Shown: piece after piece, positions 1 to 64,000 of the stretch | Position numbering within the stretch: position 1 is the stretch's first letter | How the letters are laid out: each line of letters starts with the position of its first letter | NCBI GenBank assembly: GCA_019721075.1 | Contig: JAHEAD010000001.1 | Span: 248,001-312,000 of the forward strand | Direction: 5' to 3' | DNA length: 64,000 nt | Source of the DNA: Candidatus Sysuiplasma jiujiangense | Lineage (GTDB): Archaea; Thermoplasmatota; Thermoplasmata; Sysuiplasmatales; Sysuiplasmataceae | Position numbers and translations under genes: made by a program | The notes under the pieces: model-generated | Told to the model about the DNA's origin: nothing | The model's database searches: none | What the model saw: only the letters and a program-made list of their open reading frames with translations

Positions 1-1
1 A

Positions 2-193
2 AAGAAATTCGATGAAGCTGTTGGTGTGGATATGGTGATTCTCACCAAGATAGACGCGGATGCGAAGGGAGGAAGTGCCTTGTCTGTCACCAGAGCAATC
101 AGGAAACCGATAGTCTTTCTTGGAACCGGTCAGAAATACGAGGATCTAATGCCATTCAGGCCAGAGTGGATGGCAGAGAGGCTGGTTTCCTGA
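2..193 (+). CDS. ftsY: Signal recognition particle receptor FtsY, C-terminal fragment
   Basis: Only the last 63 codons are in the window; the reading frame is open from the left edge. The fragment has the GTPase G4 motif TKIDADAKGG and the closing motif FLGTGQKYEDL of the SRP-type GTPases FtsY and Ffh; the DAKGG form and the ending at this point (no M domain follows) indicate FtsY rather than SRP54. FtsY docks the signal recognition particle at the membrane for co-translational insertion. The next gene starts 27 bases downstream on the same strand. Confidence 0.93.
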   Translation, partial: KKFDEAVGVDMVILTKIDADAKGGSALSVTRAIRKPIVFLGTGQKYEDLMPFRPEWMAERLVS

Positions 194-220
194 AATTTTT
201 GAAGCACCGGTGATTCTGAA

Positions 221-1489
221 ATGAGGTACGATGCAATTGTGGTGGGAGCCGGCGTAACAGGCCTTTCTACGGCATTCAGCCTTTCCGCCCTATCCAGGGG
301 AATGAAAATATGTGTAGTGGAGGCAAGCAGCGGCATAGCGATGGGCAATACTTCAAGGAGCGCCTCAGGATTCAGGACTTCATTTACATCAGAAATCAAC
401 AGAATTCTTGCAAAATCTACAGCCAGGTACTTCCTTGACATAGCTGCAAAAGGAGATGACATTGGTCTCAGGCAGGTTGGCTACCTCTATCTCCTCGGAG
501 AGGATAGAGCAGATCACTTTTTCAATATAGCGGACGACCTGAACAGAAACGGCTCTTCGCTGGTCGTGATGGACGGGAGAGAGATTTCAAAGAGAATACC
601 GGAAATAGTTGTTGAGCCGAAGGGGGAGGACGCCTCCGTTATGAATTTGAAGAGAATAAGCGGCGGAATATTCGATCCTGTTGCGGGAATCATCGATCCT
701 GTGAAAGTATGCGAACATTACTATGCCGGGTGTGTTAAGAACGGGGTCGAGTTCAAATTCAACACCAGGGTCAAGGGTTTCATTGCCGATGCCAGACCAA
801 AACTCGGCATATCTGGTGAACCGTTCGGATGGCAAAATGCAGAGGTCACCGGCGTATCGACGGAGGGCGGCGATCTGACCGGCAGAGTTATTGTGGCTGC
901 CGGCACCTGGACGCCTGATCTCGTCAATGAGATAGGAGTGGATGCAAGGGCAAGACCGAAAACAAGACAGATATTTGTTTTGAGAGGGCAACAGTTGTCC
1001 TCCCTCTACAGGAATCCCGGGTTCACCGGGGCCGGCATCCTCCCATTCACATTCCTTCCAGGGGGGGCCTATCTGAGACCTGAGCTGAACGATGTCTCCT
1101 TTGATATTGGATTTGCGGACGACTTCGGCCGCCCTTATAGATTTGAGGAATATCCTACGCCTGATGACAATTTTTACGAAATGCATATCAGACCTGTGCT
1201 TAAGGAATATCTCCCGGTATTCGAAAACCTGCGACCGGCGGGAAGTTGGGCCGGTCAGTACATAATCAACACATTCGACAGCAACCCGGTCATATTCAAT
1301 GAATACAATATGTTGACTGTTACCGGAATGAGCGGCAGCGGCATACTGAAGAGTTTTGCAATCGGAAGAATTGCAGCTTCCCTTTTCCTTGGCCAGGAGG
1401 AGGCAGATCTCGGGAATGGATTGAAGGCGAAAACCAGCATTCTGGATTTCAGAAACAGAACTGTACAGGCTGAAGAGCTTGTTTTTTGA
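221..1489 (+). CDS. FAD-dependent oxidoreductase, D-amino acid oxidase (DAO) family
   Basis: A 422-residue protein opening with the dinucleotide-binding glycine motif VVGAGVTGLS (residues 8-17), followed by a TSRSASGFR segment typical of the DAO/sarcosine oxidase/glycerol-3-phosphate dehydrogenase fold and a C-terminal FAD-binding glycine stretch (GMSGSG). Members oxidise amines or hydroxy acids with FAD; the substrate cannot be read from the sequence. The ATG at 221 has a GGTGATT ribosome-binding site five bases upstream. It converges with the M20 peptidase, whose stop is seven bases away. Confidence 0.85.
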   Translation: MRYDAIVVGAGVTGLSTAFSLSALSRGMKICVVEASSGIAMGNTSRSASGFRTSFTSEINRILAKSTARYFLDIAAKGDDIGLRQVGYLYLLGEDRADHFFNIADDLNRNGSSLVVMDGREISKRIPEIVVEPKGEDASVMNLKRISGGIFDPVAGIIDPVKVCEHYYAGCVKNGVEFKFNTRVKGFIADARPKLGISGEPFGWQNAEVTGVSTEGGDLTGRVIVAAGTWTPDLVNEIGVDARARPKTRQIFVLRGQQLSSLYRNPGFTGAGILPFTFLPGGAYLRPELNDVSFDIGFADDFGRPYRFEEYPTPDDNFYEMHIRPVLKEYLPVFENLRPAGSWAGQYIINTFDSNPVIFNEYNMLTVTGMSGSGILKSFAIGRIAASLFLGQEEADLGNGLKAKTSILDFRNRTVQAEELVF

Positions 1490-1495
1490 ACAATG

Positions 1496-2725
1496 CTACT
1501 GATGCCAGAGGGTGAAGAGCGATGCCATAACTTTTGCATCCTCCACCATATTCCTTATCAGCGAATACTCGTTTGGCTGGTGCGCCATGCCGCATTCGGT
1601 GCTCCAGACCGCTGCATTGAAGCCTCTGATTCTGACTATGTTTGCGCATGTCCCTCCGCCAATACCCACGAATCTTGGGTCGACCTTTCTCAACTCCTTG
1701 ACAGCCTGATATATTTTTCTGAATACTCCCTCCTCAGTGGATGAGGGCTTAGCCGCTGTGCTCTTCTTGAAAACATCAATGGTTATCTGTGCACCTGTTT
1801 GTTCGCTGAAGATCGACGCAATCTTCTTCATATCGGCCAGGACTGCGGAAACACTGTACGACGGAAGAATCCTGCAGTCAAAATAAAATTCGTCGGTGCC
1901 AGGTATTGTATTGACGTTCTCAACATTTGACAGACGTTTTGTTGGTTCGAAAGTGGAGTAAGGCAACGGTTTGAATAGTTCATCTTTGGCACCGTATTTA
2001 GAATACATGTAGTCCGTGGTGAAGGCAAGAAATCGGGAGGCGACAAGGTTTGCATTGATACCCGCAGTCGGTACACTGGCGTGGGTTTGCCTTCCGGTTG
2101 TCCTGACCCTGGCCCAAAGAGAACTCTTTTCCGCTATCTCGATTTCGTCGCCCTTCTCGCTCCCGGCGTCAGGCACGAGAAATTCATCGCCCTTGCGGAA
2201 AGCATTTTTTCTTGCCATGTACTCTATGCCCTTCCTGCTTCCGAGTTCTTCATCACTCACAAATGCAATTTTTACTGAAGGCGAAATACCGGATTCAACA
2301 ACCGCCTTTGCCGCGTACAGCGAAGCTATGAGAGACTGCCCATTGTCCTCCGATCCCCTGCCGTACAGTTTTCCGTTCCGGACAGCCGCGTCAAACGGGT
2401 CGTGCTTCCAGAGTTTTATGTCGCCTGCCGGAACGGTATCCATGTGCGAAATGACCCAGAGGCAGTTTTTACCGCCTTCCCCCAGACTTGCAACAATATT
2501 CGGCCTAACTCCATGCTTTGCAGTCCGATCGCTGGCATCGAATCTTGTGATATTGTTCATTCCATTCTCCTTCAACAAAGACACAAGAAATTCGCCTCTG
2601 TCATATTCCCCTTCTCCGCCTGATTCAGGGCTTATTGCCGGTATGCTGATCATCTGCTTGAGGGACTGGATCATTTCATTCTCCAGTGAAGACACAAAAT
2701 GCATTAATTTGCCGTCGCCAATCAT
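1496..2725 (-). CDS. M20-family metallopeptidase / deacylase (ArgE-DapE type)
   Basis: The protein has the M20 metal-site motifs: SHMDTVPAGD with the first His and Asp, GRGSEDNGQ with the bridging Asp, SDEELGS with the catalytic Glu pair, and a late GMAHQPNE His. About 409 residues is normal for dinuclear zinc amidohydrolases that remove N-acyl groups or cleave dipeptides. The substrate is unknown. The frame opens with a TTG at 2737, but a TATA-like box at 2752-2761 lies about 32 bases before the ATG at 2725, so I favour a leaderless start there. A third possible start is the ATG at 2704. Confidence 0.85.
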   Translation of the reverse strand: MIGDGKLMHFVSSLENEMIQSLKQMISIPAISPESGGEGEYDRGEFLVSLLKENGMNNITRFDASDRTAKHGVRPNIVASLGEGGKNCLWVISHMDTVPAGDIKLWKHDPFDAAVRNGKLYGRGSEDNGQSLIASLYAAKAVVESGISPSVKIAFVSDEELGSRKGIEYMARKNAFRKGDEFLVPDAGSEKGDEIEIAEKSSLWARVRTTGRQTHASVPTAGINANLVASRFLAFTTDYMYSKYGAKDELFKPLPYSTFEPTKRLSNVENVNTIPGTDEFYFDCRILPSYSVSAVLADMKKIASIFSEQTGAQITIDVFKKSTAAKPSSTEEGVFRKIYQAVKELRKVDPRFVGIGGGTCANIVRIRGFNAAVWSTECGMAHQPNEYSLIRNMVEDAKVMASLFTLWHQ

Positions 2726-2751
2726 CCTGATCGGCAATGAATGGATGTCGA

Positions 2752-2761
2752 TTTAATAAAG
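2752..2761 (-). promoter_or_regulatory. TATA-like box for the M20 peptidase
   Basis: On the minus strand this reads TTTATTAAAT, close to the archaeal TATA consensus. It sits about 32 bases upstream of the ATG at 2725, the spacing expected for a leaderless transcript. No Shine-Dalgarno sequence is evident before that ATG. Confidence 0.4.
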
Positions 2762-2837
2762 TCTTTTGCCGTGCAGATCAAAATTTACCGCAGGGAAAGG
2801 AAGGAACTGATTTTTCCTGATTCCTGATCTTACAGCA

Positions 2838-3329
2838 TCAGGTTATACGTGGCGGCTTTTCAACAGGAACGTTGTCCACACGGACTCCAAGTTCACGCAT
2901 GAGTTCTAGGCCCATGTGTTCGGGATAGTCTTCGCTGTAGACGACGCGTCGCATCCCGGCATTGACAATCATCTTCGCGCAGGTATTGCAGGGCAATATT
3001 GTGGAATATATTGTCGCGCCGACTGCACCGGGGCCTGCCTGAATTATTGCATTCTGCTCCGCATGAACGGCTGTGCATATCTCCATTTTGGTGCCTGACG
3101 GTATCTGAAGAATATCTCTGATGCATCCAATCTCATCGCAATGCTTCATATGCCTTGGATTACCGTTGTATCCACTGCTCACTATATGATTGAGGTCGTC
3201 AACAATTATCGCTCCAATCTGCCGCCCGTTTCTGATGCAGGTACTCCTCTCAGAAATGACGTATGCAAGTTTCATGTAATAGACGTCCCTGGGTGTTCTT
3301 CCGCTTTTCGGGTTTCGTGTACCTGACAT
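2838..3329 (-). CDS. dCMP/CMP deaminase-family cytidine deaminase
   Basis: A 163-residue zinc-dependent deaminase. It has the HAEQNAI motif (zinc His and catalytic Glu) and PCNTCAK, the two zinc cysteines of the CDA fold, plus the long insertion with extra Cys/His residues typical of dCMP deaminases (ComEB-like). It is expected to make dUMP from dCMP for thymidylate synthesis, though deaminases acting on other nucleotides share the motifs. The ATG at 3329 is preceded by a T-rich TATA-like stretch about 30 bases upstream and no clear ribosome-binding site. Confidence 0.88.
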   Translation of the reverse strand: MSGTRNPKSGRTPRDVYYMKLAYVISERSTCIRNGRQIGAIIVDDLNHIVSSGYNGNPRHMKHCDEIGCIRDILQIPSGTKMEICTAVHAEQNAIIQAGPGAVGATIYSTILPCNTCAKMIVNAGMRRVVYSEDYPEHMGLELMRELGVRVDNVPVEKPPRIT

Positions 3330-3603
3330 GCCGATACCAGTCTGACAGATAATCCGTCAGATTAAAAAGATGCGTCCCGGTAAGCCGGACGCCTCCATAC
3401 AAATTGCCCGGAAACCTGTAAGGTTGCCGTCTGGGCAGCGTGGGACATCGGGATTCGGGCGGCGGGACGCGCATGTCTGAGTTGTATTTGATGCCCTGTT
3501 ACCGGCATGCTGTTCAAAGAAACAATTCTCTTTTCAGGGAAGTGTTGTCCTGAATGACCGTAGTTACCCATTGCACCTGGCACTGTTAATTTTTATCAGA
3601 CAG

Positions 3604-4170
3604 TTACCGCTCCTCGATTTCATACCAGAAATCAGAAACCGTCCCTCTCCTCGCTTCTTTATCCTTATATCTCGCTTTCACTGCTGTGCCTGATTCCACA
3701 TGTTCCCGACCCTTGAGATCAATCCGCTGCAGAATGGCCGTGTCTGCATCCACTGGCTTTACGTATGCCACTGCATACGGTACTTTGTCAAAGAATTCGG
3801 ATGTTGCGTACCACGAGGTCGTACCGGAAAGCACCGTGCCTCTGTCACTAACTCTTATCCACTCGGTATCGGAATAGCATTCTGAACATTTGATCCTCGG
3901 AGGAAAATGGACAATACCACATCCGCGGCATTTTGTGCCGTACAGCATTGCATTGTCCATGAGTTCCCTGAAAAATTTAGACTGCATGCCGTAGCTGTAC
4001 TTGTAAAACATCACCATCTTATCCGGAATTTCGAAGTATTCTTCACGCTCAAGAACTGAACTGTTTCTTTCCAGCTTTCCGGCAATGATGCTGTCAATGA
4101 CGCTTTCAAGCGGTTCCGATTTTAGCTCCTTCCTGGCGGTCTCCTTCGCCTTCTCGGTTGATGTTTTCAT
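3604..4170 (-). CDS. DUF35 Zn-ribbon/OB-fold acyl-CoA-associated protein
   Basis: A 188-residue protein with a central rubredoxin-like zinc knuckle (CRGCGIVHFPP then CSEC) followed by an OB-fold with the GTVLSGTT strand, the DUF35 arrangement. Such proteins are bound to thiolases, thiolase-like aldolases or HMG-CoA synthases and help channel acyl-CoA. The ATG at 4170 has a strong GGAGGGTGA ribosome-binding site inside the end of the preceding gene; an in-frame upstream start at 4248 would overlap that gene by 77 bases and is unlikely. It is the last gene of a ligase-MaoC-thiolase-DUF35 operon. Confidence 0.88.
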   Translation of the reverse strand: MKTSTEKAKETARKELKSEPLESVIDSIIAGKLERNSSVLEREEYFEIPDKMVMFYKYSYGMQSKFFRELMDNAMLYGTKCRGCGIVHFPPRIKCSECYSDTEWIRVSDRGTVLSGTTSWYATSEFFDKVPYAVAYVKPVDADTAILQRIDLKGREHVESGTAVKARYKDKEARRGTVSDFWYEIEER

Positions 4171-4171
4171 T

Positions 4172-5425
4172 TCACCCTCCTCCGAGAATCGCGACGGAAC
4201 AGTAGGACGACCCGGGTCCTCCAATGGAGTGGGCAAGACCGATGCCATTCCTGGTCTCCACCTGCCTCTTCTGCGCGCGGTGCCTGATCTGGCAGACTAT
4301 TTCGCCAATCTGCATTACTCCCGTCGCCCCAACAGCATGACCAGCGCCTAAAAGACCGCCGGAAGGCGATACCGGGATTGCACCGTCTGAAAGAGGCACG
4401 CCATCCTCTATGAATTTTCCACCCTTTCCCCTTTCCGCAAAGCCCATTGCCTCGTATCCCTGTATTTCTGTGAAACTGAAGGCATCATGCAACTCAGCTA
4501 CATCTATTTCCTTCTTCGGATTCACGATGCCGGCCATTTTATAAGCCTGGCGGGCGGCCTCGTAATGGTTCCGCAGATCGGCAATATCCCCATATCTTCC
4601 CATTCTGTCCCTTATAGATCTTGAGCCTGTAAATGCCTTGTCATTGGATGATCCTATTCCCATGACCCAAACAGGATCTCTTGCATTCGTCTCAACGACC
4701 TTCCGCTCGCTCATCAGTACAAGCGCATACGCACCTTCAGTGTAGAGGGAACAGTCCAGCATCTTGAAGGGATAGGATATCATCCTGGAAGACATCACGT
4801 CGGAGACAGTTATCTTCATTGGGCTCTGCGCAAACGGGTTGTTCATAGCGTTGCCGTGATTCTTCACGCTCACAAGCGCAGCCTGCTCCTCTGTTGTTCC
4901 GTATTTCCTCATATGCGCAGCAGCAAGTATCGCATATGAGGATGCAGCAGACGTTCCCAGGGGAAATTCCCATGTCATATCTGCACTGTAAGCGATCGAT
5001 TTTATCACTTCCGGTGTCGCCTTGCCCTGCGCCCAGTCATAACAATCCTGTGCCTTCTCAACACCGATCAGAAGCGTGGTGTCGGCAAGTCCGGACGCTA
5101 TTTCCGCGTATGCCGATCTGAAGGCATAACCTCCGGTTGCCCCTCCGGTTGTTACCCTCAGGCCCGGTTTCCCGTACATTCCAATATAGTCGTGCACGTA
5201 GGTGTCTGGCATTATCTGCCTTTCGAAAAGGTCGTTGTATATTCCATAGACGACAGAATCTATATCTTCGATACCCGTATCCGAGTCCTTCATAGCGTTG
5301 GTAGCAGCCTCGAATGCGAGTTCATAGTACGTCATTCCGGGAGATCTAGCTTCGAATTTTGTCTGACCTGCGCCGACTACCGCAACCCTCCTTTTTTCAG
5401 CCTTCAGCTCCTTGTAAATGCTCAC
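4172..5425 (-). CDS. Thiolase-like protein (SCP2/Ltp2-type), nucleophilic Cys absent
   Basis: A 417-residue thiolase-fold protein with the ELHDAFS segment and the C-terminal GAGHAVGATG motif carrying the catalytic His. At the position of the active-site cysteine (usually ACASG) it reads GGATGG, so the acyl-accepting Cys is missing. In bacterial steroid degradation, thiolase-like Ltp2 proteins without this Cys act as retro-aldolases in complex with a DUF35 partner; the DUF35 and MaoC genes beside this one fit that arrangement, but the activity is inferred. The GTG start overlaps the MaoC stop (GTGA) after a GGGGG ribosome-binding site. Confidence 0.85.
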   Translation of the reverse strand: MSIYKELKAEKRRVAVVGAGQTKFEARSPGMTYYELAFEAATNAMKDSDTGIEDIDSVVYGIYNDLFERQIMPDTYVHDYIGMYGKPGLRVTTGGATGGYAFRSAYAEIASGLADTTLLIGVEKAQDCYDWAQGKATPEVIKSIAYSADMTWEFPLGTSAASSYAILAAAHMRKYGTTEEQAALVSVKNHGNAMNNPFAQSPMKITVSDVMSSRMISYPFKMLDCSLYTEGAYALVLMSERKVVETNARDPVWVMGIGSSNDKAFTGSRSIRDRMGRYGDIADLRNHYEAARQAYKMAGIVNPKKEIDVAELHDAFSFTEIQGYEAMGFAERGKGGKFIEDGVPLSDGAIPVSPSGGLLGAGHAVGATGVMQIGEIVCQIRHRAQKRQVETRNGIGLAHSIGGPGSSYCSVAILGGG

Positions 5426-5853
5426 TTTATTCCCCCGTTACCATTCGTAGATCGCTCAAGGTGGAGCGTCCCGAATTCCATCACAGTTTCATTCCTCTGA
5501 TTTAAAGTTCTGGCCTCGGTAGTGACAGAAACCGTCCCGGGCAGCGACTCCTTTCTGACGCTGCTGTAAACAACAGTCAGAGTGTCCCCAATTCTCACCG
5601 GTTTGACGAACCTGACATACTCTATCGACTTCAGTGCCATGAAAACATCGACATTAATAACCCCAGATCTGATCATCAGCCCAAGCGAGACCGACAGTGT
5701 CAGATATCCATGTGCCACCCTCTCCCTGAAGATACTTCTTTCCGCGGCCTCTTTGTCTGTGTGGAGATAAGTCCAGTCTCCGGTAAAATAGGAAAACACA
5801 ACAATATCCGTTTCGGTAATTGTCCTCCCTTCAGTTCTGACTTCCGTGGCAAT
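5422..5853 (-). CDS. MaoC-like enoyl-CoA hydratase (start codon non-standard)
   Basis: A hot-dog-fold hydratase: the TGDWTYLHTD motif supplies the Asp and His of the hydratase 2 active site, followed by RVAHGYL. The first standard start is a GTG at 5799, but the frame is open to 5859 and the residues before that GTG (GRTITETDIV) match the usual N-terminal strand of the family. No ATG, GTG or TTG lies in this extension, so the gene may start at an AUU (5853, after GAGGT, or 5820, after GGGAGG). It is the second gene of the acyl-CoA operon; a role hydrating an enoyl-CoA made by the ligase and an acyl-CoA dehydrogenase encoded elsewhere is inferred. Confidence 0.78.
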   Translation of the reverse strand: MATEVRTEGRTITETDIVVFSYFTGDWTYLHTDKEAAERSIFRERVAHGYLTLSVSLGLMIRSGVINVDVFMALKSIEYVRFVKPVRIGDTLTVVYSSVRKESLPGTVSVTTEARTLNQRNETVMEFGTLHLERSTNGNGGIK

Positions 5854-5867
5854 CAGACCTCATCAGC

Positions 5868-7340
5868 TTAAGTTTGTGTCTCCGGCCCCGTGTAGAGATC
5901 CTTGTATCCCTCACGAAGCTCCTTCTTCAGGATCTTCCCGCTGGCGTTGTGCGGAAGAGCATCAAGTACGATAATCCTCTTCGGCACCTTGTATCCGGCC
6001 ATCCCTTGCCCGAGTTTTTCCAGCGTTTCAGAGATCACAAGCGTACGGTCCTTCTTCAATGTGACAAACGCTGTTACCGCTTCCAGCCAGTACGGATGAG
6101 GCAGACCTACAACAGCAGCCTCTGCTATGCGACTGTCACGCAGAATTTCTCTCTCAACTTCAACAGAGGAAACGTTTTCTCCGCCGGTCCTTATGATATC
6201 CTTTTTTCTGTCGACAAAATAAAGGAATCCGTCCCTGTCCCTTATAGCAAGATCGCCCGTGTGTACCCAGCCTTCACGGAAGGTATTTTTCGTGTTTTCC
6301 GGGTCATTGAAATAACCTTTTGCTACTGTTGGCCCTTTCATCAGTATCTCACCTGTTTCGCCTGGCCCGGCTTCGCTTCCGTCCTCCCTGACAATCCTGA
6401 TTGAAATATTGACATGTGGCTTTCCAATGGACTCCTTCCTCGGACTGAAATCGGCGGGTTGAAGCGTAGTTCCCATCGGCGTCGTTTCCGTCATTCCATA
6501 ATAGTTTCTCCACTGCACGCCCGGAAATACTTTTGACACAGCTTCGAACTGCGACTCACTAATGAACGCACCGAAACTTATACACTTCCTGACTGACAAA
6601 AGGGGGTCCTTCAGGACTTGTGAAAGCCCGATATAGAGTGTCGGCGGGAAGATAAGATAACTGACGTTATGCCTTCTTATCAGTTCAACTATTTCCGCAG
6701 GCTTGGGCGTTCTCTCGAGCACTATTGTCGCTCCAACGTTCATGAAGCCGAGAAAAGTGTACATGCCAGCCACGTGGTAAGCAGGTATGCTCAGCAGAAA
6801 TGTGTCATGATGTTCCCAATTCAGATCGTGTACAGCGCTCAGAAGAGCGGCGTACCAGTTGAGATGTGTGTTCATCACACCTTTGGGTCTGGCCTCAGTT
6901 CCAGAAGTATACAGGAGTGTTGCAATATCGTCCGGTGCAGTTTCGCAGATAAAGTCATCCCTGCCTTCAATCCTGATTTTATCGAATTCGATTGCTTCTG
7001 TACCCATTTCGTGGAGGGTCTGATCGGAAAAAAGGAGCGCCGGGTTTGAATGTGAAACGAGGTCCCTGACCTCATTGATTTTCAGGTTGAAATTATATGG
7101 TGAGAATATGGCTCCCATCCGGCATGCTGCCATCCAGAGTTCAAGCATTTCCAGGCGGTTTTTGGAAAGCACAGCAATAATGTCACCCTGTTCTATTCCT
7201 TTACCCTTCAGGTACGACGTCCAGCCCAGCACCCTTTCTCTGAAATCCGAATAATTAATCTGGCTATCACCAAATATGATGAACGGTTTTGCCGGCCACT
7301 TCTCGGCAGAGCGGTCGAGAACTTCGGAGATGTTCAACAT
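5868..7340 (-). CDS. Acyl-CoA synthetase (AMP-forming, ANL superfamily)
   Basis: A 490-residue adenylating enzyme. The P-loop motif LLYTSGTEARPKG, the YYGMTET motif (A5), the TGDLA motif (A7), RKKDIIRTGGENVSS (A8 hinge) and the final NASGKILKKEL with its adenylation Lys are all present in order. It activates a carboxylic acid to acyl-AMP and then acyl-CoA; chain length or aromatic preference cannot be told. It is the first gene of the operon with MaoC, thiolase-like and DUF35 genes, and would provide their CoA substrate. Confidence 0.9.
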   Translation of the reverse strand: MLNISEVLDRSAEKWPAKPFIIFGDSQINYSDFRERVLGWTSYLKGKGIEQGDIIAVLSKNRLEMLELWMAACRMGAIFSPYNFNLKINEVRDLVSHSNPALLFSDQTLHEMGTEAIEFDKIRIEGRDDFICETAPDDIATLLYTSGTEARPKGVMNTHLNWYAALLSAVHDLNWEHHDTFLLSIPAYHVAGMYTFLGFMNVGATIVLERTPKPAEIVELIRRHNVSYLIFPPTLYIGLSQVLKDPLLSVRKCISFGAFISESQFEAVSKVFPGVQWRNYYGMTETTPMGTTLQPADFSPRKESIGKPHVNISIRIVREDGSEAGPGETGEILMKGPTVAKGYFNDPENTKNTFREGWVHTGDLAIRDRDGFLYFVDRKKDIIRTGGENVSSVEVEREILRDSRIAEAAVVGLPHPYWLEAVTAFVTLKKDRTLVISETLEKLGQGMAGYKVPKRIIVLDALPHNASGKILKKELREGYKDLYTGPETQT

Positions 7341-7496
7341 TGGTTTCTGGTAGTGTGCTATGCATTGTTACCATAAAATATTGTTGGCCCGTACCCTCAT
7401 GAAAACGTTACTTGCCGGAGGCGGCAGTGCAAGAGATGTGTGGCATCATGCATTCACATATATAGCCAATGAACCGCTCAGGGTCCTGAAAAATTC

Positions 7497-8366
7497 ATGG
7501 GAAAAGAAAGCTACAATCAATTTAGCGACACCATATTGAGTGTTGCGGCTGCCATGCTCGTTGTGGTAATAATTCTTGGAACCCTCTATCTTTATACTTC
7601 TAACTGGCCACCAATGGTTGTGGTGGAATCGGGAAGTATGCAGCACAGTTCAGATTTCGCCTATCTGGGCGACCTGAATATAGGCGACATGGTGCTTGTC
7701 AAAAAGGTTACCTCGGTTTCCCAGATAACAACATACGTTCAGGGTGAACAAAACGGTTTCTCTTCCTATGGCGAATTTGGAAATGTTATAATTTACAGAC
7801 CATATGGGAACAGTTCAATACTCATAATCCATAGAGCTATAGTCTATCTTCAGTACAATTCCACCGGAGGCGGATTCAACATACCTTCGCTGGCCCGCCT
7901 GAATTATTCCGACTGGTTTGTCATTACCCCGACAGGCGACAAAAATTATGTAAGCAACGTAATTTACAATGTCGAAATAAAAAACGTTGGGTACCCCCAT
8001 ACTCCCGTCATAATACCTGTCAAGGAGATACTCAGAATAAACGCCCGATTCAGCGGCTTCATAACGATGGGAGACTACAATCACGCGCACTGGGGCGAAA
8101 ATGCAACCGACCAGAGTCTTGGAATATTTCCAGATCCGGTTAAACTTCAATGGGTGGTAGGTGTTGCTACCGGTCTGCTACCATATTTCGGCCTTATCAA
8201 GCTATTTTTTGACGGAGGGATTCCCGCGGGCACTCCCCAAAACAGCATTTATGCTCTCGTCCTGATAATTGCAGGGGTTGTCTTTCTGGGCATCGGCACC
8301 CTTGAACTTATAGGATTTATCAAAAACAGGAGAGAGAAGAATAACGAACCAGAGACGAAGAAATGA
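7497..8366 (+). CDS. Signal peptidase I, archaeal/eukaryotic (S26B) type
   Basis: A 289-residue membrane protein with an N-terminal membrane segment (about residues 15-35), the catalytic serine in VESGSMQH, the LIIHRAI box with the His that replaces the bacterial Lys, and a TPTGDKN box. A last membrane segment lies near residues 250-275, which is longer at the C-terminus than classical enzymes. It removes signal peptides from exported proteins. Its stop abuts the convergent orc1 stop with no intervening base. Confidence 0.88.
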   Translation: MGKESYNQFSDTILSVAAAMLVVVIILGTLYLYTSNWPPMVVVESGSMQHSSDFAYLGDLNIGDMVLVKKVTSVSQITTYVQGEQNGFSSYGEFGNVIIYRPYGNSSILIIHRAIVYLQYNSTGGGFNIPSLARLNYSDWFVITPTGDKNYVSNVIYNVEIKNVGYPHTPVIIPVKEILRINARFSGFITMGDYNHAHWGENATDQSLGIFPDPVKLQWVVGVATGLLPYFGLIKLFFDGGIPAGTPQNSIYALVLIIAGVVFLGIGTLELIGFIKNRREKNNEPETKK

Positions 8367-9629
8367 TCAGATTAGCGTCGTCTGTACCTTTGCTCCGGAT
8401 GTTTTGTAAGCTTTAAGAAGTTCGTCGTCGACGAGTATGTCCCTTGTCTCATTGAGCGATACTGCGAGTTCAACTTCCTTCGTACGGCCACCCCTGCCGA
8501 AAGATCTTACCCTTGCCCTTAATATCCCCAGCATATCCAGCTCAGACAGCAGATCGCCTATCCTCCTCTGAGAAAGCGGAGTAACACCAACAGAATTGCA
8601 GAGACTGTGATAAACCTCATAAACGTCACCCGTTGTCATCACTTTCCTCTTTTCCGAGTGTATGACTATCGAAAGCAATAGTATTTTAGACTGATATGGA
8701 AGAGTCCTGAGGGTCTCAGACACGGTGTCCAGTTCTATCTTCTCTTTAGCCCTGTACACATCCGCCGAAGTTATCCTGGGCCGACCTTCCCGCTCTGCCG
8801 ATTCCGCGGAAACCCTGAGGAGTTCAAGCGCCCTCCTGGCATCTCCATGTTCCTGAGCGGCAAATGCAGAGCAGAGTGGTATTACGTCCGGATCCAGTGT
8901 ACCTTCGATAAAAACCATTCCCGCCCTCTCCCGAAGAATGTCCGAAAGTTCGCCGGCATCATATGGTGAAAAAACAATTCTTTCTTCACCTAGTCTGCTC
9001 CTTACTCGTGCATCAAGATAGTCTGTAAATTTCAAATCGTTTGCTATCCCTATTATCGAGAGTTTGGATTTGTGAAGATCGTCGTTTATTCTGGAAAGAT
9101 TGTAAAGCAGGTCATCACCCGCTTTATAAACAAGCCTGTCAAGTTCATCGAGAACCACCACAACAAGGCTCCCGAGCTGGTCTATCTTCTCCTTGAAGAG
9201 CGAGTAAATTCTTTCCATGCTCCATCCATTGTATGGCGCTCGCTCATCGGGTTTATCTATAAACCCATTGACAATATGCTGTATCACACCGTAATTTGTA
9301 TCGGCTTCGCAGCAGTTAACATAGACAAAGATTACATCGTTTGTTCTCATAGCTTTGGAAGCTTCTTTTGCAATAAATTTCACTGATGCAGTTTTTCCGG
9401 TTCCTGTCTTGCCGAATACCAGAACGTTCGAAGGGCGTTCTCCCTTCAGCCCTATAGATATGATGGCGGCAAGCTGATCTATTTCCCTTTCCCTGTGAGG
9501 GAGGTTGTCCGGTACATATGACGGTCTCAGTTTCTCTCTGTCATCCCTGAACAGTTGCAGTGCCGAAGAGTAGCGATCGAAGACATTTGCCTTTATCAAT
9601 GACTCATGAACGACAGCATGTTCAGTCAT
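8367..9629 (-). CDS. orc1: Origin recognition protein Orc1/Cdc6
   Basis: A 420-residue AAA+ ATPase with Walker A FGKTGTGKT, Walker B VVVVLDELDR, sensor I (IIGIAND), sensor II region (GDARRALELL) and a C-terminal winged helix. It binds origin recognition boxes and loads the MCM helicase. The gene lies immediately beside an AT-rich intergenic region flanked by inverted ORB-like motifs, the usual archaeal orc1-oriC arrangement. A weak TATA-like sequence occurs near 9685-9697. Confidence 0.95.
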   Translation of the reverse strand: MTEHAVVHESLIKANVFDRYSSALQLFRDDREKLRPSYVPDNLPHREREIDQLAAIISIGLKGERPSNVLVFGKTGTGKTASVKFIAKEASKAMRTNDVIFVYVNCCEADTNYGVIQHIVNGFIDKPDERAPYNGWSMERIYSLFKEKIDQLGSLVVVVLDELDRLVYKAGDDLLYNLSRINDDLHKSKLSIIGIANDLKFTDYLDARVRSRLGEERIVFSPYDAGELSDILRERAGMVFIEGTLDPDVIPLCSAFAAQEHGDARRALELLRVSAESAEREGRPRITSADVYRAKEKIELDTVSETLRTLPYQSKILLLSIVIHSEKRKVMTTGDVYEVYHSLCNSVGVTPLSQRRIGDLLSELDMLGILRARVRSFGRGGRTKEVELAVSLNETRDILVDDELLKAYKTSGAKVQTTLI

Positions 9630-9816
9630 CTAAAAATCCATATCTCCCACCGTTTCACCAAGGTAAGAGAACGGTAAAAATTCACCTATACTAAAAGCTT
9701 CTTTTTATCCTCCTCTTCGAGTAAATAAAAAACATTTTCTAGTGCTGTTCCAATAGCAAAACGTTCACGTTAAATTATAACATAATTATACATTAAACAT
9801 TTTTAAAACAACAACT

Positions 9817-9841
9817 ATAGAGTCCATGGTTTCCACTGGAA
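9817..9841 (-). repeat. ORB-like element, left arm of 25-bp inverted repeat
   Basis: It is the exact reverse complement of 9997-10021. On the minus strand it begins TTCCAGTGGAAACCATGG, containing the mini-ORB core bound by Orc1/Cdc6. Confidence 0.8.
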
Positions 9842-9996
9842 AAGGCTGTAATCTGCCTGTATCAATTAACTGTGTTATCGAAATCATATCCAAAAAGCTG
9901 TTAAGGTGTATTATTGAACAGGATCGACGTACAGATCAAAAAATATCTGGTACCATTGCCAGCTATAAAGCCAGCCACAGCATGATAGTATCAACA

Positions 9997-10021
9997 TTCC
10001 AGTGGAAACCATGGACTCTAT
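9997..10021 (+). repeat. ORB-like element, right arm of 25-bp inverted repeat
   Basis: Perfect inverted partner of 9817-9841 with the mini-ORB core TTCCAGTGGAAAC at its 5' end. It ends just downstream of the stop of the small membrane protein gene at 10028. Confidence 0.8.
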
Positions 10022-10027
10022 GAATGG

Positions 10028-10408
10028 CTACATTTTAAACTGTCTTTTTTTATCTATTACCATGTCTTCATATTTGCGTGGTAAAACCCATGCCAGATAC
10101 TCTATATCGTCCAAGTTCTTGACGAATTTTGCTTTGCTGTCAACCCTGAGATATTTGATTAGATCATGCGTCTTCTTGACTGAATCCGCGAGCCACCAGG
10201 CTCCGCCGACCATTACAATGGGCCCTATGACCATTAGCCAGTATATCCAATTACCAAACGCCTTTATGGCCGGCTGAAACGGTAAAAGGTAGGCCGGGAG
10301 TGTGCCGACGAATATCCCGATCGATGCAATGAACGTTGCCAGTAGGCCAATCGCGAACAATAACGTCGACAGTTCGAACCTGTACTCTCTGCTGAATGAT
10401 TTTGCCAT
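10028..10408 (-). CDS. Small two-span membrane protein of unknown function
   Basis: A 126-residue protein with two hydrophobic segments (about residues 13-40 and 52-72) and a charged C-terminal half rich in Lys and Asp. It resembles in layout the DUF3198 proteins known from Thermoplasma relatives, but I cannot confirm this without a profile search. It lies between the predicted origin and tiaS. The ATG at 10408 follows a pyrimidine-rich leader without a clear ribosome-binding site. Confidence 0.6.
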   Translation of the reverse strand: MAKSFSREYRFELSTLLFAIGLLATFIASIGIFVGTLPAYLLPFQPAIKAFGNWIYWLMVIGPIVMVGGAWWLADSVKKTHDLIKYLRVDSKAKFVKNLDDIEYLAWVLPRKYEDMVIDKKRQFKM

Positions 10409-10540
10409 GGTACACTACCATCGTTAACAGGCACGTTTCTTTAACTTTCGTACGTAACAGGTTCCAAGGCTATTTAAATCATGCACTTGTCAGTAAACAT
10501 TGGATAATAAACTTAAAACATCCAACCCTCCATCAGTGAG

Positions 10541-11935
10541 ATGCTGAAGACGGAACGGGAGAATATGGTGTTTTTCATCGGAGTTGATGATACTGATTCA
10601 GTGCATGGGATGTGTACAACATTCCTCATTACTGAAATAATCAGGGAACTGGGTTTTCCTGTCCTCTTTGGTTATCCAAAACTCGTCAGACTTAATCCGA
10701 ATATTCCGTGGAAGACACGCGGCAACGGGGCTCTCGCACTGGGTATTGGTGGTGATCCTTCTACTTCTTTCAGAATAGGCGAACTCTCCGGCTCGCCTGT
10801 TTACATGTCCTTGAACAAATCAAAGGAAAACACCGACATCGAACCCATAAAAAGGCGTGTTTATTCGGTCGTAAACACCCTCTCACAACTGGATGATGAA
10901 AACACCAATCCGGGCTTGGTAATCAGCCAGAAAGAGATTGATTCCACTCTCTACTGGAAGGCGGTAAGGGGATTAGTTGAAAAAGACGAAGCCCTCGGGT
11001 ATGCGAAATCGGTAAACGCAGCGACCTTTGAGTGGAAAAATGGGAGGGGAATTATTGGGGCTGCTTCCGCTCTGGCGTGGAAAGCACACAGGGCGACGTA
11101 TGAAATCCTAAGTTACAGGAAGGAGGAGCTTATTGGCACAAAAAGGGAAGTAAACGACGGCGACGTTGCCAAACTGAGTAACTTATTTCCGACAACATTC
11201 AACAATTATGATGAGGAAACCAGGCATTCCTGCATTTACCCCGCCTCCCCATGTCCCGTGCTCTTTGGTATCAGGGGGACAGATCCGTCCGTTCTTCCTT
11301 CTGCGATGAACGCGGTGAGGAGCGAAACTCGTGACAGATGGATCATTTTTGAAACAAACCAGGGGACTGATGATCACATCGAAACACTCAGCGGGGCGCC
11401 GTCCCTCTTTCACTCATATCTAATTACAGGCCAGGTAACCACAAGGCCGGCTGTTGTGGAGGGCGGTCATGTCTTTTTCGGGATTACCACAGGGAATGGA
11501 ATAACCATAGATTGTGCTGTATTTGAAGAGACCAAAAATCTCAGAACATGCGTCAGGAAATTGTATCCGGGTGATAGAGTATCAGTCTGGGGAGCTTTCA
11601 AGCCAAACGCGCGCGATGTGGGAACCGGGATGCTGAACCTCGAAAAGTTTGCACTGATCGCCGTTGCGCCACGTTTCATAAAGAAAGGCAACCCGGTCTG
11701 TGAAAGTTGCTGCAGGAAAATGGAATCTGCGGGTAAGGGGAAAGGGTACAGATGCAGGAAATGCGGAACAAAAGCGAGGTTTCCGCAGACGGCTTTGGCT
11801 GAATCTGATTTGAAGGAGGGTGTTTATTCTGCGACAGCATCCTCGAGGAGACACCTTTCTATGCCGGTTGAACTGATGGAAAAGGAATATCTCACTGCGG
11901 TAGGGAAAGAGGCTACACACTGGCAGCAAAAGTAA
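10541..11935 (+). CDS. tiaS: tRNA(Ile2) 2-agmatinylcytidine synthetase TiaS
   Basis: The N-terminal FIGVDDTDSVHGMCT motif, an OB-fold region near residue 310, and a C-terminal zinc ribbon (CESCCRKM then CRKCG) are the architecture of TiaS, which attaches agmatine to cytidine 34 of tRNA-Ile so that it reads AUA. About 460 residues is typical. The ATG at 10541 is the first start; an in-frame ATG at 10565 after GGGAG is also possible. A TATA-like TAATAAA lies near 10505. Confidence 0.93.
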   Translation: MLKTERENMVFFIGVDDTDSVHGMCTTFLITEIIRELGFPVLFGYPKLVRLNPNIPWKTRGNGALALGIGGDPSTSFRIGELSGSPVYMSLNKSKENTDIEPIKRRVYSVVNTLSQLDDENTNPGLVISQKEIDSTLYWKAVRGLVEKDEALGYAKSVNAATFEWKNGRGIIGAASALAWKAHRATYEILSYRKEELIGTKREVNDGDVAKLSNLFPTTFNNYDEETRHSCIYPASPCPVLFGIRGTDPSVLPSAMNAVRSETRDRWIIFETNQGTDDHIETLSGAPSLFHSYLITGQVTTRPAVVEGGHVFFGITTGNGITIDCAVFEETKNLRTCVRKLYPGDRVSVWGAFKPNARDVGTGMLNLEKFALIAVAPRFIKKGNPVCESCCRKMESAGKGKGYRCRKCGTKARFPQTALAESDLKEGVYSATASSRRHLSMPVELMEKEYLTAVGKEATHWQQK

Positions 11936-11992
11936 ATTAGCTGCACTCTGCAAAACAATAACTATATTTGCATGAATATGAAGGTGATTACA

Positions 11993-13192
11993 ATGGCTAA
12001 GAATGGGCGCAGGTTTGAGGAAGCGTTTGTCGTCTCAGCCGTAAGGACCCCCGTAGGTAAATTTGGTGGCATCTACAGGGAAACAACCGCTATTAAGTTA
12101 GGAACAGCGGTTGTCCGCCACGCTATTTCCGAGGCAGGCATTTCAGCTGAGGATGTTGAGGAAGTCATCCTGGGAAATGTATTGCCTGCGGGTCTTGGTC
12201 AGTCACCTGCGAGGCAGTGTGCGATACATTCTGGAGTTCCCCTTTCCTCGGGATCCTTTTCTGTCAACAAGGTCTGTGGCTCTGGATTGAAGGCGATTAT
12301 GCTTGCAGCCAATTCTGTGAGGGCTGGAGAAAACGGCATTATAGTCGCCGGCGGCATCGAGAACATGAGTATGTCTCCCTATATTTCCAAATCCGCCCGC
12401 TGGGGAAGCAGGTACGGCAATAGCGAACTCCAGGACTCTATGATAGTGGACGGTCTCTGGGACGCCTACAATAATTTTCACATGATGATAACGGGAGAAA
12501 TTGTTGCGGAGCGCTTCAACGTATCACGTGAGGAAGCAGACACATTTGCATACGGCAGCCAGAAAAAAGCCCTTAAGGCTACAGAGGAGGGCTATTTCAG
12601 AGAGGAAACCGTTCCAATGGATATAACGAAGGATGGAAAACAGATGGAGATTGTAAGGGATGAAGGCATAAGACCAGATACAACACTTGAAAAACTGGCG
12701 GCACTGAAACCCAAATTCAAGGAGAATGGTATTTGCACGGCTGGAAATTCATCACAGCTCAGCGACGGTGCTTCAGCAGTTGTTATAATGTCAGAAAGTA
12801 GGGTTGAGGAAATGGGGATAAAGCCTATTGCCAGGATAGTTGACTACATCACCGGCGGAACGAGACCCGAATGGGTTATGGAGGCGCCTATAGAAACGAC
12901 AAGGAAGCTCCTCAAAAGGAATGATATGGACATAGACTCTATAGACCTTGTCGAACACAATGAAGCTTATGCCTCCGCAAGTGTGGCTGTAAGGAAGGCA
13001 CTGGGGATAGATAAAAGGAAATTCAACATTACTGGCGGTGCGGTTGCCCTCGGCCATCCGCTTGGTGCAAGTGGTGCGAGGATCACTACAACCCTCCTGC
13101 ACAACATGAAAAGACTGAAAAGGGACAGCGGGCTCTCAACACTTTGCCTTGGCGGCGGGAACGCGGTCTCGATGTTGTTCGAGAGGTGTTGA
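11993..13192 (+). CDS. Acetyl-CoA C-acetyltransferase (classical thiolase)
   Basis: A 399-residue thiolase with all catalytic elements: the nucleophilic Cys in NKVCGSGLKA, HNEAYAS, GHPLGASGAR with the catalytic His, and the C-terminal Cys in LCLGGGNA. It condenses two acetyl-CoA or performs the last beta-oxidation step. The ATG at 11993 has an AAGGTGAT ribosome-binding site; an earlier ATG at 11972 lacks one. The stop codon precedes the TTG start of the dehydrogenase gene by one base, so the two are cotranslated. Confidence 0.93.
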   Translation: MAKNGRRFEEAFVVSAVRTPVGKFGGIYRETTAIKLGTAVVRHAISEAGISAEDVEEVILGNVLPAGLGQSPARQCAIHSGVPLSSGSFSVNKVCGSGLKAIMLAANSVRAGENGIIVAGGIENMSMSPYISKSARWGSRYGNSELQDSMIVDGLWDAYNNFHMMITGEIVAERFNVSREEADTFAYGSQKKALKATEEGYFREETVPMDITKDGKQMEIVRDEGIRPDTTLEKLAALKPKFKENGICTAGNSSQLSDGASAVVIMSESRVEEMGIKPIARIVDYITGGTRPEWVMEAPIETTRKLLKRNDMDIDSIDLVEHNEAYASASVAVRKALGIDKRKFNITGGAVALGHPLGASGARITTTLLHNMKRLKRDSGLSTLCLGGGNAVSMLFERC

Positions 13193-13193
13193 T

Positions 13194-14036
13194 TTGCCTG
13201 CGATAGGAGTAGTCGGGCTTGGCACGATGGGAACAGGTATTGCACAGGTCTGCATAGAGGCAGGTTATGATGTTGTCGCACTTGACGTAAATCAGTCTAT
13301 TGTTGACGGTGCAATTGCGAAGATAAGGAAAGGCATTGACAAAAGGGTTGAAAAGGGACTGATGGACGCTGCTGCCGCAGGCAAAGCGCTGAATAGGTTA
13401 ACCGGGACCGTCTCATTTAGCGATATTTCATCCTGTTTCATGGTCATCGAAGCTGTTTTTGAGAAACTGGATGTGAAGAGCAGGGCCATTTCGAGGATAG
13501 CCGACTCAGTCAGCGACGAGGCTGTGATCGGGACGAATACATCGTCCATTTCAATTACACTGCTTTCCAGAAATGCCAGGATCCCCGGTAATTTTCTCGG
13601 CATGCACTTTTTCAATCCTGTTGCGCTGATGCCGATTGTTGAAATAGTAAGCGGACTGGAAACTTCAGAACACTCGCTTTCGATCGCAAAAACAGTTGCA
13701 AAAAGGATGGGAAAAGAAACAGTCGGGGCAAAGGACTATCCGGGTTTTGTTTCAAACAGGATACTCATGCCAATGATCAATGAAGCGGTCTTTGCACTGA
13801 TGGAGGGTGTTTCAAGCCGGGAGGGTATTGACAGGATAATGAAACTCGGTATGAATCATCCCATGGGTCCCCTTGAACTGGCGGATTTCATCGGTCTTGA
13901 CATTTGCCTGGATATAATGAATGTTCTACATGCCGGATTTGGGGATTCGAAATATCGTCCTGCCCCTTTGCTGGTGAACATGGTAAACGCAGGTAAACTC
14001 GGGAAAAAGAGCGGCGAGGGTTTTTATAAATACTGA
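13194..14036 (+). CDS. 3-hydroxyacyl-CoA (3-hydroxybutyryl-CoA) dehydrogenase
   Basis: A 280-residue single-domain dehydrogenase with the NAD-binding motif VGLGTMGTGIA, the HFFNPV motif with the catalytic His, and the C-terminal NHPMGPLELAD and KSGEGFYKY signatures. It interconverts 3-hydroxyacyl-CoA and 3-ketoacyl-CoA, the substrate of the thiolase encoded directly upstream. The TTG at 13194, preceded by GAGAGGTG, gives the family's usual length; a frame start at 13149 would overlap the thiolase gene. Confidence 0.92.
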   Translation: MPAIGVVGLGTMGTGIAQVCIEAGYDVVALDVNQSIVDGAIAKIRKGIDKRVEKGLMDAAAAGKALNRLTGTVSFSDISSCFMVIEAVFEKLDVKSRAISRIADSVSDEAVIGTNTSSISITLLSRNARIPGNFLGMHFFNPVALMPIVEIVSGLETSEHSLSIAKTVAKRMGKETVGAKDYPGFVSNRILMPMINEAVFALMEGVSSREGIDRIMKLGMNHPMGPLELADFIGLDICLDIMNVLHAGFGDSKYRPAPLLVNMVNAGKLGKKSGEGFYKY

Positions 14037-14123
14037 TAGTATGCTTTCTGCAAGCTAACAACACAGGCAGCAACTCATCTCAAACTAGTTGAGCGCCACT
14101 AGTGTGCAAATGCCCCCTCACTC

Positions 14124-15611
14124 TCAGGTTGCTGATGCAGAAACATCCCCGTTCTCCCCTGTTTTGGTTTTTGCAAGCGCAGAATAAAGACCTATGGCCA
14201 TCGAAATAGCAATCCAGACAGCCCAGAATATGTTAACATAGTAAGGGAGGGGATCGGCCGAGTGCATTAGCCTCACTAAACCGATGACTATGCTTGCTGA
14301 AATTATTGCAAAGGTAAGGATGTTCAGTGAAAGGGCTCTGATCCCCACTGCTCCTGGTTTCTTTGATGTTACGTTGAATGGCTTTTTCTTACGCATCATC
14401 CAGTTTAGGAACGAGGTGGTGATTACCCAAAAATCGAGCATTTCAACACCCTGATGCAGCATTGCCCCTTTAAAGCCGTAATCTTTCCCCCCCACGATTA
14501 TTGTGATTGCCATGGCCGCAAAGAAGAAAGGTATGAATACGGCAGCATAGAACAGAAAACTCACGGACATGTAAGCCAGCCCCAATGCAAGAAAAACAAT
14601 CGGCGCAATTATTTCAATGAGAGTCATGGGGCCTTCCTTCAGCCAGTAAAGATCTCCGAAGAGGAAATCAGCAAACTGCCGGAACGAAATGTTGCTTTTA
14701 AGCATGGGGGCAAGAAGCTGAAAGCCTCCAAGACTCCATCTGGCCTGCTGGGAGAAAAATGACTTAGCATCCATCGGCGGGACACCGTAATAAACAAGAT
14801 CTTTGTCCAGGTATACACCATGATATCCTCTCTCTATTATTCTCAGCGAAGTGGCGATGTCCTCTGTAACTGTGTCCTCCCGGAAATAGCCGGCTTCTGC
14901 AACCGCTTTCAGTCTGAAAGCGGTCCCGCTTCCAAGGCTGAATGTGGAATCCGCTGTCGATCTGCCGTTCATTACTATATGAAGGAAAGGCAGCTGCATG
15001 TAATTGGCCGCACGGGCGATCAACGTATTGTTTTCCGAATATTTTTGAGGAAGCTGCACGAAGCCCACAGTTTCATCATTGAAAATTTGAAGTATTTCGT
15101 CGAAGAACGAGGAAGTGGGACGCTGGTCTGCATCGAATAATGCGAATATGTCGATATTGTTGAGTGTCCTCAGGATATCGTTAATTGCACCAGCCTTGTA
15201 ACCTCTCCTGTTATCTCTGTGCACATACTCCACGTTTAGCAGTTTGCAGTATTTCCGCAGTTCCTCCGATTTAGCTCCGTTGGTGGAGTCATCGGCCACA
15301 ATGACTCTTCCTCCGCCTGTAGCCAGCTTGACCGAAATAATGGTATCCCTGACCAATGAAGGCTCTTCATTGTAACTGGCGATGACTGAACACACCCTGT
15401 AAATTTTTGGCGTGTAGGTCTGAGAATTAACTGTTTTCCGTTTCCTCCCGTACTGCCATAGGAAGTAAAGGAAAGAAAGGATGCTGATTTCGCTTCCCAG
15501 CAGGACAAGGTATGTCAGCGGTACGTAGTATGCTTCCGGGCTGACAAACCATGAAAATGGAACAGGCGCAATGAATATTGAAACAAAAAAAGAGATGTTT
15601 ACTGCCCGCAT
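14124..15611 (-). CDS. Membrane glycosyltransferase family 2 (cellulose synthase-like)
   Basis: A 495-residue processive-type glycosyltransferase. Two N-terminal membrane segments precede a GT-A domain with SYNEEP, DDST, the metal-binding DADQR, the catalytic TED and the QQARW (QxxRW) motif; at least four further membrane segments follow. Enzymes of this type polymerise or transfer sugars across the membrane; the product here is unknown. Its ATG sits four bases within/after the stop of the upstream minus-strand gene (TGAGATG), so both are one operon. Confidence 0.88.
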   Translation of the reverse strand: MRAVNISFFVSIFIAPVPFSWFVSPEAYYVPLTYLVLLGSEISILSFLYFLWQYGRKRKTVNSQTYTPKIYRVCSVIASYNEEPSLVRDTIISVKLATGGGRVIVADDSTNGAKSEELRKYCKLLNVEYVHRDNRRGYKAGAINDILRTLNNIDIFALFDADQRPTSSFFDEILQIFNDETVGFVQLPQKYSENNTLIARAANYMQLPFLHIVMNGRSTADSTFSLGSGTAFRLKAVAEAGYFREDTVTEDIATSLRIIERGYHGVYLDKDLVYYGVPPMDAKSFFSQQARWSLGGFQLLAPMLKSNISFRQFADFLFGDLYWLKEGPMTLIEIIAPIVFLALGLAYMSVSFLFYAAVFIPFFFAAMAITIIVGGKDYGFKGAMLHQGVEMLDFWVITTSFLNWMMRKKKPFNVTSKKPGAVGIRALSLNILTFAIISASIVIGLVRLMHSADPLPYYVNIFWAVWIAISMAIGLYSALAKTKTGENGDVSASAT

Positions 15612-15612
15612 C

Positions 15613-16242
15613 TCATCTCAACTGTTCACAAAAACTTTCTTCTTCCTTCTTGAAAAGTTTTATTCCTTTGTCTGAAGATGCAAGAATTATCTTGCTCAGC
15701 GCATCAGTGATATCCTCTGTAATTATTAGGAATGAGAACCTGGATCCCTCGGTCATGTTTATTTTTTTCATATCTGTATAGAGTGCTCTTACAAAACTCC
15801 TGATAATCAGGTTGCTTTCTGTCATTGCGGTAATGGAGATCGGTATAAGGTCAAGAAGGTTGAAGAGTATGAGTGTGCCGGCATTATGCTTCTTCATAGC
15901 CAGGTATATTTCATTGAAGAGCTCTTTTTCATATTTTCTTATACCTTCAATGTCGTTTGTTCTGTACCTTCTGGAACTGAGCGATTCCGAGAAAATTTCA
16001 AACTCAATATTTTTCATATTCCTCGGATCTATTGTTCTCTTCGCCCTCTCCATTTCTGTGATGTCGGTCAGCAGTATGAGCGTTCTTCTGTAAATCGGGA
16101 CAGCAGGAAACGCGATCCAGTCGACAAAGGACCACAAATTGCTGCCGGGATCCCAGAATACGGTAGTAACCGCCGGCTGAAGCACCGTGAATGCAATGTC
16201 TTCATTGGAAAAGTTTTTCGAAACCTTGTAAATAGAACTCAT
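15613..16242 (-). CDS. Hypothetical soluble protein, operon partner of the glycosyltransferase
   Basis: About 209 residues, alternating beta strands (TLILLTDIT, TLILFNLLD, SFLIITED) and helices suggest an alpha/beta domain of the P-loop or receiver-like kind, but no catalytic motif is visible. The frame begins with a TTG at 16260; the ATG at 16242 is a more likely start. It is translationally linked to the glycosyltransferase downstream and may regulate it. I do not recognise the family. Confidence 0.6.
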   Translation of the reverse strand: MSSIYKVSKNFSNEDIAFTVLQPAVTTVFWDPGSNLWSFVDWIAFPAVPIYRRTLILLTDITEMERAKRTIDPRNMKNIEFEIFSESLSSRRYRTNDIEGIRKYEKELFNEIYLAMKKHNAGTLILFNLLDLIPISITAMTESNLIIRSFVRALYTDMKKINMTEGSRFSFLIITEDITDALSKIILASSDKGIKLFKKEEESFCEQLR

Positions 16243-16401
16243 CCGGCAGTTCTTCGGCAATACTGTATTTTAGCTTTATCCCTCCTTTATCAACAATGAA
16301 AAAAGGTACCGCCGCCATTTTCCGGGCGAAATCAGCGTCCGGCAACATTTGCTCAATCAGTCAAGATATTAAATATTAAATGCCAATAGAAGCACGTACA
16401 C

Positions 16402-17364
16402 ATGGAAACAGCAAAGCCCCAGTCGTCTGATGAACACACAACATACATTTCCTTCTCCCGCCAGGAGTGGAAGAAGCTCAGGGATTCGACGCCTCTCACA
16501 CTTACTCTTGCGGATCTTGAGAATATACGGGGAATAAACGAAATGATTTCTCTGGAGGAGGTTGTTGATGTTTACCTTCCCTTGTCGAGATTGCTCAACC
16601 TTTATTATCTGGCTTCTCAGCGGCTTTATGAGGCAAGGAGAACATTTCTCGGTAGAGTCGACGACCGGGTCCCCTTCATTATAGGGATTGCAGGGAGTGT
16701 TGCGGTGGGAAAGAGCACCATTTCAAGGCTGCTGAAAACACTTCTGTCGAAGTGGCCGGAATCTCCCAGAGTGGAGCTTTTGCCGACGGATGGTTTCCTT
16801 TATCCAAACAGCGAACTGAAAAAAAGGGGCGTTATGAACAGGAAGGGTTTCCCTGAGAGCTACAATCTTAAGGAACTTATTCATTTTCTCTATGAACTCA
16901 AGTCCGGCAACGCAAATCTGAAGGTTCCCGTTTACAGTCACATACGTTACGACATTGTTCCGGGTGAATTTACGGTTGTAGATTCACCGGACATTGTCAT
17001 ACTCGAGGGCCTCAACGTTCTCCAGACCAGAAGCATTCGCCATTCGAAGGAACCGGAGCTTATGGTTTCTGATTTTTTTGATTTTTCAATTTACATTGAT
17101 GCCGACGAGACCTACATCAAAAGGTGGTTCACAGAGAGATTCGGCGTATTGAGGGACACAGCATTCAGGAGGAAGGATTCCTATTTTCACTCATTCGCCA
17201 GGCTCTCGCAGGAGGAAACGGAGATCACCGCTTCCAGAATATGGAACGAGATAAACGCAGTTAATTTAAGGGAAAATATTGCGCCCACAAGGTACCATGC
17301 GCACCTTATACTGGAAAAGGGCGAAAATCATGAGATCCTTGGCGTCAAGATGAGGAAGATTTGA
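16402..17364 (+). CDS. coaA: Type I (bacterial-type) pantothenate kinase
   Basis: A 320-residue P-loop kinase with GSVAVGKST (Walker A), the PTDGFLYPN motif that binds pantothenate, the YDIVPG segment and VILEGLNVL (Walker B-like). It phosphorylates pantothenate as the first step of CoA synthesis. Most archaea use a different pantoate kinase route, so a bacterial-type enzyme suggests old horizontal transfer; this fits a CoA-rich metabolism. It is a single gene, with an ATG at 16402 and a short AT-rich leader. Confidence 0.9.
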   Translation: METAKPQSSDEHTTYISFSRQEWKKLRDSTPLTLTLADLENIRGINEMISLEEVVDVYLPLSRLLNLYYLASQRLYEARRTFLGRVDDRVPFIIGIAGSVAVGKSTISRLLKTLLSKWPESPRVELLPTDGFLYPNSELKKRGVMNRKGFPESYNLKELIHFLYELKSGNANLKVPVYSHIRYDIVPGEFTVVDSPDIVILEGLNVLQTRSIRHSKEPELMVSDFFDFSIYIDADETYIKRWFTERFGVLRDTAFRRKDSYFHSFARLSQEETEITASRIWNEINAVNLRENIAPTRYHAHLILEKGENHEILGVKMRKI

Positions 17365-17404
17365 AAGATCAGCAGTCAGGACAATAATGGGTTGGTGTAA
17401 ATTA

Positions 17405-17977
17405 TCATTCTCGTGCCATACCGAAGTCCTCCTCAATTTTGTACACTGTTTTTTCAAGAATTGTCCTCATGAGGGATACCGCAGCAACCCCAACGACTAT
17501 GACCAGCAGTCCGTACAGGCCAACTCTGCCGATAACAAAGACTATGCCTATTGCAACTGCTGGCGGGTGCTCTAACCCTGCTATCACAATAATGAAAGAA
17601 ATGAGCATTTCAACTACCGCAACTGTGTAATAAACACCTGCGGCCGGGATCAGCAGTGTTCCGCCTAAGCCAGCTACTGCCGCGACAAAGTAGCTGCCTG
17701 CAAATTTGTATATTTTCGCATGCCTGCTCCGGGGAAACATGTATAATATGAAAGCACTTGAGCCAAAGGAAGCGAATATGACAAGTCTGGATCCCTCGCC
17801 TATCAATAGATGTGTTTTGACGATGTTTATTATAAATGCAAGAACCGCAACAGTGATGCCGATCATGATCGAAGGTATGATGCTGCCACGTATCGGCGCT
17901 GGAATCCGTGAACCACTCGTGTAATCCGTTTTGACCGCTTCCTGAATCCTGTGAATGTGCTGTTGCATGTTCCACAT
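17405..17977 (-). CDS. HPP-family integral membrane protein
   Basis: A 190-residue protein with four to five membrane segments and the family-defining GLEHPPAVAIG motif. HPP proteins have been linked to nitrite transport in chloroplasts and cyanobacteria; the substrate here is unknown. It is divergent from the MFS gene to its right; the 5' ends lie so close that the annotated MFS start is probably too early. A TATA-like tract near 18010-18030 could serve both directions. Confidence 0.8.
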   Translation of the reverse strand: MWNMQQHIHRIQEAVKTDYTSGSRIPAPIRGSIIPSIMIGITVAVLAFIINIVKTHLLIGEGSRLVIFASFGSSAFILYMFPRSRHAKIYKFAGSYFVAAVAGLGGTLLIPAAGVYYTVAVVEMLISFIIVIAGLEHPPAVAIGIVFVIGRVGLYGLLVIVVGVAAVSLMRTILEKTVYKIEEDFGMARE

Positions 17978-19360
17978 ATGAACTTATGGAAACACAGACA
18001 GGATAACAGGGGCATAAAGTATAAGTTATTCAGTCAATTGTACAGCCGGTCTGTCCGGTTGAATTCCCACAAACCTTTGGTATACAGTGAATCACATAGG
18101 GTGATTTTTGCCGCATGGCTTGGATGGCTTATGGACGGCTATGTAAGCATAAGCTATCTTATTCAGGCATCCGTTGTGAGTGTTCTCTTCTTCCCCGGCA
18201 GTTTCAGCATTGGATATTTTCTTGCGTTTGGAGTCAACGGCATAGCCAGGGCAATAGGCTCGATACTCCTTGGAAATTTCATAGGTGACAGAATAGGCAG
18301 GAAGAAAATGCTCGTCGTCTCGGTTGGTCTTTTCTCAATATCCACTGCCTCTCTGGGCATTCTGCCGACCTACAGGGAAGGCGGAATTGCCGTCTCAATC
18401 ACCGTCTTTATCCTTCTCTTCCTGATGGGTATCTTCGCCGGAGCGGAATATGGCGGCGGTACTGCATTGTCAATGGAGAGCGTCCCGCCTGAGAAGAGGA
18501 ATCTGTACGGTGCGTTCGTTCAGAGCGGCTTCGGCTTCGGTTATCTCATTCTGTCAGGTGTTTTTGCCTTCCTCAGCGCTGTCTACGGCCCTTCATATAG
18601 CATCATAGGATGGCGTGTTCTCTTTCTGTCCACCTTGATACCTGGCGCGCTTACATTCCTGATCAGGGCATTTACGCCTGAATCGCAGGTCTTTGAGGAA
18701 ACGGAAGCTAATGAAGGGCTGGAGAAGACACCTGTAGTTAAGCTTTTTCAAGATATGTGGGGCAAACTCGCAATAGTTGTCGCAATCACCGCAGGCCTAC
18801 TTTACATCAATACCTCCACATTTTCGCTGTACCCTTACATACTGGGAACAGTCAATGGATTTGGTGGCACCACTATTGGATTGCTTCTGCTGGTCGTCAA
18901 CCTGATATCTGTCGTAGGTGTAATTCTTGGCGGCCTTTACGCCGGAAGGAACAGGAACAGAATCCGATTCATTCTTCTCTACACGCTTATATTCCTGGCG
19001 GTTTCCGTACCGGTTGATATTGTAGCTTTCGGCAGAAATGTTATCACCACAGGCATTGCTTTTTCCATACAGGCATTTGTTGAAGCAATGATATTTTCTA
19101 CACTCCCTGCATTCATGTCGGAGGCATTTAGTAAAAAGTACAGAACAACTGCGGTTGGTCTTGCATATAATCTTGGCTCGACATTCGGCGCGTTTGCGAT
19201 TGTCATTGCACCCCTGAGTGCAATCGCACTCGGGTGGCCAGTCGCATGGATATCCAACCTTCTGATAGCAGGCATTGTCCTTTTTGGTGCTGCTTTTGCG
19301 TCTGTCTACGCAATGAGCTCCAGGGCCGGGAAGGAGAACGTGGATATGATTTTAGAGTAA
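17978..19360 (+). CDS. Major facilitator superfamily transporter (metabolite:H+ symporter type)
   Basis: Twelve predicted membrane segments, with the cytoplasmic loop 2-3 signature GDRIGRKKM and an acidic first helix (GWLMDGY) as in sugar or organic acid symporters of the MHS group. The length from the ATG at 17978 is 460 residues. Because this ATG touches the start of the divergent HPP gene, a TTG at 18059 downstream of a TATA-like box is a serious alternative start. The substrate is unknown. Confidence 0.85.
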   Translation: MNLWKHRQDNRGIKYKLFSQLYSRSVRLNSHKPLVYSESHRVIFAAWLGWLMDGYVSISYLIQASVVSVLFFPGSFSIGYFLAFGVNGIARAIGSILLGNFIGDRIGRKKMLVVSVGLFSISTASLGILPTYREGGIAVSITVFILLFLMGIFAGAEYGGGTALSMESVPPEKRNLYGAFVQSGFGFGYLILSGVFAFLSAVYGPSYSIIGWRVLFLSTLIPGALTFLIRAFTPESQVFEETEANEGLEKTPVVKLFQDMWGKLAIVVAITAGLLYINTSTFSLYPYILGTVNGFGGTTIGLLLLVVNLISVVGVILGGLYAGRNRNRIRFILLYTLIFLAVSVPVDIVAFGRNVITTGIAFSIQAFVEAMIFSTLPAFMSEAFSKKYRTTAVGLAYNLGSTFGAFAIVIAPLSAIALGWPVAWISNLLIAGIVLFGAAFASVYAMSSRAGKENVDMILE

Positions 19361-19385
19361 AGATGCCCCTTTTCTGCCGGAGAAC

Positions 19386-20651
19386 TCAATGCTCCTCCGC
19401 TCTTCCGGCATTCCTGATTTTTCCCGTGAAACAGAGCAATGATGCAGCTGTTGTGGCTGCCGCAAGTGCAGCAAATGAAGCGTAAAGGCTGCCCAGCACC
19501 CACCGTTCACTCAACAAAACAATTATCAGAGGACTCATTGCTGAACCCAGGCCCACAGACATCCATGCCAGGCTGCTCCCTAGGTATCTGTCGTCTCCGG
19601 AAACCATATGTGTTGCAATGGGAAAGAGAATCGGAAAGCCGCTGAACGCAGCCAGGCTGAAAAATCCCAGGGTAACGACATCGAGATATATGTTGTACGG
19701 ATACAGAAGGAAGAGCAATACGAAGATGCCGGAAATCAGTGTTGTAAGAAAAAGTGTCTTCACCCTTCCGATCCTGTCAGAGACAAGTCCAACAATGATC
19801 TGTCCTGCAATTGGCAGAGCCATTATTGCCGTCATTGTGAGACCCAGATTGATGCCGTAATGTATTATCCCCTCCTCAATGAAGAAAGTCGGAAGGTATA
19901 ACACGACGCCGGTGGACTCCAGATTTCTTATTATGCTCATCGCAAGCAGGGGCCAGATCTCTTTTGTAAGTCTGGCGGAATCGCGGATTCCTGTCCTCTT
20001 TACCGCCGCGGTTTTATCTGCTGAAGGCATCAGATGGGATTTTCGAGAGAAGTATATTTCCATTGGAAGTGCGGCAACTATGCATGCGGCTCCGAGTATT
20101 ATCAATCCGCCATATAGCTTCTCAAGCACAAATGCAGCCACGGACAGTGTAAGGAACAGTGATCTGCCCAGGCTCCCGGCGGAACCGTTGAGACCCAGTG
20201 CGAGACCCAGTTTATTCTCAGGGAAATTATTCTGCACAACGCTGCTTCCGATTGGATGGTAGTAGCTTGACCCGAATCCGGCGAGACATGCGGAGAGCAC
20301 AACACCCACATATGCCGCCATGCCAAATCTCTGTATCATGGATATCGAAATGCCCATTGCCGCGATACCTGCTCCGAGTATGGTAAGCCCCTCGCCCATG
20401 CCCTTTTCAATCTGTCCCCTGTTTTTTGTTGCTGAGACAGCAACAGGGCTGGCGAACGAGGAAAAGAGATAAAAGCATGTTACAACGGCTGCAAGTTCGA
20501 AACTCCCTGATACGTAGTAAGCAAGCGGCGGGAGCAGTACTGGAAATATCGCGCTCTCTCCGTCATTTATGAAGTGCGCCGCCGATGTTGTGGCCAGGAT
20601 TGTGAGATTCCAGCTGAAACTTCCTTCCCCTCTCATTAAATTCTCCGCCAT
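19386..20651 (-). CDS. Major facilitator superfamily transporter
   Basis: A 421-residue protein with about twelve hydrophobic helices. The loop motif SDRIGRVKT occurs in the second half, and the N-terminal HFINDGESAIFP segment resembles the fosmidomycin-resistance/permease group of MFS transporters. Substrate is unknown. It converges with the preceding MFS gene (25-base gap) and lies just downstream of the ATP synthase operon on the same strand. Confidence 0.83.
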   Translation of the reverse strand: MAENLMRGEGSFSWNLTILATTSAAHFINDGESAIFPVLLPPLAYYVSGSFELAAVVTCFYLFSSFASPVAVSATKNRGQIEKGMGEGLTILGAGIAAMGISISMIQRFGMAAYVGVVLSACLAGFGSSYYHPIGSSVVQNNFPENKLGLALGLNGSAGSLGRSLFLTLSVAAFVLEKLYGGLIILGAACIVAALPMEIYFSRKSHLMPSADKTAAVKRTGIRDSARLTKEIWPLLAMSIIRNLESTGVVLYLPTFFIEEGIIHYGINLGLTMTAIMALPIAGQIIVGLVSDRIGRVKTLFLTTLISGIFVLLFLLYPYNIYLDVVTLGFFSLAAFSGFPILFPIATHMVSGDDRYLGSSLAWMSVGLGSAMSPLIIVLLSERWVLGSLYASFAALAAATTAASLLCFTGKIRNAGRAEEH

Positions 20652-20715
20652 TTCCGGAACCGGTTGAGGTCAGTTTCAGACAGGGTGCGCGTGCCGGCCG
20701 CCGAATTCCCAGCCT

Positions 20716-22656
20716 CTATTTCTGCCTGATTGTGTCGAGGTCAAACTGTTTTATCGTATAATTCCTGGGGCTGGAGAATGGTCTGAAATATCTGCCGTTT
20801 CCCTTGTAAAATTTGGAGAAGAATTCCACATAAAGCAGACGCGCTCCCTGTATACCCGATTCAAATACAGCTATGATCAGGTTGAACATCTGGCCGACGA
20901 CGACGATTATTATGCCCACCGGTATAAGCAGCGGATTGGTCTTTATAACGCTCAGTGATATGTTGATGACGCTAGCCAGTATAACGGACGCAAGGAGTAT
21001 TCCGACTATCCTTGTGTACGACAGAATGTGACTTATTATTGAGGGTATTTCCATTGCTCCCATTGTCCCCTCCGAAGCAATGATCGTTATTCCTCCCGCG
21101 ATTATGAGTGCCACCGGAACCGATGTGGAAACGTTCGAGAAACTGATTGGGATCCTGTGTAGCAGATTTAAACCGAAAACAGCTATCCCCCACGCAAACG
21201 CAAGCCAGCCGAATTTTGCTATTATTCCCTTCCTGTGTCCCAGCGTGTGTTCGTTTATTGCTCCAAGAATGAGCCCGAAAGAAACAATGCCCAGGCCAAT
21301 GTACCCGGAAACAAGAAGCAGTTTGGCGAGACCGGGTTCAACGCCAAATACCGTGAACGGAAGAACTGCAAAGCCAAAAAATTCATTGAAGAGGAGACCG
21401 ACGGCTATGGCAACTATCGAAGATGGAATCAGCGCTTTTGCGAGTGTCCTGAGCGCGTTTGGACCCATTATCATAAGGACGAAGCGACTCAGAAACCTCG
21501 GAATATGGCTCTTAGCTACCGGATGGTCAAGCCTGTGTATGATAAAGAGTGATATCAGGAGTATTGCAAGCCCGTATCCCCAGTCTCCAACCATGAGCCC
21601 GAAAAACAGAGGAAAGACAATTGCAAAGACCAGAGTAGGGTCGATCTCGTACTCCTTTGGGAGTGAGTAGAACCTTATGAAAAACTCGAACAGTCTGATG
21701 TGCCTGGAGTTCCTGAAGAGCGTCGGAGGCTCTTCATCTGTGTTTATTTGTGACAGTATGACATTGCCTCCTGACGCCTCCTCGAGCACTTCAGAGAGCA
21801 AACTGTAGTGCCTTGCCGGTATCCATCCTTCCAGAACAAATACAGACTTTGTTCCGGAAAGCTTTTCGGAGACTTCATATTTCTTGACTTCTATCTCCAG
21901 CTGTTCCCTTATCTGGGCTATTGGCGAATAGTATTTCTCCGAAATCTCGTTGAGCCGATTTGAAATCTTTTGCAGCTCCGATTTCTTATCCGCAGTCAGT
22001 CTTTTCGTGTTTTCAATGAATGCTTCCGGCATTCCTTCCATTGCGGGGATGGAAATAAGTTCAAAACTGTTCTCATTCGCAATCTTACCGAGATCTCCTA
22101 CCTTTCCAGCAGGGACAGCAATCAGGCTGGAACCATCGGGCAGCGCCTTTATGACGGCGTCTGAAATCGTGGCTCTCACCATCCCTCCTACGTCCACTTC
22201 TTCCTTCGTGCTTGCTATGAAGCTCGTAAAACTGCTGCCGCTGAAAACCGAAAGGTCATAATCAATGCCGGACAGCATTTGAGCGATATCCCGCCTGTTT
22301 TCCAGATCACGAAGTTCGGCATTGATGCCGTTCTCCCTCTCCCTTAGATGCTTTATTTCTTCATCAATGTCTATTGAGGAGGCTGCGCCTAACAGTTCCT
22401 GTATGGACTGAAAGAACTTCCTGTCATTCACTCTTTTCCGTGGAAGCGCATTTTCGAGCCCCCTGAATCTCAGGAGTTCTCTGCTGAGCATCTCATAACT
22501 CTCGGTAGCCTCGTTTCTGCTTAGGTACGGGGAGGCATCATCTCCAACCTCTTCGAGTTGCATAATACCGATATCATGCAGCGCAGTAATCACTGTCTTC
22601 CTTGCGCTGTTTGAGCCTATAACCCTGATTCTTATGATCTTTTCAGATCTCAGCAC
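20716..22656 (-). CDS. atpI: A-type ATP synthase subunit I (a subunit)
   Basis: A roughly 646-residue protein: a soluble coiled-coil N-terminal half (to about residue 330) and a C-terminal membrane half with seven to eight helices containing GLMVGDWGYG and the SYTRIVGILLAS segment with the functional Arg. It forms the proton half-channels of the A0 sector and the peripheral stalk anchor. The GTG at 22656, two bases after the subunit H stop and preceded by GGTGA, is a better start than the upstream TTG at 22677. Here it ends the operon instead of starting it. Confidence 0.93.
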   Translation of the reverse strand: MLRSEKIIRIRVIGSNSARKTVITALHDIGIMQLEEVGDDASPYLSRNEATESYEMLSRELLRFRGLENALPRKRVNDRKFFQSIQELLGAASSIDIDEEIKHLRERENGINAELRDLENRRDIAQMLSGIDYDLSVFSGSSFTSFIASTKEEVDVGGMVRATISDAVIKALPDGSSLIAVPAGKVGDLGKIANENSFELISIPAMEGMPEAFIENTKRLTADKKSELQKISNRLNEISEKYYSPIAQIREQLEIEVKKYEVSEKLSGTKSVFVLEGWIPARHYSLLSEVLEEASGGNVILSQINTDEEPPTLFRNSRHIRLFEFFIRFYSLPKEYEIDPTLVFAIVFPLFFGLMVGDWGYGLAILLISLFIIHRLDHPVAKSHIPRFLSRFVLMIMGPNALRTLAKALIPSSIVAIAVGLLFNEFFGFAVLPFTVFGVEPGLAKLLLVSGYIGLGIVSFGLILGAINEHTLGHRKGIIAKFGWLAFAWGIAVFGLNLLHRIPISFSNVSTSVPVALIIAGGITIIASEGTMGAMEIPSIISHILSYTRIVGILLASVILASVINISLSVIKTNPLLIPVGIIIVVVGQMFNLIIAVFESGIQGARLLYVEFFSKFYKGNGRYFRPFSSPRNYTIKQFDLDTIRQK

Positions 22657-22657
22657 A

Positions 22658-22981
22658 TCATTCACCCAGGTACTCAAGTATGAGGTTGCCGACCATCTTC
22701 TCTATTTCCCTTGCCGTAATTTTAAGTTTTATGCCTTCAGCCCTTCTCTTCGCCTCTTCAATAATGGAATTGCATTTCTCCAGCACCTCGCGTCTCTTCT
22801 TCTCGATTGCATCTTTGTATTCGTTTCTTGTCTTCAGTATGACTTCGTCCACTTTTGACTGGAGCGACTTCTTTAGAATCTCTAACTCCTCCTCTTTCTG
22901 TCGCTGCAGTTCCTGCAGTTCCTTTTCAACTGCTGTTTCCCTTTCCCTGATGGTTTTCAGTATCTCTATGTCGCCCGTAAT
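22658..22981 (-). CDS. atpH: A-type ATP synthase subunit H (stalk), AUU start candidate
   Basis: A 107-residue, highly charged coiled-coil protein (heptads from residue 5 to about 90) that pairs with subunit E to make the peripheral stalk. The first ATG/GTG/TTG gives only 64 residues (GTG at 22852), but the same heptad pattern runs upstream without a break to an ATT at 22979-22981 that directly follows the stop of the upstream small gene and is preceded by AAGGGTG. I place the start at that ATT; CTG internal starts are possible. The stop is followed immediately by subunit I. Confidence 0.8.
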   Translation of the reverse strand: MTGDIEILKTIRERETAVEKELQELQRQKEEELEILKKSLQSKVDEVILKTRNEYKDAIEKKRREVLEKCNSIIEEAKRRAEGIKLKITAREIEKMVGNLILEYLGE

Positions 22982-23155
22982 TTAAAACACCCTTGCCATG
23001 ATAAACAAAGTTATTGCAATCGCAATTACCGGATTGAGCACGAAGGTCGCAGTCCTTATCCGGACGAATGTCCTGAGTCTTCTGTTCTTCCTGAGCATTT
23101 CAGTCGTGATTCTGACTTCTGGATAGAAATGTCTTGCTTTGTATTTCAGTTGCAT
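22982..23155 (-). CDS. 57-residue single-span membrane protein in the A-ATPase operon
   Basis: The ATG at 23155 touches the subunit D stop (TTGAATG) and the stop abuts the subunit H start, so the frame fills the gap between two known genes exactly. The product has a very basic N-terminal half (TTEMLRKNRRLRTF) and one C-terminal hydrophobic segment (VLNPVIAIAITLFIMA). Its position after atpD resembles the small ahaG gene of Methanosarcina; homology is not established. It may be an assembly factor or an accessory A0 subunit. Confidence 0.7.
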   Translation of the reverse strand: MQLKYKARHFYPEVRITTEMLRKNRRLRTFVRIRTATFVLNPVIAIAITLFIMARVF

Positions 23156-23803
23156 TCAAGCAGCCTCCGCAGTCTCTTCCCTCATTACCAGTTTCTTCTT
23201 AATTACTTTGAGTGTCGTGAATGTGTCTCTCTCGATCTCATCGAGTCTCATTCTAATCATCTTTGCCGCTGCGCTCAGCTGTGGAATGAGCATGTTCTCA
23301 ATTGCGTTCGACCGTCTTTTTGTCTTGTCTATCTCCTGAAGAAGTCTTCTCATTGCATTCTCCTTTTCCGCAATTTCGATCATGGATGAAAAAACCTTTT
23401 CGAACTGTTTGATCGCATCGTTGACTGCCGAAGGAACAGATGTCGCTCTGTAGAGTGGGGTAAGCACAGTTGTTCCAGCTTTGAAGGAAACTTGCGGCAC
23501 CCTTACACCCATGACATTCTTTGCTCCCACTCCGACGTTGAAATTTGCGGACATCTGCGCAACTCTTTCAATTTCCATCGCACCGTTGATCAGTTCAGCC
23601 TCCCTGACCGAAGCGATGGCTCTTCCGACATCGTCTCTAAGGTTTTCTCTCAGTCCTCTGATCGTCCTGCTGATATTGAAAAACTCCATTACGAGTGCGT
23701 TCCTCTTCATTTTGAGCAGATCCAGACCTCTCTTTGCAAGCCTGATTCTCCTGTTTGTTCGAATGAGCTCAATCCTTGTGGGCTTGATCTGCTGTGCAGG
23801 CAA
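23156..23803 (-). CDS. atpD: A-type ATP synthase subunit D (central rotor shaft)
   Basis: A 215-residue protein with the long N-terminal helix (KPTRIELIRTNRRIRLAKRG) and a matching C-terminal helix that form the coiled-coil shaft turning inside the A3B3 hexamer. The start follows the subunit B stop directly. Length and motifs are normal for the family. Confidence 0.94.
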   Translation of the reverse strand: MPAQQIKPTRIELIRTNRRIRLAKRGLDLLKMKRNALVMEFFNISRTIRGLRENLRDDVGRAIASVREAELINGAMEIERVAQMSANFNVGVGAKNVMGVRVPQVSFKAGTTVLTPLYRATSVPSAVNDAIKQFEKVFSSMIEIAEKENAMRRLLQEIDKTKRRSNAIENMLIPQLSAAAKMIRMRLDEIERDTFTTLKVIKKKLVMREETAEAA

Positions 23804-25186
23804 TCATGACCCCCTCCATTTTCCGTATTTGCCTATGAATTCCTTCTTTACTCTCTTCATTTCCGTTTCTGGAAGCACGCTGAGCAGTTCCCAACCCAGA
23901 TCCAGTGTTGTCTCAATGGATCTGTCTTCATAAACACCCTGCCGGACGAATCTGTCTTCGAATTCATCGGCGAATTTCAGGTATAGCCTGTCGTTGGCCC
24001 CCAGTGCCTCTTCACCGACTATCGCACTCAGAGAACGCAGGTCCTTTCCGTTTGCATAGGCTGAATAAAGCTGATCTGCCACTCCCCTGTGATCTTCTCT
24101 CGTTCTCCTGGAGCCTATTCCCTGGTTCATCAGTCTGGACAGCGAGGGCAGGACGTCGATAGCGGGATATATCCCCTTCCTCTGCAGGTCTCTGCTTAGA
24201 ACGGTCTGACCTTCGGTTATGTATCCTGTCAGGTCCGGTATCGGGTGCGTAATGTCGTCTCCGGGCATCGTCAGTATCGGTAACTGTGTTATTGAGCCAT
24301 TTTTCCCTCTTATCTTGCCGGCGCGTTCATATATGGTGCTCAGATCAGTGTACATGTAGCCGGGGTAGCCTCTCCTCCCGGGCACTTCTTCCCGGGCAGC
24401 CGAAATTTCTCTCAGAGCTTCACAATAGTTTGTCATGTCCGTAAGGATGACGAGTATGTGCATTTCTCTCTCATAAGCAAGGTACTCGGCTGTAGTCAGA
24501 GCGACCTTGGGAAGGATTATCCGCTCCATTGAAGGATCCGATGAGAGATTGAGGAACAGTACAGCTCTGGAAAGCGCCCCTGTGTTCCTGAACTCATTTA
24601 TGAAGTAATTTGCCTCCTCACTTGTTATTCCCATTGCGCCGAATATCACGGCAAAGCTCTCCCCCTTTCCTATTACCTTTGCCTGTCTGGCAATTTGTGC
24701 GGCAACCATGTTGTGTGAAAGCCCTGATCCCGAGAAGATTGGGAGTTTCTGTCCTCTTACAAGCGTGTTCATTCCGTCTATTGTGGAAACGCCGGTCTCA
24801 ATGAACTCTGACGGTTCTTCACGCGAGTAGGGGTTGATCGCGTTACCAACGATCTCGATATTTTCTTTGCTGACTATCTGCGGCCCACCGTCTACTGGTG
24901 CCCCAAGACCGTTGAATATCCGTCCTAGCATTTCATCGGAGACATTAATCCGTGCCGTGCTGCCGGAGAATTTCACCTTGGTTCTGCCTATATCAAGACC
25001 CGAAGTGGCACCGAACACCTGGACTACGGCAAGTCCTTTGCCTGTATCCAGGACCTGTCCGGTCCTCGTTGTACCGTCTGCCGTGGTGATCTCGACAAGT
25101 TCATTGTATGCGGCATTCTGTACATTTTCGACAAAAAGGAGAGGTCCCGATATCTGTGATATTGACTTGTAGCTAACTCCGGGCAT
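23804..25186 (-). CDS. atpB: A-type ATP synthase subunit B (regulatory)
   Basis: A 460-residue beta-barrel/RecA-like protein. It has the SGSGLSHN stretch in place of a functional P-loop, as expected for the non-catalytic subunit, and the [15 protein letters not shown] motif. It alternates with subunit A in the A1 hexamer. The ATG at 25186 sits six bases after GGAGGT, which lies in the end of atpA; the TTG at 25192 is less likely. Confidence 0.95.
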
Positions 25187-25188
25187 AT

Positions 25189-26937
25189 TCAAACCTCCAG
25201 TCCAGCAACAGAATTCCTGATTTCCTCTATCAAACCCTCGTAGTACTGCTTGAATTCGCTGTCCCTGATTTCCTTCATCCTCGATATCTTTTCCCTCACT
25301 GGAAGAGATGAAAGTTTCTCCATTGTCACGCCTCTGTCAATAGCCTCGTTCTGTCTTTTTGACATCTCAATAATAGTCTTCAGCATACCGTACTGCTTGC
25401 TTGTTGAACAGAAGGAGTCGACTTCATCGAAAGCACTCTGCTGAAGGAAATCCTCACGAATCATTCTCGCAACATCAAGTATTGCTTTTTCCTTCTCCGG
25501 CAGTGCATCATATCCCACGAGCTGTACGACTTCCTGCAATTCCGCCTCTTTCTGAAGTATCCCCATCGTGTCAGAGTATACTGATTGCCAGTCCCTGGAC
25601 ACATTTTCTTCATACCATCTGGACAGCTCCAGCTGGTAAAGAGAGTAGCTGTTCAGCCAGTTGATCGAAGGAAAGTGTCTCCGTGAGGCCAGAGAGGAAT
25701 CAAGCGCCCAGAAGACCCTTGTGACGCGTAAAGTGTTTTGTGATACAGGCTCAGATACGTCGCCTCCGGGTGGAGAAACCGCTCCGACTATCGTCACTGA
25801 GCCGTATCTCTCGTCAGGTGAAACAACTCTGGAACTCCCTGAGCGTTCATAAAATTCCGAAACTCTTCTGCCCAAGTATGCCGGATAACCCTCTTCACCC
25901 GGCATCTCTTCAAGTCTCCCTGAGATCTCCCTCAGCGCTTCGGCCCATCTGGATGTGCTGTCGGCCATGAGTGCAACGTCATAGCCCATGTCCCTGTAAT
26001 ACTCGGCGATTGTAATGCCTGTGTAGATACTCGCCTCCCGGGCTGCGACGGGCATGTTGGACGTATTGGCTATCAGCACAGTCCTCTCCATAAGCGGTTT
26101 CCCGCTCTTTGGGTCAAGCAGCTCAGGAAAGGTTGTTAGTATTTCCGTCATCTCATTGCCGCGTTCCCCGCATCCGACATAAACGACAACATCACTGTCT
26201 GACCACTTCGAAAGCTGGTGTTGTACGACCGTCTTTCCAGATCCGAACGGTCCTGGCACGGCAACAGTCCCTCCTTTTGCTACAGGGAAAAGGGCATCTA
26301 TTACTCTCTGTCCGGTAACAAGCGGAACAGAGGGGGGAAGTTTATTCACCACCTTCCTTGCAACTCTTACAGGCCAGTCCTGCTTCAGTCTGACCGCTAC
26401 CGGGCCCTTTTCGGTCCTGACTGATGTAAGTTCGTCTGATACTGCGTAGTCTCCTTCTTTCAGCTCGTCTATGACACCGCTAATCCCAAATGGTACCATT
26501 ATTTTGTGATTTATCAGGCTTGTCTCCTGGACTTCCCCGATAACCTGCCCTTCGCTTACTCTGTCTCCCCTCTTTACAAGTGGTTTGAATGCCCACTTTT
26601 TTGTCTCATCAAGGGGACTGGCGGAGAATCCTCTTCTGATAAAATCACCGCTCTTCTCCCTGATTATATCAAGCGGTCTCTGGATACCGTCATATATGGA
26701 TTTGAGAAGACCGGGTCCAAGCTCAACTGAAAGGGGTTTTCCCACATTCTCGACCTTCTCTCCGGGTCGCATGCCGCTGGTGTCTTCATACACCTGGATA
26801 GTCACTTTGTTTCCGGTAATTCTGATAACTTCGCCTACCAGGCCCAGATCGCCTACCCTTACAACGTCGTACATTCTGGCGTCTGAAAGGTCTTCAGCGA
26901 TAACAACCGGTCCTGATACTCTAGTAACTTTTCCCAT
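25189..26937 (-). CDS. atpA: A-type ATP synthase subunit A (catalytic)
   Basis: A 582-residue catalytic subunit with the P-loop GPFGSGKT, the catalytic Glu in GCGERGNEM, the non-homologous insertion (about residues 110-190) that marks A/V-type enzymes, and the [11 protein letters not shown] segment. No intein interrupts the P-loop, unlike in several Thermoplasma relatives. The ATG at 26937 follows GGTGATTAA. Confidence 0.96.
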
Positions 26938-26941
26938 TTAA

Positions 26942-27268
26942 TCACCTGCCAATCTCAACGCCAAGAACCCTCTTGGCAAATTTTTCTATTGACTCCTCTT
27001 CCCTTCCGCCTGGAAGTGGAATGAAAACAATAAGTGGAGAAGTGGACGTGTTCACAATGCCGATTGTCCGTGCATCCATCGACTTCCTTATATTTTCGGA
27101 AAGCATGATAAATGAATGTTTCCCCGCCGCAAGCAATTCCCTGAACTTATCAACCGCCTCAGGTCCTTCGGCAACATAGGCATCCGCTACCCCGAGCAGT
27201 CTGAATCCCAAGACAAGCTCCCTTTCGCCTACCGCAGCTATGCTGCCTGTGAAACCGCTTCCCGGCAA
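26942..27268 (-). CDS. atpF: A-type ATP synthase subunit F
   Basis: A 108-residue Rossmann-like protein (LVLGFRLLGVADAY, then the FIMLSENI helix-strand unit) that binds the rotor shaft with subunit D. The start is a TTG at 27268 just after the subunit C stop, with GGAGG eight bases upstream. The short basic C-terminal helix ends four bases before atpA. Confidence 0.92.
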   Translation of the reverse strand: MPGSGFTGSIAAVGERELVLGFRLLGVADAYVAEGPEAVDKFRELLAAGKHSFIMLSENIRKSMDARTIGIVNTSTSPLIVFIPLPGGREEESIEKFAKRVLGVEIGR

Positions 27269-27269
27269 T

Positions 27270-28331
27270 TCAGTAGCCTCCTGTGAGTTCCCTGATTTCA
27301 GCCTCGTTTACCCCGTATACCTTGCCCGTGACAATCGCATGCAGCACTTCCCTTTCTCTTTCTGCCTTGAGTATGAATGCGAAAACAGAACCTATTGAAA
27401 TTGACTGGGATGAAAGAATCGTAGAATATTTCTGATAGAGGGAGAGTCTCATAGACGCCTCGAATCTCTTCAGATCGGCTACCTCCTTTTCCTGTATGGA
27501 AGATTTTGAAAGCCCCGTCCGTTCGGCAAACCTGCTCATGACAGAGCCTACGCTGTTCTCATCATAAACCTGTCTCAGTGTGTCTGACTGTAGTGTTCCG
27601 TACGGTATGACATCCTCTTTCATGCTTTCAAAAGATACTGCCAAGTCTTTTGCAGTAACAAGCATCATTATGTTTCGAATGTCTACCTCCTCCCTGAAAT
27701 ACCTGATAAGCGGTCCCTCACTCCCGAGGTAGAACCTGAGGCTAGCAAAGAGCCTCCTGTAGTAAAAACGATCGAGCGCTCTGAGCATTGGAGAGACATC
27801 TCCTCCCTTCCTGTAACTGTCTATTTCCTGTAGCAGGGTTGAGCCATAGCCGTATCTGGAAAGCGTTTCAACGATAGATTCGATATCCGGCAGGGAGAGA
27901 AGCAGATTGAAATCCTCTTTTTTCATATTGCCGGCAAAGACACCGAGAGCAACATCCCTGAAGGTTACCAGAAAAGCCTCTGTCTCCTTCAGCGAATACC
28001 CCAGGAATTTTGCCGTCAGTACAGATTTAATATTCTGTATGTCCCACTTTGAAAGATATGCTCTGAGTATGTCAGTTGCGTTGGGAGGAGGGGCAAACTG
28101 TGCAATCCTGTTCCTTATCGCAAGACGTCGGTTTATCGCCATTTCGAGCAGCTCCGGATTCCTGTAGCCGGAGTAAAGCTGGTCTATGTCCTCCTTGTAT
28201 GACCTTGACGATAACGACCTTGTTATACCTTCGATATCCATGTCGTACAGTGATTTGATAAAACTTTCATTCAGAAATTCCGTTTGCGAGGCTTTGATTC
28301 TCCCGTAGCTCCCTGAATATGTCGAGTCCAT
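27270..28331 (-). CDS. atpC: A-type ATP synthase subunit C (d-type, rotor socket)
   Basis: A 353-residue all-helical protein of the V-ATPase d/AC39 family. It couples the shaft to the proteolipid ring. The frame begins at 28355, but the ATG at 28331 (MDSTYSGSYGRIK) directly follows the subunit E stop with GGTG upstream and matches the usual N-terminus. The GGY ending provides the ribosome-binding site for subunit F. Confidence 0.9.
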   Translation of the reverse strand: MDSTYSGSYGRIKASQTEFLNESFIKSLYDMDIEGITRSLSSRSYKEDIDQLYSGYRNPELLEMAINRRLAIRNRIAQFAPPPNATDILRAYLSKWDIQNIKSVLTAKFLGYSLKETEAFLVTFRDVALGVFAGNMKKEDFNLLLSLPDIESIVETLSRYGYGSTLLQEIDSYRKGGDVSPMLRALDRFYYRRLFASLRFYLGSEGPLIRYFREEVDIRNIMMLVTAKDLAVSFESMKEDVIPYGTLQSDTLRQVYDENSVGSVMSRFAERTGLSKSSIQEKEVADLKRFEASMRLSLYQKYSTILSSQSISIGSVFAFILKAEREREVLHAIVTGKVYGVNEAEIRELTGGY

Positions 28332-28332
28332 G

Positions 28333-28893
28333 TCAATTTGCACCGATTCTTTCATAAAGTACCAGAGACAGTCTTTCCCTGAGATCTTTTATCAGCGTTG
28401 TCACGGTCAGATCCATTTCCATGCTTCCATCCGCAGACTCTGCAATTATTCCGCCGTAAGGATCTATATCTTTCTCTATTGTCTTTAGACCTTTCATCAG
28501 TTTTGAATCCTTTGGGCTTATCATAATTCTACAGTCTTTGCCAAGTTTCCGTTGAGCTGCATCGACCATGGCCGCTAGTATTTTCTTGTATGATGAAGAC
28601 GAACGCACATCCTTCATTGACTCAAACGCAGTCGTAAGGTATTCCTCAATCAGCGTCGATCTCTTCTCCCATATGAGTTTCCTGGCCTCTATTTCCGCGT
28701 TGGAAAGCTCCCTGTTTTCAAGCGCTCGTGAATCTTCGTCTTCCTTCTTTTTAGCGCTTTGCTCTATTTCCTTTATTTTCCTTTCAGTTTCTTTCTCGAT
28801 GGCTTCTTTCTGGGACTGATACTTTGCAATGATGGAAGCTGCTTCGTCAGACTTGCGCCGCTCAATCGACTGCAGTATGTTGTCTAGTGGCAT
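28333..28893 (-). CDS. atpE: A-type ATP synthase subunit E (peripheral stalk)
   Basis: A 186-residue protein with a long charged N-terminal helix (to about residue 95) followed by a small alpha/beta head, the layout of subunit E that pairs with H. It ends with the ERIGAN segment over which atpC begins. Start ATG at 28893 is nine bases downstream of the proteolipid gene. Confidence 0.92.
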   Translation of the reverse strand: MPLDNILQSIERRKSDEAASIIAKYQSQKEAIEKETERKIKEIEQSAKKKEDEDSRALENRELSNAEIEARKLIWEKRSTLIEEYLTTAFESMKDVRSSSSYKKILAAMVDAAQRKLGKDCRIMISPKDSKLMKGLKTIEKDIDPYGGIIAESADGSMEMDLTVTTLIKDLRERLSLVLYERIGAN

Positions 28894-28902
28894 GGTACCA
28901 CT

Positions 28903-29133
28903 TCACAGAATATGCAGCAGCAGGATCAAACCAAGTACAAATCCCAGTATCCAAAGAGTTTCAGGTATCACAAAGAAAAACAGAACCTGCCCAAACTTCT
29001 CCGGCTTTTCAGCAATAATTCCCATGCCGGCGGCACCGATGCCCTGTTGTGCCATGCCAGTACCGATCAGCCCTCCGGCAATGGAAATTGAAGCTGCGAT
29101 TGCAAGCAAAGCGTCCTGGGTGGTTAGAACCAT
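28903..29133 (-). CDS. atpK: A-type ATP synthase proteolipid subunit K (c ring)
   Basis: A 76-residue two-helix hairpin with glycine-rich helix 1 (GGLIGTGMAQQGIGAAG) and the ion-binding Glu in VIPETLWILG of helix 2. It forms the rotating c ring. The lack of a Gln in helix 1 near the usual sodium ligand position suggests proton use, though this is weak evidence. It is the first gene of the operon; GGTGAA lies nine bases before the ATG. Confidence 0.94.
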   Translation of the reverse strand: MVLTTQDALLAIAASISIAGGLIGTGMAQQGIGAAGMGIIAEKPEKFGQVLFFFVIPETLWILGFVLGLILLLHIL

Positions 29134-29164
29134 CTATTATTCACCATTTGCCAATTTGCGCGTC

Positions 29165-29174
29165 TTATAAAAAA
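29165..29174 (-). promoter_or_regulatory. TATA box of the A-ATPase operon
   Basis: The minus strand reads TTTTTTATAAGA here, about 35 bases upstream of the atpK ATG. This leaves a leader of roughly ten bases that includes the GGTGAA ribosome-binding site. All ten downstream genes are closely packed and probably depend on it. Confidence 0.5.
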
Positions 29175-29270
29175 CTTGCCTATGTCGTCGTTCCATTGCC
29201 AATCGTATGCAATGCGCTGGAATTCGGTTGGATGCAAAAATTTTGAAGCAGGCACTCCATTAGTCCTGTC

Positions 29271-29798
29271 ATGAATGAAAGAAGACAGTATGCCCCTAAA
29301 AGGGCTGTCTCCGGCATCAGGATAAGACATTATCGTATTGAAGATCGACCTTTTGTCGTCCACTGTCTTGTAGAATCGCAGCAATACATTTCCTCAATTG
29401 ACAATTTTTCCCTGTGCATTCTCAGGAAACGGTACGGCGAGAACATGATGGAGATGCTGATATCAGGCCTGCGGGAAGGCGGCTGCATCCTTATTGCCGA
29501 AATTCAAGGAAAAAATGTGGGAATGATATCAGCATCTGTGCATAATCCGTCAGCATTGGAAGTTATTGAAATGGCCAGCATAAAGCGGGGAGTCATAACT
29601 GAGCTATTTGTTGAAGCGGATTACAGGGGAAAAGGAGTGGCAATCCGGCTTATCGAGGAGGCGGAACGTTGGCTTAAATCGAATTATTGCCAACTGTCAT
29701 TTCTCAACGTTCTGTCGGGAAACGGCAGGGCCCACAGCCTGTATTCCCATCTCGGATACAAGGAATATGAGCTGATTATGATGAAGAGACTGAGTTAA
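29271..29798 (+). CDS. GNAT-family N-acetyltransferase (RimI-like)
   Basis: A 175-residue acetyltransferase with the acetyl-CoA pyrophosphate loop in the segment ELFVEADYRGKGVA and the late HSLYSHLGYKEYE motif, both typical of RimI/Naa10-like GNATs. It may acetylate protein N-termini or a small amine. It is divergent from the ATP synthase operon. The ATG at 29271 has no obvious ribosome-binding site. Confidence 0.85.
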   Translation: MNERRQYAPKRAVSGIRIRHYRIEDRPFVVHCLVESQQYISSIDNFSLCILRKRYGENMMEMLISGLREGGCILIAEIQGKNVGMISASVHNPSALEVIEMASIKRGVITELFVEADYRGKGVAIRLIEEAERWLKSNYCQLSFLNVLSGNGRAHSLYSHLGYKEYELIMMKRLS

Positions 29799-29834
29799 AA
29801 ACGTTAAAAACCAACATATAAAGATCGCAGGGTT

Positions 29835-31316
29835 TTAACCTGAAGAGCGGATTTCCTGCCCGCTTTCCATCCTTCTTTCAGCTCTGTGGAAATCGCTGAA
29901 ATTGACAACACCCATGTTAAGGCTTGAAAGTTCAATCACAGGCATTTTTGCAGGTATTGGCGTTATGTTTTTCATCTTCTGGTATGATGTCTGTGACTGC
30001 CAGGTGCTTCCGCTTATAAGCTTGACCCCCCTGTAATCCGAGAGACCATAGGAGTGTATGTGCCCTGTCACGAAAATGTCTGGCACCTCGTCAATCACAA
30101 GGTAGTCCTTGTGCTCAGGTGCAAGCGGCGTCTTTTCGCCATATACGGGTGCCAGGTGCCTCCTTTTTAAAAGCTCAACCATGGTTTCGATCGGTTTTTC
30201 CCATGTGAGGCCGGGAATGCTGCTTATTATGTCATCGAAACTCCGTCCGTGATAGGAAAGGACTTTCCTTCCTTCGATATCTATGGTCGATGGATTTCCT
30301 ACAAAGGTAACATCATTTCCGAAAAGTTTTCTGATATCGGAATGAAACGTCGGCTGAGGTTCAGCCGGTCTTACGGCGTCATGATTGCCAGGCATGAGTA
30401 TTATCCTAATCCAGTCAGGCAACTCCATAAAGTATTCTGAAACACGCTGATATTGTTCGTAGACATCGCTTATTTCAAGATCATCTTCCTGGTCGGGATA
30501 TACACCAATCCCATCGGCCAGATCGCCTGAAACAATCAGATAGTTTATTTCTCTCGCCTCTGGAGAATGCTTCAGCCACTTCAGCAGATCTGTCCACTCT
30601 GTGCGTAAAAATGTCTTACTGCCCACATGCGTATCTGAAAGCACCGCTACCCTGGATGTCGTGTCTAAATCATCTCTTTCCCTGTTGAATGGAACGTCCG
30701 GTCGTATCACCGCAGTTGCAATGATCATTTTTCTGTCTCTGCTCAACCTGCCGTGTATGCCGATAACCTCATCCTTAAGGACTGTGTCGAAACCCTTCTC
30801 TTTCATCAGTAGGACTGTGCATCTCTCTTCTTCGTCTTCAATTTCAAGAAGTCTGTGTCCGTTCCTTGTCGTTTTTACGGAGTTTACAATTCCTATGGTC
30901 CTCGCGTCCCTGTTTACATGCAGAATTCTGGAGATTGGAATTGCTCCTGCCATATCTGTTCGCCTAAGGAGAAGCTTTCTCAGCGACCGAAAACGATCCG
31001 TAAAATATTTGCCAAAATCCTTTACATTGCCGGTCGTTGTGCTGTTTCCGGTAATGTCCCTTAGCACATTGGGAGACGGCTGCTTCGAGTTTATCCTTCC
31101 GACTGTTTCCGGCGACTTCTTCTGCTGCACAGCTGGATGACTATCCAGGAGCATTTCTGCTGTGATGACAAGAGGAGGCGTCTCACTGGCGTCAAGAAGT
31201 CTGCCGAGTTTAAGAACGCCGTCGTTCCGCATACTGAGTCTGCTCAGCGCCTCGGGATCCAGCAAAACTCCCTTATCCGCAGCAAGTTTTAGCAACTGCT
31301 CTCGTAAAGAATTCAT
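29835..31316 (-). CDS. dp1: DNA polymerase D small subunit DP1
   Basis: A 493-residue protein with an OB-fold (about residues 115-215) and a calcineurin-like phosphoesterase domain showing VLSDTHVGS, VSGDLADG, PGNHDAVRP and VTGHIHSYG, the metal ligands of the DP1 3'-5' exonuclease. The D-family polymerase is the main replicase in most archaea outside Crenarchaeota. The large subunit DP2 is not in this window. Confidence 0.95.
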   Translation of the reverse strand: MNSLREQLLKLAADKGVLLDPEALSRLSMRNDGVLKLGRLLDASETPPLVITAEMLLDSHPAVQQKKSPETVGRINSKQPSPNVLRDITGNSTTTGNVKDFGKYFTDRFRSLRKLLLRRTDMAGAIPISRILHVNRDARTIGIVNSVKTTRNGHRLLEIEDEEERCTVLLMKEKGFDTVLKDEVIGIHGRLSRDRKMIIATAVIRPDVPFNRERDDLDTTSRVAVLSDTHVGSKTFLRTEWTDLLKWLKHSPEAREINYLIVSGDLADGIGVYPDQEDDLEISDVYEQYQRVSEYFMELPDWIRIILMPGNHDAVRPAEPQPTFHSDIRKLFGNDVTFVGNPSTIDIEGRKVLSYHGRSFDDIISSIPGLTWEKPIETMVELLKRRHLAPVYGEKTPLAPEHKDYLVIDEVPDIFVTGHIHSYGLSDYRGVKLISGSTWQSQTSYQKMKNITPIPAKMPVIELSSLNMGVVNFSDFHRAERRMESGQEIRSSG

Positions 31317-31498
31317 CCCGACCTTAATAGCATGTGACCTACTAAAAATAGTTACAGTACTGCATCAAGCAACAATGACTAACTGTGCATATTGGTAGAT
31401 GAGTGCGAAAATAAGACCATTTTGCACGATTCTGATGTTGCATAATTCAATGCGCTGTAATAATTAAAATAAACATGTTTGATGGTTCGGTGACGCAA

Positions 31499-32653
31499 AT
31501 GAACTATGTTGCAATAACTATCCTCGGTAAAGACAGCGAGGGTATACTTTCCAGAGTTGTCGGCAGTATAGCCGAATCGGGTGCAAAGATACTTGATATA
31601 CAACAGAGTGTTATTCATGGAATACTGAGTCTTTTCATACTCGTTGACAGGAACAGCAGCGAATACGCGACGATTCTGCCTGAAAAGCTCTCGGAAGCAA
31701 TTTCCGGTCTCAGCCTTTCCCTTCATATCGAAGAGGTCCAGGATTATACGAGAGATAGGGCTGGAGAGCGTTACGTGGTGACAATCGTCGGTGAAGATTC
31801 CACTGAAATGATATGTTCATTTTCAAGAGCAACTGCACACCTCGGGCTGAATAATATACGCATCAACATGCTGAGCAGGGGTGACATCTCAGCCATGCAG
31901 TTTATTGTAGACATGAACAAAGTCGACCCGGGAAGTGCCATGAAACATATTCAGGATGCACTTTCAGGACGAAAGGCGGATATAATTTTTGAGCCGGAAT
32001 CCACTTTTCGTATGGGAAAGAAGCTCATCGTCTTTGACATGGACTCAACGCTTGTGAGTAATGAGACAATTGATGAAATAGCTGCTCAGGCCGGACTCAA
32101 GGAAAAGATTGCAGCAATAACCGAAAAGGCCATGAGGGGTGAAATAGACTATTCCCAGGCTATAAAAGAAAGAGTGCGCCTCCTCAGCGGAATGCCTCTT
32201 TCAACATTGACAGAGCTGAGTAAATCCCTTGTACTGAACCCTGGTGCGCGTGAACTCATTTCATCGCTGCGTTCAATGAAGTACAGGATAGCGCTTGTGA
32301 GTGGAGGATTTACAGTATTCACAGAGAAAATGAAAGAGGAGCTTGGTCTTGATTATGCATTTGGCAACAGACTCGAAGTTCGCAACGGTGTTCTGACAGG
32401 AAATCTCGAAGAACCCATTCTCGATGCCAATGGCAAGCAGAGGGTGATTGAAGAAATAATGATGAATGAAGGCATCTCTTCAAGAGAAGTCGTTGTGATA
32501 GGGGATGGGGCAAACGACACTGTTATGGTAAAGAACGCAGGACTGGGGATAGCCTTCCGTGGCAAGGAAGTGCTTCGTAAAGTGGCTGATGGTACCATTT
32601 CTGATAGCGATCTGACGACCGTTCTATTTTGCCTCGGACACTACTCAGATTGA
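31499..32653 (+). CDS. serB: Phosphoserine phosphatase SerB with N-terminal ACT domains
   Basis: Two ACT-like domains (about residues 1-85 and 88-165) precede a HAD phosphatase domain with FDMDSTL (nucleophile Asp), SGGFTVF and GDGANDTVM. The ACT domains probably bind serine for feedback control. The ATG at 31499 follows GGTGACG and is a better start than the ATG at 31475. It converges with the rhodanese gene. Confidence 0.93.
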   Translation: MNYVAITILGKDSEGILSRVVGSIAESGAKILDIQQSVIHGILSLFILVDRNSSEYATILPEKLSEAISGLSLSLHIEEVQDYTRDRAGERYVVTIVGEDSTEMICSFSRATAHLGLNNIRINMLSRGDISAMQFIVDMNKVDPGSAMKHIQDALSGRKADIIFEPESTFRMGKKLIVFDMDSTLVSNETIDEIAAQAGLKEKIAAITEKAMRGEIDYSQAIKERVRLLSGMPLSTLTELSKSLVLNPGARELISSLRSMKYRIALVSGGFTVFTEKMKEELGLDYAFGNRLEVRNGVLTGNLEEPILDANGKQRVIEEIMMNEGISSREVVVIGDGANDTVMVKNAGLGIAFRGKEVLRKVADGTISDSDLTTVLFCLGHYSD

Positions 32654-32655
32654 AC

Positions 32656-33177
32656 TTATCCGGTCTCCTTTCCTGCTCCGCCTATGCCACTCACAGGCAG
32701 ATTGGCCTCTTGCCACTTTTTAAATCCTGACTCCAGGTTGTAGAGATCTCTTCCTTCAACCTTCCTCAGAGCCATTCTAGATCTGTGGCCGGTAGCGCAG
32801 ATGAACACGGTGGGCTGGTTGAATTTCTCTCCCTTTTTTAGTGAAAGAAGCGGGCGGTTAATGGCGCCAGGAATGTGTGATTTGGCATATTCCCGTTTTG
32901 TTCTGACATCCATGATGCTGATGTTCTTTTTCTCTTCAATAAGCGAGTAAAGTCTCGCTGGAGTGATATCGATGTATTTTCCTCTGTCTGCGTATGGCCA
33001 TCCAAAATACCTGAAAGACAGAAGCGATACCATGAGGCCTATTATTAGTGCAACAAGAAATATTGCTGAAGGTAGTGAAAAGGCATAGGCCGAATAAACC
33101 GCAACCATGAACATTGCGGAAAGGGCCAGTATCGTCAAAATTAGAGGAAGAGTTCGCATTTCAGGTATTTTTGTCAT
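32656..33177 (-). CDS. Membrane-anchored rhodanese-domain protein
   Basis: Two N-terminal hydrophobic segments (about residues 10-55) anchor a cytoplasmic rhodanese fold with DVRTKREY, SHIPGAINRP and the active-site loop ICATGHRSRM, whose Cys can carry a persulfide. It is likely a single-domain sulfurtransferase at the membrane. At 173 residues, it is slightly long because of the anchor. Confidence 0.85.
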   Translation of the reverse strand: MTKIPEMRTLPLILTILALSAMFMVAVYSAYAFSLPSAIFLVALIIGLMVSLLSFRYFGWPYADRGKYIDITPARLYSLIEEKKNISIMDVRTKREYAKSHIPGAINRPLLSLKKGEKFNQPTVFICATGHRSRMALRKVEGRDLYNLESGFKKWQEANLPVSGIGGAGKETG

Positions 33178-33381
33178 TCTGTCGGCGATATTTGTAATTT
33201 GTGAGTTTCAGTGCCGTATTGAATAAATCAGGTTTTGAACTTTTCCGATTCTGAGCCAGCTGATTCCTTCGATATGAAATTTTCGCGCTGAAAATTTGCC
33301 GGCATACATTATTTAACACAGCACAATGTCAGGGATTAATTCCTATGCAATTCTCGTAATTTGCAGTCTTTTCAAACTAAT

Positions 33382-33391
33382 CCATATATAG
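33382..33391 (+). promoter_or_regulatory. TATA-like box for the DUF2203 gene
   Basis: The stretch CCATATATAG lies about 40 bases before the ATG at 33427, giving a short leader. A second AT-rich element (AATTATATAC) at 33401-33410 is too close to the start to act as a TATA box for this ATG. Confidence 0.35.
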
Positions 33392-33426
33392 TTACAGAAA
33401 AATTATATACTGACGACAGGGGCCGG

Positions 33427-33888
33427 ATGGAAAAGAAAATGAAAGATGAAAGTGAGGGATTCAGCGGCAGTGAGGGGCGCCCCTCCAAATTTTTCACGGT
33501 CGATGAAGCGAACGATCTCATTCCTGTACTCGAGGGCCGTCTCAAAGAATGTGACAGGATATTGCTGGATATAAGAGCAGTTGCCGAACTCACCGAGGAT
33601 CTTGAGTGGTACTGGGGTGAATCAATCAGGGATGATGCCAATCCCGACAGACAGGAATATCTGAAACTCGAAAAGGAGAAGAGTTCCAGGATTGACAGAT
33701 GGAATGAGGCTATCAGGGAGATTGGTAAACTGGGTGTGGAGATTAAAAATCCGGACATGGGTCTCATAGATTTCTACAGTGTGAGAGACAATCAAGTCGT
33801 TTTTCTATGCTGGCAGAGGGGGGAACCTGAAGTCAGGTACTGGCACACGCTCGAGGGTGGTTACAATGGAAGACGACCCCTTGAATGA
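33427..33888 (+). CDS. DUF2203 family protein
   Basis: A 153-residue protein with the family's opening FFTVDEANDLIPVLE and the C-terminal motif VFLCWQRGEPEVRYWH. DUF2203 proteins are small and helical, and their function is unknown. The frame is open from 33361, but the ATG at 33427 is preferred because it lies after a GGGGCC leader and a TATA-like box. It is a single gene. Confidence 0.85.
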   Translation: MEKKMKDESEGFSGSEGRPSKFFTVDEANDLIPVLEGRLKECDRILLDIRAVAELTEDLEWYWGESIRDDANPDRQEYLKLEKEKSSRIDRWNEAIREIGKLGVEIKNPDMGLIDFYSVRDNQVVFLCWQRGEPEVRYWHTLEGGYNGRRPLE

Positions 33889-34515
33889 TCGCCTGGCTTA
33901 TTTTGAAGCTTCCACATTTTTGTGCCGAATACAGATTGATGTATAGGGCGATGCTATTCCTTCAAGCAAGCCTGCGCTATACATTTGTCGTAACGATTTC
34001 AATCATTCGTTCAGGGGCAATATGGACCGGCTTTATTTATTTCCCTAAGGTTCCTTGGAATGTAATGGTTCCGGATTCCTGGCGGTTTTCATTGTGGATG
34101 GTTCAGTTTCCTCCTTCACGAAAATTCCAGACGGTCCATTCCTTCTTCTTGAAGTTCGACGGCCGAAGAGCATCAACTTACAGTTTACTCATAGATATCA
34201 TCTGTGCGTTTCCTATTCCGATTGCTACGCCTGTTTTCTCGAAATCGGAATACGGAATACATAGTGTGTGGGATATGTTTTTCTTTCCCCGAAACTTTGA
34301 CGGTGATTTCAAATCATCCTCTCGCTCTTCACGCAAAATTCACGCAAAACAAATTGGCATCATTTGCCTTCGGGTTATGGCTTTCTGACCGATCTTGATT
34401 AACAAGTTATTTTTTAGATACAAGCAAGTTTGTGATTAAAATGGGTGCTGTTGGTTTTTGTTCTATATGTAGTATAATTTAGTTCCCTGTTGGACGTGGA
34501 GCCCGGTCTTCTCAT
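33889..34515. other. Gene-poor stretch with a possible decayed minus-strand ORF
   Basis: No intact gene is convincing. On the minus strand, between about 34300 and 33960, one frame gives protein-like sequence broken by several in-frame stops (segments such as PYSDFEKTGVAIGIGNAQM, RPSNFKKKEWTVWNF and TITFQGTLGK). This could be a pseudogene, but I cannot name a parent family. A plus-strand frame at 33885-34388 lacks a ribosome-binding site and reads like noise. Confidence 0.3.
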
Positions 34516-34899
34516 TCATCTTGCGTCTCCGGCACTAACATTTGAGAATGCTTCAGTATCTGCAGAGTTGTTCTGATTCAACCATCTTTTCCCCCATTCC
34601 CCCATTTTTTCCAGTACCGGACCCAGATCCCTTCCCTTTTCCGTGAGGGAATATTTTACCTTAAAGGGGCGCGTGCTCAGAACTGCCCTAGTCACGACAT
34701 CCTCTTTTTCCAGAGCTTTAAGGGTTGAAGAAAGCGTCTTCGGGCTAAGCCTTGAAACTTTCATAAGGCTGTTAAATCCATGCTCTCCTTCGGACAGATA
34801 ACGCACGACAACCAATTTTGGCTCGCTTCCGATCTTCCTGATTGTGGCGGCTATCGGGCAAAGATCGGTATCTGGTGCTTCATATGAAGTACTGTTCAT
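34516..34899 (-). CDS. HxlR-family winged-helix transcription regulator
   Basis: A 127-residue protein with CPIAATIRKIG at the start, the recognition helix region RLSPKTLSSTLKALEKEDVV and the wing TRPFKVKYSLTEKG, which together define HxlR regulators; the N-terminal Cys can be a redox or aldehyde sensor. It diverges from the CDGSH gene, with a 7-bp inverted repeat in between as candidate operator. It may control both genes. Confidence 0.9.
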   Translation of the reverse strand: MNSTSYEAPDTDLCPIAATIRKIGSEPKLVVVRYLSEGEHGFNSLMKVSRLSPKTLSSTLKALEKEDVVTRAVLSTRPFKVKYSLTEKGRDLGPVLEKMGEWGKRWLNQNNSADTEAFSNVSAGDAR

Positions 34900-34912
34900 C
34901 TGGTTTCCAGTT

Positions 34913-34939
34913 GTAAAGTTACTTGTTTTTATACTTTAC
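34913..34939. promoter_or_regulatory. Inverted repeat, candidate HxlR operator
   Basis: GTAAAGT (34913-34919) and ACTTTAC (34933-34939) form a perfect 7-bp inverted repeat with centres 20 bases apart, spanning a TATA-like core (TTTTTATA). It sits in the 74-base gap between the divergent HxlR and CDGSH genes. A two-turn spacing suits a winged-helix dimer. Confidence 0.5.
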
Positions 34940-34973
34940 TTATTCTACCAGATATCATAATGGAAGTGATGTA

Positions 34974-35177
34974 ATGGCAAGATTAGTAAAGCATGAAAGA
35001 AACAAACCATTCCCGGTAACCACAAAAGACGGAGAAACGCTATACATGTGCGCATGTGGCCTCTCAAAGAACAAGCCATTCTGTGACGGAAGCCACAAGG
35101 CGACTGCGGACGAAGAGCCTAACCAGCTCTACGTATATGACGGAAGCAAGCGCATAAAGATAGAAAATCTCTACTGA
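34974..35177 (+). CDS. CDGSH iron-sulfur domain protein
   Basis: A 67-residue protein with the 2Fe-2S ligand motif CACGLSKNKPFCDGSH (three Cys and one His). Small single-domain CDGSH proteins are redox or cluster-transfer factors. The ATG at 34974 is preceded by GTGAT; the in-frame ATG at 34923 lies inside the promoter region and is not needed. Divergent from an HxlR regulator that may sense the same redox signal. Confidence 0.9.
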   Translation: MARLVKHERNKPFPVTTKDGETLYMCACGLSKNKPFCDGSHKATADEEPNQLYVYDGSKRIKIENLY

Positions 35178-36531
35178 CAGCATGATGCCGAACTTTCGCC
35201 ATCAAACCTCTTAACTAATTTGAGTACTGGAGTTCTCAAGCTGCCATCTCAGCCATAAAGATTCTCGGCCACATTCAAACTCGTTTCAAGTGAAGGCCCG
35301 TATTCAAACCAACGTACTATGCCACATATGCATGCCCTCCCTGATGAAGAAAAAGGTGGTGCGCCCGGACGTACCGGTATCTGCACTCTAATTCAAACGT
35401 AAAAACGGGATGCAGAGTATCATCCGGCAGAAGGATCGAAGCGCAGAAGACAGGGTACTGTAACTCATCATCCGAATGAAGGGGCATGAGGTCCGAAGAC
35501 GGTGGATGTTGTCAACTTCGACGCATTCCAGCTCCCCGTACTCGCACAGGAACTGAAGATAGCCCAAATTGGTCGAGCCGTTTGTGCCCGAGAGGAAGCA
35601 GGACCACTCTGTCGGCAAGCACATACTGATTGTCACGTTCATCATAGGTTCCCTGAAAGATTGAGAAACTGTTCAGCAAGGACTGAAATCTCACACAGTG
35701 CTGTTGAACGATTCGGCTTGTCGCCTTTTTTTCTCCTCTGCGACACTGCAAAATGCAACAGGCAGAGGTGAAAGCAAAAGATTACAGAATGCCCTTGCAT
35801 CAGTTAAGGCAAGCACTTCTGCGCAGCCCGAACATGGCGTTCCACTACTGTGCGTGACACATCTAGGCAACGGGAGCGGCAATCTGCCGTTCAGGTAGGA
35901 GATCGGGCGCATACGCTGGCGGCTGTATGTACTGGACAGGACCGCTGCAGATGCGACGCTTACATTCTACGTGGGAATAGCTGCATCAGCAATCCGAACA
36001 TGTTCGAAAACAGCAGGCGGCATTACGCAGATTCACCCTTCTCATATGTTCGTGAACTTCTCACAGTTTCCATCTCTTCATGCAGGCACTTTTACGGTGG
36101 AAGTGAGATTGCAGCATTCACTTTCCGGCAGAACGCAGGAATATGGAATAGAGCGCAGAGTTGTTGTTACTTGCAACAATCAGCTCGAACAGCATCTGTT
36201 GTCAAAACTGGTGGATATGCTGCGGTTGTAGCAGTAGAATATGAGAGCAAGGGTGCGGCTCGTGAGTGTAAGACAGCAGTGGGGTAAGTCATATCCCGGT
36301 GGGTGTTCAATCTCACAGGCTCCTTGGAAGATGCGCAATGTTCTTGGCGGCATGTCAAAGTATTGCACCTGGAAAGTCAGCTGACCTGCCTGGGATCACC
36401 ACCTTTCGAGCTCGGGATATGCGCCTTCAAATTATCGCTTTGATAATTTACTCTGATTCCCTTGGACGTTGGTAACCTACCATATTTGCACAGCGGAAAA
36501 CTACATTAATTCTGTAATCATCATCAGTTTA
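35178..36531. other. 1.35-kb stretch without intact genes, probably decayed
   Basis: Only short overlapping frames occur, none with a convincing start. On the plus strand, protein-like segments (LDRTAADATLTFYVGIAA near 35930 and HAGTFTVEVRL near 36080) are separated by stops and frame changes; on the minus strand two segments share an IFQG pattern (about 35660 and 36330). Either strand could hold remains of a dead gene. I recognise no transposase or terminal repeats. Confidence 0.35.
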
Positions 36532-37680
36532 GTGAAGACGGATGCGCTGCTGTTGTCCCTTTCGAGATCAATGAGATCCTTCGTATTCACCTTACTCTCA
36601 TTTTCTTCTCCATTTTTCCTTCTTTCGGAAGGAATTGGATACTTTCAGGTGGGCATTGTAATCCTTTTGAGTTCGATATCATCCGCCGTATTAATCTACA
36701 CGCTTCCCGTGATTCGCGTCGGTATTTCGTTTAAGGTCTTCCTGTCATGGGCCATATTTTTCACGGGAACTGCGGTCATTGCTCTGACAGATAATCTCGC
36801 AGGTTATCTGGTGGCAGCTATTGTCTGTGGTATTTCACTTTCTGGAAAGGACATGTCACCGAACCAGCCCATAGAGCAATACGCAATAAGCACTTTTTCT
36901 TCGAATCAGAAGGAAAAGTACCATCAATTCTCCTCCTATAATCTTCTATCATATGCTGGGAATACCTTCGGAGCCCTGTCAGTCCTCGTTTATCCTCGCA
37001 TTTCCTTCGCTTCAATCTTTTACATTTGTGCGATTTTGTCATTTGCGTCCGGGATTCCTTATTTCCTGGTTAAATTCCCGCATCAAAATATGCCTGCAAA
37101 GAACAAAATCGTTCTTGACAGGAAGGACAGGACGCTGAGAAATCAGCTTGGAACCCTCTTTGCCGTCGATGCGTTTGGGGGAGGGCTGGTTAGTACGTCA
37201 CTTCTATCCCTGTGGTTTCTCGTTGTATTTTCTGCTTCCCTCACTCAGACTGGTTTTATTTTTGTAGTTGTAAACATACTCACTGCATTGTCTGTTGTAA
37301 TATCAGGAAGAATGTCAGTAAAATATGGTATCATAAGGACTATGGTATTCACTCATCTGATAAGCAATTTTTTCCTCATTCTCATGTCTTTCTCGCGTAT
37401 TTTGCTGCTTGGTGAATTATTCCTCTTTTTGAGGCAGGCCACAAGCCAGATGGATTTGACACCAAGGGACAGTCTCATAAACACCGTGTTTGAATCAGAA
37501 AGTAGACTGAAGACAAATTCCCAGTTCCTTGCGATAAGAAACCTGTCTTCCGTTCCATCGCCCGCCCTGGGCGGATTAATAATCGGGAGCAGTCCTGAAC
37601 CGCTGCCCTCTATTGCCGGATCAATCAAGGCGGTTTATGACATTGTCCTTTATCTTCGATTCAGGCACATCATGATTTGA
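36532..37680 (+). CDS. Major facilitator superfamily transporter
   Basis: About 382 residues with eleven to twelve hydrophobic segments; motifs are weak (RMSVKYGIIRTM is the loop between helices in the second half). The open frame begins at a TTG at 36469, but the GTG at 36532 just before the first hydrophobic helix is a more natural start. It is the last chromosomal-looking gene before the integrated element. The substrate is unknown. Confidence 0.75.
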   Translation: MKTDALLLSLSRSMRSFVFTLLSFSSPFFLLSEGIGYFQVGIVILLSSISSAVLIYTLPVIRVGISFKVFLSWAIFFTGTAVIALTDNLAGYLVAAIVCGISLSGKDMSPNQPIEQYAISTFSSNQKEKYHQFSSYNLLSYAGNTFGALSVLVYPRISFASIFYICAILSFASGIPYFLVKFPHQNMPAKNKIVLDRKDRTLRNQLGTLFAVDAFGGGLVSTSLLSLWFLVVFSASLTQTGFIFVVVNILTALSVVISGRMSVKYGIIRTMVFTHLISNFFLILMSFSRILLLGELFLFLRQATSQMDLTPRDSLINTVFESESRLKTNSQFLAIRNLSSVPSPALGGLIIGSSPEPLPSIAGSIKAVYDIVLYLRFRHIMI

Positions 37681-37865
37681 TTGATCGTACCCTCTTATCG
37701 TTCTTCAGGCGGTAAGGAATCTGCGGCATTATCTGTGGTGCTTTTATATTATCGGATTCGTCTGGTTGAATATAATTTTTCATACATCCAACGATAAGGT
37801 ATGTTGTCGGCAAATCATGGAGGAGAAGGGCATTTCATAGAGGGAACAGAAGAGAAGGAAGGGGT

Positions 37866-38030
37866 ATGAACGAAACGAACATCTCCGTAAGGATGCAGGT
37901 GTCGGGATTGGGGATTTTTACCGTGTATCCCATTCTGACATCCTCAATGTATATGCACTGGCAGGACCGGGGGTATTTTCATGAGTTCACTCTCTGCTCA
38001 TGTAGCTACCCGTTCAGAGTTTCCGAATGA
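37866..38030 (+). CDS. Possible 54-residue protein at the element's left side
   Basis: An ATG at 37866 follows a strong GGAAGGGGT ribosome-binding site, and the frame runs 54 codons to 38030, overlapping the next small gene by 50 bases in another frame. The product has a short hydrophobic middle (GLGIFTVYPILTSS). Such a long overlap argues against both genes being translated, so this is tentative. Confidence 0.3.
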   Translation: MNETNISVRMQVSGLGIFTVYPILTSSMYMHWQDRGYFHEFTLCSCSYPFRVSE

Positions 38031-38169
38031 AGCAAAAGATCTAAGAGAACAGGCCACCAGGCACGGAATTGGAGAAACTGAGCTCGCGGAACTCCTCGAC
38101 ACGTGGTTCCTCGAGCATTTTGAGCCGCCGACCAGCTTCGGCGAGCTGATACACGGGGTGTTCTGCTGA
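37981..38169 (+). CDS. Small acidic helical protein, coupled to the helicase gene
   Basis: A 62-residue protein that is mostly helical and charged (KDLREQATRHGIGETELAELL). The ATG at 37981 has GGGGG seven bases upstream, and its stop overlaps the helicase start by one base (TGATG), a sign of coupled translation. It could be a helicase partner or regulator. No family is recognised. Confidence 0.6.
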   Translation: MSSLSAHVATRSEFPNEAKDLREQATRHGIGETELAELLDTWFLEHFEPPTSFGELIHGVFC

Positions 38170-39845
38170 TGACCTCTGCAGAAGGAACCGGCGTCACTGG
38201 CAGTCTGTTTGACAGGGGCTCCTCGGCCGGCATGTATGTGGATTCGCTCGGCATTGAAAAGGATATGCTCGCCCACATGAATTTCATCATGGGTGCACCT
38301 GGCACTGGAAAGACAACAGCGTTGGGCGCAATATGGAAACAGTTTGATGAGCACTCAGTCAGATACTATGTGACCTACAACAGGTCCATGGGAAAAGAAG
38401 CGAGGGAGCGCCTGGGCGGAGACAAAAGGACAATCGGGACGTTTCATTCAATTTGCACGAGATTGCTGGGATGGAAAGTCGGAAAGGGCAAATCGGGAAT
38501 CGATGGTGATTTCCTCACGGACGCGCAGATTTCCGATTTTGCCGCTAGATATAATATCGAAAAGAAAGGCGTCACGCGCCCGTGGGAGGAAGATTCGGAC
38601 ATAGAGCATCATGATGAGCTCAGCCAGATTATGATGGCGTGGAGCGTGGCGAGGAATCAGGTTCCTGAGGACTCGCCGAATAACTGGAGGGGTGACGAAA
38701 ACAGGGATCTGGAACTCCTCCTGCATCACTACAGGCAGTACAAGCACGAACTCGGCGACAAAAAGGACTATGATGATGTCCTGGAGGAGACTGTCAGGCT
38801 GGAGGAACAGTATGGTGTCGACGGCCCGTTGCCGCGTTGCGATTTGCTGCTCATAGACGAGGCGCAAGACCTTACCCCCCTTATGTGGAAACTCTGTGAC
38901 TTGTGGTCCAGGAAGGCGGAAACCGTAGTGATTGCGGGGGACGATGACCAGAGCATATACTCTTTTCGAGGTGTGGACGTGCATGACTACCTCGGAAGAA
39001 TTACAGCTCTCAACTCAGGCCGGCTTTTCATCCTGAAAAGGAGCTACAGGCTATCGAGTGAGATACTGATCCATGCCGGAAAGACAATCGACGGCGTCTC
39101 GAACAGGATCAGCAAGGACATAGAACCGGCTGTTGCCGGCGGCATCGTCGAGTATGCGCGCTCGCTCGATAATGTGGTGAAGTCAAAAGGGAAGAGGATG
39201 GTGCTGTGCTCCTCCGGATGGCTGATGCAGGAAATATCATCCATCGTGGATGCACGGTATCCCGACGTGATACTGCTGGCCTCGAATCCGAAGCACCAGG
39301 GAAGGCTGCTCTGGTCGCAGAAAATGATAGAACTCGTGCGTATAATATCCAGGTTTCCCAACCTGAGCAGAGAGGAGTTCAGATTCCTTGCATCATGTCT
39401 TCCTGCGTCCGGGTTGCTGAAGAGGGGCGTCAAGACCAGGGTCAGGGAGAACAGATTCTTCTCAGCAGATGCTGCGGTGCAGCAGAGGCTTGATTCGGGA
39501 AGTGCTGATGAGGCCGAGATACTGAGCGCATTTGAGGGCACCCCTACGAAGGAGCAGCTGGTGAGGGAACTGGACTACAGGGGAAAGAAGAAGGAAGTAA
39601 TGCTCAGGTGGATAGGCAGGGAGATCACCGATGATTGTTTTGTTTACATCGGGACCTACCATGCTGCCAAAGGGCTGGAGGCTGACACTGTGGGCCTTGT
39701 GCTCGATATTGGCAGGAAATGGATGGAGCAGCAGACCTCCAATCCCGACGGCGTCCGCAGGCTGCTGTATGTTGCCAGGAGCAGGGCGAAAAGCTATCAC
39801 GTCGAAATTTCACTCGGCATTGGTGAGGGGGTGTGGTCATTTTGA
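38169..39845 (+). CDS. UvrD/Rep-like superfamily 1 DNA helicase
   Basis: A 558-residue helicase with all SF1A motifs in order: I GAPGTGKTTA (residues 42-51), II DEAQDLT (about 230), III GDDDQSIYSFRG, IV KRSYRLS, V GTYHAAKGLEADTV and VI YVARSRAK. It is shorter than cellular UvrD (about 720 residues). A role in replicating the element fits its position directly before the iteron array. Its stop is followed at once by the repeats. Confidence 0.92.
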   Translation: MTSAEGTGVTGSLFDRGSSAGMYVDSLGIEKDMLAHMNFIMGAPGTGKTTALGAIWKQFDEHSVRYYVTYNRSMGKEARERLGGDKRTIGTFHSICTRLLGWKVGKGKSGIDGDFLTDAQISDFAARYNIEKKGVTRPWEEDSDIEHHDELSQIMMAWSVARNQVPEDSPNNWRGDENRDLELLLHHYRQYKHELGDKKDYDDVLEETVRLEEQYGVDGPLPRCDLLLIDEAQDLTPLMWKLCDLWSRKAETVVIAGDDDQSIYSFRGVDVHDYLGRITALNSGRLFILKRSYRLSSEILIHAGKTIDGVSNRISKDIEPAVAGGIVEYARSLDNVVKSKGKRMVLCSSGWLMQEISSIVDARYPDVILLASNPKHQGRLLWSQKMIELVRIISRFPNLSREEFRFLASCLPASGLLKRGVKTRVRENRFFSADAAVQQRLDSGSADEAEILSAFEGTPTKEQLVRELDYRGKKKEVMLRWIGREITDDCFVYIGTYHAAKGLEADTVGLVLDIGRKWMEQQTSNPDGVRRLLYVARSRAKSYHVEISLGIGEGVWSF

Positions 39846-39846
39846 G

Positions 39847-40089
39847 TGTTCCAAATGTTCCAGAAATCAGGAGATGTTCCATTGAACAGAAGTGTGCATT
39901 TCCATCGTAAATGTTCCAATGTTCCAAATGTTCCAATGTTTTTAGCGAAGCGTAACGAGAAATTATTTTTGAAAGTTGGAACACTTGGAACTTTTGGAAC
40001 AAGACGCCGTTTTTTGCCCGTTTCCCTATATAGGGGGGTACTGAAGTATGTGTTCCAACTCGCTTGCAATTTTTGGAGCACTTGGAACA
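39847..40089 (+). repeat. Iteron-like array of TGTTCCA / TGGAACA
   Basis: Seven copies of TGTTCCA occur at 39847, 39856, 39875, 39912, 39920, 39929 and 40051, and the reverse form TGGAAC at 39977, 39986, 39995 and 40083, plus a variant TGGAGCA at 40074. Spacing within clusters is 8-9 bases. The array fills the gap between the helicase and an unknown 428-residue protein. Such arrays are typical of plasmid origins bound by a Rep protein, or of multi-site operators. Confidence 0.8.
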
Positions 40090-40129
40090 CAATAATACCC
40101 CCCATGTATGGGCAAAAAGGAGGGATAGT

Positions 40130-41416
40130 GTGATAAAAAAAGACAAGCCCGAAGAGCATAACTTTCAGTATTACGATAAATCAACTGAGACGCTCATACG
40201 GCTTACTGAAAGAAAGTTCACGACCAGAACCTATGGCGTGGAGGATCCCAGGGATGTGGTGCTCTACACCGGCAAAGCATTCGTCCTTTTCGGGGACAGA
40301 CAGAGCATTCTCCAGGAAACCGAAGAGACTGAAGAGGGCTTTCCATTCCATCTTGTGATCAAGCCATCCGACAATTTGTATGGGTTCCTGCCTGATTTAA
40401 GGCGTTACACAAGAAAGGGTATCATGGCCGGTTCTCCTGTTGACCCCATGGACATTCAGAGCGATTTCGGGAGAACGCTGTTCCAGGACATCGAAAATCA
40501 TCTGGGCAGGGTGGAAACTTCAGCCCTCTGTGGAAGATTCCTGCAGGCGTTGCATGAACACTCAGATGGCACTGATACGGTCATGATAGAATGGTTGCTG
40601 GAAAATACACAGATTGTGGTGAACTACGGCGCGCCAACGGGCATGGACATCACAATTGAAGGCAGGACATTCCGACTGAAGGACGATGATGTGATCACGA
40701 GCAAAAACTTCACGATATGGTTCGTGAGCGAATTCGGCAAATATCCCATCCTGAGCAAGGTAGACTGGCAGCAGCTTGTAACTTTCTGGTCACAGCGCAG
40801 CATAAGGAAGGATCCCGCATCGGACAGCATCGCCGAACCAATCGTGGATGACTTCCTCGACATGCTGCAGATGGCCACCTGCGCAGTTGATTTTGGTCCG
40901 GCAGTGGGTGATAAGATATCCGTCAAGTCATCTGTCTTCGTCGCCGATGCGCAGACCGATTCTGTCTTCGTCCCTGTCTACATGATGAATTCGCTTTTCG
41001 CCAACTACAACCTGTCCTCGCGAAAGAAGAGGCAGATGCTCGGTTCATTCCTCAAGGGCGTCGAGAAACAGAAAAAGCGTGTGGAATGCGAGAACGGCAG
41101 CAAGATGCAGCCATGGTTCTGGGTATTCAAGCTCTCGCGCATAAGGTCGGAGCGCCCTGGCATAATCCCGTCAGGCACGCTGGATGATGCGCAGAACGCT
41201 CAGGATGCAGGCGTCCAGGGCATGGTAAACGACGGCCTCAGCTTTTCGACAGACCCCACAGATATGATGACTTATGTGTTTCGATGCAAGTCTCCCGTAT
41301 CATTCAAGCTCGATGGCGCCCAGTATACGATGGGGGACGATGACGCTGAAATCCTCCCGTCAAAGGTCGCCAAACATCTTGAGTCGCTAGGCTTCGGGAG
41401 GGCTGACGCAGTATGA
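40130..41416 (+). CDS. Unknown 428-residue protein downstream of the iterons (candidate replication protein)
   Basis: The GTG at 40130 follows AGGAGGG by five bases, so translation starts here and not at the upstream ATG inside the repeats. The protein is soluble and mixed alpha/beta; a C-terminal part (FLKGVEKQKKRVECENGSK then FWVFKLSRIRS) looks like a winged-helix with a basic wing, as in phage or plasmid primase/Rep C-termini, but no catalytic motif is recognised. Position beside iterons and helicase suggests a Rep or origin-binding role; this is inference. Confidence 0.75.
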   Translation: MIKKDKPEEHNFQYYDKSTETLIRLTERKFTTRTYGVEDPRDVVLYTGKAFVLFGDRQSILQETEETEEGFPFHLVIKPSDNLYGFLPDLRRYTRKGIMAGSPVDPMDIQSDFGRTLFQDIENHLGRVETSALCGRFLQALHEHSDGTDTVMIEWLLENTQIVVNYGAPTGMDITIEGRTFRLKDDDVITSKNFTIWFVSEFGKYPILSKVDWQQLVTFWSQRSIRKDPASDSIAEPIVDDFLDMLQMATCAVDFGPAVGDKISVKSSVFVADAQTDSVFVPVYMMNSLFANYNLSSRKKRQMLGSFLKGVEKQKKRVECENGSKMQPWFWVFKLSRIRSERPGIIPSGTLDDAQNAQDAGVQGMVNDGLSFSTDPTDMMTYVFRCKSPVSFKLDGAQYTMGDDDAEILPSKVAKHLESLGFGRADAV

Positions 41417-41502
41417 TACTAAAGTATCAGAAATTTCAACCCGTGTCCAGCTACTATTTGCGCCTAAATTCCGCGAAGGCATGGATGGGCGCAGGTGATT
41501 GA
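41413..41502 (+). CDS. Possible 29-residue micro-protein
   Basis: An ATG at 41413 overlaps the upstream stop (ATGA), and the frame ends with a TGA at 41500-41502 that touches the next ATG at 41503. It therefore fills the gap between two genes exactly, as other overlapping small genes here do. The product is MILKYQKFQPVSSYY plus 14 residues, with no known motif. The start overlaps a palindrome that may affect translation. Confidence 0.4.
   Translation: MILKYQKFQPVSSYYLRLNSAKAWMGAGD
41414..41429. promoter_or_regulatory. Palindrome TGATACT-AA-AGTATCA
   Basis: Two perfect 7-base arms separated by two bases lie over the stop codon of the upstream gene. This may be an operator for a small dimeric regulator or an RNA hairpin controlling the downstream genes. 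It is too short for a strong terminator. Confidence 0.45.
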
Positions 41503-42237
41503 ATGACAGGCAGAACAAACATTGAGTGGTGCGACTACAGCTGGAACCCTGTAACAGGGTGCAGCAAAGTATCGGAGGGATGCCGCAACTGCTACGCGGA
41601 GGCTCTATCGCACAGGTTCGGCAGGAGCTTCGAAGTTACTCTGCATCCTGAAAGACTCACAGCCACAAGGAAGTGGAAGCCAGGCAGGATATTCGTAAAC
41701 AGCATGAGCGACCTCTTTCATGAAAACATCCCGTTTGAATTCATCACCGAAGTCATGCACGAAATGGACCGCAACAAGCAGCACACATACCTCATATTGA
41801 CCAAACGCCCCGAGAGAATGGTGGAATATTTTGGCGAAGCCTACTACGACTGCACGCTTCCTTCACATGTCTGGTTTGGGGCAAGCATTGAGAACCGCAG
41901 ATGGACAGGGAGAGCGGCAACACTCGTATGGATGAGATTATTCGCAGCACACATCTTCCTGTCATTGGAACCGCTTCTTGAGTCACTGGCTCCCTTCGAC
42001 TGGCTCTGCGATAACGTACCAGACTGGATAATCGCAGGCGGGGAAAGCGGCCCCCATTTCAGGCAGGCCGATGCACAGTGGTTCAAGGAGATTCGTGACT
42101 TTTGCACCGCACATGATATTCCATTTTTCTTCAAGCAGCCGGGCGGCCTGAGACCTGGAGGCCGTGCACTCCTCGACGGGCAGGAATGGCGTCAATCGCC
42201 GCCTGCTTGGAAGGGTTTTGTTGGAGGGAGTGAATGA
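41503..42237 (+). CDS. Phage Gp37/Gp68-family (DUF5131) protein
   Basis: A 244-residue protein starting with the family motif TNIEWCDYSWNPVTGCSKVS and CRNCYAE, a radical-SAM-like cysteine arrangement, followed by FVNSMSDLFHE, LTKRPERM and SIENRRW. The family is widespread in phages and plasmids and also occurs near TcmP in defence loci; the reaction is unknown, an iron-sulfur cluster is likely. The stop overlaps the next ATG (ATGA). Confidence 0.88.
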   Translation: MTGRTNIEWCDYSWNPVTGCSKVSEGCRNCYAEALSHRFGRSFEVTLHPERLTATRKWKPGRIFVNSMSDLFHENIPFEFITEVMHEMDRNKQHTYLILTKRPERMVEYFGEAYYDCTLPSHVWFGASIENRRWTGRAATLVWMRLFAAHIFLSLEPLLESLAPFDWLCDNVPDWIIAGGESGPHFRQADAQWFKEIRDFCTAHDIPFFFKQPGGLRPGGRALLDGQEWRQSPPAWKGFVGGSE

Positions 42238-42368
42238 CCCAATCTGTCGCTCCGGCTTTCGAATGTCCCTCCTGCGGCGTGGAATACAACGCGGAAACCG
42301 CACGTGCGAAGGGGTTTTACTGCGGCTGCACGCCACAGCTGATATTCATGCGGAGGCTGCGGCGGTGA
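42234..42368 (+). CDS. 44-residue Zn-ribbon micro-protein
   Basis: Its ATG overlaps the upstream stop and its own stop overlaps the next GTG (GTGA). The product carries two Cys pairs (CPSC and CGC) 15 residues apart and a basic C-terminus (MRRLRR), a minimal zinc ribbon. It may bind nucleic acid or a partner protein. Confidence 0.6.
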   Translation: MTQSVAPAFECPSCGVEYNAETARAKGFYCGCTPQLIFMRRLRR

Positions 42369-42583
42369 GAGTACTCCACTGCCCCAAGGGATGCGAGTTG
42401 CGTGTACTCGTCGACCGTTCGTACAGTTCCATCCGGCGTACTTGTCTGGATCACCTGCGGCACGTGCATAAGGTTTCGGGCAGTGATCTCGAGACCCTGA
42501 CGCGCGCTATGTTAGGTGCCGATTTCCGCGAGAGCCCTGAGTATGAGTTGCATAAGCTTCCAGTCTGGGAGGAAGGATATTGA
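42365..42583 (+). CDS. 72-residue Cys2-His2-type zinc finger protein
   Basis: From the GTG at 42365 the product contains HCPKGCELRVLV then CLDHLRHVHK, a C-x-x-x-C...H...H pattern compatible with a zinc finger. The longer frame from 42164 runs antiparallel in sense over two other genes' codons and is not credible. The stop overlaps a possible TTG of the next gene. Confidence 0.6.
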   Translation: MRVLHCPKGCELRVLVDRSYSSIRRTCLDHLRHVHKVSGSDLETLTRAMLGADFRESPEYELHKLPVWEEGY

Positions 42584-42585
42584 CG

Positions 42586-42789
42586 ATGCCAAAATATGTT
42601 CTGGCCATGTCGGTTATGTACCTGTTCGATGCGTCAATGCTGCCGTTTTCCACTCGAGGGTGGCAAATCTCATTTCCAACACTCACCGCATTGTATGTTG
42701 TGTCCATCATAGAAGTATCGGCAATTCTCCACATTTTATTCTCCGGCCGAAACAAATCCCTAAAATACTCCTCCTTCCAATCAAGGTAA
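42586..42789 (+). CDS. Small two-span membrane protein
   Basis: A 67-residue protein from the ATG at 42586, after GGAAGGAT. Two hydrophobic segments (about residues 3-22 and 32-53) with a basic end (GRNKSLKYSS). It closes the run of micro-genes; a strong hairpin overlaps its stop codon. Confidence 0.55.
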   Translation: MPKYVLAMSVMYLFDASMLPFSTRGWQISFPTLTALYVVSIIEVSAILHILFSGRNKSLKYSSFQSR

Positions 42790-42824
42790 CAGCTGTGGAA
42801 AGGAGAAGTCCTTCTCCACAGCTG
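42790..42824. terminator. Strong hairpin between the micro-gene block and the membrane-protein block
   Basis: CAGCTGTGGA at 42790-42799 pairs with TCCACAGCTG at 42815-42824, and the inner AAGGA/TCCTT extends the stem around a GAAG loop. The element lies 38 bases before the next gene. It is not followed by a T-run, so it may be an mRNA-processing or attenuation structure and not a simple terminator. Confidence 0.5.
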
Positions 42825-42862
42825 GGCTTCGTCCTTTCCCCGGCGGATGGAAAGGGAAAGAA

Positions 42863-43807
42863 TTGAACAAAAAGCTCCTGATTTTGCTGTGTGCCAGCGC
42901 AATGATCGTGATGGGCGCTATTGGCGCCGCTCCGCCTCAAGTCTCATCTCACAGAGGAGAGGGCATTGCAGCCTCACCTTCCGTGACACTTGTGGCACCT
43001 GTCTTCAGCCTGACGGCGCAGTACAAAGCCGTGAACATCAGTGTCACTAATCAGTCAACATCCACATCCGGTGTCATCAACTACATTGTGCACTACTCGA
43101 CTTCGTCGGCAATTACGAATGCTACGCAGAACATCTCGACGGTCAACGGGCGCGACTGGATTGAGCTCAGTGCGCTCACGCCGGGCACTGTCTACTATTT
43201 CGCAGTTGACGCGGAGAACATGACCGCACCGATAAAGAGCACATCCTTCGGTCCGCTTTCCGCCGTTCAGTCCACTGCTCCGTTGGGCATCTTTTCCTAC
43301 AATGTGGCCTTAATGAAAATCCATAAAGTAACGAAAGGAAACAAGTCCGGCGACTGGAACATCACTGTTCCGATCGCGACGCTGTCCGGCGCAAACTTCA
43401 ATTCAATGCAACTGTGGTATGACATGTCGAATGTGAGCGGGTCTGCACTGTTCAGCAGCTCACCCATCCTGCCATCGTATTCAACCATCACAAAGACGAG
43501 CTCCAACTGGACGTTCAACGATGTCGTGCTGCCCGCCGGAACTGTCTTTCTGTATGGAGTGTTCAACTTCTCTGTCTCTTCAGGCCCGTACAAGGGTCTT
43601 GGTGTCACACAAACAGGCTCACCTGCCAAACATCTGACAACCGGTCCGCAGCCGACAGGCATATTCATCTTCGGCAGCAACGGAGCAATGGCGCTGATAC
43701 TGTCGCCTCTCGGCACCGTGATCGTCATAGTTGTCGGAGTGCTGGTGGTCTACGTTGTCTTCCGCGGCGGCGAGCACGAGGAGAAAGAGAAGGAAAAGAG
43801 GAAATGA
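42863..43807 (+). CDS. Secreted/membrane-anchored protein with fibronectin-III-like repeat
   Basis: A 314-residue protein with an N-terminal signal peptide (LLILLCASAMIVMGAIGA), an extracellular beta-rich part with many N-x-S/T sequons and the FN3-like ending LTPGTVYYFAVDAENM, and a C-terminal membrane helix followed by a charged tail (GGEHEEKEKEKRK). The start is a TTG at 42863 after GGAAAGGGAAAG. Likely a surface or virion membrane protein; the NWTFND motif recurs in the next gene. Confidence 0.75.
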   Translation: MNKKLLILLCASAMIVMGAIGAAPPQVSSHRGEGIAASPSVTLVAPVFSLTAQYKAVNISVTNQSTSTSGVINYIVHYSTSSAITNATQNISTVNGRDWIELSALTPGTVYYFAVDAENMTAPIKSTSFGPLSAVQSTAPLGIFSYNVALMKIHKVTKGNKSGDWNITVPIATLSGANFNSMQLWYDMSNVSGSALFSSSPILPSYSTITKTSSNWTFNDVVLPAGTVFLYGVFNFSVSSGPYKGLGVTQTGSPAKHLTTGPQPTGIFIFGSNGAMALILSPLGTVIVIVVGVLVVYVVFRGGEHEEKEKEKRK

Positions 43808-43835
43808 CGGGAAGGTCGCGCAGGGAGTTGATAAG

Positions 43836-45836
43836 ATGAACTCAACAATCGAAACAGGGAATGTTCACAGGCATGTCAAAGCGCCGGGCAAGCTGCACTC
43901 GCAGAATGGCAGAAGGATTCTCATAGCTGCGCTTGTCATTGCGTCTGTGGGAATATTCATCTCATCCTCCACTGTGGTCGAGGCAGCTGTTCCGTGGTAC
44001 GTCACTGTGGGTGAAACTACAATAGCCGGTGCTGCAATAGGCGGAGCCTTCGGTGGCCCAATTGGTGCGGTAGGAGGAGCAATTGCCGGAGCGGCAGTCG
44101 GAGCATTGATAGCATATCAAATTGGACATTCAGCTAAAGGATATACTCCGTCAGTGAATATGTCACCGCAAATACAAGACCAAATAATACAAGCTTACAA
44201 TACAATTTCAGAAACAGAAAACATAGGATTTACTACTTCATCATTGGTCAATACATCATATTATTATTTTGCGCAAGAAGTAGAATCTTTTGCAACAAGA
44301 TACATTAACACTTCTCTAAATCAGTCAGAATTGATGTTAATGGCTGGAATATATGCACAACTCGATGGAATACAAATTTCCGTAGTTAGACCTATGGCAA
44401 CTGAATTAATGTTTCTGCAACAGTATGAACTCGAAAATTATGCTGGTGCTTCAAGCACTGAACAAGCAACTTTTGTTCCAGCAATAACAAATAGCGGTAA
44501 AACTGGAAATTCGATTAACCTTGGTGATTACTATTATTTAAATCAAAACAATTCTATATATTTCTGGACTTCTGGATATGTTGAATTGAAAAATATATTC
44601 ACCGGAAACATAACTAATGTAAGCGCATCATTAAGTTCAGTCACTGATACTACACCATACATAGACTATAATACGGTTCACTATGTTAGAACAGTATCGG
44701 GTTCTACAATAATTAATGCCTTATATGGTGGAATTAACTATCTGTCAACTTCTAAAAGGCTTAACCTTACTGGTTCAATATATCAAGTAGTAAAGGAAAA
44801 CGGTATCATAACTACTGACGGATTATCATTAGGTTCAAATTGGAATGGTCAAATTCAAAATTATTTCACATTAGCTAATACATATATGTTTGTCAATATG
44901 AATACTGCTAGTAATAGCTTAGCAGAAGGTTCAGCTGGAATTGTTAACACTACAAGTTCATCATCAATATATCAGTCCGCAACATCAGCAAATAACTACA
45001 ATGCCCTTGACATAGTTACTTTCGGATCATCACCAGCACCATATTACATCAGTAGCAGTGATAACATACAGGCAAATATATCCTTAGAGCCATATACAAA
45101 TATGATAAACACATTGAATACAGCTGTAAGTAATGCATATTCTTCAGCTGAAGCATACATAACAATGCTTAGAGATTTAGGCTATACAAACTACTCTCAA
45201 ATTCCGGCAAATGAAACAATACCTTTTCCATCGTGGTCAGTCCCACTAAGTCTACTCAATAATCACTTCAATGAAACACAACTTATGGCTATGTATTATG
45301 CATATCTTGAAAGCCTAAATGCCACATTCCACAACAACAACAATAAGCTCCCAGCGAACTGGACATTCAACGATACTAAATTCCTAAATTCATTCACGAT
45401 TGAGACCGGAATACTGAATATCACCAATTCCTTCGACGGCTACCACAACATCACCGGAGAATTCATGATCGAGACGAACAGTCAGCACATGAATTTCGCA
45501 GTCGGGCACACGACGAAATTCACTGCCCTGACTCCGATAGTGGCTATCAATGCAACGCTCGGCGACCCCACATATATATCAGGCGACCTGATTGAGGCCT
45601 CTCCCAACAGCACCATCTATGTGACTGCGCTATCAGTCAATGGCACTTCGGTGACTTCGACGAGCATATATCCTGCCCCGATTACCGTCGTCATCTCACC
45701 ATTCGTTTCACCCGTCACGCAGCATAATGGCGGCTTCTTCATGCAGAAGGAAGGGCCGCTGGCTACATGGGAATGGATACTCATCGGACTGATATCAGTG
45801 GTAGCAGTTGCGGCAATCTTCGAGAGGAGGGACTGA
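43836..45836 (+). CDS. Large spike-like surface protein with mosaic base composition
   Basis: A 666-residue protein from the ATG at 43836. It has a hydrophobic signal/anchor near residues 28-48, a glycine-zipper membrane-active stretch (GGAFGGPIGAVGGAIAGAAV, about 69-88), a long Ser/Thr/Asn-rich ectodomain with many sequons, and a C-terminal helix ending in a short basic tail (FERRD). Codons between about 44110 and 45340 are clearly AT-rich, while both ends are GC-rich like the neighbours. Layout matches a viral spike or fusion protein; this is inferred. Confidence 0.75.
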   Translation: MNSTIETGNVHRHVKAPGKLHSQNGRRILIAALVIASVGIFISSSTVVEAAVPWYVTVGETTIAGAAIGGAFGGPIGAVGGAIAGAAVGALIAYQIGHSAKGYTPSVNMSPQIQDQIIQAYNTISETENIGFTTSSLVNTSYYYFAQEVESFATRYINTSLNQSELMLMAGIYAQLDGIQISVVRPMATELMFLQQYELENYAGASSTEQATFVPAITNSGKTGNSINLGDYYYLNQNNSIYFWTSGYVELKNIFTGNITNVSASLSSVTDTTPYIDYNTVHYVRTVSGSTIINALYGGINYLSTSKRLNLTGSIYQVVKENGIITTDGLSLGSNWNGQIQNYFTLANTYMFVNMNTASNSLAEGSAGIVNTTSSSSIYQSATSANNYNALDIVTFGSSPAPYYISSSDNIQANISLEPYTNMINTLNTAVSNAYSSAEAYITMLRDLGYTNYSQIPANETIPFPSWSVPLSLLNNHFNETQLMAMYYAYLESLNATFHNNNNKLPANWTFNDTKFLNSFTIETGILNITNSFDGYHNITGEFMIETNSQHMNFAVGHTTKFTALTPIVAINATLGDPTYISGDLIEASPNSTIYVTALSVNGTSVTSTSIYPAPITVVISPFVSPVTQHNGGFFMQKEGPLATWEWILIGLISVVAVAAIFERRD

Positions 45837-45838
45837 AT

Positions 45839-46366
45839 TTGCCACATGGCAAGTCGTCGTCGCCGCGTCCAAAAGCGGCGCGCGAGGACATCACCGTAAA
45901 TGTGAATGAGGGCAGGAGGGAGGGAGGCAAGTCCTCCATCCTCAGCATCGTTCTCATTACGCTCTTGGTCTTTGCGGGCGCCTATTACTTTGTTACGACT
46001 TATGTCGCAGGCTTTGTCCAGGGCGTGCAGAACTGGTGGGCTGGTGTCGTCAATGGCTGGAACAACTTCTGGAACGGCGTGAAGCATCCGCTCGGCCTCG
46101 GCATGCTGCCAATAGGCGCCGTTCTGATGGTCCGCAAGAAGGAGGAGAAGGACAGCGGCAGCGCCGCATGGCTCATTCTCGGCATCCTGTTCATCCTGTT
46201 CACTCTCGGCGCGCTCTATGTGACATGGGCGGACTACCTCGTCGCGACTGCATTCAGCGCCCTTGGAAAGGACATATGGGGCAGCCTTCTGTTTCCCGTC
46301 GCAGCCGTCATCATCTTTCTGGCGCTCGCAGTCCTCAGCTTCCGCAAATCACATGAACTGGGTTGA
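45839..46366 (+). CDS. Three-span membrane protein with aromatic loop
   Basis: A 175-residue protein started by a TTG at 45839 (GGAGGGACTGAA upstream). A basic cytoplasmic N-terminus precedes hydrophobic segments at about residues 38-62, 102-124 and 142-165, with a Trp/Asn-rich loop (NWWAGVVNGWNNFWNGV) that may lie at the membrane surface. No family is recognised. It follows the spike-like gene by two bases. Confidence 0.65.
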   Translation: MPHGKSSSPRPKAAREDITVNVNEGRREGGKSSILSIVLITLLVFAGAYYFVTTYVAGFVQGVQNWWAGVVNGWNNFWNGVKHPLGLGMLPIGAVLMVRKKEEKDSGSAAWLILGILFILFTLGALYVTWADYLVATAFSALGKDIWGSLLFPVAAVIIFLALAVLSFRKSHELG

Positions 46367-46371
46367 GGTGT

Positions 46372-46692
46372 ATGGTGAGGAAGGTCAAAGTCAGGCATCC
46401 GGGCAGTCTCCGCAGATATGGCTACAATCTGCATGAATCTGAATCGGCGAGACGGAGAGCGCTCGCGAAGGCCGACAGACGATACGGCCCCGGCAAAGTT
46501 GATCAGAAGCTCGATGCGCTTAACAGGTTCAACTCGCATCATCCTGCGAACAAGGGAAAAGTCAGGCAGGACCTGAGATGGAATGAGAAGCGCGACCGCA
46601 ATGGCAGGCATGAAGAGGTCGTGTGGGTTGACCCCTACACAAGATCGGACGGCACGCATGTGAGGGGTCACGACAGAATCGTCCGCAGGTAG
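46372..46692 (+). CDS. Small very basic protein resembling DUF5771 of giant viruses
   Basis: A 106-residue protein with the pattern PGSLRRYGYNLHESESARR then ALAKADRRYGPGKV and KLDALNRFN. The spacing of GSL-YGY, S-RR-AL-KA, YG and KL-AL matches what I recall of DUF5771 proteins in mimivirus-like genomes. Function is unknown there too. High Arg/Lys content suggests DNA or RNA binding, perhaps inside a particle. The ATG at 46372 is preferred over the TTG at 46363. Confidence 0.6.
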   Translation: MVRKVKVRHPGSLRRYGYNLHESESARRRALAKADRRYGPGKVDQKLDALNRFNSHHPANKGKVRQDLRWNEKRDRNGRHEEVVWVDPYTRSDGTHVRGHDRIVRR

Positions 46693-46701
46693 GGCGATAC
46701 C

Positions 46702-47229
46702 GTGAAGGCGCAGGGCAGGAAAAGGGAAGAAGACGAAGCCGCCGGCGGCGCAGCGCTGCTGGTGTCGCTCATAATCGATGTGCTTCTTGCGTGGTATATC
46801 CTCTCGCCAGTGTTCAAGTCCTCGATGCCCTCCTGGCTCAACATGGGCGTGCTGCCGCTCTGGTCGCTCGAACTGCTCGCAGTCGCAAGCCTGATCGTGA
46901 CCGTCATTGCAGTCATGAAACTGCTGCCCAGGGACTGGATGGGCGCTGCTCTCCTGCCTGTAGTCAGCATCAATCTCGGCTCTCCTGCCGTCGACAAGGC
47001 AATCATCCTGGGCCTTGTCGCCATCACGCTTTATCTCATATTCCGCGAGAGCGTTATCTATGCATCAAAGCGCCATGGCGGGGCGGCAATATTCGCCACT
47101 GTGCTGGCAATCGGAATAGCGCTGATATACTTTGGTTCCACGCTGCTTGGCGTCCTTGTTGTGCTCATCTTCATCTTCATGATCATCGTCGTCATCACTC
47201 ACCGCAGGCAGGAAGGTGAAGACGAATGA
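46702..47229 (+). CDS. Multi-span membrane protein, unknown
   Basis: A 175-residue protein from a GTG at 46702 with five hydrophobic segments and charged ends (KAQGRKREEDE at the start, HRRQEGEDE at the end). It lies between the small basic protein and the next membrane protein, with a 4-base overlap into the latter. It probably belongs to the same membrane-associated complex or particle. Confidence 0.65.
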   Translation: MKAQGRKREEDEAAGGAALLVSLIIDVLLAWYILSPVFKSSMPSWLNMGVLPLWSLELLAVASLIVTVIAVMKLLPRDWMGAALLPVVSINLGSPAVDKAIILGLVAITLYLIFRESVIYASKRHGGAAIFATVLAIGIALIYFGSTLLGVLVVLIFIFMIIVVITHRRQEGEDE

Positions 47230-48620
47230 AGGTGCACTTTCTGTTCGTTTCCGCGCTTCTGCTGCTCTTCGCCACCGTTCCAGGCGTCGCTATGGCGTCT
47301 TCAGGCCCTGTGATGACAGGCATCGTGGCAAACGATGGAACCCTCATGGCTTTCTGGTATCAATCACCGGCCGGGCAGCTCACAGGATCCTATACGCTAA
47401 TTCACCCTGGCGACACTGTGCAGACCGACACAATTCAGGTATCAATATACGCACCTAATGCAGGCGGAAATATCACACTGAGCGTCGAGCAGTATCAGCT
47501 TGTTCCGACAGCGGTCTTCATTCATTCAGGGAACGCCACGGTAACGCAGAATGAGCTCCTGCCCGGCAATATTGTGTGGGACAATCAGACGCTGCAGGCA
47601 CCATATCGCACAGTGGCGACAGATACGCTGCAGCTGCCGGTTTCATCCGGCATAAGCCACGTCCGATTGAGCTATGACGGCGCTTCAATAGTTTTCCTGC
47701 ATCACACAAGCCCGATTGTGCTGCCACTTCCCTTCAGCGGTGGCGGTGTCCTGGGTGTGTTTCTCGGCGCGCTCACCCTCGGCAGCATCGTATGGATGGG
47801 TGGCACCGGAACGGCTATCAGCGTCATCAGACGGGCAAAATACTGGCCCAGGCTGTCAAGCGCCCAGGCGATGCTAATAGTATTCGGCGGGATGGCTGCC
47901 TTCGTATTTCTTGTCGCTCCGTTTTTCTATTCGCTCGGATATCTTTCGTGGTACTGGTGGATCGTGCCGTTCTACCTCGTCTCTGTTCTCATAATGCTGA
48001 ACCTGTGGCCGTCAAGGGCTTACAGGTGGGAGACCCTGCAGATACAGGGCAATGAGAGCAACACGGAGATGCAGGTATTGCGTCAGGAAATTACAGTTGC
48101 CAAGACAGAGGATGGATGGGAGCGCATACATCCATACAGCTACCGTCATGCGGTTGCCCGGTTGTTCGGCATCCACACAAAACTCACATTCGGAGAGAGC
48201 GGCCCGGTATGGTATATGAGGACAGGTGATGAAGAGACCCTGTCGTCGCACAAGTCCAGGAAAGTTTCCAGGATATACCTGCTGCCCCCGATGGGTAACG
48301 GGATGACAGTCAGATGGTCGCATCTCGGATGGAAGGGGACGGGGAAAATAAAGCGCCCGGGCATAATCGAAGGGGAATGTATCATTCCCATCAGCGGGGA
48401 GCAGATGAGACCTGTTGCTGCCGTCCTGGCGGGTCTCATCAACGTGAACGCAGTGTCGCGTGACAGGGAGACAATACGAACAAGGCTCCTCAAGTTCCAG
48501 GCGCAACTCCATGCTGGAGCTGTTAAGAGTGACGCATCTGACCTGGAGATATACATGGAGGAGTTCCACGAGCGCAGCATAAATGCGGACAGGAGGCTCG
48601 GCAGCGATGATGGGGCGTGA
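47226..48620 (+). CDS. Membrane protein with extracellular beta domain and large cytoplasmic domain
   Basis: A 464-residue protein with a signal peptide (FLFVSALLLLFATVPGVAMA), an extracellular part of about 150 residues, a hydrophobic segment near 160-185, two more near 215-265, and a soluble C-terminal domain of about 190 residues. ATG at 47226 overlaps the previous stop region. Its neighbours make it a candidate structural or secretion-channel component. I recognise no family. Confidence 0.65.
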   Translation: MKVHFLFVSALLLLFATVPGVAMASSGPVMTGIVANDGTLMAFWYQSPAGQLTGSYTLIHPGDTVQTDTIQVSIYAPNAGGNITLSVEQYQLVPTAVFIHSGNATVTQNELLPGNIVWDNQTLQAPYRTVATDTLQLPVSSGISHVRLSYDGASIVFLHHTSPIVLPLPFSGGGVLGVFLGALTLGSIVWMGGTGTAISVIRRAKYWPRLSSAQAMLIVFGGMAAFVFLVAPFFYSLGYLSWYWWIVPFYLVSVLIMLNLWPSRAYRWETLQIQGNESNTEMQVLRQEITVAKTEDGWERIHPYSYRHAVARLFGIHTKLTFGESGPVWYMRTGDEETLSSHKSRKVSRIYLLPPMGNGMTVRWSHLGWKGTGKIKRPGIIEGECIIPISGEQMRPVAAVLAGLINVNAVSRDRETIRTRLLKFQAQLHAGAVKSDASDLEIYMEEFHERSINADRRLGSDDGA

Positions 48621-48993
48621 CTACCGGCCGTCACGGGCCACTCATATACCGGGCCATGACTGGCTTACGCACGAGCAGTCCGAACTGCTCAGCCAATTGA
48701 ACGCCGGTTTCAGATCTGAGACTGAATATGAGAAATGGGCGCATAAGGTGCGGACATATAGCGTGCCCGAGAAGGAGGCGCCGGGCCTTAAGGTGCTGTA
48801 CTCCGCCAACGGCACAATACCGCACGCTCTGCTCACATGGCCGGAAGGCGAAATGAAAAGGAGGTTGGTGATATCTGTCGCAATGTACCTCGTCAGGAAA
48901 GGATTCAGGCGCGAGAGCCATGCTGTTCCGCCGCCTGAGGCAACCCCTCTCGAAGCTCTGCCTGGTGTGTCACAATCGCAACGCATTGAGTAA
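48607..48993 (+). CDS. Hypothetical soluble protein
   Basis: A 128-residue protein from the ATG at 48607 (a second ATG follows directly), overlapping the upstream gene by 14 bases. The sequence is helical and charged in the middle (EYEKWAHKVRTY) and proline-rich at the end. It lies between membrane-protein genes and the ATPase. Function unknown. Confidence 0.55.
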   Translation: MMGRDYRPSRATHIPGHDWLTHEQSELLSQLNAGFRSETEYEKWAHKVRTYSVPEKEAPGLKVLYSANGTIPHALLTWPEGEMKRRLVISVAMYLVRKGFRRESHAVPPPEATPLEALPGVSQSQRIE

Positions 48994-49038
48994 TTCGATG
49001 TGCTGGGCTTGCGGCTCCTATTTCGCGAGGGATCCACA

Positions 49039-49179
49039 ATGAAAAGGAGAACAGGCGTCTGTGACAACTGCAGAAGGAGAGATGCCGTTTACACATACGG
49101 TTCACGCCATTTTTGCAGAGCATGTTATAATAGGGAGGTGAGCTCGCGAAGAGGAATGAGAGCGCTGCTGATCATGTGA
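49039..49179 (+). CDS. 46-residue zinc-finger micro-protein
   Basis: From the ATG at 49039 (GAGGGATC upstream) the product has CDNCRRRD and, 16 residues later, CRACYNRE, two CxxC knuckles making a four-cysteine zinc site. The stop overlaps the GTG of the ATPase gene (GTGA). It resembles other micro zinc proteins of this element (42234, 53769). Confidence 0.6.
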   Translation: MKRRTGVCDNCRRRDAVYTYGSRHFCRACYNREVSSRRGMRALLIM

Positions 49180-50624
49180 CGCTGGGCGAATCGGTGACAC
49201 CGAAGAAGCTGACGATGGCGACCAATCGCCTCACTTATGAGCTGCTCGACAGGGCGCTCGAGGAGTTGCGCACGCAATATTCGCTGTATGACGACCTGCT
49301 CGGGTTCCCTTCCGTTCGCCTCTTTGTCGACCACATCGAGATGCAGGCGCGGAATCACCCGTATTTTCGCGTCTACATGACGAAGGTAGAGGCGATCCTG
49401 CGTGAATTCTCTGATGGTCACCCCGACATAATGCACGTCACATGGAGGGAATCGCACCGTCGGTTTGCGTTGGCATATGAGCTCGGCAAGGAGATAGGCA
49501 TCATCGATGTCGAGGAACGTGGATCGCACGATGGCGCAGGCGGAATGGTGGAGATAGTCGAGGCCTCTCCTGAGTTGTTTCTTTTGCCTTGGATAGAAGA
49601 CAGGATATGGAAGAAGCAACAGAATGCCATGATTGCAGTCGTGGGACTTCCTGGCTCAGGGAAGTCATATGGCGCCATAGACATTGCGCTCGAACTCGTC
49701 GAGCGAAGTAAAGGCAAGGAGGAATGCTTCCACTTCGATGTCGAGCGCGATGTGATTTTCGACATCGATACGCTGGTTGACATGGCCTACAGGCGTGACG
49801 AGCGGCTGCCCAGAGGCCAGATAATCATATTCGACGACATGGGCGTCGGTGCCGGAAACCGTGACTGGCAGAGCGATTACAATGTCATTTTGGGGAAGAT
49901 TGCGCAGAGCTTCAGATTCATGGGCTTCGTGCTGCTTGTGACAATGCCCAAAATTGAGTTCATCGAGAAGCAGGTGCGGGAGCTGCTGGCCGCAAAACTC
50001 ATAAGCATGACGAACGAGAACGGCGAGAACATCATTGGGTGCTTCAGCCTGGAGGTAGCCTGCCAGTACGGAGAGGATATCATCTATCTTCCGCCGCAGC
50101 TGGACAGGGGAGATTTCCCTGACGAATTGGGTTTCGAGATACGGGCTGAAAGGATCCAGTTGTCTTCACTGCGTCTCCGTGAGCCTCAGAAACCCGTCAC
50201 CGAGCTCTATGAGGCAAGGAAAGAGAGCGAGCTGCGGGCACAGGTCGTGAAATTGAGGGATGAGATAGAACAGGCCAAGAACATGGACGCAGTCAGACGC
50301 GAGGCTTTGACCGCGAAATACACAGCGTTAAAGGAAAAGGTCGAGGAACTGGCAGAGGCTGAGGTCGAAGCGAAGAAGGCCAAATTCGAAGCGGAAATCG
50401 AGGAGGCCGAGACCAGGAAGCAGAAAGCGAGGCGGGAGAGGAAAATGATCCAGCATGCGAATGAGGAAGAGGAGAGGCGCAAGAAGAAAATCATCCAGCT
50501 TGTAATGGAGGGAAAGAGCCAGGCAGAGATAGCCAAGGAGATGGGTGTATCAAATCAGGCCATTAATCAGGCAATTCGTAGGCTTAGAAACAGGGGAGAG
50601 CTCACAACAATCACTCAAGGTTGA
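49176..50624 (+). CDS. P-loop ATPase with coiled coil and C-terminal helix-turn-helix
   Basis: A 482-residue protein with Walker A VGLPGSGKS (about 157-165), Walker B IIIFDDMG (about 215-222) and a sensor-like VTMPKIEF followed by RELLAAKL, resembling FtsK/HerA/Zot-type motor ATPases used in DNA packaging or particle assembly. After about residue 340 comes a long Lys/Glu-rich coiled coil (to about 440) and then an HTH (KSQAEIAKEMGVSNQAINQA). A DNA motor fused to a DNA-binding HTH is unusual. It ends the membrane-protein operon. Confidence 0.8.
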   Translation: MTLGESVTPKKLTMATNRLTYELLDRALEELRTQYSLYDDLLGFPSVRLFVDHIEMQARNHPYFRVYMTKVEAILREFSDGHPDIMHVTWRESHRRFALAYELGKEIGIIDVEERGSHDGAGGMVEIVEASPELFLLPWIEDRIWKKQQNAMIAVVGLPGSGKSYGAIDIALELVERSKGKEECFHFDVERDVIFDIDTLVDMAYRRDERLPRGQIIIFDDMGVGAGNRDWQSDYNVILGKIAQSFRFMGFVLLVTMPKIEFIEKQVRELLAAKLISMTNENGENIIGCFSLEVACQYGEDIIYLPPQLDRGDFPDELGFEIRAERIQLSSLRLREPQKPVTELYEARKESELRAQVVKLRDEIEQAKNMDAVRREALTAKYTALKEKVEELAEAEVEAKKAKFEAEIEEAETRKQKARRERKMIQHANEEEERRKKKIIQLVMEGKSQAEIAKEMGVSNQAINQAIRRLRNRGELTTITQG

Positions 50625-50857
50625 TACCGGATATGAAACCATCGCTGTCAAATCTGGAGCTACTTATTGTTATAGCTTCCGCGTGAAGGCATGAGGGGTC
50701 GGGCCGTTTTTCGCCTCGTAGCCCTCAGGCCGGCACGCGGGGTTCCCAACACTTCATGCAGAAGTGTGCGATTAGGCTGCCCTGAATCAACATAAATGGC
50801 GGACTTTTCGACGCCCTGTATGGAAATATCAAATACAATGTGTCAGCTGTATGCTCA
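50625..50857. other. Intergenic region upstream of the serine recombinase with inverted repeats
   Basis: The stretch contains TGAGGG...CCCTCA (about 50690-50732) and CACTTCATGCAGAAGTG (about 50750-50766). Serine resolvases often bind inverted half-sites next to their own gene, so this may be a recombination site, but no crossover dinucleotide can be assigned from sequence. No gene was seen. Confidence 0.35.
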
Positions 50858-51472
50858 ATGCGTGTTGCACTCTATGCCCGCGTTTCCACCAAGGACAGGG
50901 AACAGGATCCTGAGAATCAGCTGATGCGGCTCAGAGATTACTGCCGTTTAAGAGGCTGGGATTTCATAGAATTTGTAGATCATGCTTCCGGAGCCAAGAC
51001 GGACAGGCCTGCGCTCAATGAACTGATGTGCAAACTCTCAATGTTTGACGGCATCCTGGTCCTCCGCCTGGATAGATTCGGCAGGTCTGTCTCTGACCTC
51101 ACATTGAAGATACGGCAAATTAGGGACATGGGCCTGTTCTTCGAAGCTGTCGACCAGGGACTGCGTATATCGGGAGACGAGAGAGATGCAGTCTCGGGAC
51201 TGATGTATAACGTCCTCGCTTCTGTGGCCGAGTTCGAGAGGGAGTTGATTTCTGACAGAGTAAGAGATGGCATAACCCGGGCACGAAAGCAGGGCAAACG
51301 GCTAGGCAGGAGGCCTGTGGCGGAACAAAGAGGCGTCAGCATTGAGCAGGTGTTTGCCTTGAGAGACAGCGGCAAGAGCATCAGGGAGATATCACAGGCG
51401 GTTGGAATAGGCAGAGGCTCTGTGCATAGGATATTGCTGTCACGAAATCCCCCTGTCGAAAACGAAGCCTGA
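50858..51472 (+). CDS. Serine recombinase (resolvase/invertase)
   Basis: A 204-residue enzyme with the catalytic serine in ALYARVSTKD, the LRLDRFGRS arginine motif, SVAEFERELISDR on the long E helix, and a C-terminal HTH (SIREISQAVGIGRGSVH). The short form matches Tn3-type resolvases/invertases more than large phage integrases. It may resolve multimers or invert a segment of the element. ATG at 50858 is preferred over the upstream GTG-frame start at 50840. Confidence 0.9.
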   Translation: MRVALYARVSTKDREQDPENQLMRLRDYCRLRGWDFIEFVDHASGAKTDRPALNELMCKLSMFDGILVLRLDRFGRSVSDLTLKIRQIRDMGLFFEAVDQGLRISGDERDAVSGLMYNVLASVAEFERELISDRVRDGITRARKQGKRLGRRPVAEQRGVSIEQVFALRDSGKSIREISQAVGIGRGSVHRILLSRNPPVENEA

Positions 51473-51539
51473 TTCACGCAAGGAACGTCCCCTGTCCCAG
51501 AAACAGTTGTTTGTGGGACGGTAATTTCTCAGTTTCGAT

Positions 51540-52037
51540 TCATTTTTTCATTTTTTTTTGGGAAAAGGACTTCATATCTCCCGAGCCGTCGAAATGTAAC
51601 AATATGTATTTACTACGGATACCCAAAACAGGCTTATGTTGCACGACTACATCGTAACTATTTTGTCGAATCTCCTCAATTGTGTGGTATTTTCCAATAT
51701 AACCTCTCACGATAATCTCCGAATTCCTTCCAAGGTAGGGAAGCTCCCCGCATTCACTGCCATGGGGTCCTTTGATGTGCCACTTCAGCAACCGAGCAAC
51801 TCCAGGTCCGCCATTTGAAATGACTAGGTTGAGATAGTCGTTCGCGATTACCCCTCCCTCACCAAATCTATTGGGACCCAATTTATTATCAGGATAATCG
51901 AATAATGTTCCTTCTGGTAAATTCTGCGTCACCAGTCTTGCCCATACTGTTGCGGCATTCGCGAAAAGAAAGTTCATAACAGTCAATAGAATCGCTATTG
52001 CCGAAATAATGATGCCCAGATAAGAAACAAATTCCAT
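51540..52037 (-). CDS. Membrane-anchored hypothetical protein
   Basis: A 165-residue protein with one N-terminal hydrophobic helix (YLGIIISAIAILLTVMNFLF) and a beta-rich domain with GPGVARLLKWHIKG and SEIIVRGYIGKY. Oriented opposite to the recombinase, so it is probably a separate cargo gene. Not recognised. Confidence 0.6.
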   Translation of the reverse strand: MEFVSYLGIIISAIAILLTVMNFLFANAATVWARLVTQNLPEGTLFDYPDNKLGPNRFGEGGVIANDYLNLVISNGGPGVARLLKWHIKGPHGSECGELPYLGRNSEIIVRGYIGKYHTIEEIRQNSYDVVVQHKPVLGIRSKYILLHFDGSGDMKSFSQKKMKK

Positions 52038-52103
52038 AGGCCGTCATCCACATTATGTGTTGGCCCTTGTTAAGTCTAACGGAATATCGAGGTTCCATCT
52101 GTC

Positions 52104-52266
52104 GGCCACCCCTCCCCCCCAAACGCATATTAATGATGTGCGTCTCCCCAGACTTCTGCAAGATGAGAGGCGGATGAATGACAAAAGAGAACGGATTTGT
52201 GAAGGAATACTACATGGGCAGGAAAGACCAGTTCGACGTGGATTACGCGCTCTTCAGGGAAGCCGC
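52104..52266 (+). repeat. Left copy of 163-bp direct repeat
   Basis: Matches 57935-58097 at most positions (C-rich stretch, then AAACGCATATTAA, the ATG region of a small gene and the TTCAGGGAAGCCGC end). The first copy lies 5.83 kb upstream of the second. It breaks off inside the small gene, so its reading frame is a truncated, chimeric version. Confidence 0.85.
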
Positions 52267-52426
52267 TATAAGAATCGTCAGTCCCAGATGGGGAGGGAAC
52301 TCACAAGAGGAAAATTATAACCTTCCAGCAGTTCAAAAACTTCTCCGACGAGGAAAAAACAGCAAACACGGAGTGTCTTTCGTAATAATTGGGACCATCC
52401 TTCTCGTACTCGCCCTCTCGATATGA
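52178..52426 (+). CDS. Chimeric copy of the small repeat gene with new C-terminus
   Basis: The first 30 residues (MTKENGFVKEYYMGRKDQ and on) are nearly identical to the gene at 58009, but after the repeat ends the sequence changes to an unrelated tail ending in a hydrophobic helix (VIIGTILLVLALSI). It is probably a broken duplicate created by the insertion or recombination that made the 163-bp repeats. It may still be translated. Confidence 0.45.
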   Translation: MTKENGFVKEYYMGRKDQFDVDYALFREAAIRIVSPRWGGNSQEENYNLPAVQKLLRRGKNSKHGVSFVIIGTILLVLALSI

Positions 52427-52573
52427 ACTTCAAGAAAGTGGGAAAGAGTCTGGGTCTGATATTGAGAGCAAAATGTATTTCAGGAACGAAGCTTGCATTA
52501 TTGATATCGGCAGATATAGCCGATCCGAAAAGACTTTAAAGCCACTAAAGCCACTTGAAAATTGGAAAAGTTG

Positions 52574-53140
52574 ATGATGCACATGGAGTTCAGGCTAAAA
52601 GACAATTGGTTCGACTATCTAATGTCTGGATTCTTTTCAGGAGTCTTCTTTGCACTTATTGTGGTTGGGTACGCGTTTAAAGATGTGGCGATGCCATTTT
52701 CATACTTGATTGCAACTTTCGGTGCGTTCGTACTATTCATTGTAACATTCATTGGCGCTTCATTTCGAAGTAAGAACAAATTTTCTTCCAGTGAATATAG
52801 ACAAGGGTACGCAGATGCAGAGAGTGGTATTAAGTTTTCCATTCCCTGTGTTGTATGTGGTAGCCCTGTTCTTGTTGGCAATAAGTCTCCAGTATATGAG
52901 CAAGTGAAGAAGCATTTATCTGATCTTGGAATTCAACATAAGACCTGTCTTGGTTCTGCCGCTACCCCTAAACTGTCAGCACAACAGGCAATAGACATGG
53001 CACTGGCATATGTAAAGACACAATCTAAAGGCAACGGAAATGTGGCAGACCCTATCTGCTCGAAATGCAGCGCACGAGTACCGTCAAGTTCAAAGTTCTG
53101 CAATTCATGCGGCTCCCCTATTGCGCCATCGCCAAAATAA
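52574..53140 (+). CDS. Membrane protein with C-terminal zinc ribbon
   Basis: A 188-residue protein from the ATG at 52574 (the frame opens at a TTG at 52562). Two hydrophobic helices (about residues 15-35 and 43-62) are followed by a first Cys site (CVVCGSP) and a C-terminal zinc ribbon (CSKC then CNSCGSP). Many archaeal zinc-ribbon membrane proteins have this plan; no function is known. Low GC compared with the genes at 38-50 kb. Confidence 0.65.
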   Translation: MMHMEFRLKDNWFDYLMSGFFSGVFFALIVVGYAFKDVAMPFSYLIATFGAFVLFIVTFIGASFRSKNKFSSSEYRQGYADAESGIKFSIPCVVCGSPVLVGNKSPVYEQVKKHLSDLGIQHKTCLGSAATPKLSAQQAIDMALAYVKTQSKGNGNVADPICSKCSARVPSSSKFCNSCGSPIAPSPK

Positions 53141-53275
53141 GAAAGTGACTGCCTAATCTTATAATGATGTGTCGACATGTGCACCGAGTGTAATTATCGA
53201 GAGGCAATTCTTCGCACAGCCGCCTCGCCATATTCGTGCCCGGACAACAAGGCTGCATCCGATTATTGAGCTAAC

Positions 53276-53294
53276 AGTTAATCTTTCATACACA
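53276..53294 (+). repeat. 19-bp direct repeat near the tyrosine recombinase, copy 1
   Basis: AGTTAATCTTTCATACACA, one mismatch to 53631-53649; the two copies flank the 87-residue gene. A related AGTTAATC occurs at 53717 and an inverted GATTAACTCG near 53737. Confidence 0.6.
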
Positions 53295-53361
53295 GATAAG
53301 TGTTAGGAGGCGGTCTCAGGCCAAATATCAGTCTTAGCAACTCTTATACTACAATTTAATT

Positions 53362-53625
53362 ATGCACAGCAACAATTTCGACGCAATGAAGTCACAATAC
53401 AACCTTACCACCGATCAATTGGAAAGGGTGAAGGTTATCCTACTCACAACACGTTATTATAACGTGGCCAAGAGGGTCAAGAATGAGATAGGAGTACCCA
53501 AAAGAAACTATCGTTCAATAATGAAAGCTCATTTCCCAGAGTTCCTTGCTGGTGTTGAAATCGCCGATACTCTGATCTACACTTTTGCAGCATTATTTGC
53601 TCTTGCTCTGCTACATGTTCTGTGA
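53362..53625 (+). CDS. Small protein with C-terminal membrane helix
   Basis: An 87-residue protein with a helical N-terminal part containing a possible HTH-like unit (YYNVAKRVKNEIGVPKRNY) and a hydrophobic C-terminal helix (YTFAALFALALLHVL). It lies between the two 19-bp direct repeats, just upstream of the tyrosine recombinase. Not recognised. Confidence 0.5.
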   Translation: MHSNNFDAMKSQYNLTTDQLERVKVILLTTRYYNVAKRVKNEIGVPKRNYRSIMKAHFPEFLAGVEIADTLIYTFAALFALALLHVL

Positions 53626-53630
53626 AACCG

Positions 53631-53649
53631 AGTTAATCTTTGATACACA
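53631..53649 (+). repeat. 19-bp direct repeat near the tyrosine recombinase, copy 2
   Basis: AGTTAATCTTTGATACACA, 355 bases after copy 1. Could be a recombinase arm-type site or half of an attachment site; the role is not shown. Confidence 0.6.
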
Positions 53650-53768
53650 AAAGTTAACTTTTCCCTAGTTCCAGACCCGTTTTCAGACATGGGCCGTTGC
53701 GGGGACCCTATGAAAAAGTTAATCATTCCGAAAAACGATTAACTCGCAATGCAAACCTGGAGCTGCCC

Positions 53769-53948
53769 ATGTCTCATTCAAAGTTCTGCAAGTGCGGAAA
53801 GCCGACGGACAGCGTCGGAGCCTGCCCCACGTGCGGACAGTTCCCGGCCTTCTGCAGGTGCGAACATGTCCGGTTCCCCGGAGGTCTGACGCACAGTGCA
53901 GGGGATGGTGCCTTATGCACAGGGTGCACTCCGACTGAAGGAGTATGA
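53769..53948 (+). CDS. 59-residue cysteine-rich zinc-binding protein
   Basis: From the ATG at 53769 the product has CKCGKPTD, CPTCGQ, CRCEH and a late CTGC, four Cys pairs that could bind two zinc ions. It overlaps the start of the tyrosine recombinase frame by up to 53 bases, so the recombinase may begin later than its first GTG. Function unknown. Confidence 0.5.
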   Translation: MSHSKFCKCGKPTDSVGACPTCGQFPAFCRCEHVRFPGGLTHSAGDGALCTGCTPTEGV

Positions 53949-54510
53949 CAAGCTCCCGCCGCACATCACCAGGGAACAATATCTGAATCTGCTCAATGCC
54001 GTGGAAAGGAAGTATTCGTCCGCAGGACAGTGGGCGAAGAAGGCAAAGTATTACAGGGACAGGGACAAACTCCTCCTGCGGCTGATGTGGGAAACGGGAG
54101 GCAGGATAGGCGATATTCTGAACATCGTGCCTGGGAATTTCGACTTCGACAGGAAGGTTCTCAACCTCGGTGTGAAGAAGAGAAAGAACACCAACACCAT
54201 ACCGCTTGATGATGGTCTCCTGCTCGAGGTCAGCAACTATCTCAGAAACTACGCTGTCGGCGGCAAATTGTGTGATTTCTATAAAGTGCAGGCCTGGAAG
54301 ATTGTGAGAGCGTACGGGAGGGAGACTGGAATTGATGTGCATCCTCACATGTTCAGGCATGGGCTTGCCATACATTTGCTTGAGAACAATGTGCCTATAC
54401 CGATAATCTCGGCGAGGTTGGGCCATTCAAATGTGCTGACGACCATGAGGTATTATCTCGTGATAACGCCGGAAGTCCAGAGACAGTTCATGCAGGGAGT
54501 CAGACTGTGA
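53896..54510 (+). CDS. Tyrosine recombinase / integrase (XerA-like)
   Basis: About 204 residues with the catalytic Arg in TGGRIGDILN, the Lys strand (VKKRKNTNTIPLD), the HMFRHGLA box (His and Arg), LGHSNVLTT (second His) and the nucleophile Tyr in MRYYLV. The N-terminal SAM-like domain is much reduced, so the protein is close to a bare catalytic domain. It may integrate the element or the inner island. The GTG at 53896 is the first start; internal starts are possible. Confidence 0.88.
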   Translation: MQGMVPYAQGALRLKEYDKLPPHITREQYLNLLNAVERKYSSAGQWAKKAKYYRDRDKLLLRLMWETGGRIGDILNIVPGNFDFDRKVLNLGVKKRKNTNTIPLDDGLLLEVSNYLRNYAVGGKLCDFYKVQAWKIVRAYGRETGIDVHPHMFRHGLAIHLLENNVPIPIISARLGHSNVLTTMRYYLVITPEVQRQFMQGVRL

Positions 54511-54511
54511 T

Positions 54512-55435
54512 ATGGAGCCTAAGGACAAGTTTGGAAGACATTTGTATGGAAAAGTTTGGCTTCAATTATGTGAGAATGGCGTGAAATTGAAACAAGCAGG
54601 GTACTGGGAAAGTAAAAAGAAACCAAACCTGTTCATGAAAATAGAGGGTGACTTCTCATTGTACGCCGACATGCGAGGAACTGAAGAAGTACCTATCTGG
54701 GAGGATACAAGTCCGTTGTTTTATGCATATCCAAAAGATCGGAAAGAGGCCGACCAATATCAAACCGAAACGATAAGAACAATAATTGCCTCTGAAATCT
54801 ATAAGTTGTATTCTGCAGGTCTCGATGTGAGACTTAGTTTTTACGATCAATGTGAGCCGGGCGGCCAGAGCTTTGACGTTTACTACCAATGTGTAAACTG
54901 CGATATGCCTTTTGGGTACGTTTCACAAGAACCGTATTGCGATAGGTGTGAGGAACAGCATGATGCGGAGGAATCAGCGAGAGACAAACGGAACGCAGTT
55001 ATAACATTGAACCATGCTGAAAAGTGTGTGGTATGTGGAGTGCGAATCCTAAGCAAAAACAAACTCGTTAGCATGAAACAAAATCTGGAAGAAGTTACCG
55101 ATATTGAAGAGGGGCAAGTTCACCATACACATTACATCCCAGAAAAAACAATCAGTACTTGTCGTCAATGTCACTCTAAAATACATCGCTCGAAAGATCC
55201 CTACTACCAGCAATTCAAAGCTGAAATAACCAGAAAGGAATTTCAAAAGATTGTGTCGGAACGTGCAAAGGAAAGAAAACAATGGCGATTGAAATGTCAT
55301 ACATTCATGAGACATGCAAAGGAAGAGAGAGAAAAGGAAGAGAGAGAACAAAAACGACTGAAAGATCCTTACCATGCATTTGTAGTTGAGCGGAGAAACC
55401 AAAAAGTAAAAGCACGGGAACCGAAGATAAAATGA
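54512..55435 (+). CDS. HNH-type endonuclease-like protein
   Basis: A 307-residue protein with a first zinc knuckle (CVNCDMPF then CDRC) and an HNH-like site: CVVCGVRI, VHHTHYIPEKTI and CRQCHSKIH, that is paired cysteines around a His-rich beta-beta-alpha metal motif. The C-terminus is a long charged helix (KEEREKEEREQKRL). It starts two bases after the recombinase gene and precedes the restriction-modification pair. Its DNA is AT-rich, in line with recent transfer. Confidence 0.7.
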   Translation: MEPKDKFGRHLYGKVWLQLCENGVKLKQAGYWESKKKPNLFMKIEGDFSLYADMRGTEEVPIWEDTSPLFYAYPKDRKEADQYQTETIRTIIASEIYKLYSAGLDVRLSFYDQCEPGGQSFDVYYQCVNCDMPFGYVSQEPYCDRCEEQHDAEESARDKRNAVITLNHAEKCVVCGVRILSKNKLVSMKQNLEEVTDIEEGQVHHTHYIPEKTISTCRQCHSKIHRSKDPYYQQFKAEITRKEFQKIVSERAKERKQWRLKCHTFMRHAKEEREKEEREQKRLKDPYHAFVVERRNQKVKAREPKIK

Positions 55436-55579
55436 AGAAGATATACGACCGACGAGCGCGACGTCGACCCGTATTTTGCGAGGCGATTGAGCCTTTGCCA
55501 AGCGCATTCCATCAAATGAAAGGAAACGAGATATTTTATTACCCAATCCACGTTCACCATTCGCGGGGATGCTATAGTT

Positions 55580-56962
55580 TTGAAGAGAAAAAAATCTGAT
55601 TTGCCCTTCGGCTCGCAATTCAGTCCTTCTCAAATATCTATTGAGGAGGTGCTGGAACTCGTAAACGAGAATCGGGGAGCTACACGACAGTTTACTAATA
55701 ATATACGGGATCGTTTTTTTGATAAACATGCGAACGGAGATCCGAAGCAACAAATGGAACTTGCGAAAAACGTGAGGCTTTCATTGCGGTCATATGGAAT
55801 TATCGGGGAAGACGAGCAGATGACTGAGTTCGGCAAAAGACTTTACGAACTTAAGGACAGAGGTGATGAATTCTATAAGTTATTGTCCCAACATATTTTG
55901 CTTGAACTGAAGGGTCTGGATTTACTTCGAGCTGTAAGTAATTTGAAAGCCCTCCGCTTGCAAACGGACCTCGTATCTATCGCTCGAGAACTGAAAGAAT
56001 ATGGAATATACGTGCCAGAATCAGGGACCCATATTTCAACGATGAAACAATGGTTGCAAAAGGCTGGAATTGTTGACGAACAGTGGAACATTAATCAAAC
56101 GCTTTTGAGAAAACTCATTGGTTATAACCTGCAGGAGATTGATGTATTTTCAGATTTCGGTCCTGAAATGAGAGGATTCCTCAGGGCATTAGCGTCTCTC
56201 GCTCCTATTGACTGGATATCTTCATGGGATGTTGCAAGGCATGCGCAGTCGATGAGTCATGTAAAATTTGACGCAAAAAACCTGAGAGAGCAAATCGTCT
56301 TTCCACTTCGGGATGAAGGCTTAATCGAAATCAGAAAATCCACCAGCGGTAGGGGCGCCAAGCCATATGAGATAAAAGTGACTGATGAATTCAAATCTCA
56401 GTATATTTTGCCAATATTGGAAGTGTTATCCGAGTCGGGCGATGTTCCTATCCACACATTATCCAAGCCTCTGTTTGATGTTCTGAATGACGTAGAAAGT
56501 GATGACACTTACATCAAGGGAAAAGGACTTGAAATGCTGGCTATGCACTTGTGTCGTCTGCTTGGTCTGCACATCACCTCCTGGCGGCGACGTGGAACAG
56601 AGACTGGTGGAGCTGAAGTGGATTTAATAGCAGAGGGGACAAATTATGTTTTTTCAAGATGGGAACTTCAATGCAAGAACACATCACAAGTTACGCTAGA
56701 CAATATTGCCAGAGAGGTTGGCGTCTCTCTGCATTCAAGAGCCAATGCCATCCTGATTGTTACCACAGGAAAGTTTTCAAGAGATGCTGTCAGTTTTGCA
56801 GAGCAGACAACGATAAAATCGCCACTCAGTATTATCTTGATGGATGCGGCCGACCTCAGGCAAGTTATAAGTGATCCATCCTCAATAGGTGCGATATTGA
56901 GAAAGCAGGCCAATAAAGCGATGCAACTAAATAAACAAATAAGACCTGAGAGAGAGGGCTGA
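55580..56962 (+). CDS. Restriction endonuclease, Mrr-like PD-(D/E)xK domain
   Basis: A 460-residue protein. The N-terminal two thirds are helical with winged-helix-like parts (recognition region, inferred), and the C-terminal domain has the nuclease pattern GGAEVDLIAEG followed by WELQCKN, the Asp and Gln-x-Lys of an Mrr-type PD-(D/E)xK site. It ends four bases before a DNA methyltransferase gene, so it is the nuclease of a type II-like system. The start is a TTG at 55580. Confidence 0.82.
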   Translation: MKRKKSDLPFGSQFSPSQISIEEVLELVNENRGATRQFTNNIRDRFFDKHANGDPKQQMELAKNVRLSLRSYGIIGEDEQMTEFGKRLYELKDRGDEFYKLLSQHILLELKGLDLLRAVSNLKALRLQTDLVSIARELKEYGIYVPESGTHISTMKQWLQKAGIVDEQWNINQTLLRKLIGYNLQEIDVFSDFGPEMRGFLRALASLAPIDWISSWDVARHAQSMSHVKFDAKNLREQIVFPLRDEGLIEIRKSTSGRGAKPYEIKVTDEFKSQYILPILEVLSESGDVPIHTLSKPLFDVLNDVESDDTYIKGKGLEMLAMHLCRLLGLHITSWRRRGTETGGAEVDLIAEGTNYVFSRWELQCKNTSQVTLDNIAREVGVSLHSRANAILIVTTGKFSRDAVSFAEQTTIKSPLSIILMDAADLRQVISDPSSIGAILRKQANKAMQLNKQIRPEREG

Positions 56963-56965
56963 GAA

Positions 56966-57922
56966 ATGGTAAGAACTGGACCACAGTGGTTGGATGCATT
57001 GAAATTACCGCCATTCTATTACAGAACCGGACTCGGTGCTGCTTTCTTGGGTGATTCGATCAAGCTTTGCAGAAAATTGCCAGATAATTCGATAGACTTG
57101 ATAATGACATCACCGCCCTTTGCGCTGAGGCGTAAAAAGGAATATGGCAATGTCGAAGCGAGCGAATATGTTGAATGGTTTCAGCCATTCGCTGAAGAAT
57201 TTTACAGGGCCCTGAAACCCAAAGGAAGTTTGGTCATTGATATTGGGGGGTCTTGGAACGAAGGATTTCCCACTCGCTCTGTATATCAATACGAGCTGCT
57301 TCTGTCGCTCGTTCGTATGGGTTTCTATCTTTGCCAAGATTTCTTTTGGTATAATCCAGCTAAGCTTCCTTCTCCTGCAGAATGGGTAAATGTTCGTAGG
57401 ATCAGAGTGAAAGACGCCGTTGATCCTGTTTGGTGGCTATCCAAAGACCCTTTCCCAAAAGCGAACAATAGAAAAGTGCTCAAGGAGTATAGCAATTCGA
57501 TGCAACAGCTGTTACTGAATGGGTACAAGCCAAAACTCCGCCCTTCCGGACATGACATAACTTCTAAGTTTTCACACGATCATGGTGGGGCCATACCTCC
57601 TAACATCCTGATAGCCGCAAACACGGAATCCAACAGCCTTTATCTGAGATCATGCAAAGCAGCCAACATGAATCCACATCCGGCGCGTTATCCGTTGAAA
57701 CTACCCAAATTCTTCATTGAATTCCTAACAGATGAAGGCGATATAGTGCTGGATCCGTTCGCTGGAAGCAACGTTACAGGAGAAGCATCAGAAATATTGA
57801 AACGAAAATGGTTGGCGTTTGAAATTATCGAGAACTACGTTGTTGGTTCCAAATTTAGATTTGATAAGGTAATAAGCAAGGGGAAACCGTCATCAGTGTT
57901 GGAACACTACGTTGAGGCATGA
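56966..57922 (+). CDS. DNA methyltransferase, N4-cytosine type (beta class)
   Basis: A 318-residue enzyme with the catalytic motif TSPPF (motif IV) near the N-terminus and the AdoMet-binding DPFAGSNVTG (motif I) near the C-terminus, the permuted beta order. TSPPF is typical of m4C enzymes such as M.PvuII, although m6A enzymes with similar motifs exist. It should protect host DNA against the nuclease encoded immediately upstream. Confidence 0.88.
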   Translation: MVRTGPQWLDALKLPPFYYRTGLGAAFLGDSIKLCRKLPDNSIDLIMTSPPFALRRKKEYGNVEASEYVEWFQPFAEEFYRALKPKGSLVIDIGGSWNEGFPTRSVYQYELLLSLVRMGFYLCQDFFWYNPAKLPSPAEWVNVRRIRVKDAVDPVWWLSKDPFPKANNRKVLKEYSNSMQQLLLNGYKPKLRPSGHDITSKFSHDHGGAIPPNILIAANTESNSLYLRSCKAANMNPHPARYPLKLPKFFIEFLTDEGDIVLDPFAGSNVTGEASEILKRKWLAFEIIENYVVGSKFRFDKVISKGKPSSVLEHYVEA

Positions 57923-57934
57923 TGAATACCTTTC

Positions 57935-58097
57935 GCCCACCCCTCTCCCCAAAACGCATATTAAGGATGTGCATCTCCCCACACCTCCGCAAGATAAGAG
58001 GTAGATGAATGACAAAAGAGAACGGATTCGTGAAAGAGTATTACACAGGTAGGAAAGACCAGTTCGACGTGGATTACGCGCTCTTCAGGGAAGCCGC
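57935..58097 (+). repeat. Right copy of 163-bp direct repeat
   Basis: Pairs with 52104-52266. It begins 12 bases after the methyltransferase stop and covers the leader and first 30 codons of the intact small gene at 58009. The repeats bound the recombinase/restriction island. Confidence 0.85.
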
Positions 58098-58218
58098 AAA
58101 GGCAGCCAAGACGAAAGAGGAGCTTGTTGGCATGCTGAACGAAAAGTATCAATTCGTGATATCAAGAATCGCCGAGAAGAGGGCCAACACACTCAAGGAA
58201 GACCTCGGACTGATTTAG
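58009..58218 (+). CDS. 69-residue helical protein (intact repeat gene)
   Basis: Full-length counterpart of the chimeric gene at 52178. The product is charged and helical throughout (KAAKTKEELVGMLNEKYQF). The identical leaders of both copies suggest that promoter and start were duplicated together. No family is recognised. Confidence 0.6.
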   Translation: MTKENGFVKEYYTGRKDQFDVDYALFREAAKAAKTKEELVGMLNEKYQFVISRIAEKRANTLKEDLGLI

Positions 58219-58222
58219 ATTT

Positions 58223-58687
58223 CTATTTGGCTGCTCCTGCAGCCTCAAACCCTTTTCCCTCTTCTTCTGCTGTCCCATGGCGCCTGATTGCATTCCCTGC
58301 CTCTTGTAGGGCCGAGTTGAATTCGTCGCGGCCGACAGCCACGCACCTTGTGCCGTACTCCCTGCAGTATCCCTTGCAGGTGTTGATACCGGTCCTCTTG
58401 TCTTCCTCAACAATCAGCTTGTAGGCCCTCCCAAAAGCTTCCAGGACGTCGGAAGCCTCGCGGGCTGTTATGTTCCACAGATTGTCCTGATAGAACTCAC
58501 CGAACTGCCTGAGCCTGTTGAATATGCTCAGCGGTGCGATGCTTGTATTCTTGAGGAATGAATTCAGCATCTCATCTCCGGTGCTCTTTCCGAGCAGCTG
58601 CAGCATGTCCTTTGGCATCTCTGCCAGAACCGCCGGCCTGGACCATGCCTTCCTTCGCTTCCATGGTAAGAGGTTTTCGATGTTCAT
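58223..58687 (-). CDS. Hypothetical helical protein
   Basis: A 154-residue protein from the ATG at 58687 (the frame extends to 58705). Mostly helical, with three cysteines in a short stretch (TCKGYCREYGTRC) that could bind metal. It lies downstream of and in the same orientation as the winged-helix gene at 58760. Function unknown. Confidence 0.55.
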   Translation of the reverse strand: MNIENLLPWKRRKAWSRPAVLAEMPKDMLQLLGKSTGDEMLNSFLKNTSIAPLSIFNRLRQFGEFYQDNLWNITAREASDVLEAFGRAYKLIVEEDKRTGINTCKGYCREYGTRCVAVGRDEFNSALQEAGNAIRRHGTAEEEGKGFEAAGAAK

Positions 58688-58759
58688 GCACTGGCCAGTA
58701 GCCACGCTGGCTATTATCCACGTGCGGCCAATTGCAGAATTGATAATATGGAGGGCGCC

Positions 58760-59050
58760 TCAGTCTGTCCTACCGGAGTCAACAATTTGTATGATTTCCC
58801 GGAGCTTCCTGGCTACTTTCCTGCCTTTCAGGGTGCAGAATATGAGGTTTCTCGCCGGATAACTGTCATTGTCAATTCTGCTGCCGACGAGCCCCATTGC
58901 CTTGGCTTTCTCTATTGACGAGTAGAGTTGATGGACGGGAATCCCAGTCTCCTCGAGCACTTCGGTCAAGGGCTTCTCGCCATCCTGTGCCAGGTAGACG
59001 ATGAGCCTGAGCAAGCCTGACTGCTTCTCCAGTGTCCGCAGCACGTCCAT
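58760..59050 (-). CDS. Winged-helix transcription regulator (MarR/ArsR-like)
   Basis: A 96-residue protein from the ATG at 59050 with helix-turn-helix EVLEETGIPVHQLYSSIEKA followed by a wing (DNDSYPARNLIFCTLKGRK). It diverges from the Dam-type methyltransferase, with 86 bases between the starts, and probably controls that promoter region. The upstream frame extension to 59146 would overlap the divergent gene. Confidence 0.75.
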   Translation of the reverse strand: MDVLRTLEKQSGLLRLIVYLAQDGEKPLTEVLEETGIPVHQLYSSIEKAKAMGLVGSRIDNDSYPARNLIFCTLKGRKVARKLREIIQIVDSGRTD

Positions 59051-59136
59051 GGCAGTGTATCTGGATACTGCAATTAAGAGTTTCCGGTTGCGCAAGCAGA
59101 AAGAATATATCTGATGATTGCTGTTTCGACAATCAT

Positions 59137-59904
59137 ATGAGAACAAGGAGCCTGTTTCCCTATGCCGGCGGCAAGTTCTATCTCATGAATGAGATAAGGG
59201 GAGTGTTCGAGAAATCTGGCAGGCATGTGGCCATCGATGTGTTTGGAGGCTCGGGAAAATTCCTGCTGAATGTGGAAGCCAGAAATAAGGTTTACAATGA
59301 CATTGACTCAAGGCTTGTCAATCTCTTCAGCGTAATCAAGGAGAGGCCCTTGGAGTTCAGGCAGAAATTTGAATCCTTCGTCTACTCGAGAGAGCTATTT
59401 GAGAAATATGTCGATGGGTCTGAAACCGGGGAACCTGTGGAGGATGCGTTCAGAACCTTCTACGTGTTCTACTGTTCATTTGCCGGCAAGGGAGGGACAT
59501 TCGGATACCAGGTGAGGGACAGAAAATCGCTCGGTCGCAAGGTTGTGGACGTATCAGCAAGACTGCAGGATTTCCACAATGAAATACAGGGCTGGACAAT
59601 CGAGCACCTGGACTTCAGGGACTTGATGAAGCGTTACGACAGTGAAGATGCATTTTTCTATCTGGACCCTCCGTATTTCGGAAGGAAGTTTTACCGGTAC
59701 AATTTCACGGAAAAGGATTTCGAAGACTTGGCAGCTATGCTCCATGCGCTGAAGGGGAAGTATCTACTGAACATCAACAAGAACGAGTTTATACTCGACA
59801 GGTTCGGCGCGCCCTGCAGTGAAATGGAGTTCAAGAGCTTCTGTGATAACGCCAGAGTCAGTGGAAAGAGGGGGAGCAGGACGGAACTGTTCTATTGGAA
59901 TTGA
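59137..59904 (+). CDS. D12-class N6-adenine DNA methyltransferase (Dam-like), solitary
   Basis: A 255-residue alpha-class methyltransferase with FPYAGGKF at the start, DVFGGSGKF (AdoMet site) and the catalytic DPPYFG. No nuclease gene is adjacent, so it may act alone, for example to protect the element or regulate its genes. A TATA-like AATATAT near 59104 lies about 30 bases before the ATG, suggesting a leaderless transcript. Confidence 0.9.
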   Translation: MRTRSLFPYAGGKFYLMNEIRGVFEKSGRHVAIDVFGGSGKFLLNVEARNKVYNDIDSRLVNLFSVIKERPLEFRQKFESFVYSRELFEKYVDGSETGEPVEDAFRTFYVFYCSFAGKGGTFGYQVRDRKSLGRKVVDVSARLQDFHNEIQGWTIEHLDFRDLMKRYDSEDAFFYLDPPYFGRKFYRYNFTEKDFEDLAAMLHALKGKYLLNINKNEFILDRFGAPCSEMEFKSFCDNARVSGKRGSRTELFYWN

Positions 59905-59964
59905 TGATATTGAACCTCAGGCTCTTAATGACTCATTCTCCACAAATGAATTCAGTTACGCAAC

Positions 59965-60954
59965 TCATGATGAAATGATATCTTGCTGATTCGTGGCTAT
60001 TTTCTTGGCTGCCGTGGTCAAGGCATCTCTCTCGGGTAACTCATTCAGGAACTTCAAGAGAATGTTATCCTTGATTTGACGATATAGGTTCCTTCTCTTG
60101 ACTTGATTCCGGCTGAAGACAAGTAGAGTGCTGTGACTGGTATCTGCACTTGCTTCACTCTTTCGCATCATACTTTGGACTGCCGTCCTCACTTCATCTA
60201 TGTCTGAAAGGAAGCTGACAATTTGTTTATCCCGGAACACTGTATTTTCCCTTGATTCCAGAATGGGGTCCAATTGCGGCTCCTCCTCTCTGTTCTTGGA
60301 TGCAGTATGCATGGCGAAATCAAGCAGCTCACGCTCCGGTGTCATCCTGCGTGGGCTGTAGTAAAAATAATACTCGGTGAGATCCTTTTCGACTGGAACC
60401 CTGCTCAAGTAGCAATAGCTTATAGCATGCTTGAGGTTGGGTATTCCTTCGCTTCTCATATCGCCAGCAAGAAGGGAGTCCACATCGGAGAACATCTCAT
60501 ACAAAAAATGGGCAATATCCCCATATTCCTTTTCACCTAATCTGTCCAACACATCACATAGGTCCTCATAATTTGAATCGAGTGAGCAATTCAGGCTAAT
60601 GTTCTCATAAATGGAGACAAAATCTCTCTCTAGACTTAGCACTGCACTTACGGGAATCTCTTCCTCTATGAATGAAATCTTCCCATCAATCTTCAAAATG
60701 GCATCGGGAATTTTGCGCAGTATTGCTTCGACGTCCTTGTCACCAACCTCCATCGTTTCGCCACCTTGAAATTTCGACGGTGCATATCGCCAAACAGAGA
60801 TGCCAGTCTCCTTGTATCCGAAGCGCATCGATAGGCGTTCTTTAAGCAGCTTGTAGAAGGATCCGATCAACTTGAGTCCGTAATTGTTCCGTCCATTTTC
60901 CCAAACCTGACTGTCTATGTCTGTGTTCAACTTCATGTATAACGCCACAGTCAT
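59965..60954 (-). CDS. Hypothetical protein, last gene of the minus-strand cluster
   Basis: A 329-residue soluble, mainly helical protein. The ATG at 60954 follows GGGAGGG and lies about 25 bases downstream of a TATA-like AATATAAATA (60974-60983), so it is probably transcribed by its own promoter; the frame start at 61005 lies upstream of that box. No catalytic motif is evident. Unknown family. Confidence 0.6.
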   Translation of the reverse strand: MTVALYMKLNTDIDSQVWENGRNNYGLKLIGSFYKLLKERLSMRFGYKETGISVWRYAPSKFQGGETMEVGDKDVEAILRKIPDAILKIDGKISFIEEEIPVSAVLSLERDFVSIYENISLNCSLDSNYEDLCDVLDRLGEKEYGDIAHFLYEMFSDVDSLLAGDMRSEGIPNLKHAISYCYLSRVPVEKDLTEYYFYYSPRRMTPERELLDFAMHTASKNREEEPQLDPILESRENTVFRDKQIVSFLSDIDEVRTAVQSMMRKSEASADTSHSTLLVFSRNQVKRRNLYRQIKDNILLKFLNELPERDALTTAAKKIATNQQDIISS

Positions 60955-60973
60955 CTCCCTCCCGAGATGAGAA

Positions 60974-60983
60974 AATATAAATA
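60974..60983 (-). promoter_or_regulatory. TATA-like box for the 59965-60954 gene
   Basis: The minus strand reads TATTTATATT here, centred about 25 bases upstream of the ATG at 60954. It argues against the longer frame starting at 61005. Confidence 0.4.
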
Positions 60984-61046
60984 TCGTTTCATGTCCAACA
61001 CTCAAACTAATCCTCGAAGTTGTATTTAGCCTTTAAATGGTGGTTA

Positions 61047-61535
61047 TTAAAACTGATTGAGAGTTGTTCGATTATTTTTCCAGTAATCGCTGAGGTCATC
61101 CGACTTGATGACCCAAATATCCATTTCCACCCCTTGGATTCTCACTGGTCCGCCACGACGAGTGCTCTTGTTTACGAGTATGTGCTTTGTGGGACTCCGT
61201 TTATCAGATCTCTGTTGTTCGTATCTTTGGCCCAGCTTTCCCCACTTGCCGCTTGTAACGATGAGCAGATACCTCACATCCAGACCGTTCATCCTCGCTG
61301 CGTTGAAGGTAACACCCAATTGGTCAATTGCCGTATCAATGTGGCCAACGCCCTTCCTTTCAACAACAATCCAATGACATGTAGTATAATGCCCCATCGC
61401 GTCTGCCTTTCGCTTTCCTTGAAGCCCGAACCTTTTCTCGATGTCCTCAGGTGAAAGTATCTCATCGACATCGCCTTCAGTAGGCAGGGGAATTATGAGT
61501 CGCCTCAGTTCATCTGGGACGTTGTCCTTAGTCAT
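61047..61535 (-). CDS. Hypothetical protein with possible nuclease-like core
   Basis: A 162-residue protein. A segment reading KADAMG...WIVVERKGVGH has an Asp and a Glu-x-Lys at PD-(D/E)xK-like spacing, and the following DVRYLLIVTSG strand fits that fold, but the signature is weak. The ATG at 61535 follows AGGAAGGAGC. Strand order and neighbours suggest a role in the minus-strand accessory cluster. Unconfirmed. Confidence 0.5.
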   Translation of the reverse strand: MTKDNVPDELRRLIIPLPTEGDVDEILSPEDIEKRFGLQGKRKADAMGHYTTCHWIVVERKGVGHIDTAIDQLGVTFNAARMNGLDVRYLLIVTSGKWGKLGQRYEQQRSDKRSPTKHILVNKSTRRGGPVRIQGVEMDIWVIKSDDLSDYWKNNRTTLNQF

Positions 61536-61572
61536 CTGCGCTCCTTCCTCGCTATGATTGTTCTGTCCGAGT

Positions 61573-61734
61573 TCACTCCCACTCCACCGTCAACCTCTCC
61601 TTCTTCTGCGTCTGTCCTCCGGACAGCGCCTTCCGCACATACAGTGTTCCAATCACAGGGTCTGTGAATGTCTTCTCCTGGAACCTGTAGGTGTTCTTCG
61701 TGGCACGGTCGAGTTTCAAAGTCGAGATGGTTAG
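61573..61734 (-). pseudogene. Small protein, frameshifted relative of the gene at 63218
   Basis: In this frame the product reads DRATKNTYRFQE then VIGTLYVRKA and continues to a stop at 61573, clearly related to RATKNTCRFQK...VIVTLYVQK at 63218-63370. However, the only start codon placed well (GTG at 61736-61738, overlapping the upstream stop) is in another frame, so a one-base indel near position 61730 appears to have broken the start; a TTG at 61719 could still give a short product. Confidence 0.55.
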
Positions 61735-62787
61735 TCACGATCCCTTCTCCGAAATCAAGTGTTGAGCCAACTTAATCAATGCCTTTGTAACGATGATGAG
61801 ATATTCCGCGTCGGCGACCGAAATCTTCACTTGTTCTGGCGGATATGTTTTCTTGAAGTCCTCTATATGAAGGTCTATGGAAGCTTGATCTTTGAAACTT
61901 GTCCTTCCTTGCAACCTAGCGAATGCTCTACCCCATCGTTCCTTATAAGCAAAACTACTCTCACCAAGAGAAACCTTCAACGTCTGGTCCAATAAATCTC
62001 CAGCATTTCTGCAGTTAGCGCAAATACTCTTCGTATCCCATCTCATCAGAGATTTTTCTGCCAAATCAACGTATGCCCATGCATCTTTCAGCGTTCTTTC
62101 TCCCTTTGGAATCTCCACCACGAAGAATTCCCCGAGACCCAACACAGGAGCAATATCATTTATCCAGTCAGATGAAGCAATCTTGGCCTCGAATTTTGTC
62201 TCAAAATGCTCAACGCTAAGATAGCCAGCACCTTGTGTGTTTTGAGACGTATTGGACGAAAGTAGAACCAGATTGCCGCGAGGCTGCAGATATCTATCAT
62301 TTAGGTACGCGTAGAGCAAAAGACTGATGTTGTTTACGTCTGTGCCAAATGTTTTCGACACCTGGCTCTTGAACTGTTCGGATAGAGGCACGCTATCAAA
62401 AGGAAATTCAACAACGTACGACATTTGAGTTTTATTCAAAACATAATCAACCAAGACTTTAATATCAATCTTTACGTCGCCTTTTCTGTCGAGTCTCCTA
62501 CTTTCCTCGATGAAACTTAGCGATTGTCGGTCGAAAATAGCAACGGCGGAAATAACTTGCTCAACCTCTTCGAATTGTTCACCTATGTACCTTATCGCCT
62601 GAAGGGATGCGCCGCTGAATGAGACCTCGGGCATGAGCATCGCGATTGTTTTGTCTTGAATTGTAATCGACCCGCTCAGACTCAGAAGCGCTTCTTGGCT
62701 TCTGCGGTACCTCACACCAAAAGTGAAGCGTAATGCGGGTTTGAAATAATCGGTAGCCGCCAGTACGGATATGTGTTTTACATTCAT
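61735..62787 (-). CDS. Hypothetical 350-residue protein
   Basis: From the ATG at 62787 (GGGAGTG upstream; the TTG at 62853 is unlikely). The N-terminal half is beta-rich (LRFTFGVRYRR, ALLSLSGSITIQ) and the C-terminal half helical with CANCRNAGD. No motif identifies a reaction. It is the longest gene of the terminal cluster and overlaps none of its neighbours, whose small size suggests an accessory system. Confidence 0.6.
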   Translation of the reverse strand: MNVKHISVLAATDYFKPALRFTFGVRYRRSQEALLSLSGSITIQDKTIAMLMPEVSFSGASLQAIRYIGEQFEEVEQVISAVAIFDRQSLSFIEESRRLDRKGDVKIDIKVLVDYVLNKTQMSYVVEFPFDSVPLSEQFKSQVSKTFGTDVNNISLLLYAYLNDRYLQPRGNLVLLSSNTSQNTQGAGYLSVEHFETKFEAKIASSDWINDIAPVLGLGEFFVVEIPKGERTLKDAWAYVDLAEKSLMRWDTKSICANCRNAGDLLDQTLKVSLGESSFAYKERWGRAFARLQGRTSFKDQASIDLHIEDFKKTYPPEQVKISVADAEYLIIVTKALIKLAQHLISEKGS

Positions 62788-62830
62788 CTTAGCACTCCCA
62801 TAACTCTCTTCCACAATCGGCTTCCATCCA

Positions 62831-62920
62831 TCACTCCTCCAGCACCTCCTCAATCTTCTTCAGTAGCTCTGCCACCTTCTTCTTGGCATTGATTAACTCG
62901 ACGTTGTGTTGCTTGTTCAT
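62831..62920 (-). CDS. 29-residue micro-protein related to the tail of the 63218 product
   Basis: The frame from the ATG at 62920 ends KKKVAELLKKIEEVLEE, nearly the same as the KVAELLSKIEEVLEG end of the 63218 gene product. GAGGATGGC lies upstream. Either a real micro-protein or a remnant of a duplicated gene whose N-terminal part is lost. Confidence 0.4.
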   Translation of the reverse strand: MNKQHNVELINAKKKVAELLKKIEEVLEE

Positions 62921-62933
62921 GGCGTTGCCATCC

Positions 62934-63221
62934 TCATTGTTTTTTACGCTCTTTCCGTTTCTTAAGGATGTCACATAGTGTTGAATCCACACTTCTTGCG
63001 ATTAAAGCTGAGCCCCAGAGCATAAGAAATGCAGAGGCAACCACTACCGTCATCGCCGATAATGCTGCAACACAGTATGAGTTGAAGTGTGAGTTCTTGA
63101 CAAAGCCTATTGCGCTGTTGGCAAAATAATTGAAACTGAAGACGACTCCCGCGACTACAAGCCCTACGCCAAAGGAGTACTTGATTTTCGGAAGTCCACC
63201 GTTTTCGTCTTTACTCGTCAC
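62934..63221 (-). CDS. Small two-span membrane protein
   Basis: A 95-residue protein with two hydrophobic segments (about residues 18-36 and 50-75) and a strongly basic tail (KKRKERKKQ). The GTG start overlaps the upstream stop (GTGA). It may anchor other products of this cluster. Not recognised. Confidence 0.6.
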   Translation of the reverse strand: MTSKDENGGLPKIKYSFGVGLVVAGVVFSFNYFANSAIGFVKNSHFNSYCVAALSAMTVVVASAFLMLWGSALIARSVDSTLCDILKKRKERKKQ

Positions 63222-63370
63222 CCCTCCAGCACCTCCTCAATCTTGCTCAGCAGTTCCGCAACCTTCTGCACATACAGCGTTACGATTACAGAGTCAGTTA
63301 ACGTAATCTTCTGGAACCTGCAGGTGTTCTTTGTAGCACGGTTGAATGCAAGGCCGAGTTGCCAATTCAT
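63218..63370 (-). CDS. 50-residue small protein (RATKNT family of this cluster)
   Basis: From the ATG at 63370 (TAGGAG seven bases upstream). The product has a beta-hairpin-like core (RATKNTCRFQK, VIVTLYVQK) and a helical end. Related copies occur at 61573 (frameshifted) and, for the tail only, at 62831. The family resembles short single-stranded-nucleic-acid or antitoxin-like proteins found across archaea, but no function is assigned. Confidence 0.6.
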   Translation of the reverse strand: MNWQLGLAFNRATKNTCRFQKITLTDSVIVTLYVQKVAELLSKIEEVLEG

Positions 63371-63380
63371 AGTTTTACTC

Positions 63381-64000
63381 CTATCTGGTCTTCCCTTCCT
63401 TTGTGGCTTCATCGTTGATTACAACCTGTGAAAGAATCTTAGATAGATACTCCATCAGGGAGACCGTCATTCTGAAACCGAGCAATGCGTCCTGATATGT
63501 CGACAAATAAATTTCTCTATGGGCACCTATCTGTAGGAATTGATCAACCTTCTTCTGAAGATTCCCAATGCTCTCGATCAGATTCTTCTGTGCGCCTACG
63601 ATCTCGAAAATCCGCTCATCCTTTGAGGGTCTACCCTTCTCTGAATCCGACTTCTCGTTGATTGCTTTCTTTAGTTCATTCAGTTTGTTATTTAGATAGG
63701 GGTCAAACCTATCCCAGGAGGCTCTGAGGTCGGTAAGTATGTCTGAGGCGTCTGATTGCGGCCCGAGCAATAGTTTTTCATTGGCACTCTGAACCTTCTC
63801 AAAAACAGTGCTAAATCCTTCTAACTTAGGTCTCTCAATTTCCACAATCCATTTTTCTCCATAGCCAATATCAGCCAGAAATTTTGTCCATTTAGTTTGC
63901 GAAAATGACCACAAACCACCGAGTTGCAACGTTCCTGATGGATTTGGAGAGCCTGATCCTTGCCTTGTGTTGTCTGCACGAACTTCCTCATAGAAGCCCG
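63381..64000 (-). CDS. Partial hypothetical protein continuing beyond the window
   Basis: The frame stays open through 64000, so the start lies to the right of the window; the TTG at 63929 is probably internal. The visible 206 residues include a short linker rich in Ser/Gly/Pro (RQGSGSPNPSGT) and a long coiled-coil-like region with KSDSEKGRPSKDERI. It is transcribed into the minus-strand cluster. No family recognised. Confidence 0.55.
   Translation of the reverse strand, partial: GFYEEVRADNTRQGSGSPNPSGTLQLGGLWSFSQTKWTKFLADIGYGEKWIVEIERPKLEGFSTVFEKVQSANEKLLLGPQSDASDILTDLRASWDRFDPYLNNKLNELKKAINEKSDSEKGRPSKDERIFEIVGAQKNLIESIGNLQKKVDQFLQIGAHREIYLSTYQDALLGFRMTVSLMEYLSKILSQVVINDEATKEGKTR

Follow-up and report, generated by a model that had tools for sequence, protein, structure and literature searches.

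A dense array of 7-bp words separates a helicase gene from a gene for an uncharacterized protein in the window, the whole 64,000-nucleotide stretch of archaeal DNA analysed here. Judged from sequence comparison, this array (39847-40089) is probably the replication origin of an element of roughly 14 kb, with the words most likely bound by the protein encoded from position 40130 (hereafter 40130) and the SF1 helicase recruited to the site. An iteron-type origin was first proposed in a first-pass annotation of the sequence and is still the best-supported reading because the array is flanked by a helicase and a candidate initiator, because its layout is that of SaPI/PICI origins and because the homologous modules of archaea also have an array at the equivalent position. 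The shared layout, combined with words that change from one element to the next, suggests a little-known replication system that may use interchangeable address labels.

Structure and setting of the array

Of the 10 exact TGTTCCA/TGGAACA sites in the array, seven are direct and three are inverted (Table 1). Dinucleotide shuffles of 39846-40129 (n = 2,000) held a mean of 0.09 exact sites and a maximum of 2, bearing out the earlier impression that the density is far above chance. Across the other 63 kb of the window, no 300-bp segment contained five copies of any 7-mer, and no second pair of TGTTCCA words within 12 bp occurs elsewhere in the 2.29-Mb genome. The first-pass annotation had counted seven direct TGTTCCA and four inverted TGGAAC copies plus one variant; our recount agrees on the copies, the fourth inverted one being TGGAACT, but finds two further one-mismatch sites (TTGAACA and TGGAGCA) in place of the single variant. 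The 8-9-bp periodicity that it described holds inside the clusters (start-to-start steps of 9; 8, 9; 9, 9; and 9 bp) and breaks down between them, where the gaps run from 7 to 56 bp. Similarly, the 243 bp that it gave for the gap between the genes is the span of the sites; the gap itself, from the helicase stop (39845) to the GTG of the 40130 gene, measures 284 bp, with the array beginning 2 bp past the stop and ending 40 bp before the 40130 gene.

Table 1 Features of the array and its flanking genes, in window coordinates
Feature	Position	Strand	Basis or remark
UvrD-like SF1 helicase, 558 aa, replicative-type, PHROG 1967	38169..39845	+	Pfam UvrD-helicase 6e-24; phrog_1967 6.6e-52
Whole array, 10 exact and 3 one-mismatch sites	39847..40089	.	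site search, shuffles
Exact direct sites, TGTTCCA	39847, 39856, 39875, 39912, 39920, 39929, 40051		
Exact inverted sites, TGGAACA	39977, 39995, 40083		
One-mismatch sites	TTGAACA 39882, TGGAACT 39986, TGGAGCA 40074		
Outer left sites: three direct and TTGAACA	39847..39888	.	
Inner left set: three direct TGTTCCA	39912..39935	+	8- and 9-bp steps
Spacer, 41 bp, 71% A+T, candidate unwinding element	39936..39976	.	
Inner right set: TGGAACA, TGGAACT, TGGAACA	39977..40001	-	9-bp steps
CCCTATATAGGG palindrome running into GGGGGG	40024..40038	.	between inner and outer right sites
Outer right sites: direct TGTTCCA, then TGGAGCA, TGGAACA	40051..40089	.	
40130-family protein, 428 aa, candidate origin-binding initiator	40130..41416	+	GTG start; homologues in relatives' modules

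Folded as single-strand DNA, the array can form a long, imperfect hairpin (z = -4.1), as is expected from facing repeats. The CCCTATATAGGG box to the right of the inner sets is a candidate for either an origin core element or the TATA promoter of 40130. A TATA-GGGG motif was present in three of six archaeal arrays (those of the window and of the related genomes G573 and G635), where 0.07 would be expected, and in 5 of 50 virus arrays, where 0.7 would be expected; the motif was picked after inspecting the sequences, so that these enrichment figures serve as a lead only, and the archaeal copies may be no more than promoters.

This promoter-like sequence bears on an alternative in which the array serves as an operator and has no origin function: a repressor or activator encoded by the element would act on the TGTTCCA words to control the 40130 promoter (the TATATAGGGGG box in the array). 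We consider this improbable. It would account for the TATA-like box inside the array, about 100 bp ahead of the 40130 start, and for the good ribosome-binding site (GGAGGG at 40119-40124) before the GTG, and autoregulation through iterons is common among initiator genes. However, the array starts right at the helicase stop and extends over its full length with facing sets, where operators usually need less; the array of G635 is not upstream of its 40130-family gene; and the D5-phage and PICI equivalents sit behind the helicase gene.

As the first-pass annotation had it, the gene before the array encodes a helicase, now matched by both Pfam and PHROG profiles, and the gene beyond it a 428-residue protein. 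Phage homologues of the helicase (PHROG 1967) adjoin primase and/or DNA polymerase genes, indicating a replication-type enzyme. The 40130 protein had no match in Pfam, in PHROG or, with a profile, among PDB sequences, and no Rep-family Pfam or PHROG match was found for it or its homologues. An AlphaFold model made from the single sequence reached a mean pLDDT of 35. We rejected a D5-type winged helix at its C terminus, having seen no profile similarity to D5 C-terminal domains in a small, loosely aligned set. In phages, tblastn with E up to 1 gave no match to 40130, and no close relatives of 40130 or the helicase were confirmed in viral contigs, whether the query was a single sequence or an alignment. 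The closest relative of 40130 is in G001 (99%), whose contig begins inside the 40130 gene, so that the array region is missing.

Chromosomal similarity to same-genus genomes was traced as far as about 37.6 kb, and over the interval 38-51 kb the G+C content climbs to about 0.53 from a level of about 0.45, a single gene of low G+C at 44 kb being the exception. From these two features we infer that the array belongs to an integrated archaeal element of roughly 14 kb (about 37.7-51.5 kb). No primase gene was found in this element, and the element proteins scanned gave no match to D5_N, DUF5906, DUF927 or another SF3 helicase. Directly after 40130, 41503-42237 encodes a DUF5131 (phage Gp37/Gp68-like) protein that is >99% identical in G001, where it has the same neighbour. 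The genes of 42863-48620, all on the + strand, encode membrane or secreted proteins with one weak glycine-zipper match; the element may use them in its virion or at the cell surface. Farther on, a 168-bp direct repeat (89% identical, at 52099-52266 and 57930-58097) flanks genes for a truncated integrase, an Mrr-type nuclease and a DNA methyltransferase; similar pieces lie near related genes in G002 and G003, a pattern that suggests a second small island beside the element.

Helicase modules in archaeal relatives

Using the helicase as query against 400 genomes of the same class, we found homologues in several; the archaeal homologues share 24-40% identity with the window protein. The combination of helicase, array and 40130-family gene was seen in the window, in G573, G287 and G635, and, within the genome that the window comes from, on contig C6. 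The first-pass annotation had proposed checking whether homologous elements keep the array, whose absence there would have spoken against an origin; arrays occupy the corresponding place in the archaeal modules, within 2-40 bp of the helicase stop codon in the window, G573, G287 and G635. What is kept is the arrangement and not the word, which is GGTCTCA in G573 (five copies past the helicase stop, six with a copy overlapping the stop), GTAACAG (CTGTTAC) in G287 (eight copies), AATAACC (GGTTATT) in G635, with 11 copies of the 7-mer ATAACCA, and ATGGTCA on C6 (six copies). For each of these, none of 500 shuffles reached the observed 7-mer count; the G573 array is small, and its 6-mer and 8-mer counts are less extreme than its 7-mer count. 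Facing inner sets like those of the window recur in G287 and G635, where two words are separated from three inverted ones by about 71 or 33 bp. Conservation of TGTTCCA itself in archaea is ruled out: 390 genomes of the phylum contained no second TGTTCCA array, and the three other hits were one-orientation clusters.

The protein behind the array is homologous to 40130 in G573 (E 4e-24) and G287 (E 5e-22), and a profile built from these proteins detected further members in G635, in G480 and on contig C6. In G480 (C30:158000-172000, L554), a 40130-like fragment is followed by a 964-residue Prim-Pol/D5_N/DUF5906 protein (PrimPol-D5, SF3) with a GTGGGACA array directly behind it, and this locus links the archaeal and phage versions of the layout. 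That 40130-family genes co-occur with arrays, even where the helicase is of the D5 type as in G480, is our main argument for 40130 as the candidate initiator. Two arrangements count against the model: the G635 array and 40130-family gene lie on opposite sides of the helicase, and the C6 array precedes the 40130-like gene rather than following the helicase, the order there being ATGGTCA array, 40130-like gene, primase-like gene (weak DNA_primase_S match, E 0.005) and helicase. The C6 locus (88000-101216, L546) is a second, divergent replication module of the same genome, situated at a contig end. No recognized 40130 partner and no array were found at the helicase loci of G668 and G272, both remnants, or of G698, whose contig ends soon after. 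In relatives outside the genus, no proteins other than the helicase and the 40130-family member gave a convincing match to the window element; together with the array, these two form what appears, at the level of sequence, to be a travelling module.

These conserved neighbours also bear on a second alternative, a centromere-like partition site to which a small DNA-binding adaptor would attach, comparable to the heptad arrays that some plasmids carry. Plasmid centromeres with 7-bp words arrayed in both orientations are indeed known. We nevertheless regard such a site as very unlikely, as no ParA, ParM or small ribbon-helix-helix gene was recognized next to the array and the neighbours that are conserved are the helicase plus, on C6 and in G480, primases.

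A third alternative shares the origin with our preferred reading and differs in what reads it: the SF1 helicase itself, or an AAA+/HTH protein encoded at 49176-50624, would recognize the array in place of 40130. Either is less likely than 40130 as the word binder, and we hold this version to be possible though doubtful. The AAA+ protein has a match to phrog_5484 (DnaA-like, 2.7e-12) and C-terminal HTH matches, and AAA+ proteins with a C-terminal HTH are a frequent build among archaeal and bacterial initiators; against it, its gene lies about 9 kb from the array, and its similarity in relatives is limited to 53 residues at a single locus (G668), which has no array. As for the helicase, we know of no SF1 enzyme that acts as a self-loading origin binder. 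Precedent for a helicase reading its own array comes from SaPI and SCCmec elements, whose helicases bind their own iterons (PMC7581432).

Related arrays in phages and bacteria

Among the 120 matches listed for three TGTTCCA in a row in virus contigs (of a total of >120 loci), 50 were mixed-orientation arrays, that is, arrays of at least six sites with at least two each way; these counts are not independent, as many of the viral loci come from a few related phage groups. The reversed word ACCTTGT, used as a control, gave mixed arrays at 1 of 120 virus loci. With the G287 word GTAACAG, mixed arrays were found at 47 of 120 virus loci, compared with 50 of 120 for TGTTCCA, which rules out TGTTCCA as a unique, universally recognized word. 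Several of the viral TGTTCCA arrays adjoin a D5-type helicase gene, and a D5-type helicase domain was detected in 10 of the 50 records with such arrays, many of these records being fragments. Of seven named phages that have D5 genes, five carry a phage-specific 7-8-mer as a mixed array directly 3' of the D5 gene (QT1, WildCape, AmM-1, Enkosi and Lederberg; L384-L390).

No arrays were present in the intergenic gaps checked at phage UvrD-like (PHROG 1967) helicase loci, indicating that the array does not track that helicase family in general. At the nucleotide level, blastn of the window array against phages returned only short chance-like pieces. Cellular genome contigs searched for a two-plus-one TGTTCCA pattern yielded 40 mixed arrays among 117 loci, and the titles listed were bacterial. 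A phage group with MoxR/VWA genes (L027, L128, L150 and similar) carries TGTTCCA arrays with recurring AAGTGNTTGATT boxes; the records of this group with such arrays gave no match to a PF19263 (D5-type) helicase.

Proposed initiation and comparison with known systems

We propose that an element-made DNA-binding initiator, most likely the 40130-family protein, would bind the words, and that its assemblies on the two facing sets would strain and open the AT-rich spacer between them. The SF1 helicase would be recruited to the opened spacer, and priming would come next, by a primase of the element or of the host. Since the word differs from element to element, an initiator would read no origin but its own. 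The broader claim, that these modules represent a new archaeal replicon type in which an SF1 helicase (not SF3 and not MCM) would work with a previously undescribed 40130 initiator family and element-specific 7-bp words at a SaPI/PICI-like origin, is one that we regard as evenly balanced.

If this model is correct, replicons of bacteria and archaea would share one layout despite having unrelated helicases: an AT-rich gap between two facing sets of short words, located immediately 3' of a helicase gene. The word itself would be a swappable address label. Our scans found arrays of the window type in several phages and archaeal elements. They point to a concrete candidate initiator family and to candidate origins in archaeal mobile elements, where few are known, and might open a way to shuttle vectors for archaea that have been little studied. 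A systematic survey of the arrays at D5 genes could yield origin words for over a thousand phages. In the open-licence literature, we found no description of TGTTCCA arrays or of the archaeal helicase/array/40130 module.

Several known systems share part of this arrangement. Like iteron plasmid replicons, the window has a dense array of short repeats at a replication locus, although it contains no gene for an initiator of a known Rep family. In the alpha/ori/crr system of satellite phage P4, the replication protein also recognizes short iterons in both orientations, but at two separate sites and with another word, alpha being a primase-SF3 fusion. Phage D5/VirE primase-helicase modules share the convergent array directly downstream of the helicase gene and even the word TGTTCCA, found again in virus arrays, whereas no D5 or other SF3 helicase was recognized in the window element. 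The archaeal plasmid pRN1 has its origin directly 3' of the primase-helicase gene, as a stem-loop (PMC4234260). Its family resembles the window element in being archaeal, in placing an essential non-coding region immediately behind the helicase gene (PMC4234260) and in a long inverted-repeat structure; it differs in that pRN1 has one 100-nt stem-loop and an AEP-SF3 protein, with no word array.

Further parallels involve the SaPI/PICI islands and SCCmec. In SaPI/PICI origins, an AT-rich region lies between two iteron sets, and the whole sits directly 3' of the helicase gene (PMC6092414; PMC7581432, citing Ubeda 2007); SCCmec origins likewise have iterons directly downstream of the helicase gene, and SaPI Rep and SCCmec Cch2 bind the repeats directly downstream of their own genes via their C-terminal domains (PMC7581432). 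The window array shares the inner sets around an A+T-rich spacer (39912-39935 and 39977-40001, around 41 bp of 71% A+T) and the position of the origin, its first site lying immediately past the helicase stop; words that vary by element and a primase near some archaeal relatives add to the likeness. It differs in its helicase, which is SF1 and UvrD-like and not a self-loading D5/DUF927 enzyme, in the absence of a D5/DUF927 initiator, in its archaeal host and in the extra uncharacterized protein after the array. By analogy, the window array would be a PICI-like origin in its working rather than a member of the PICI class.
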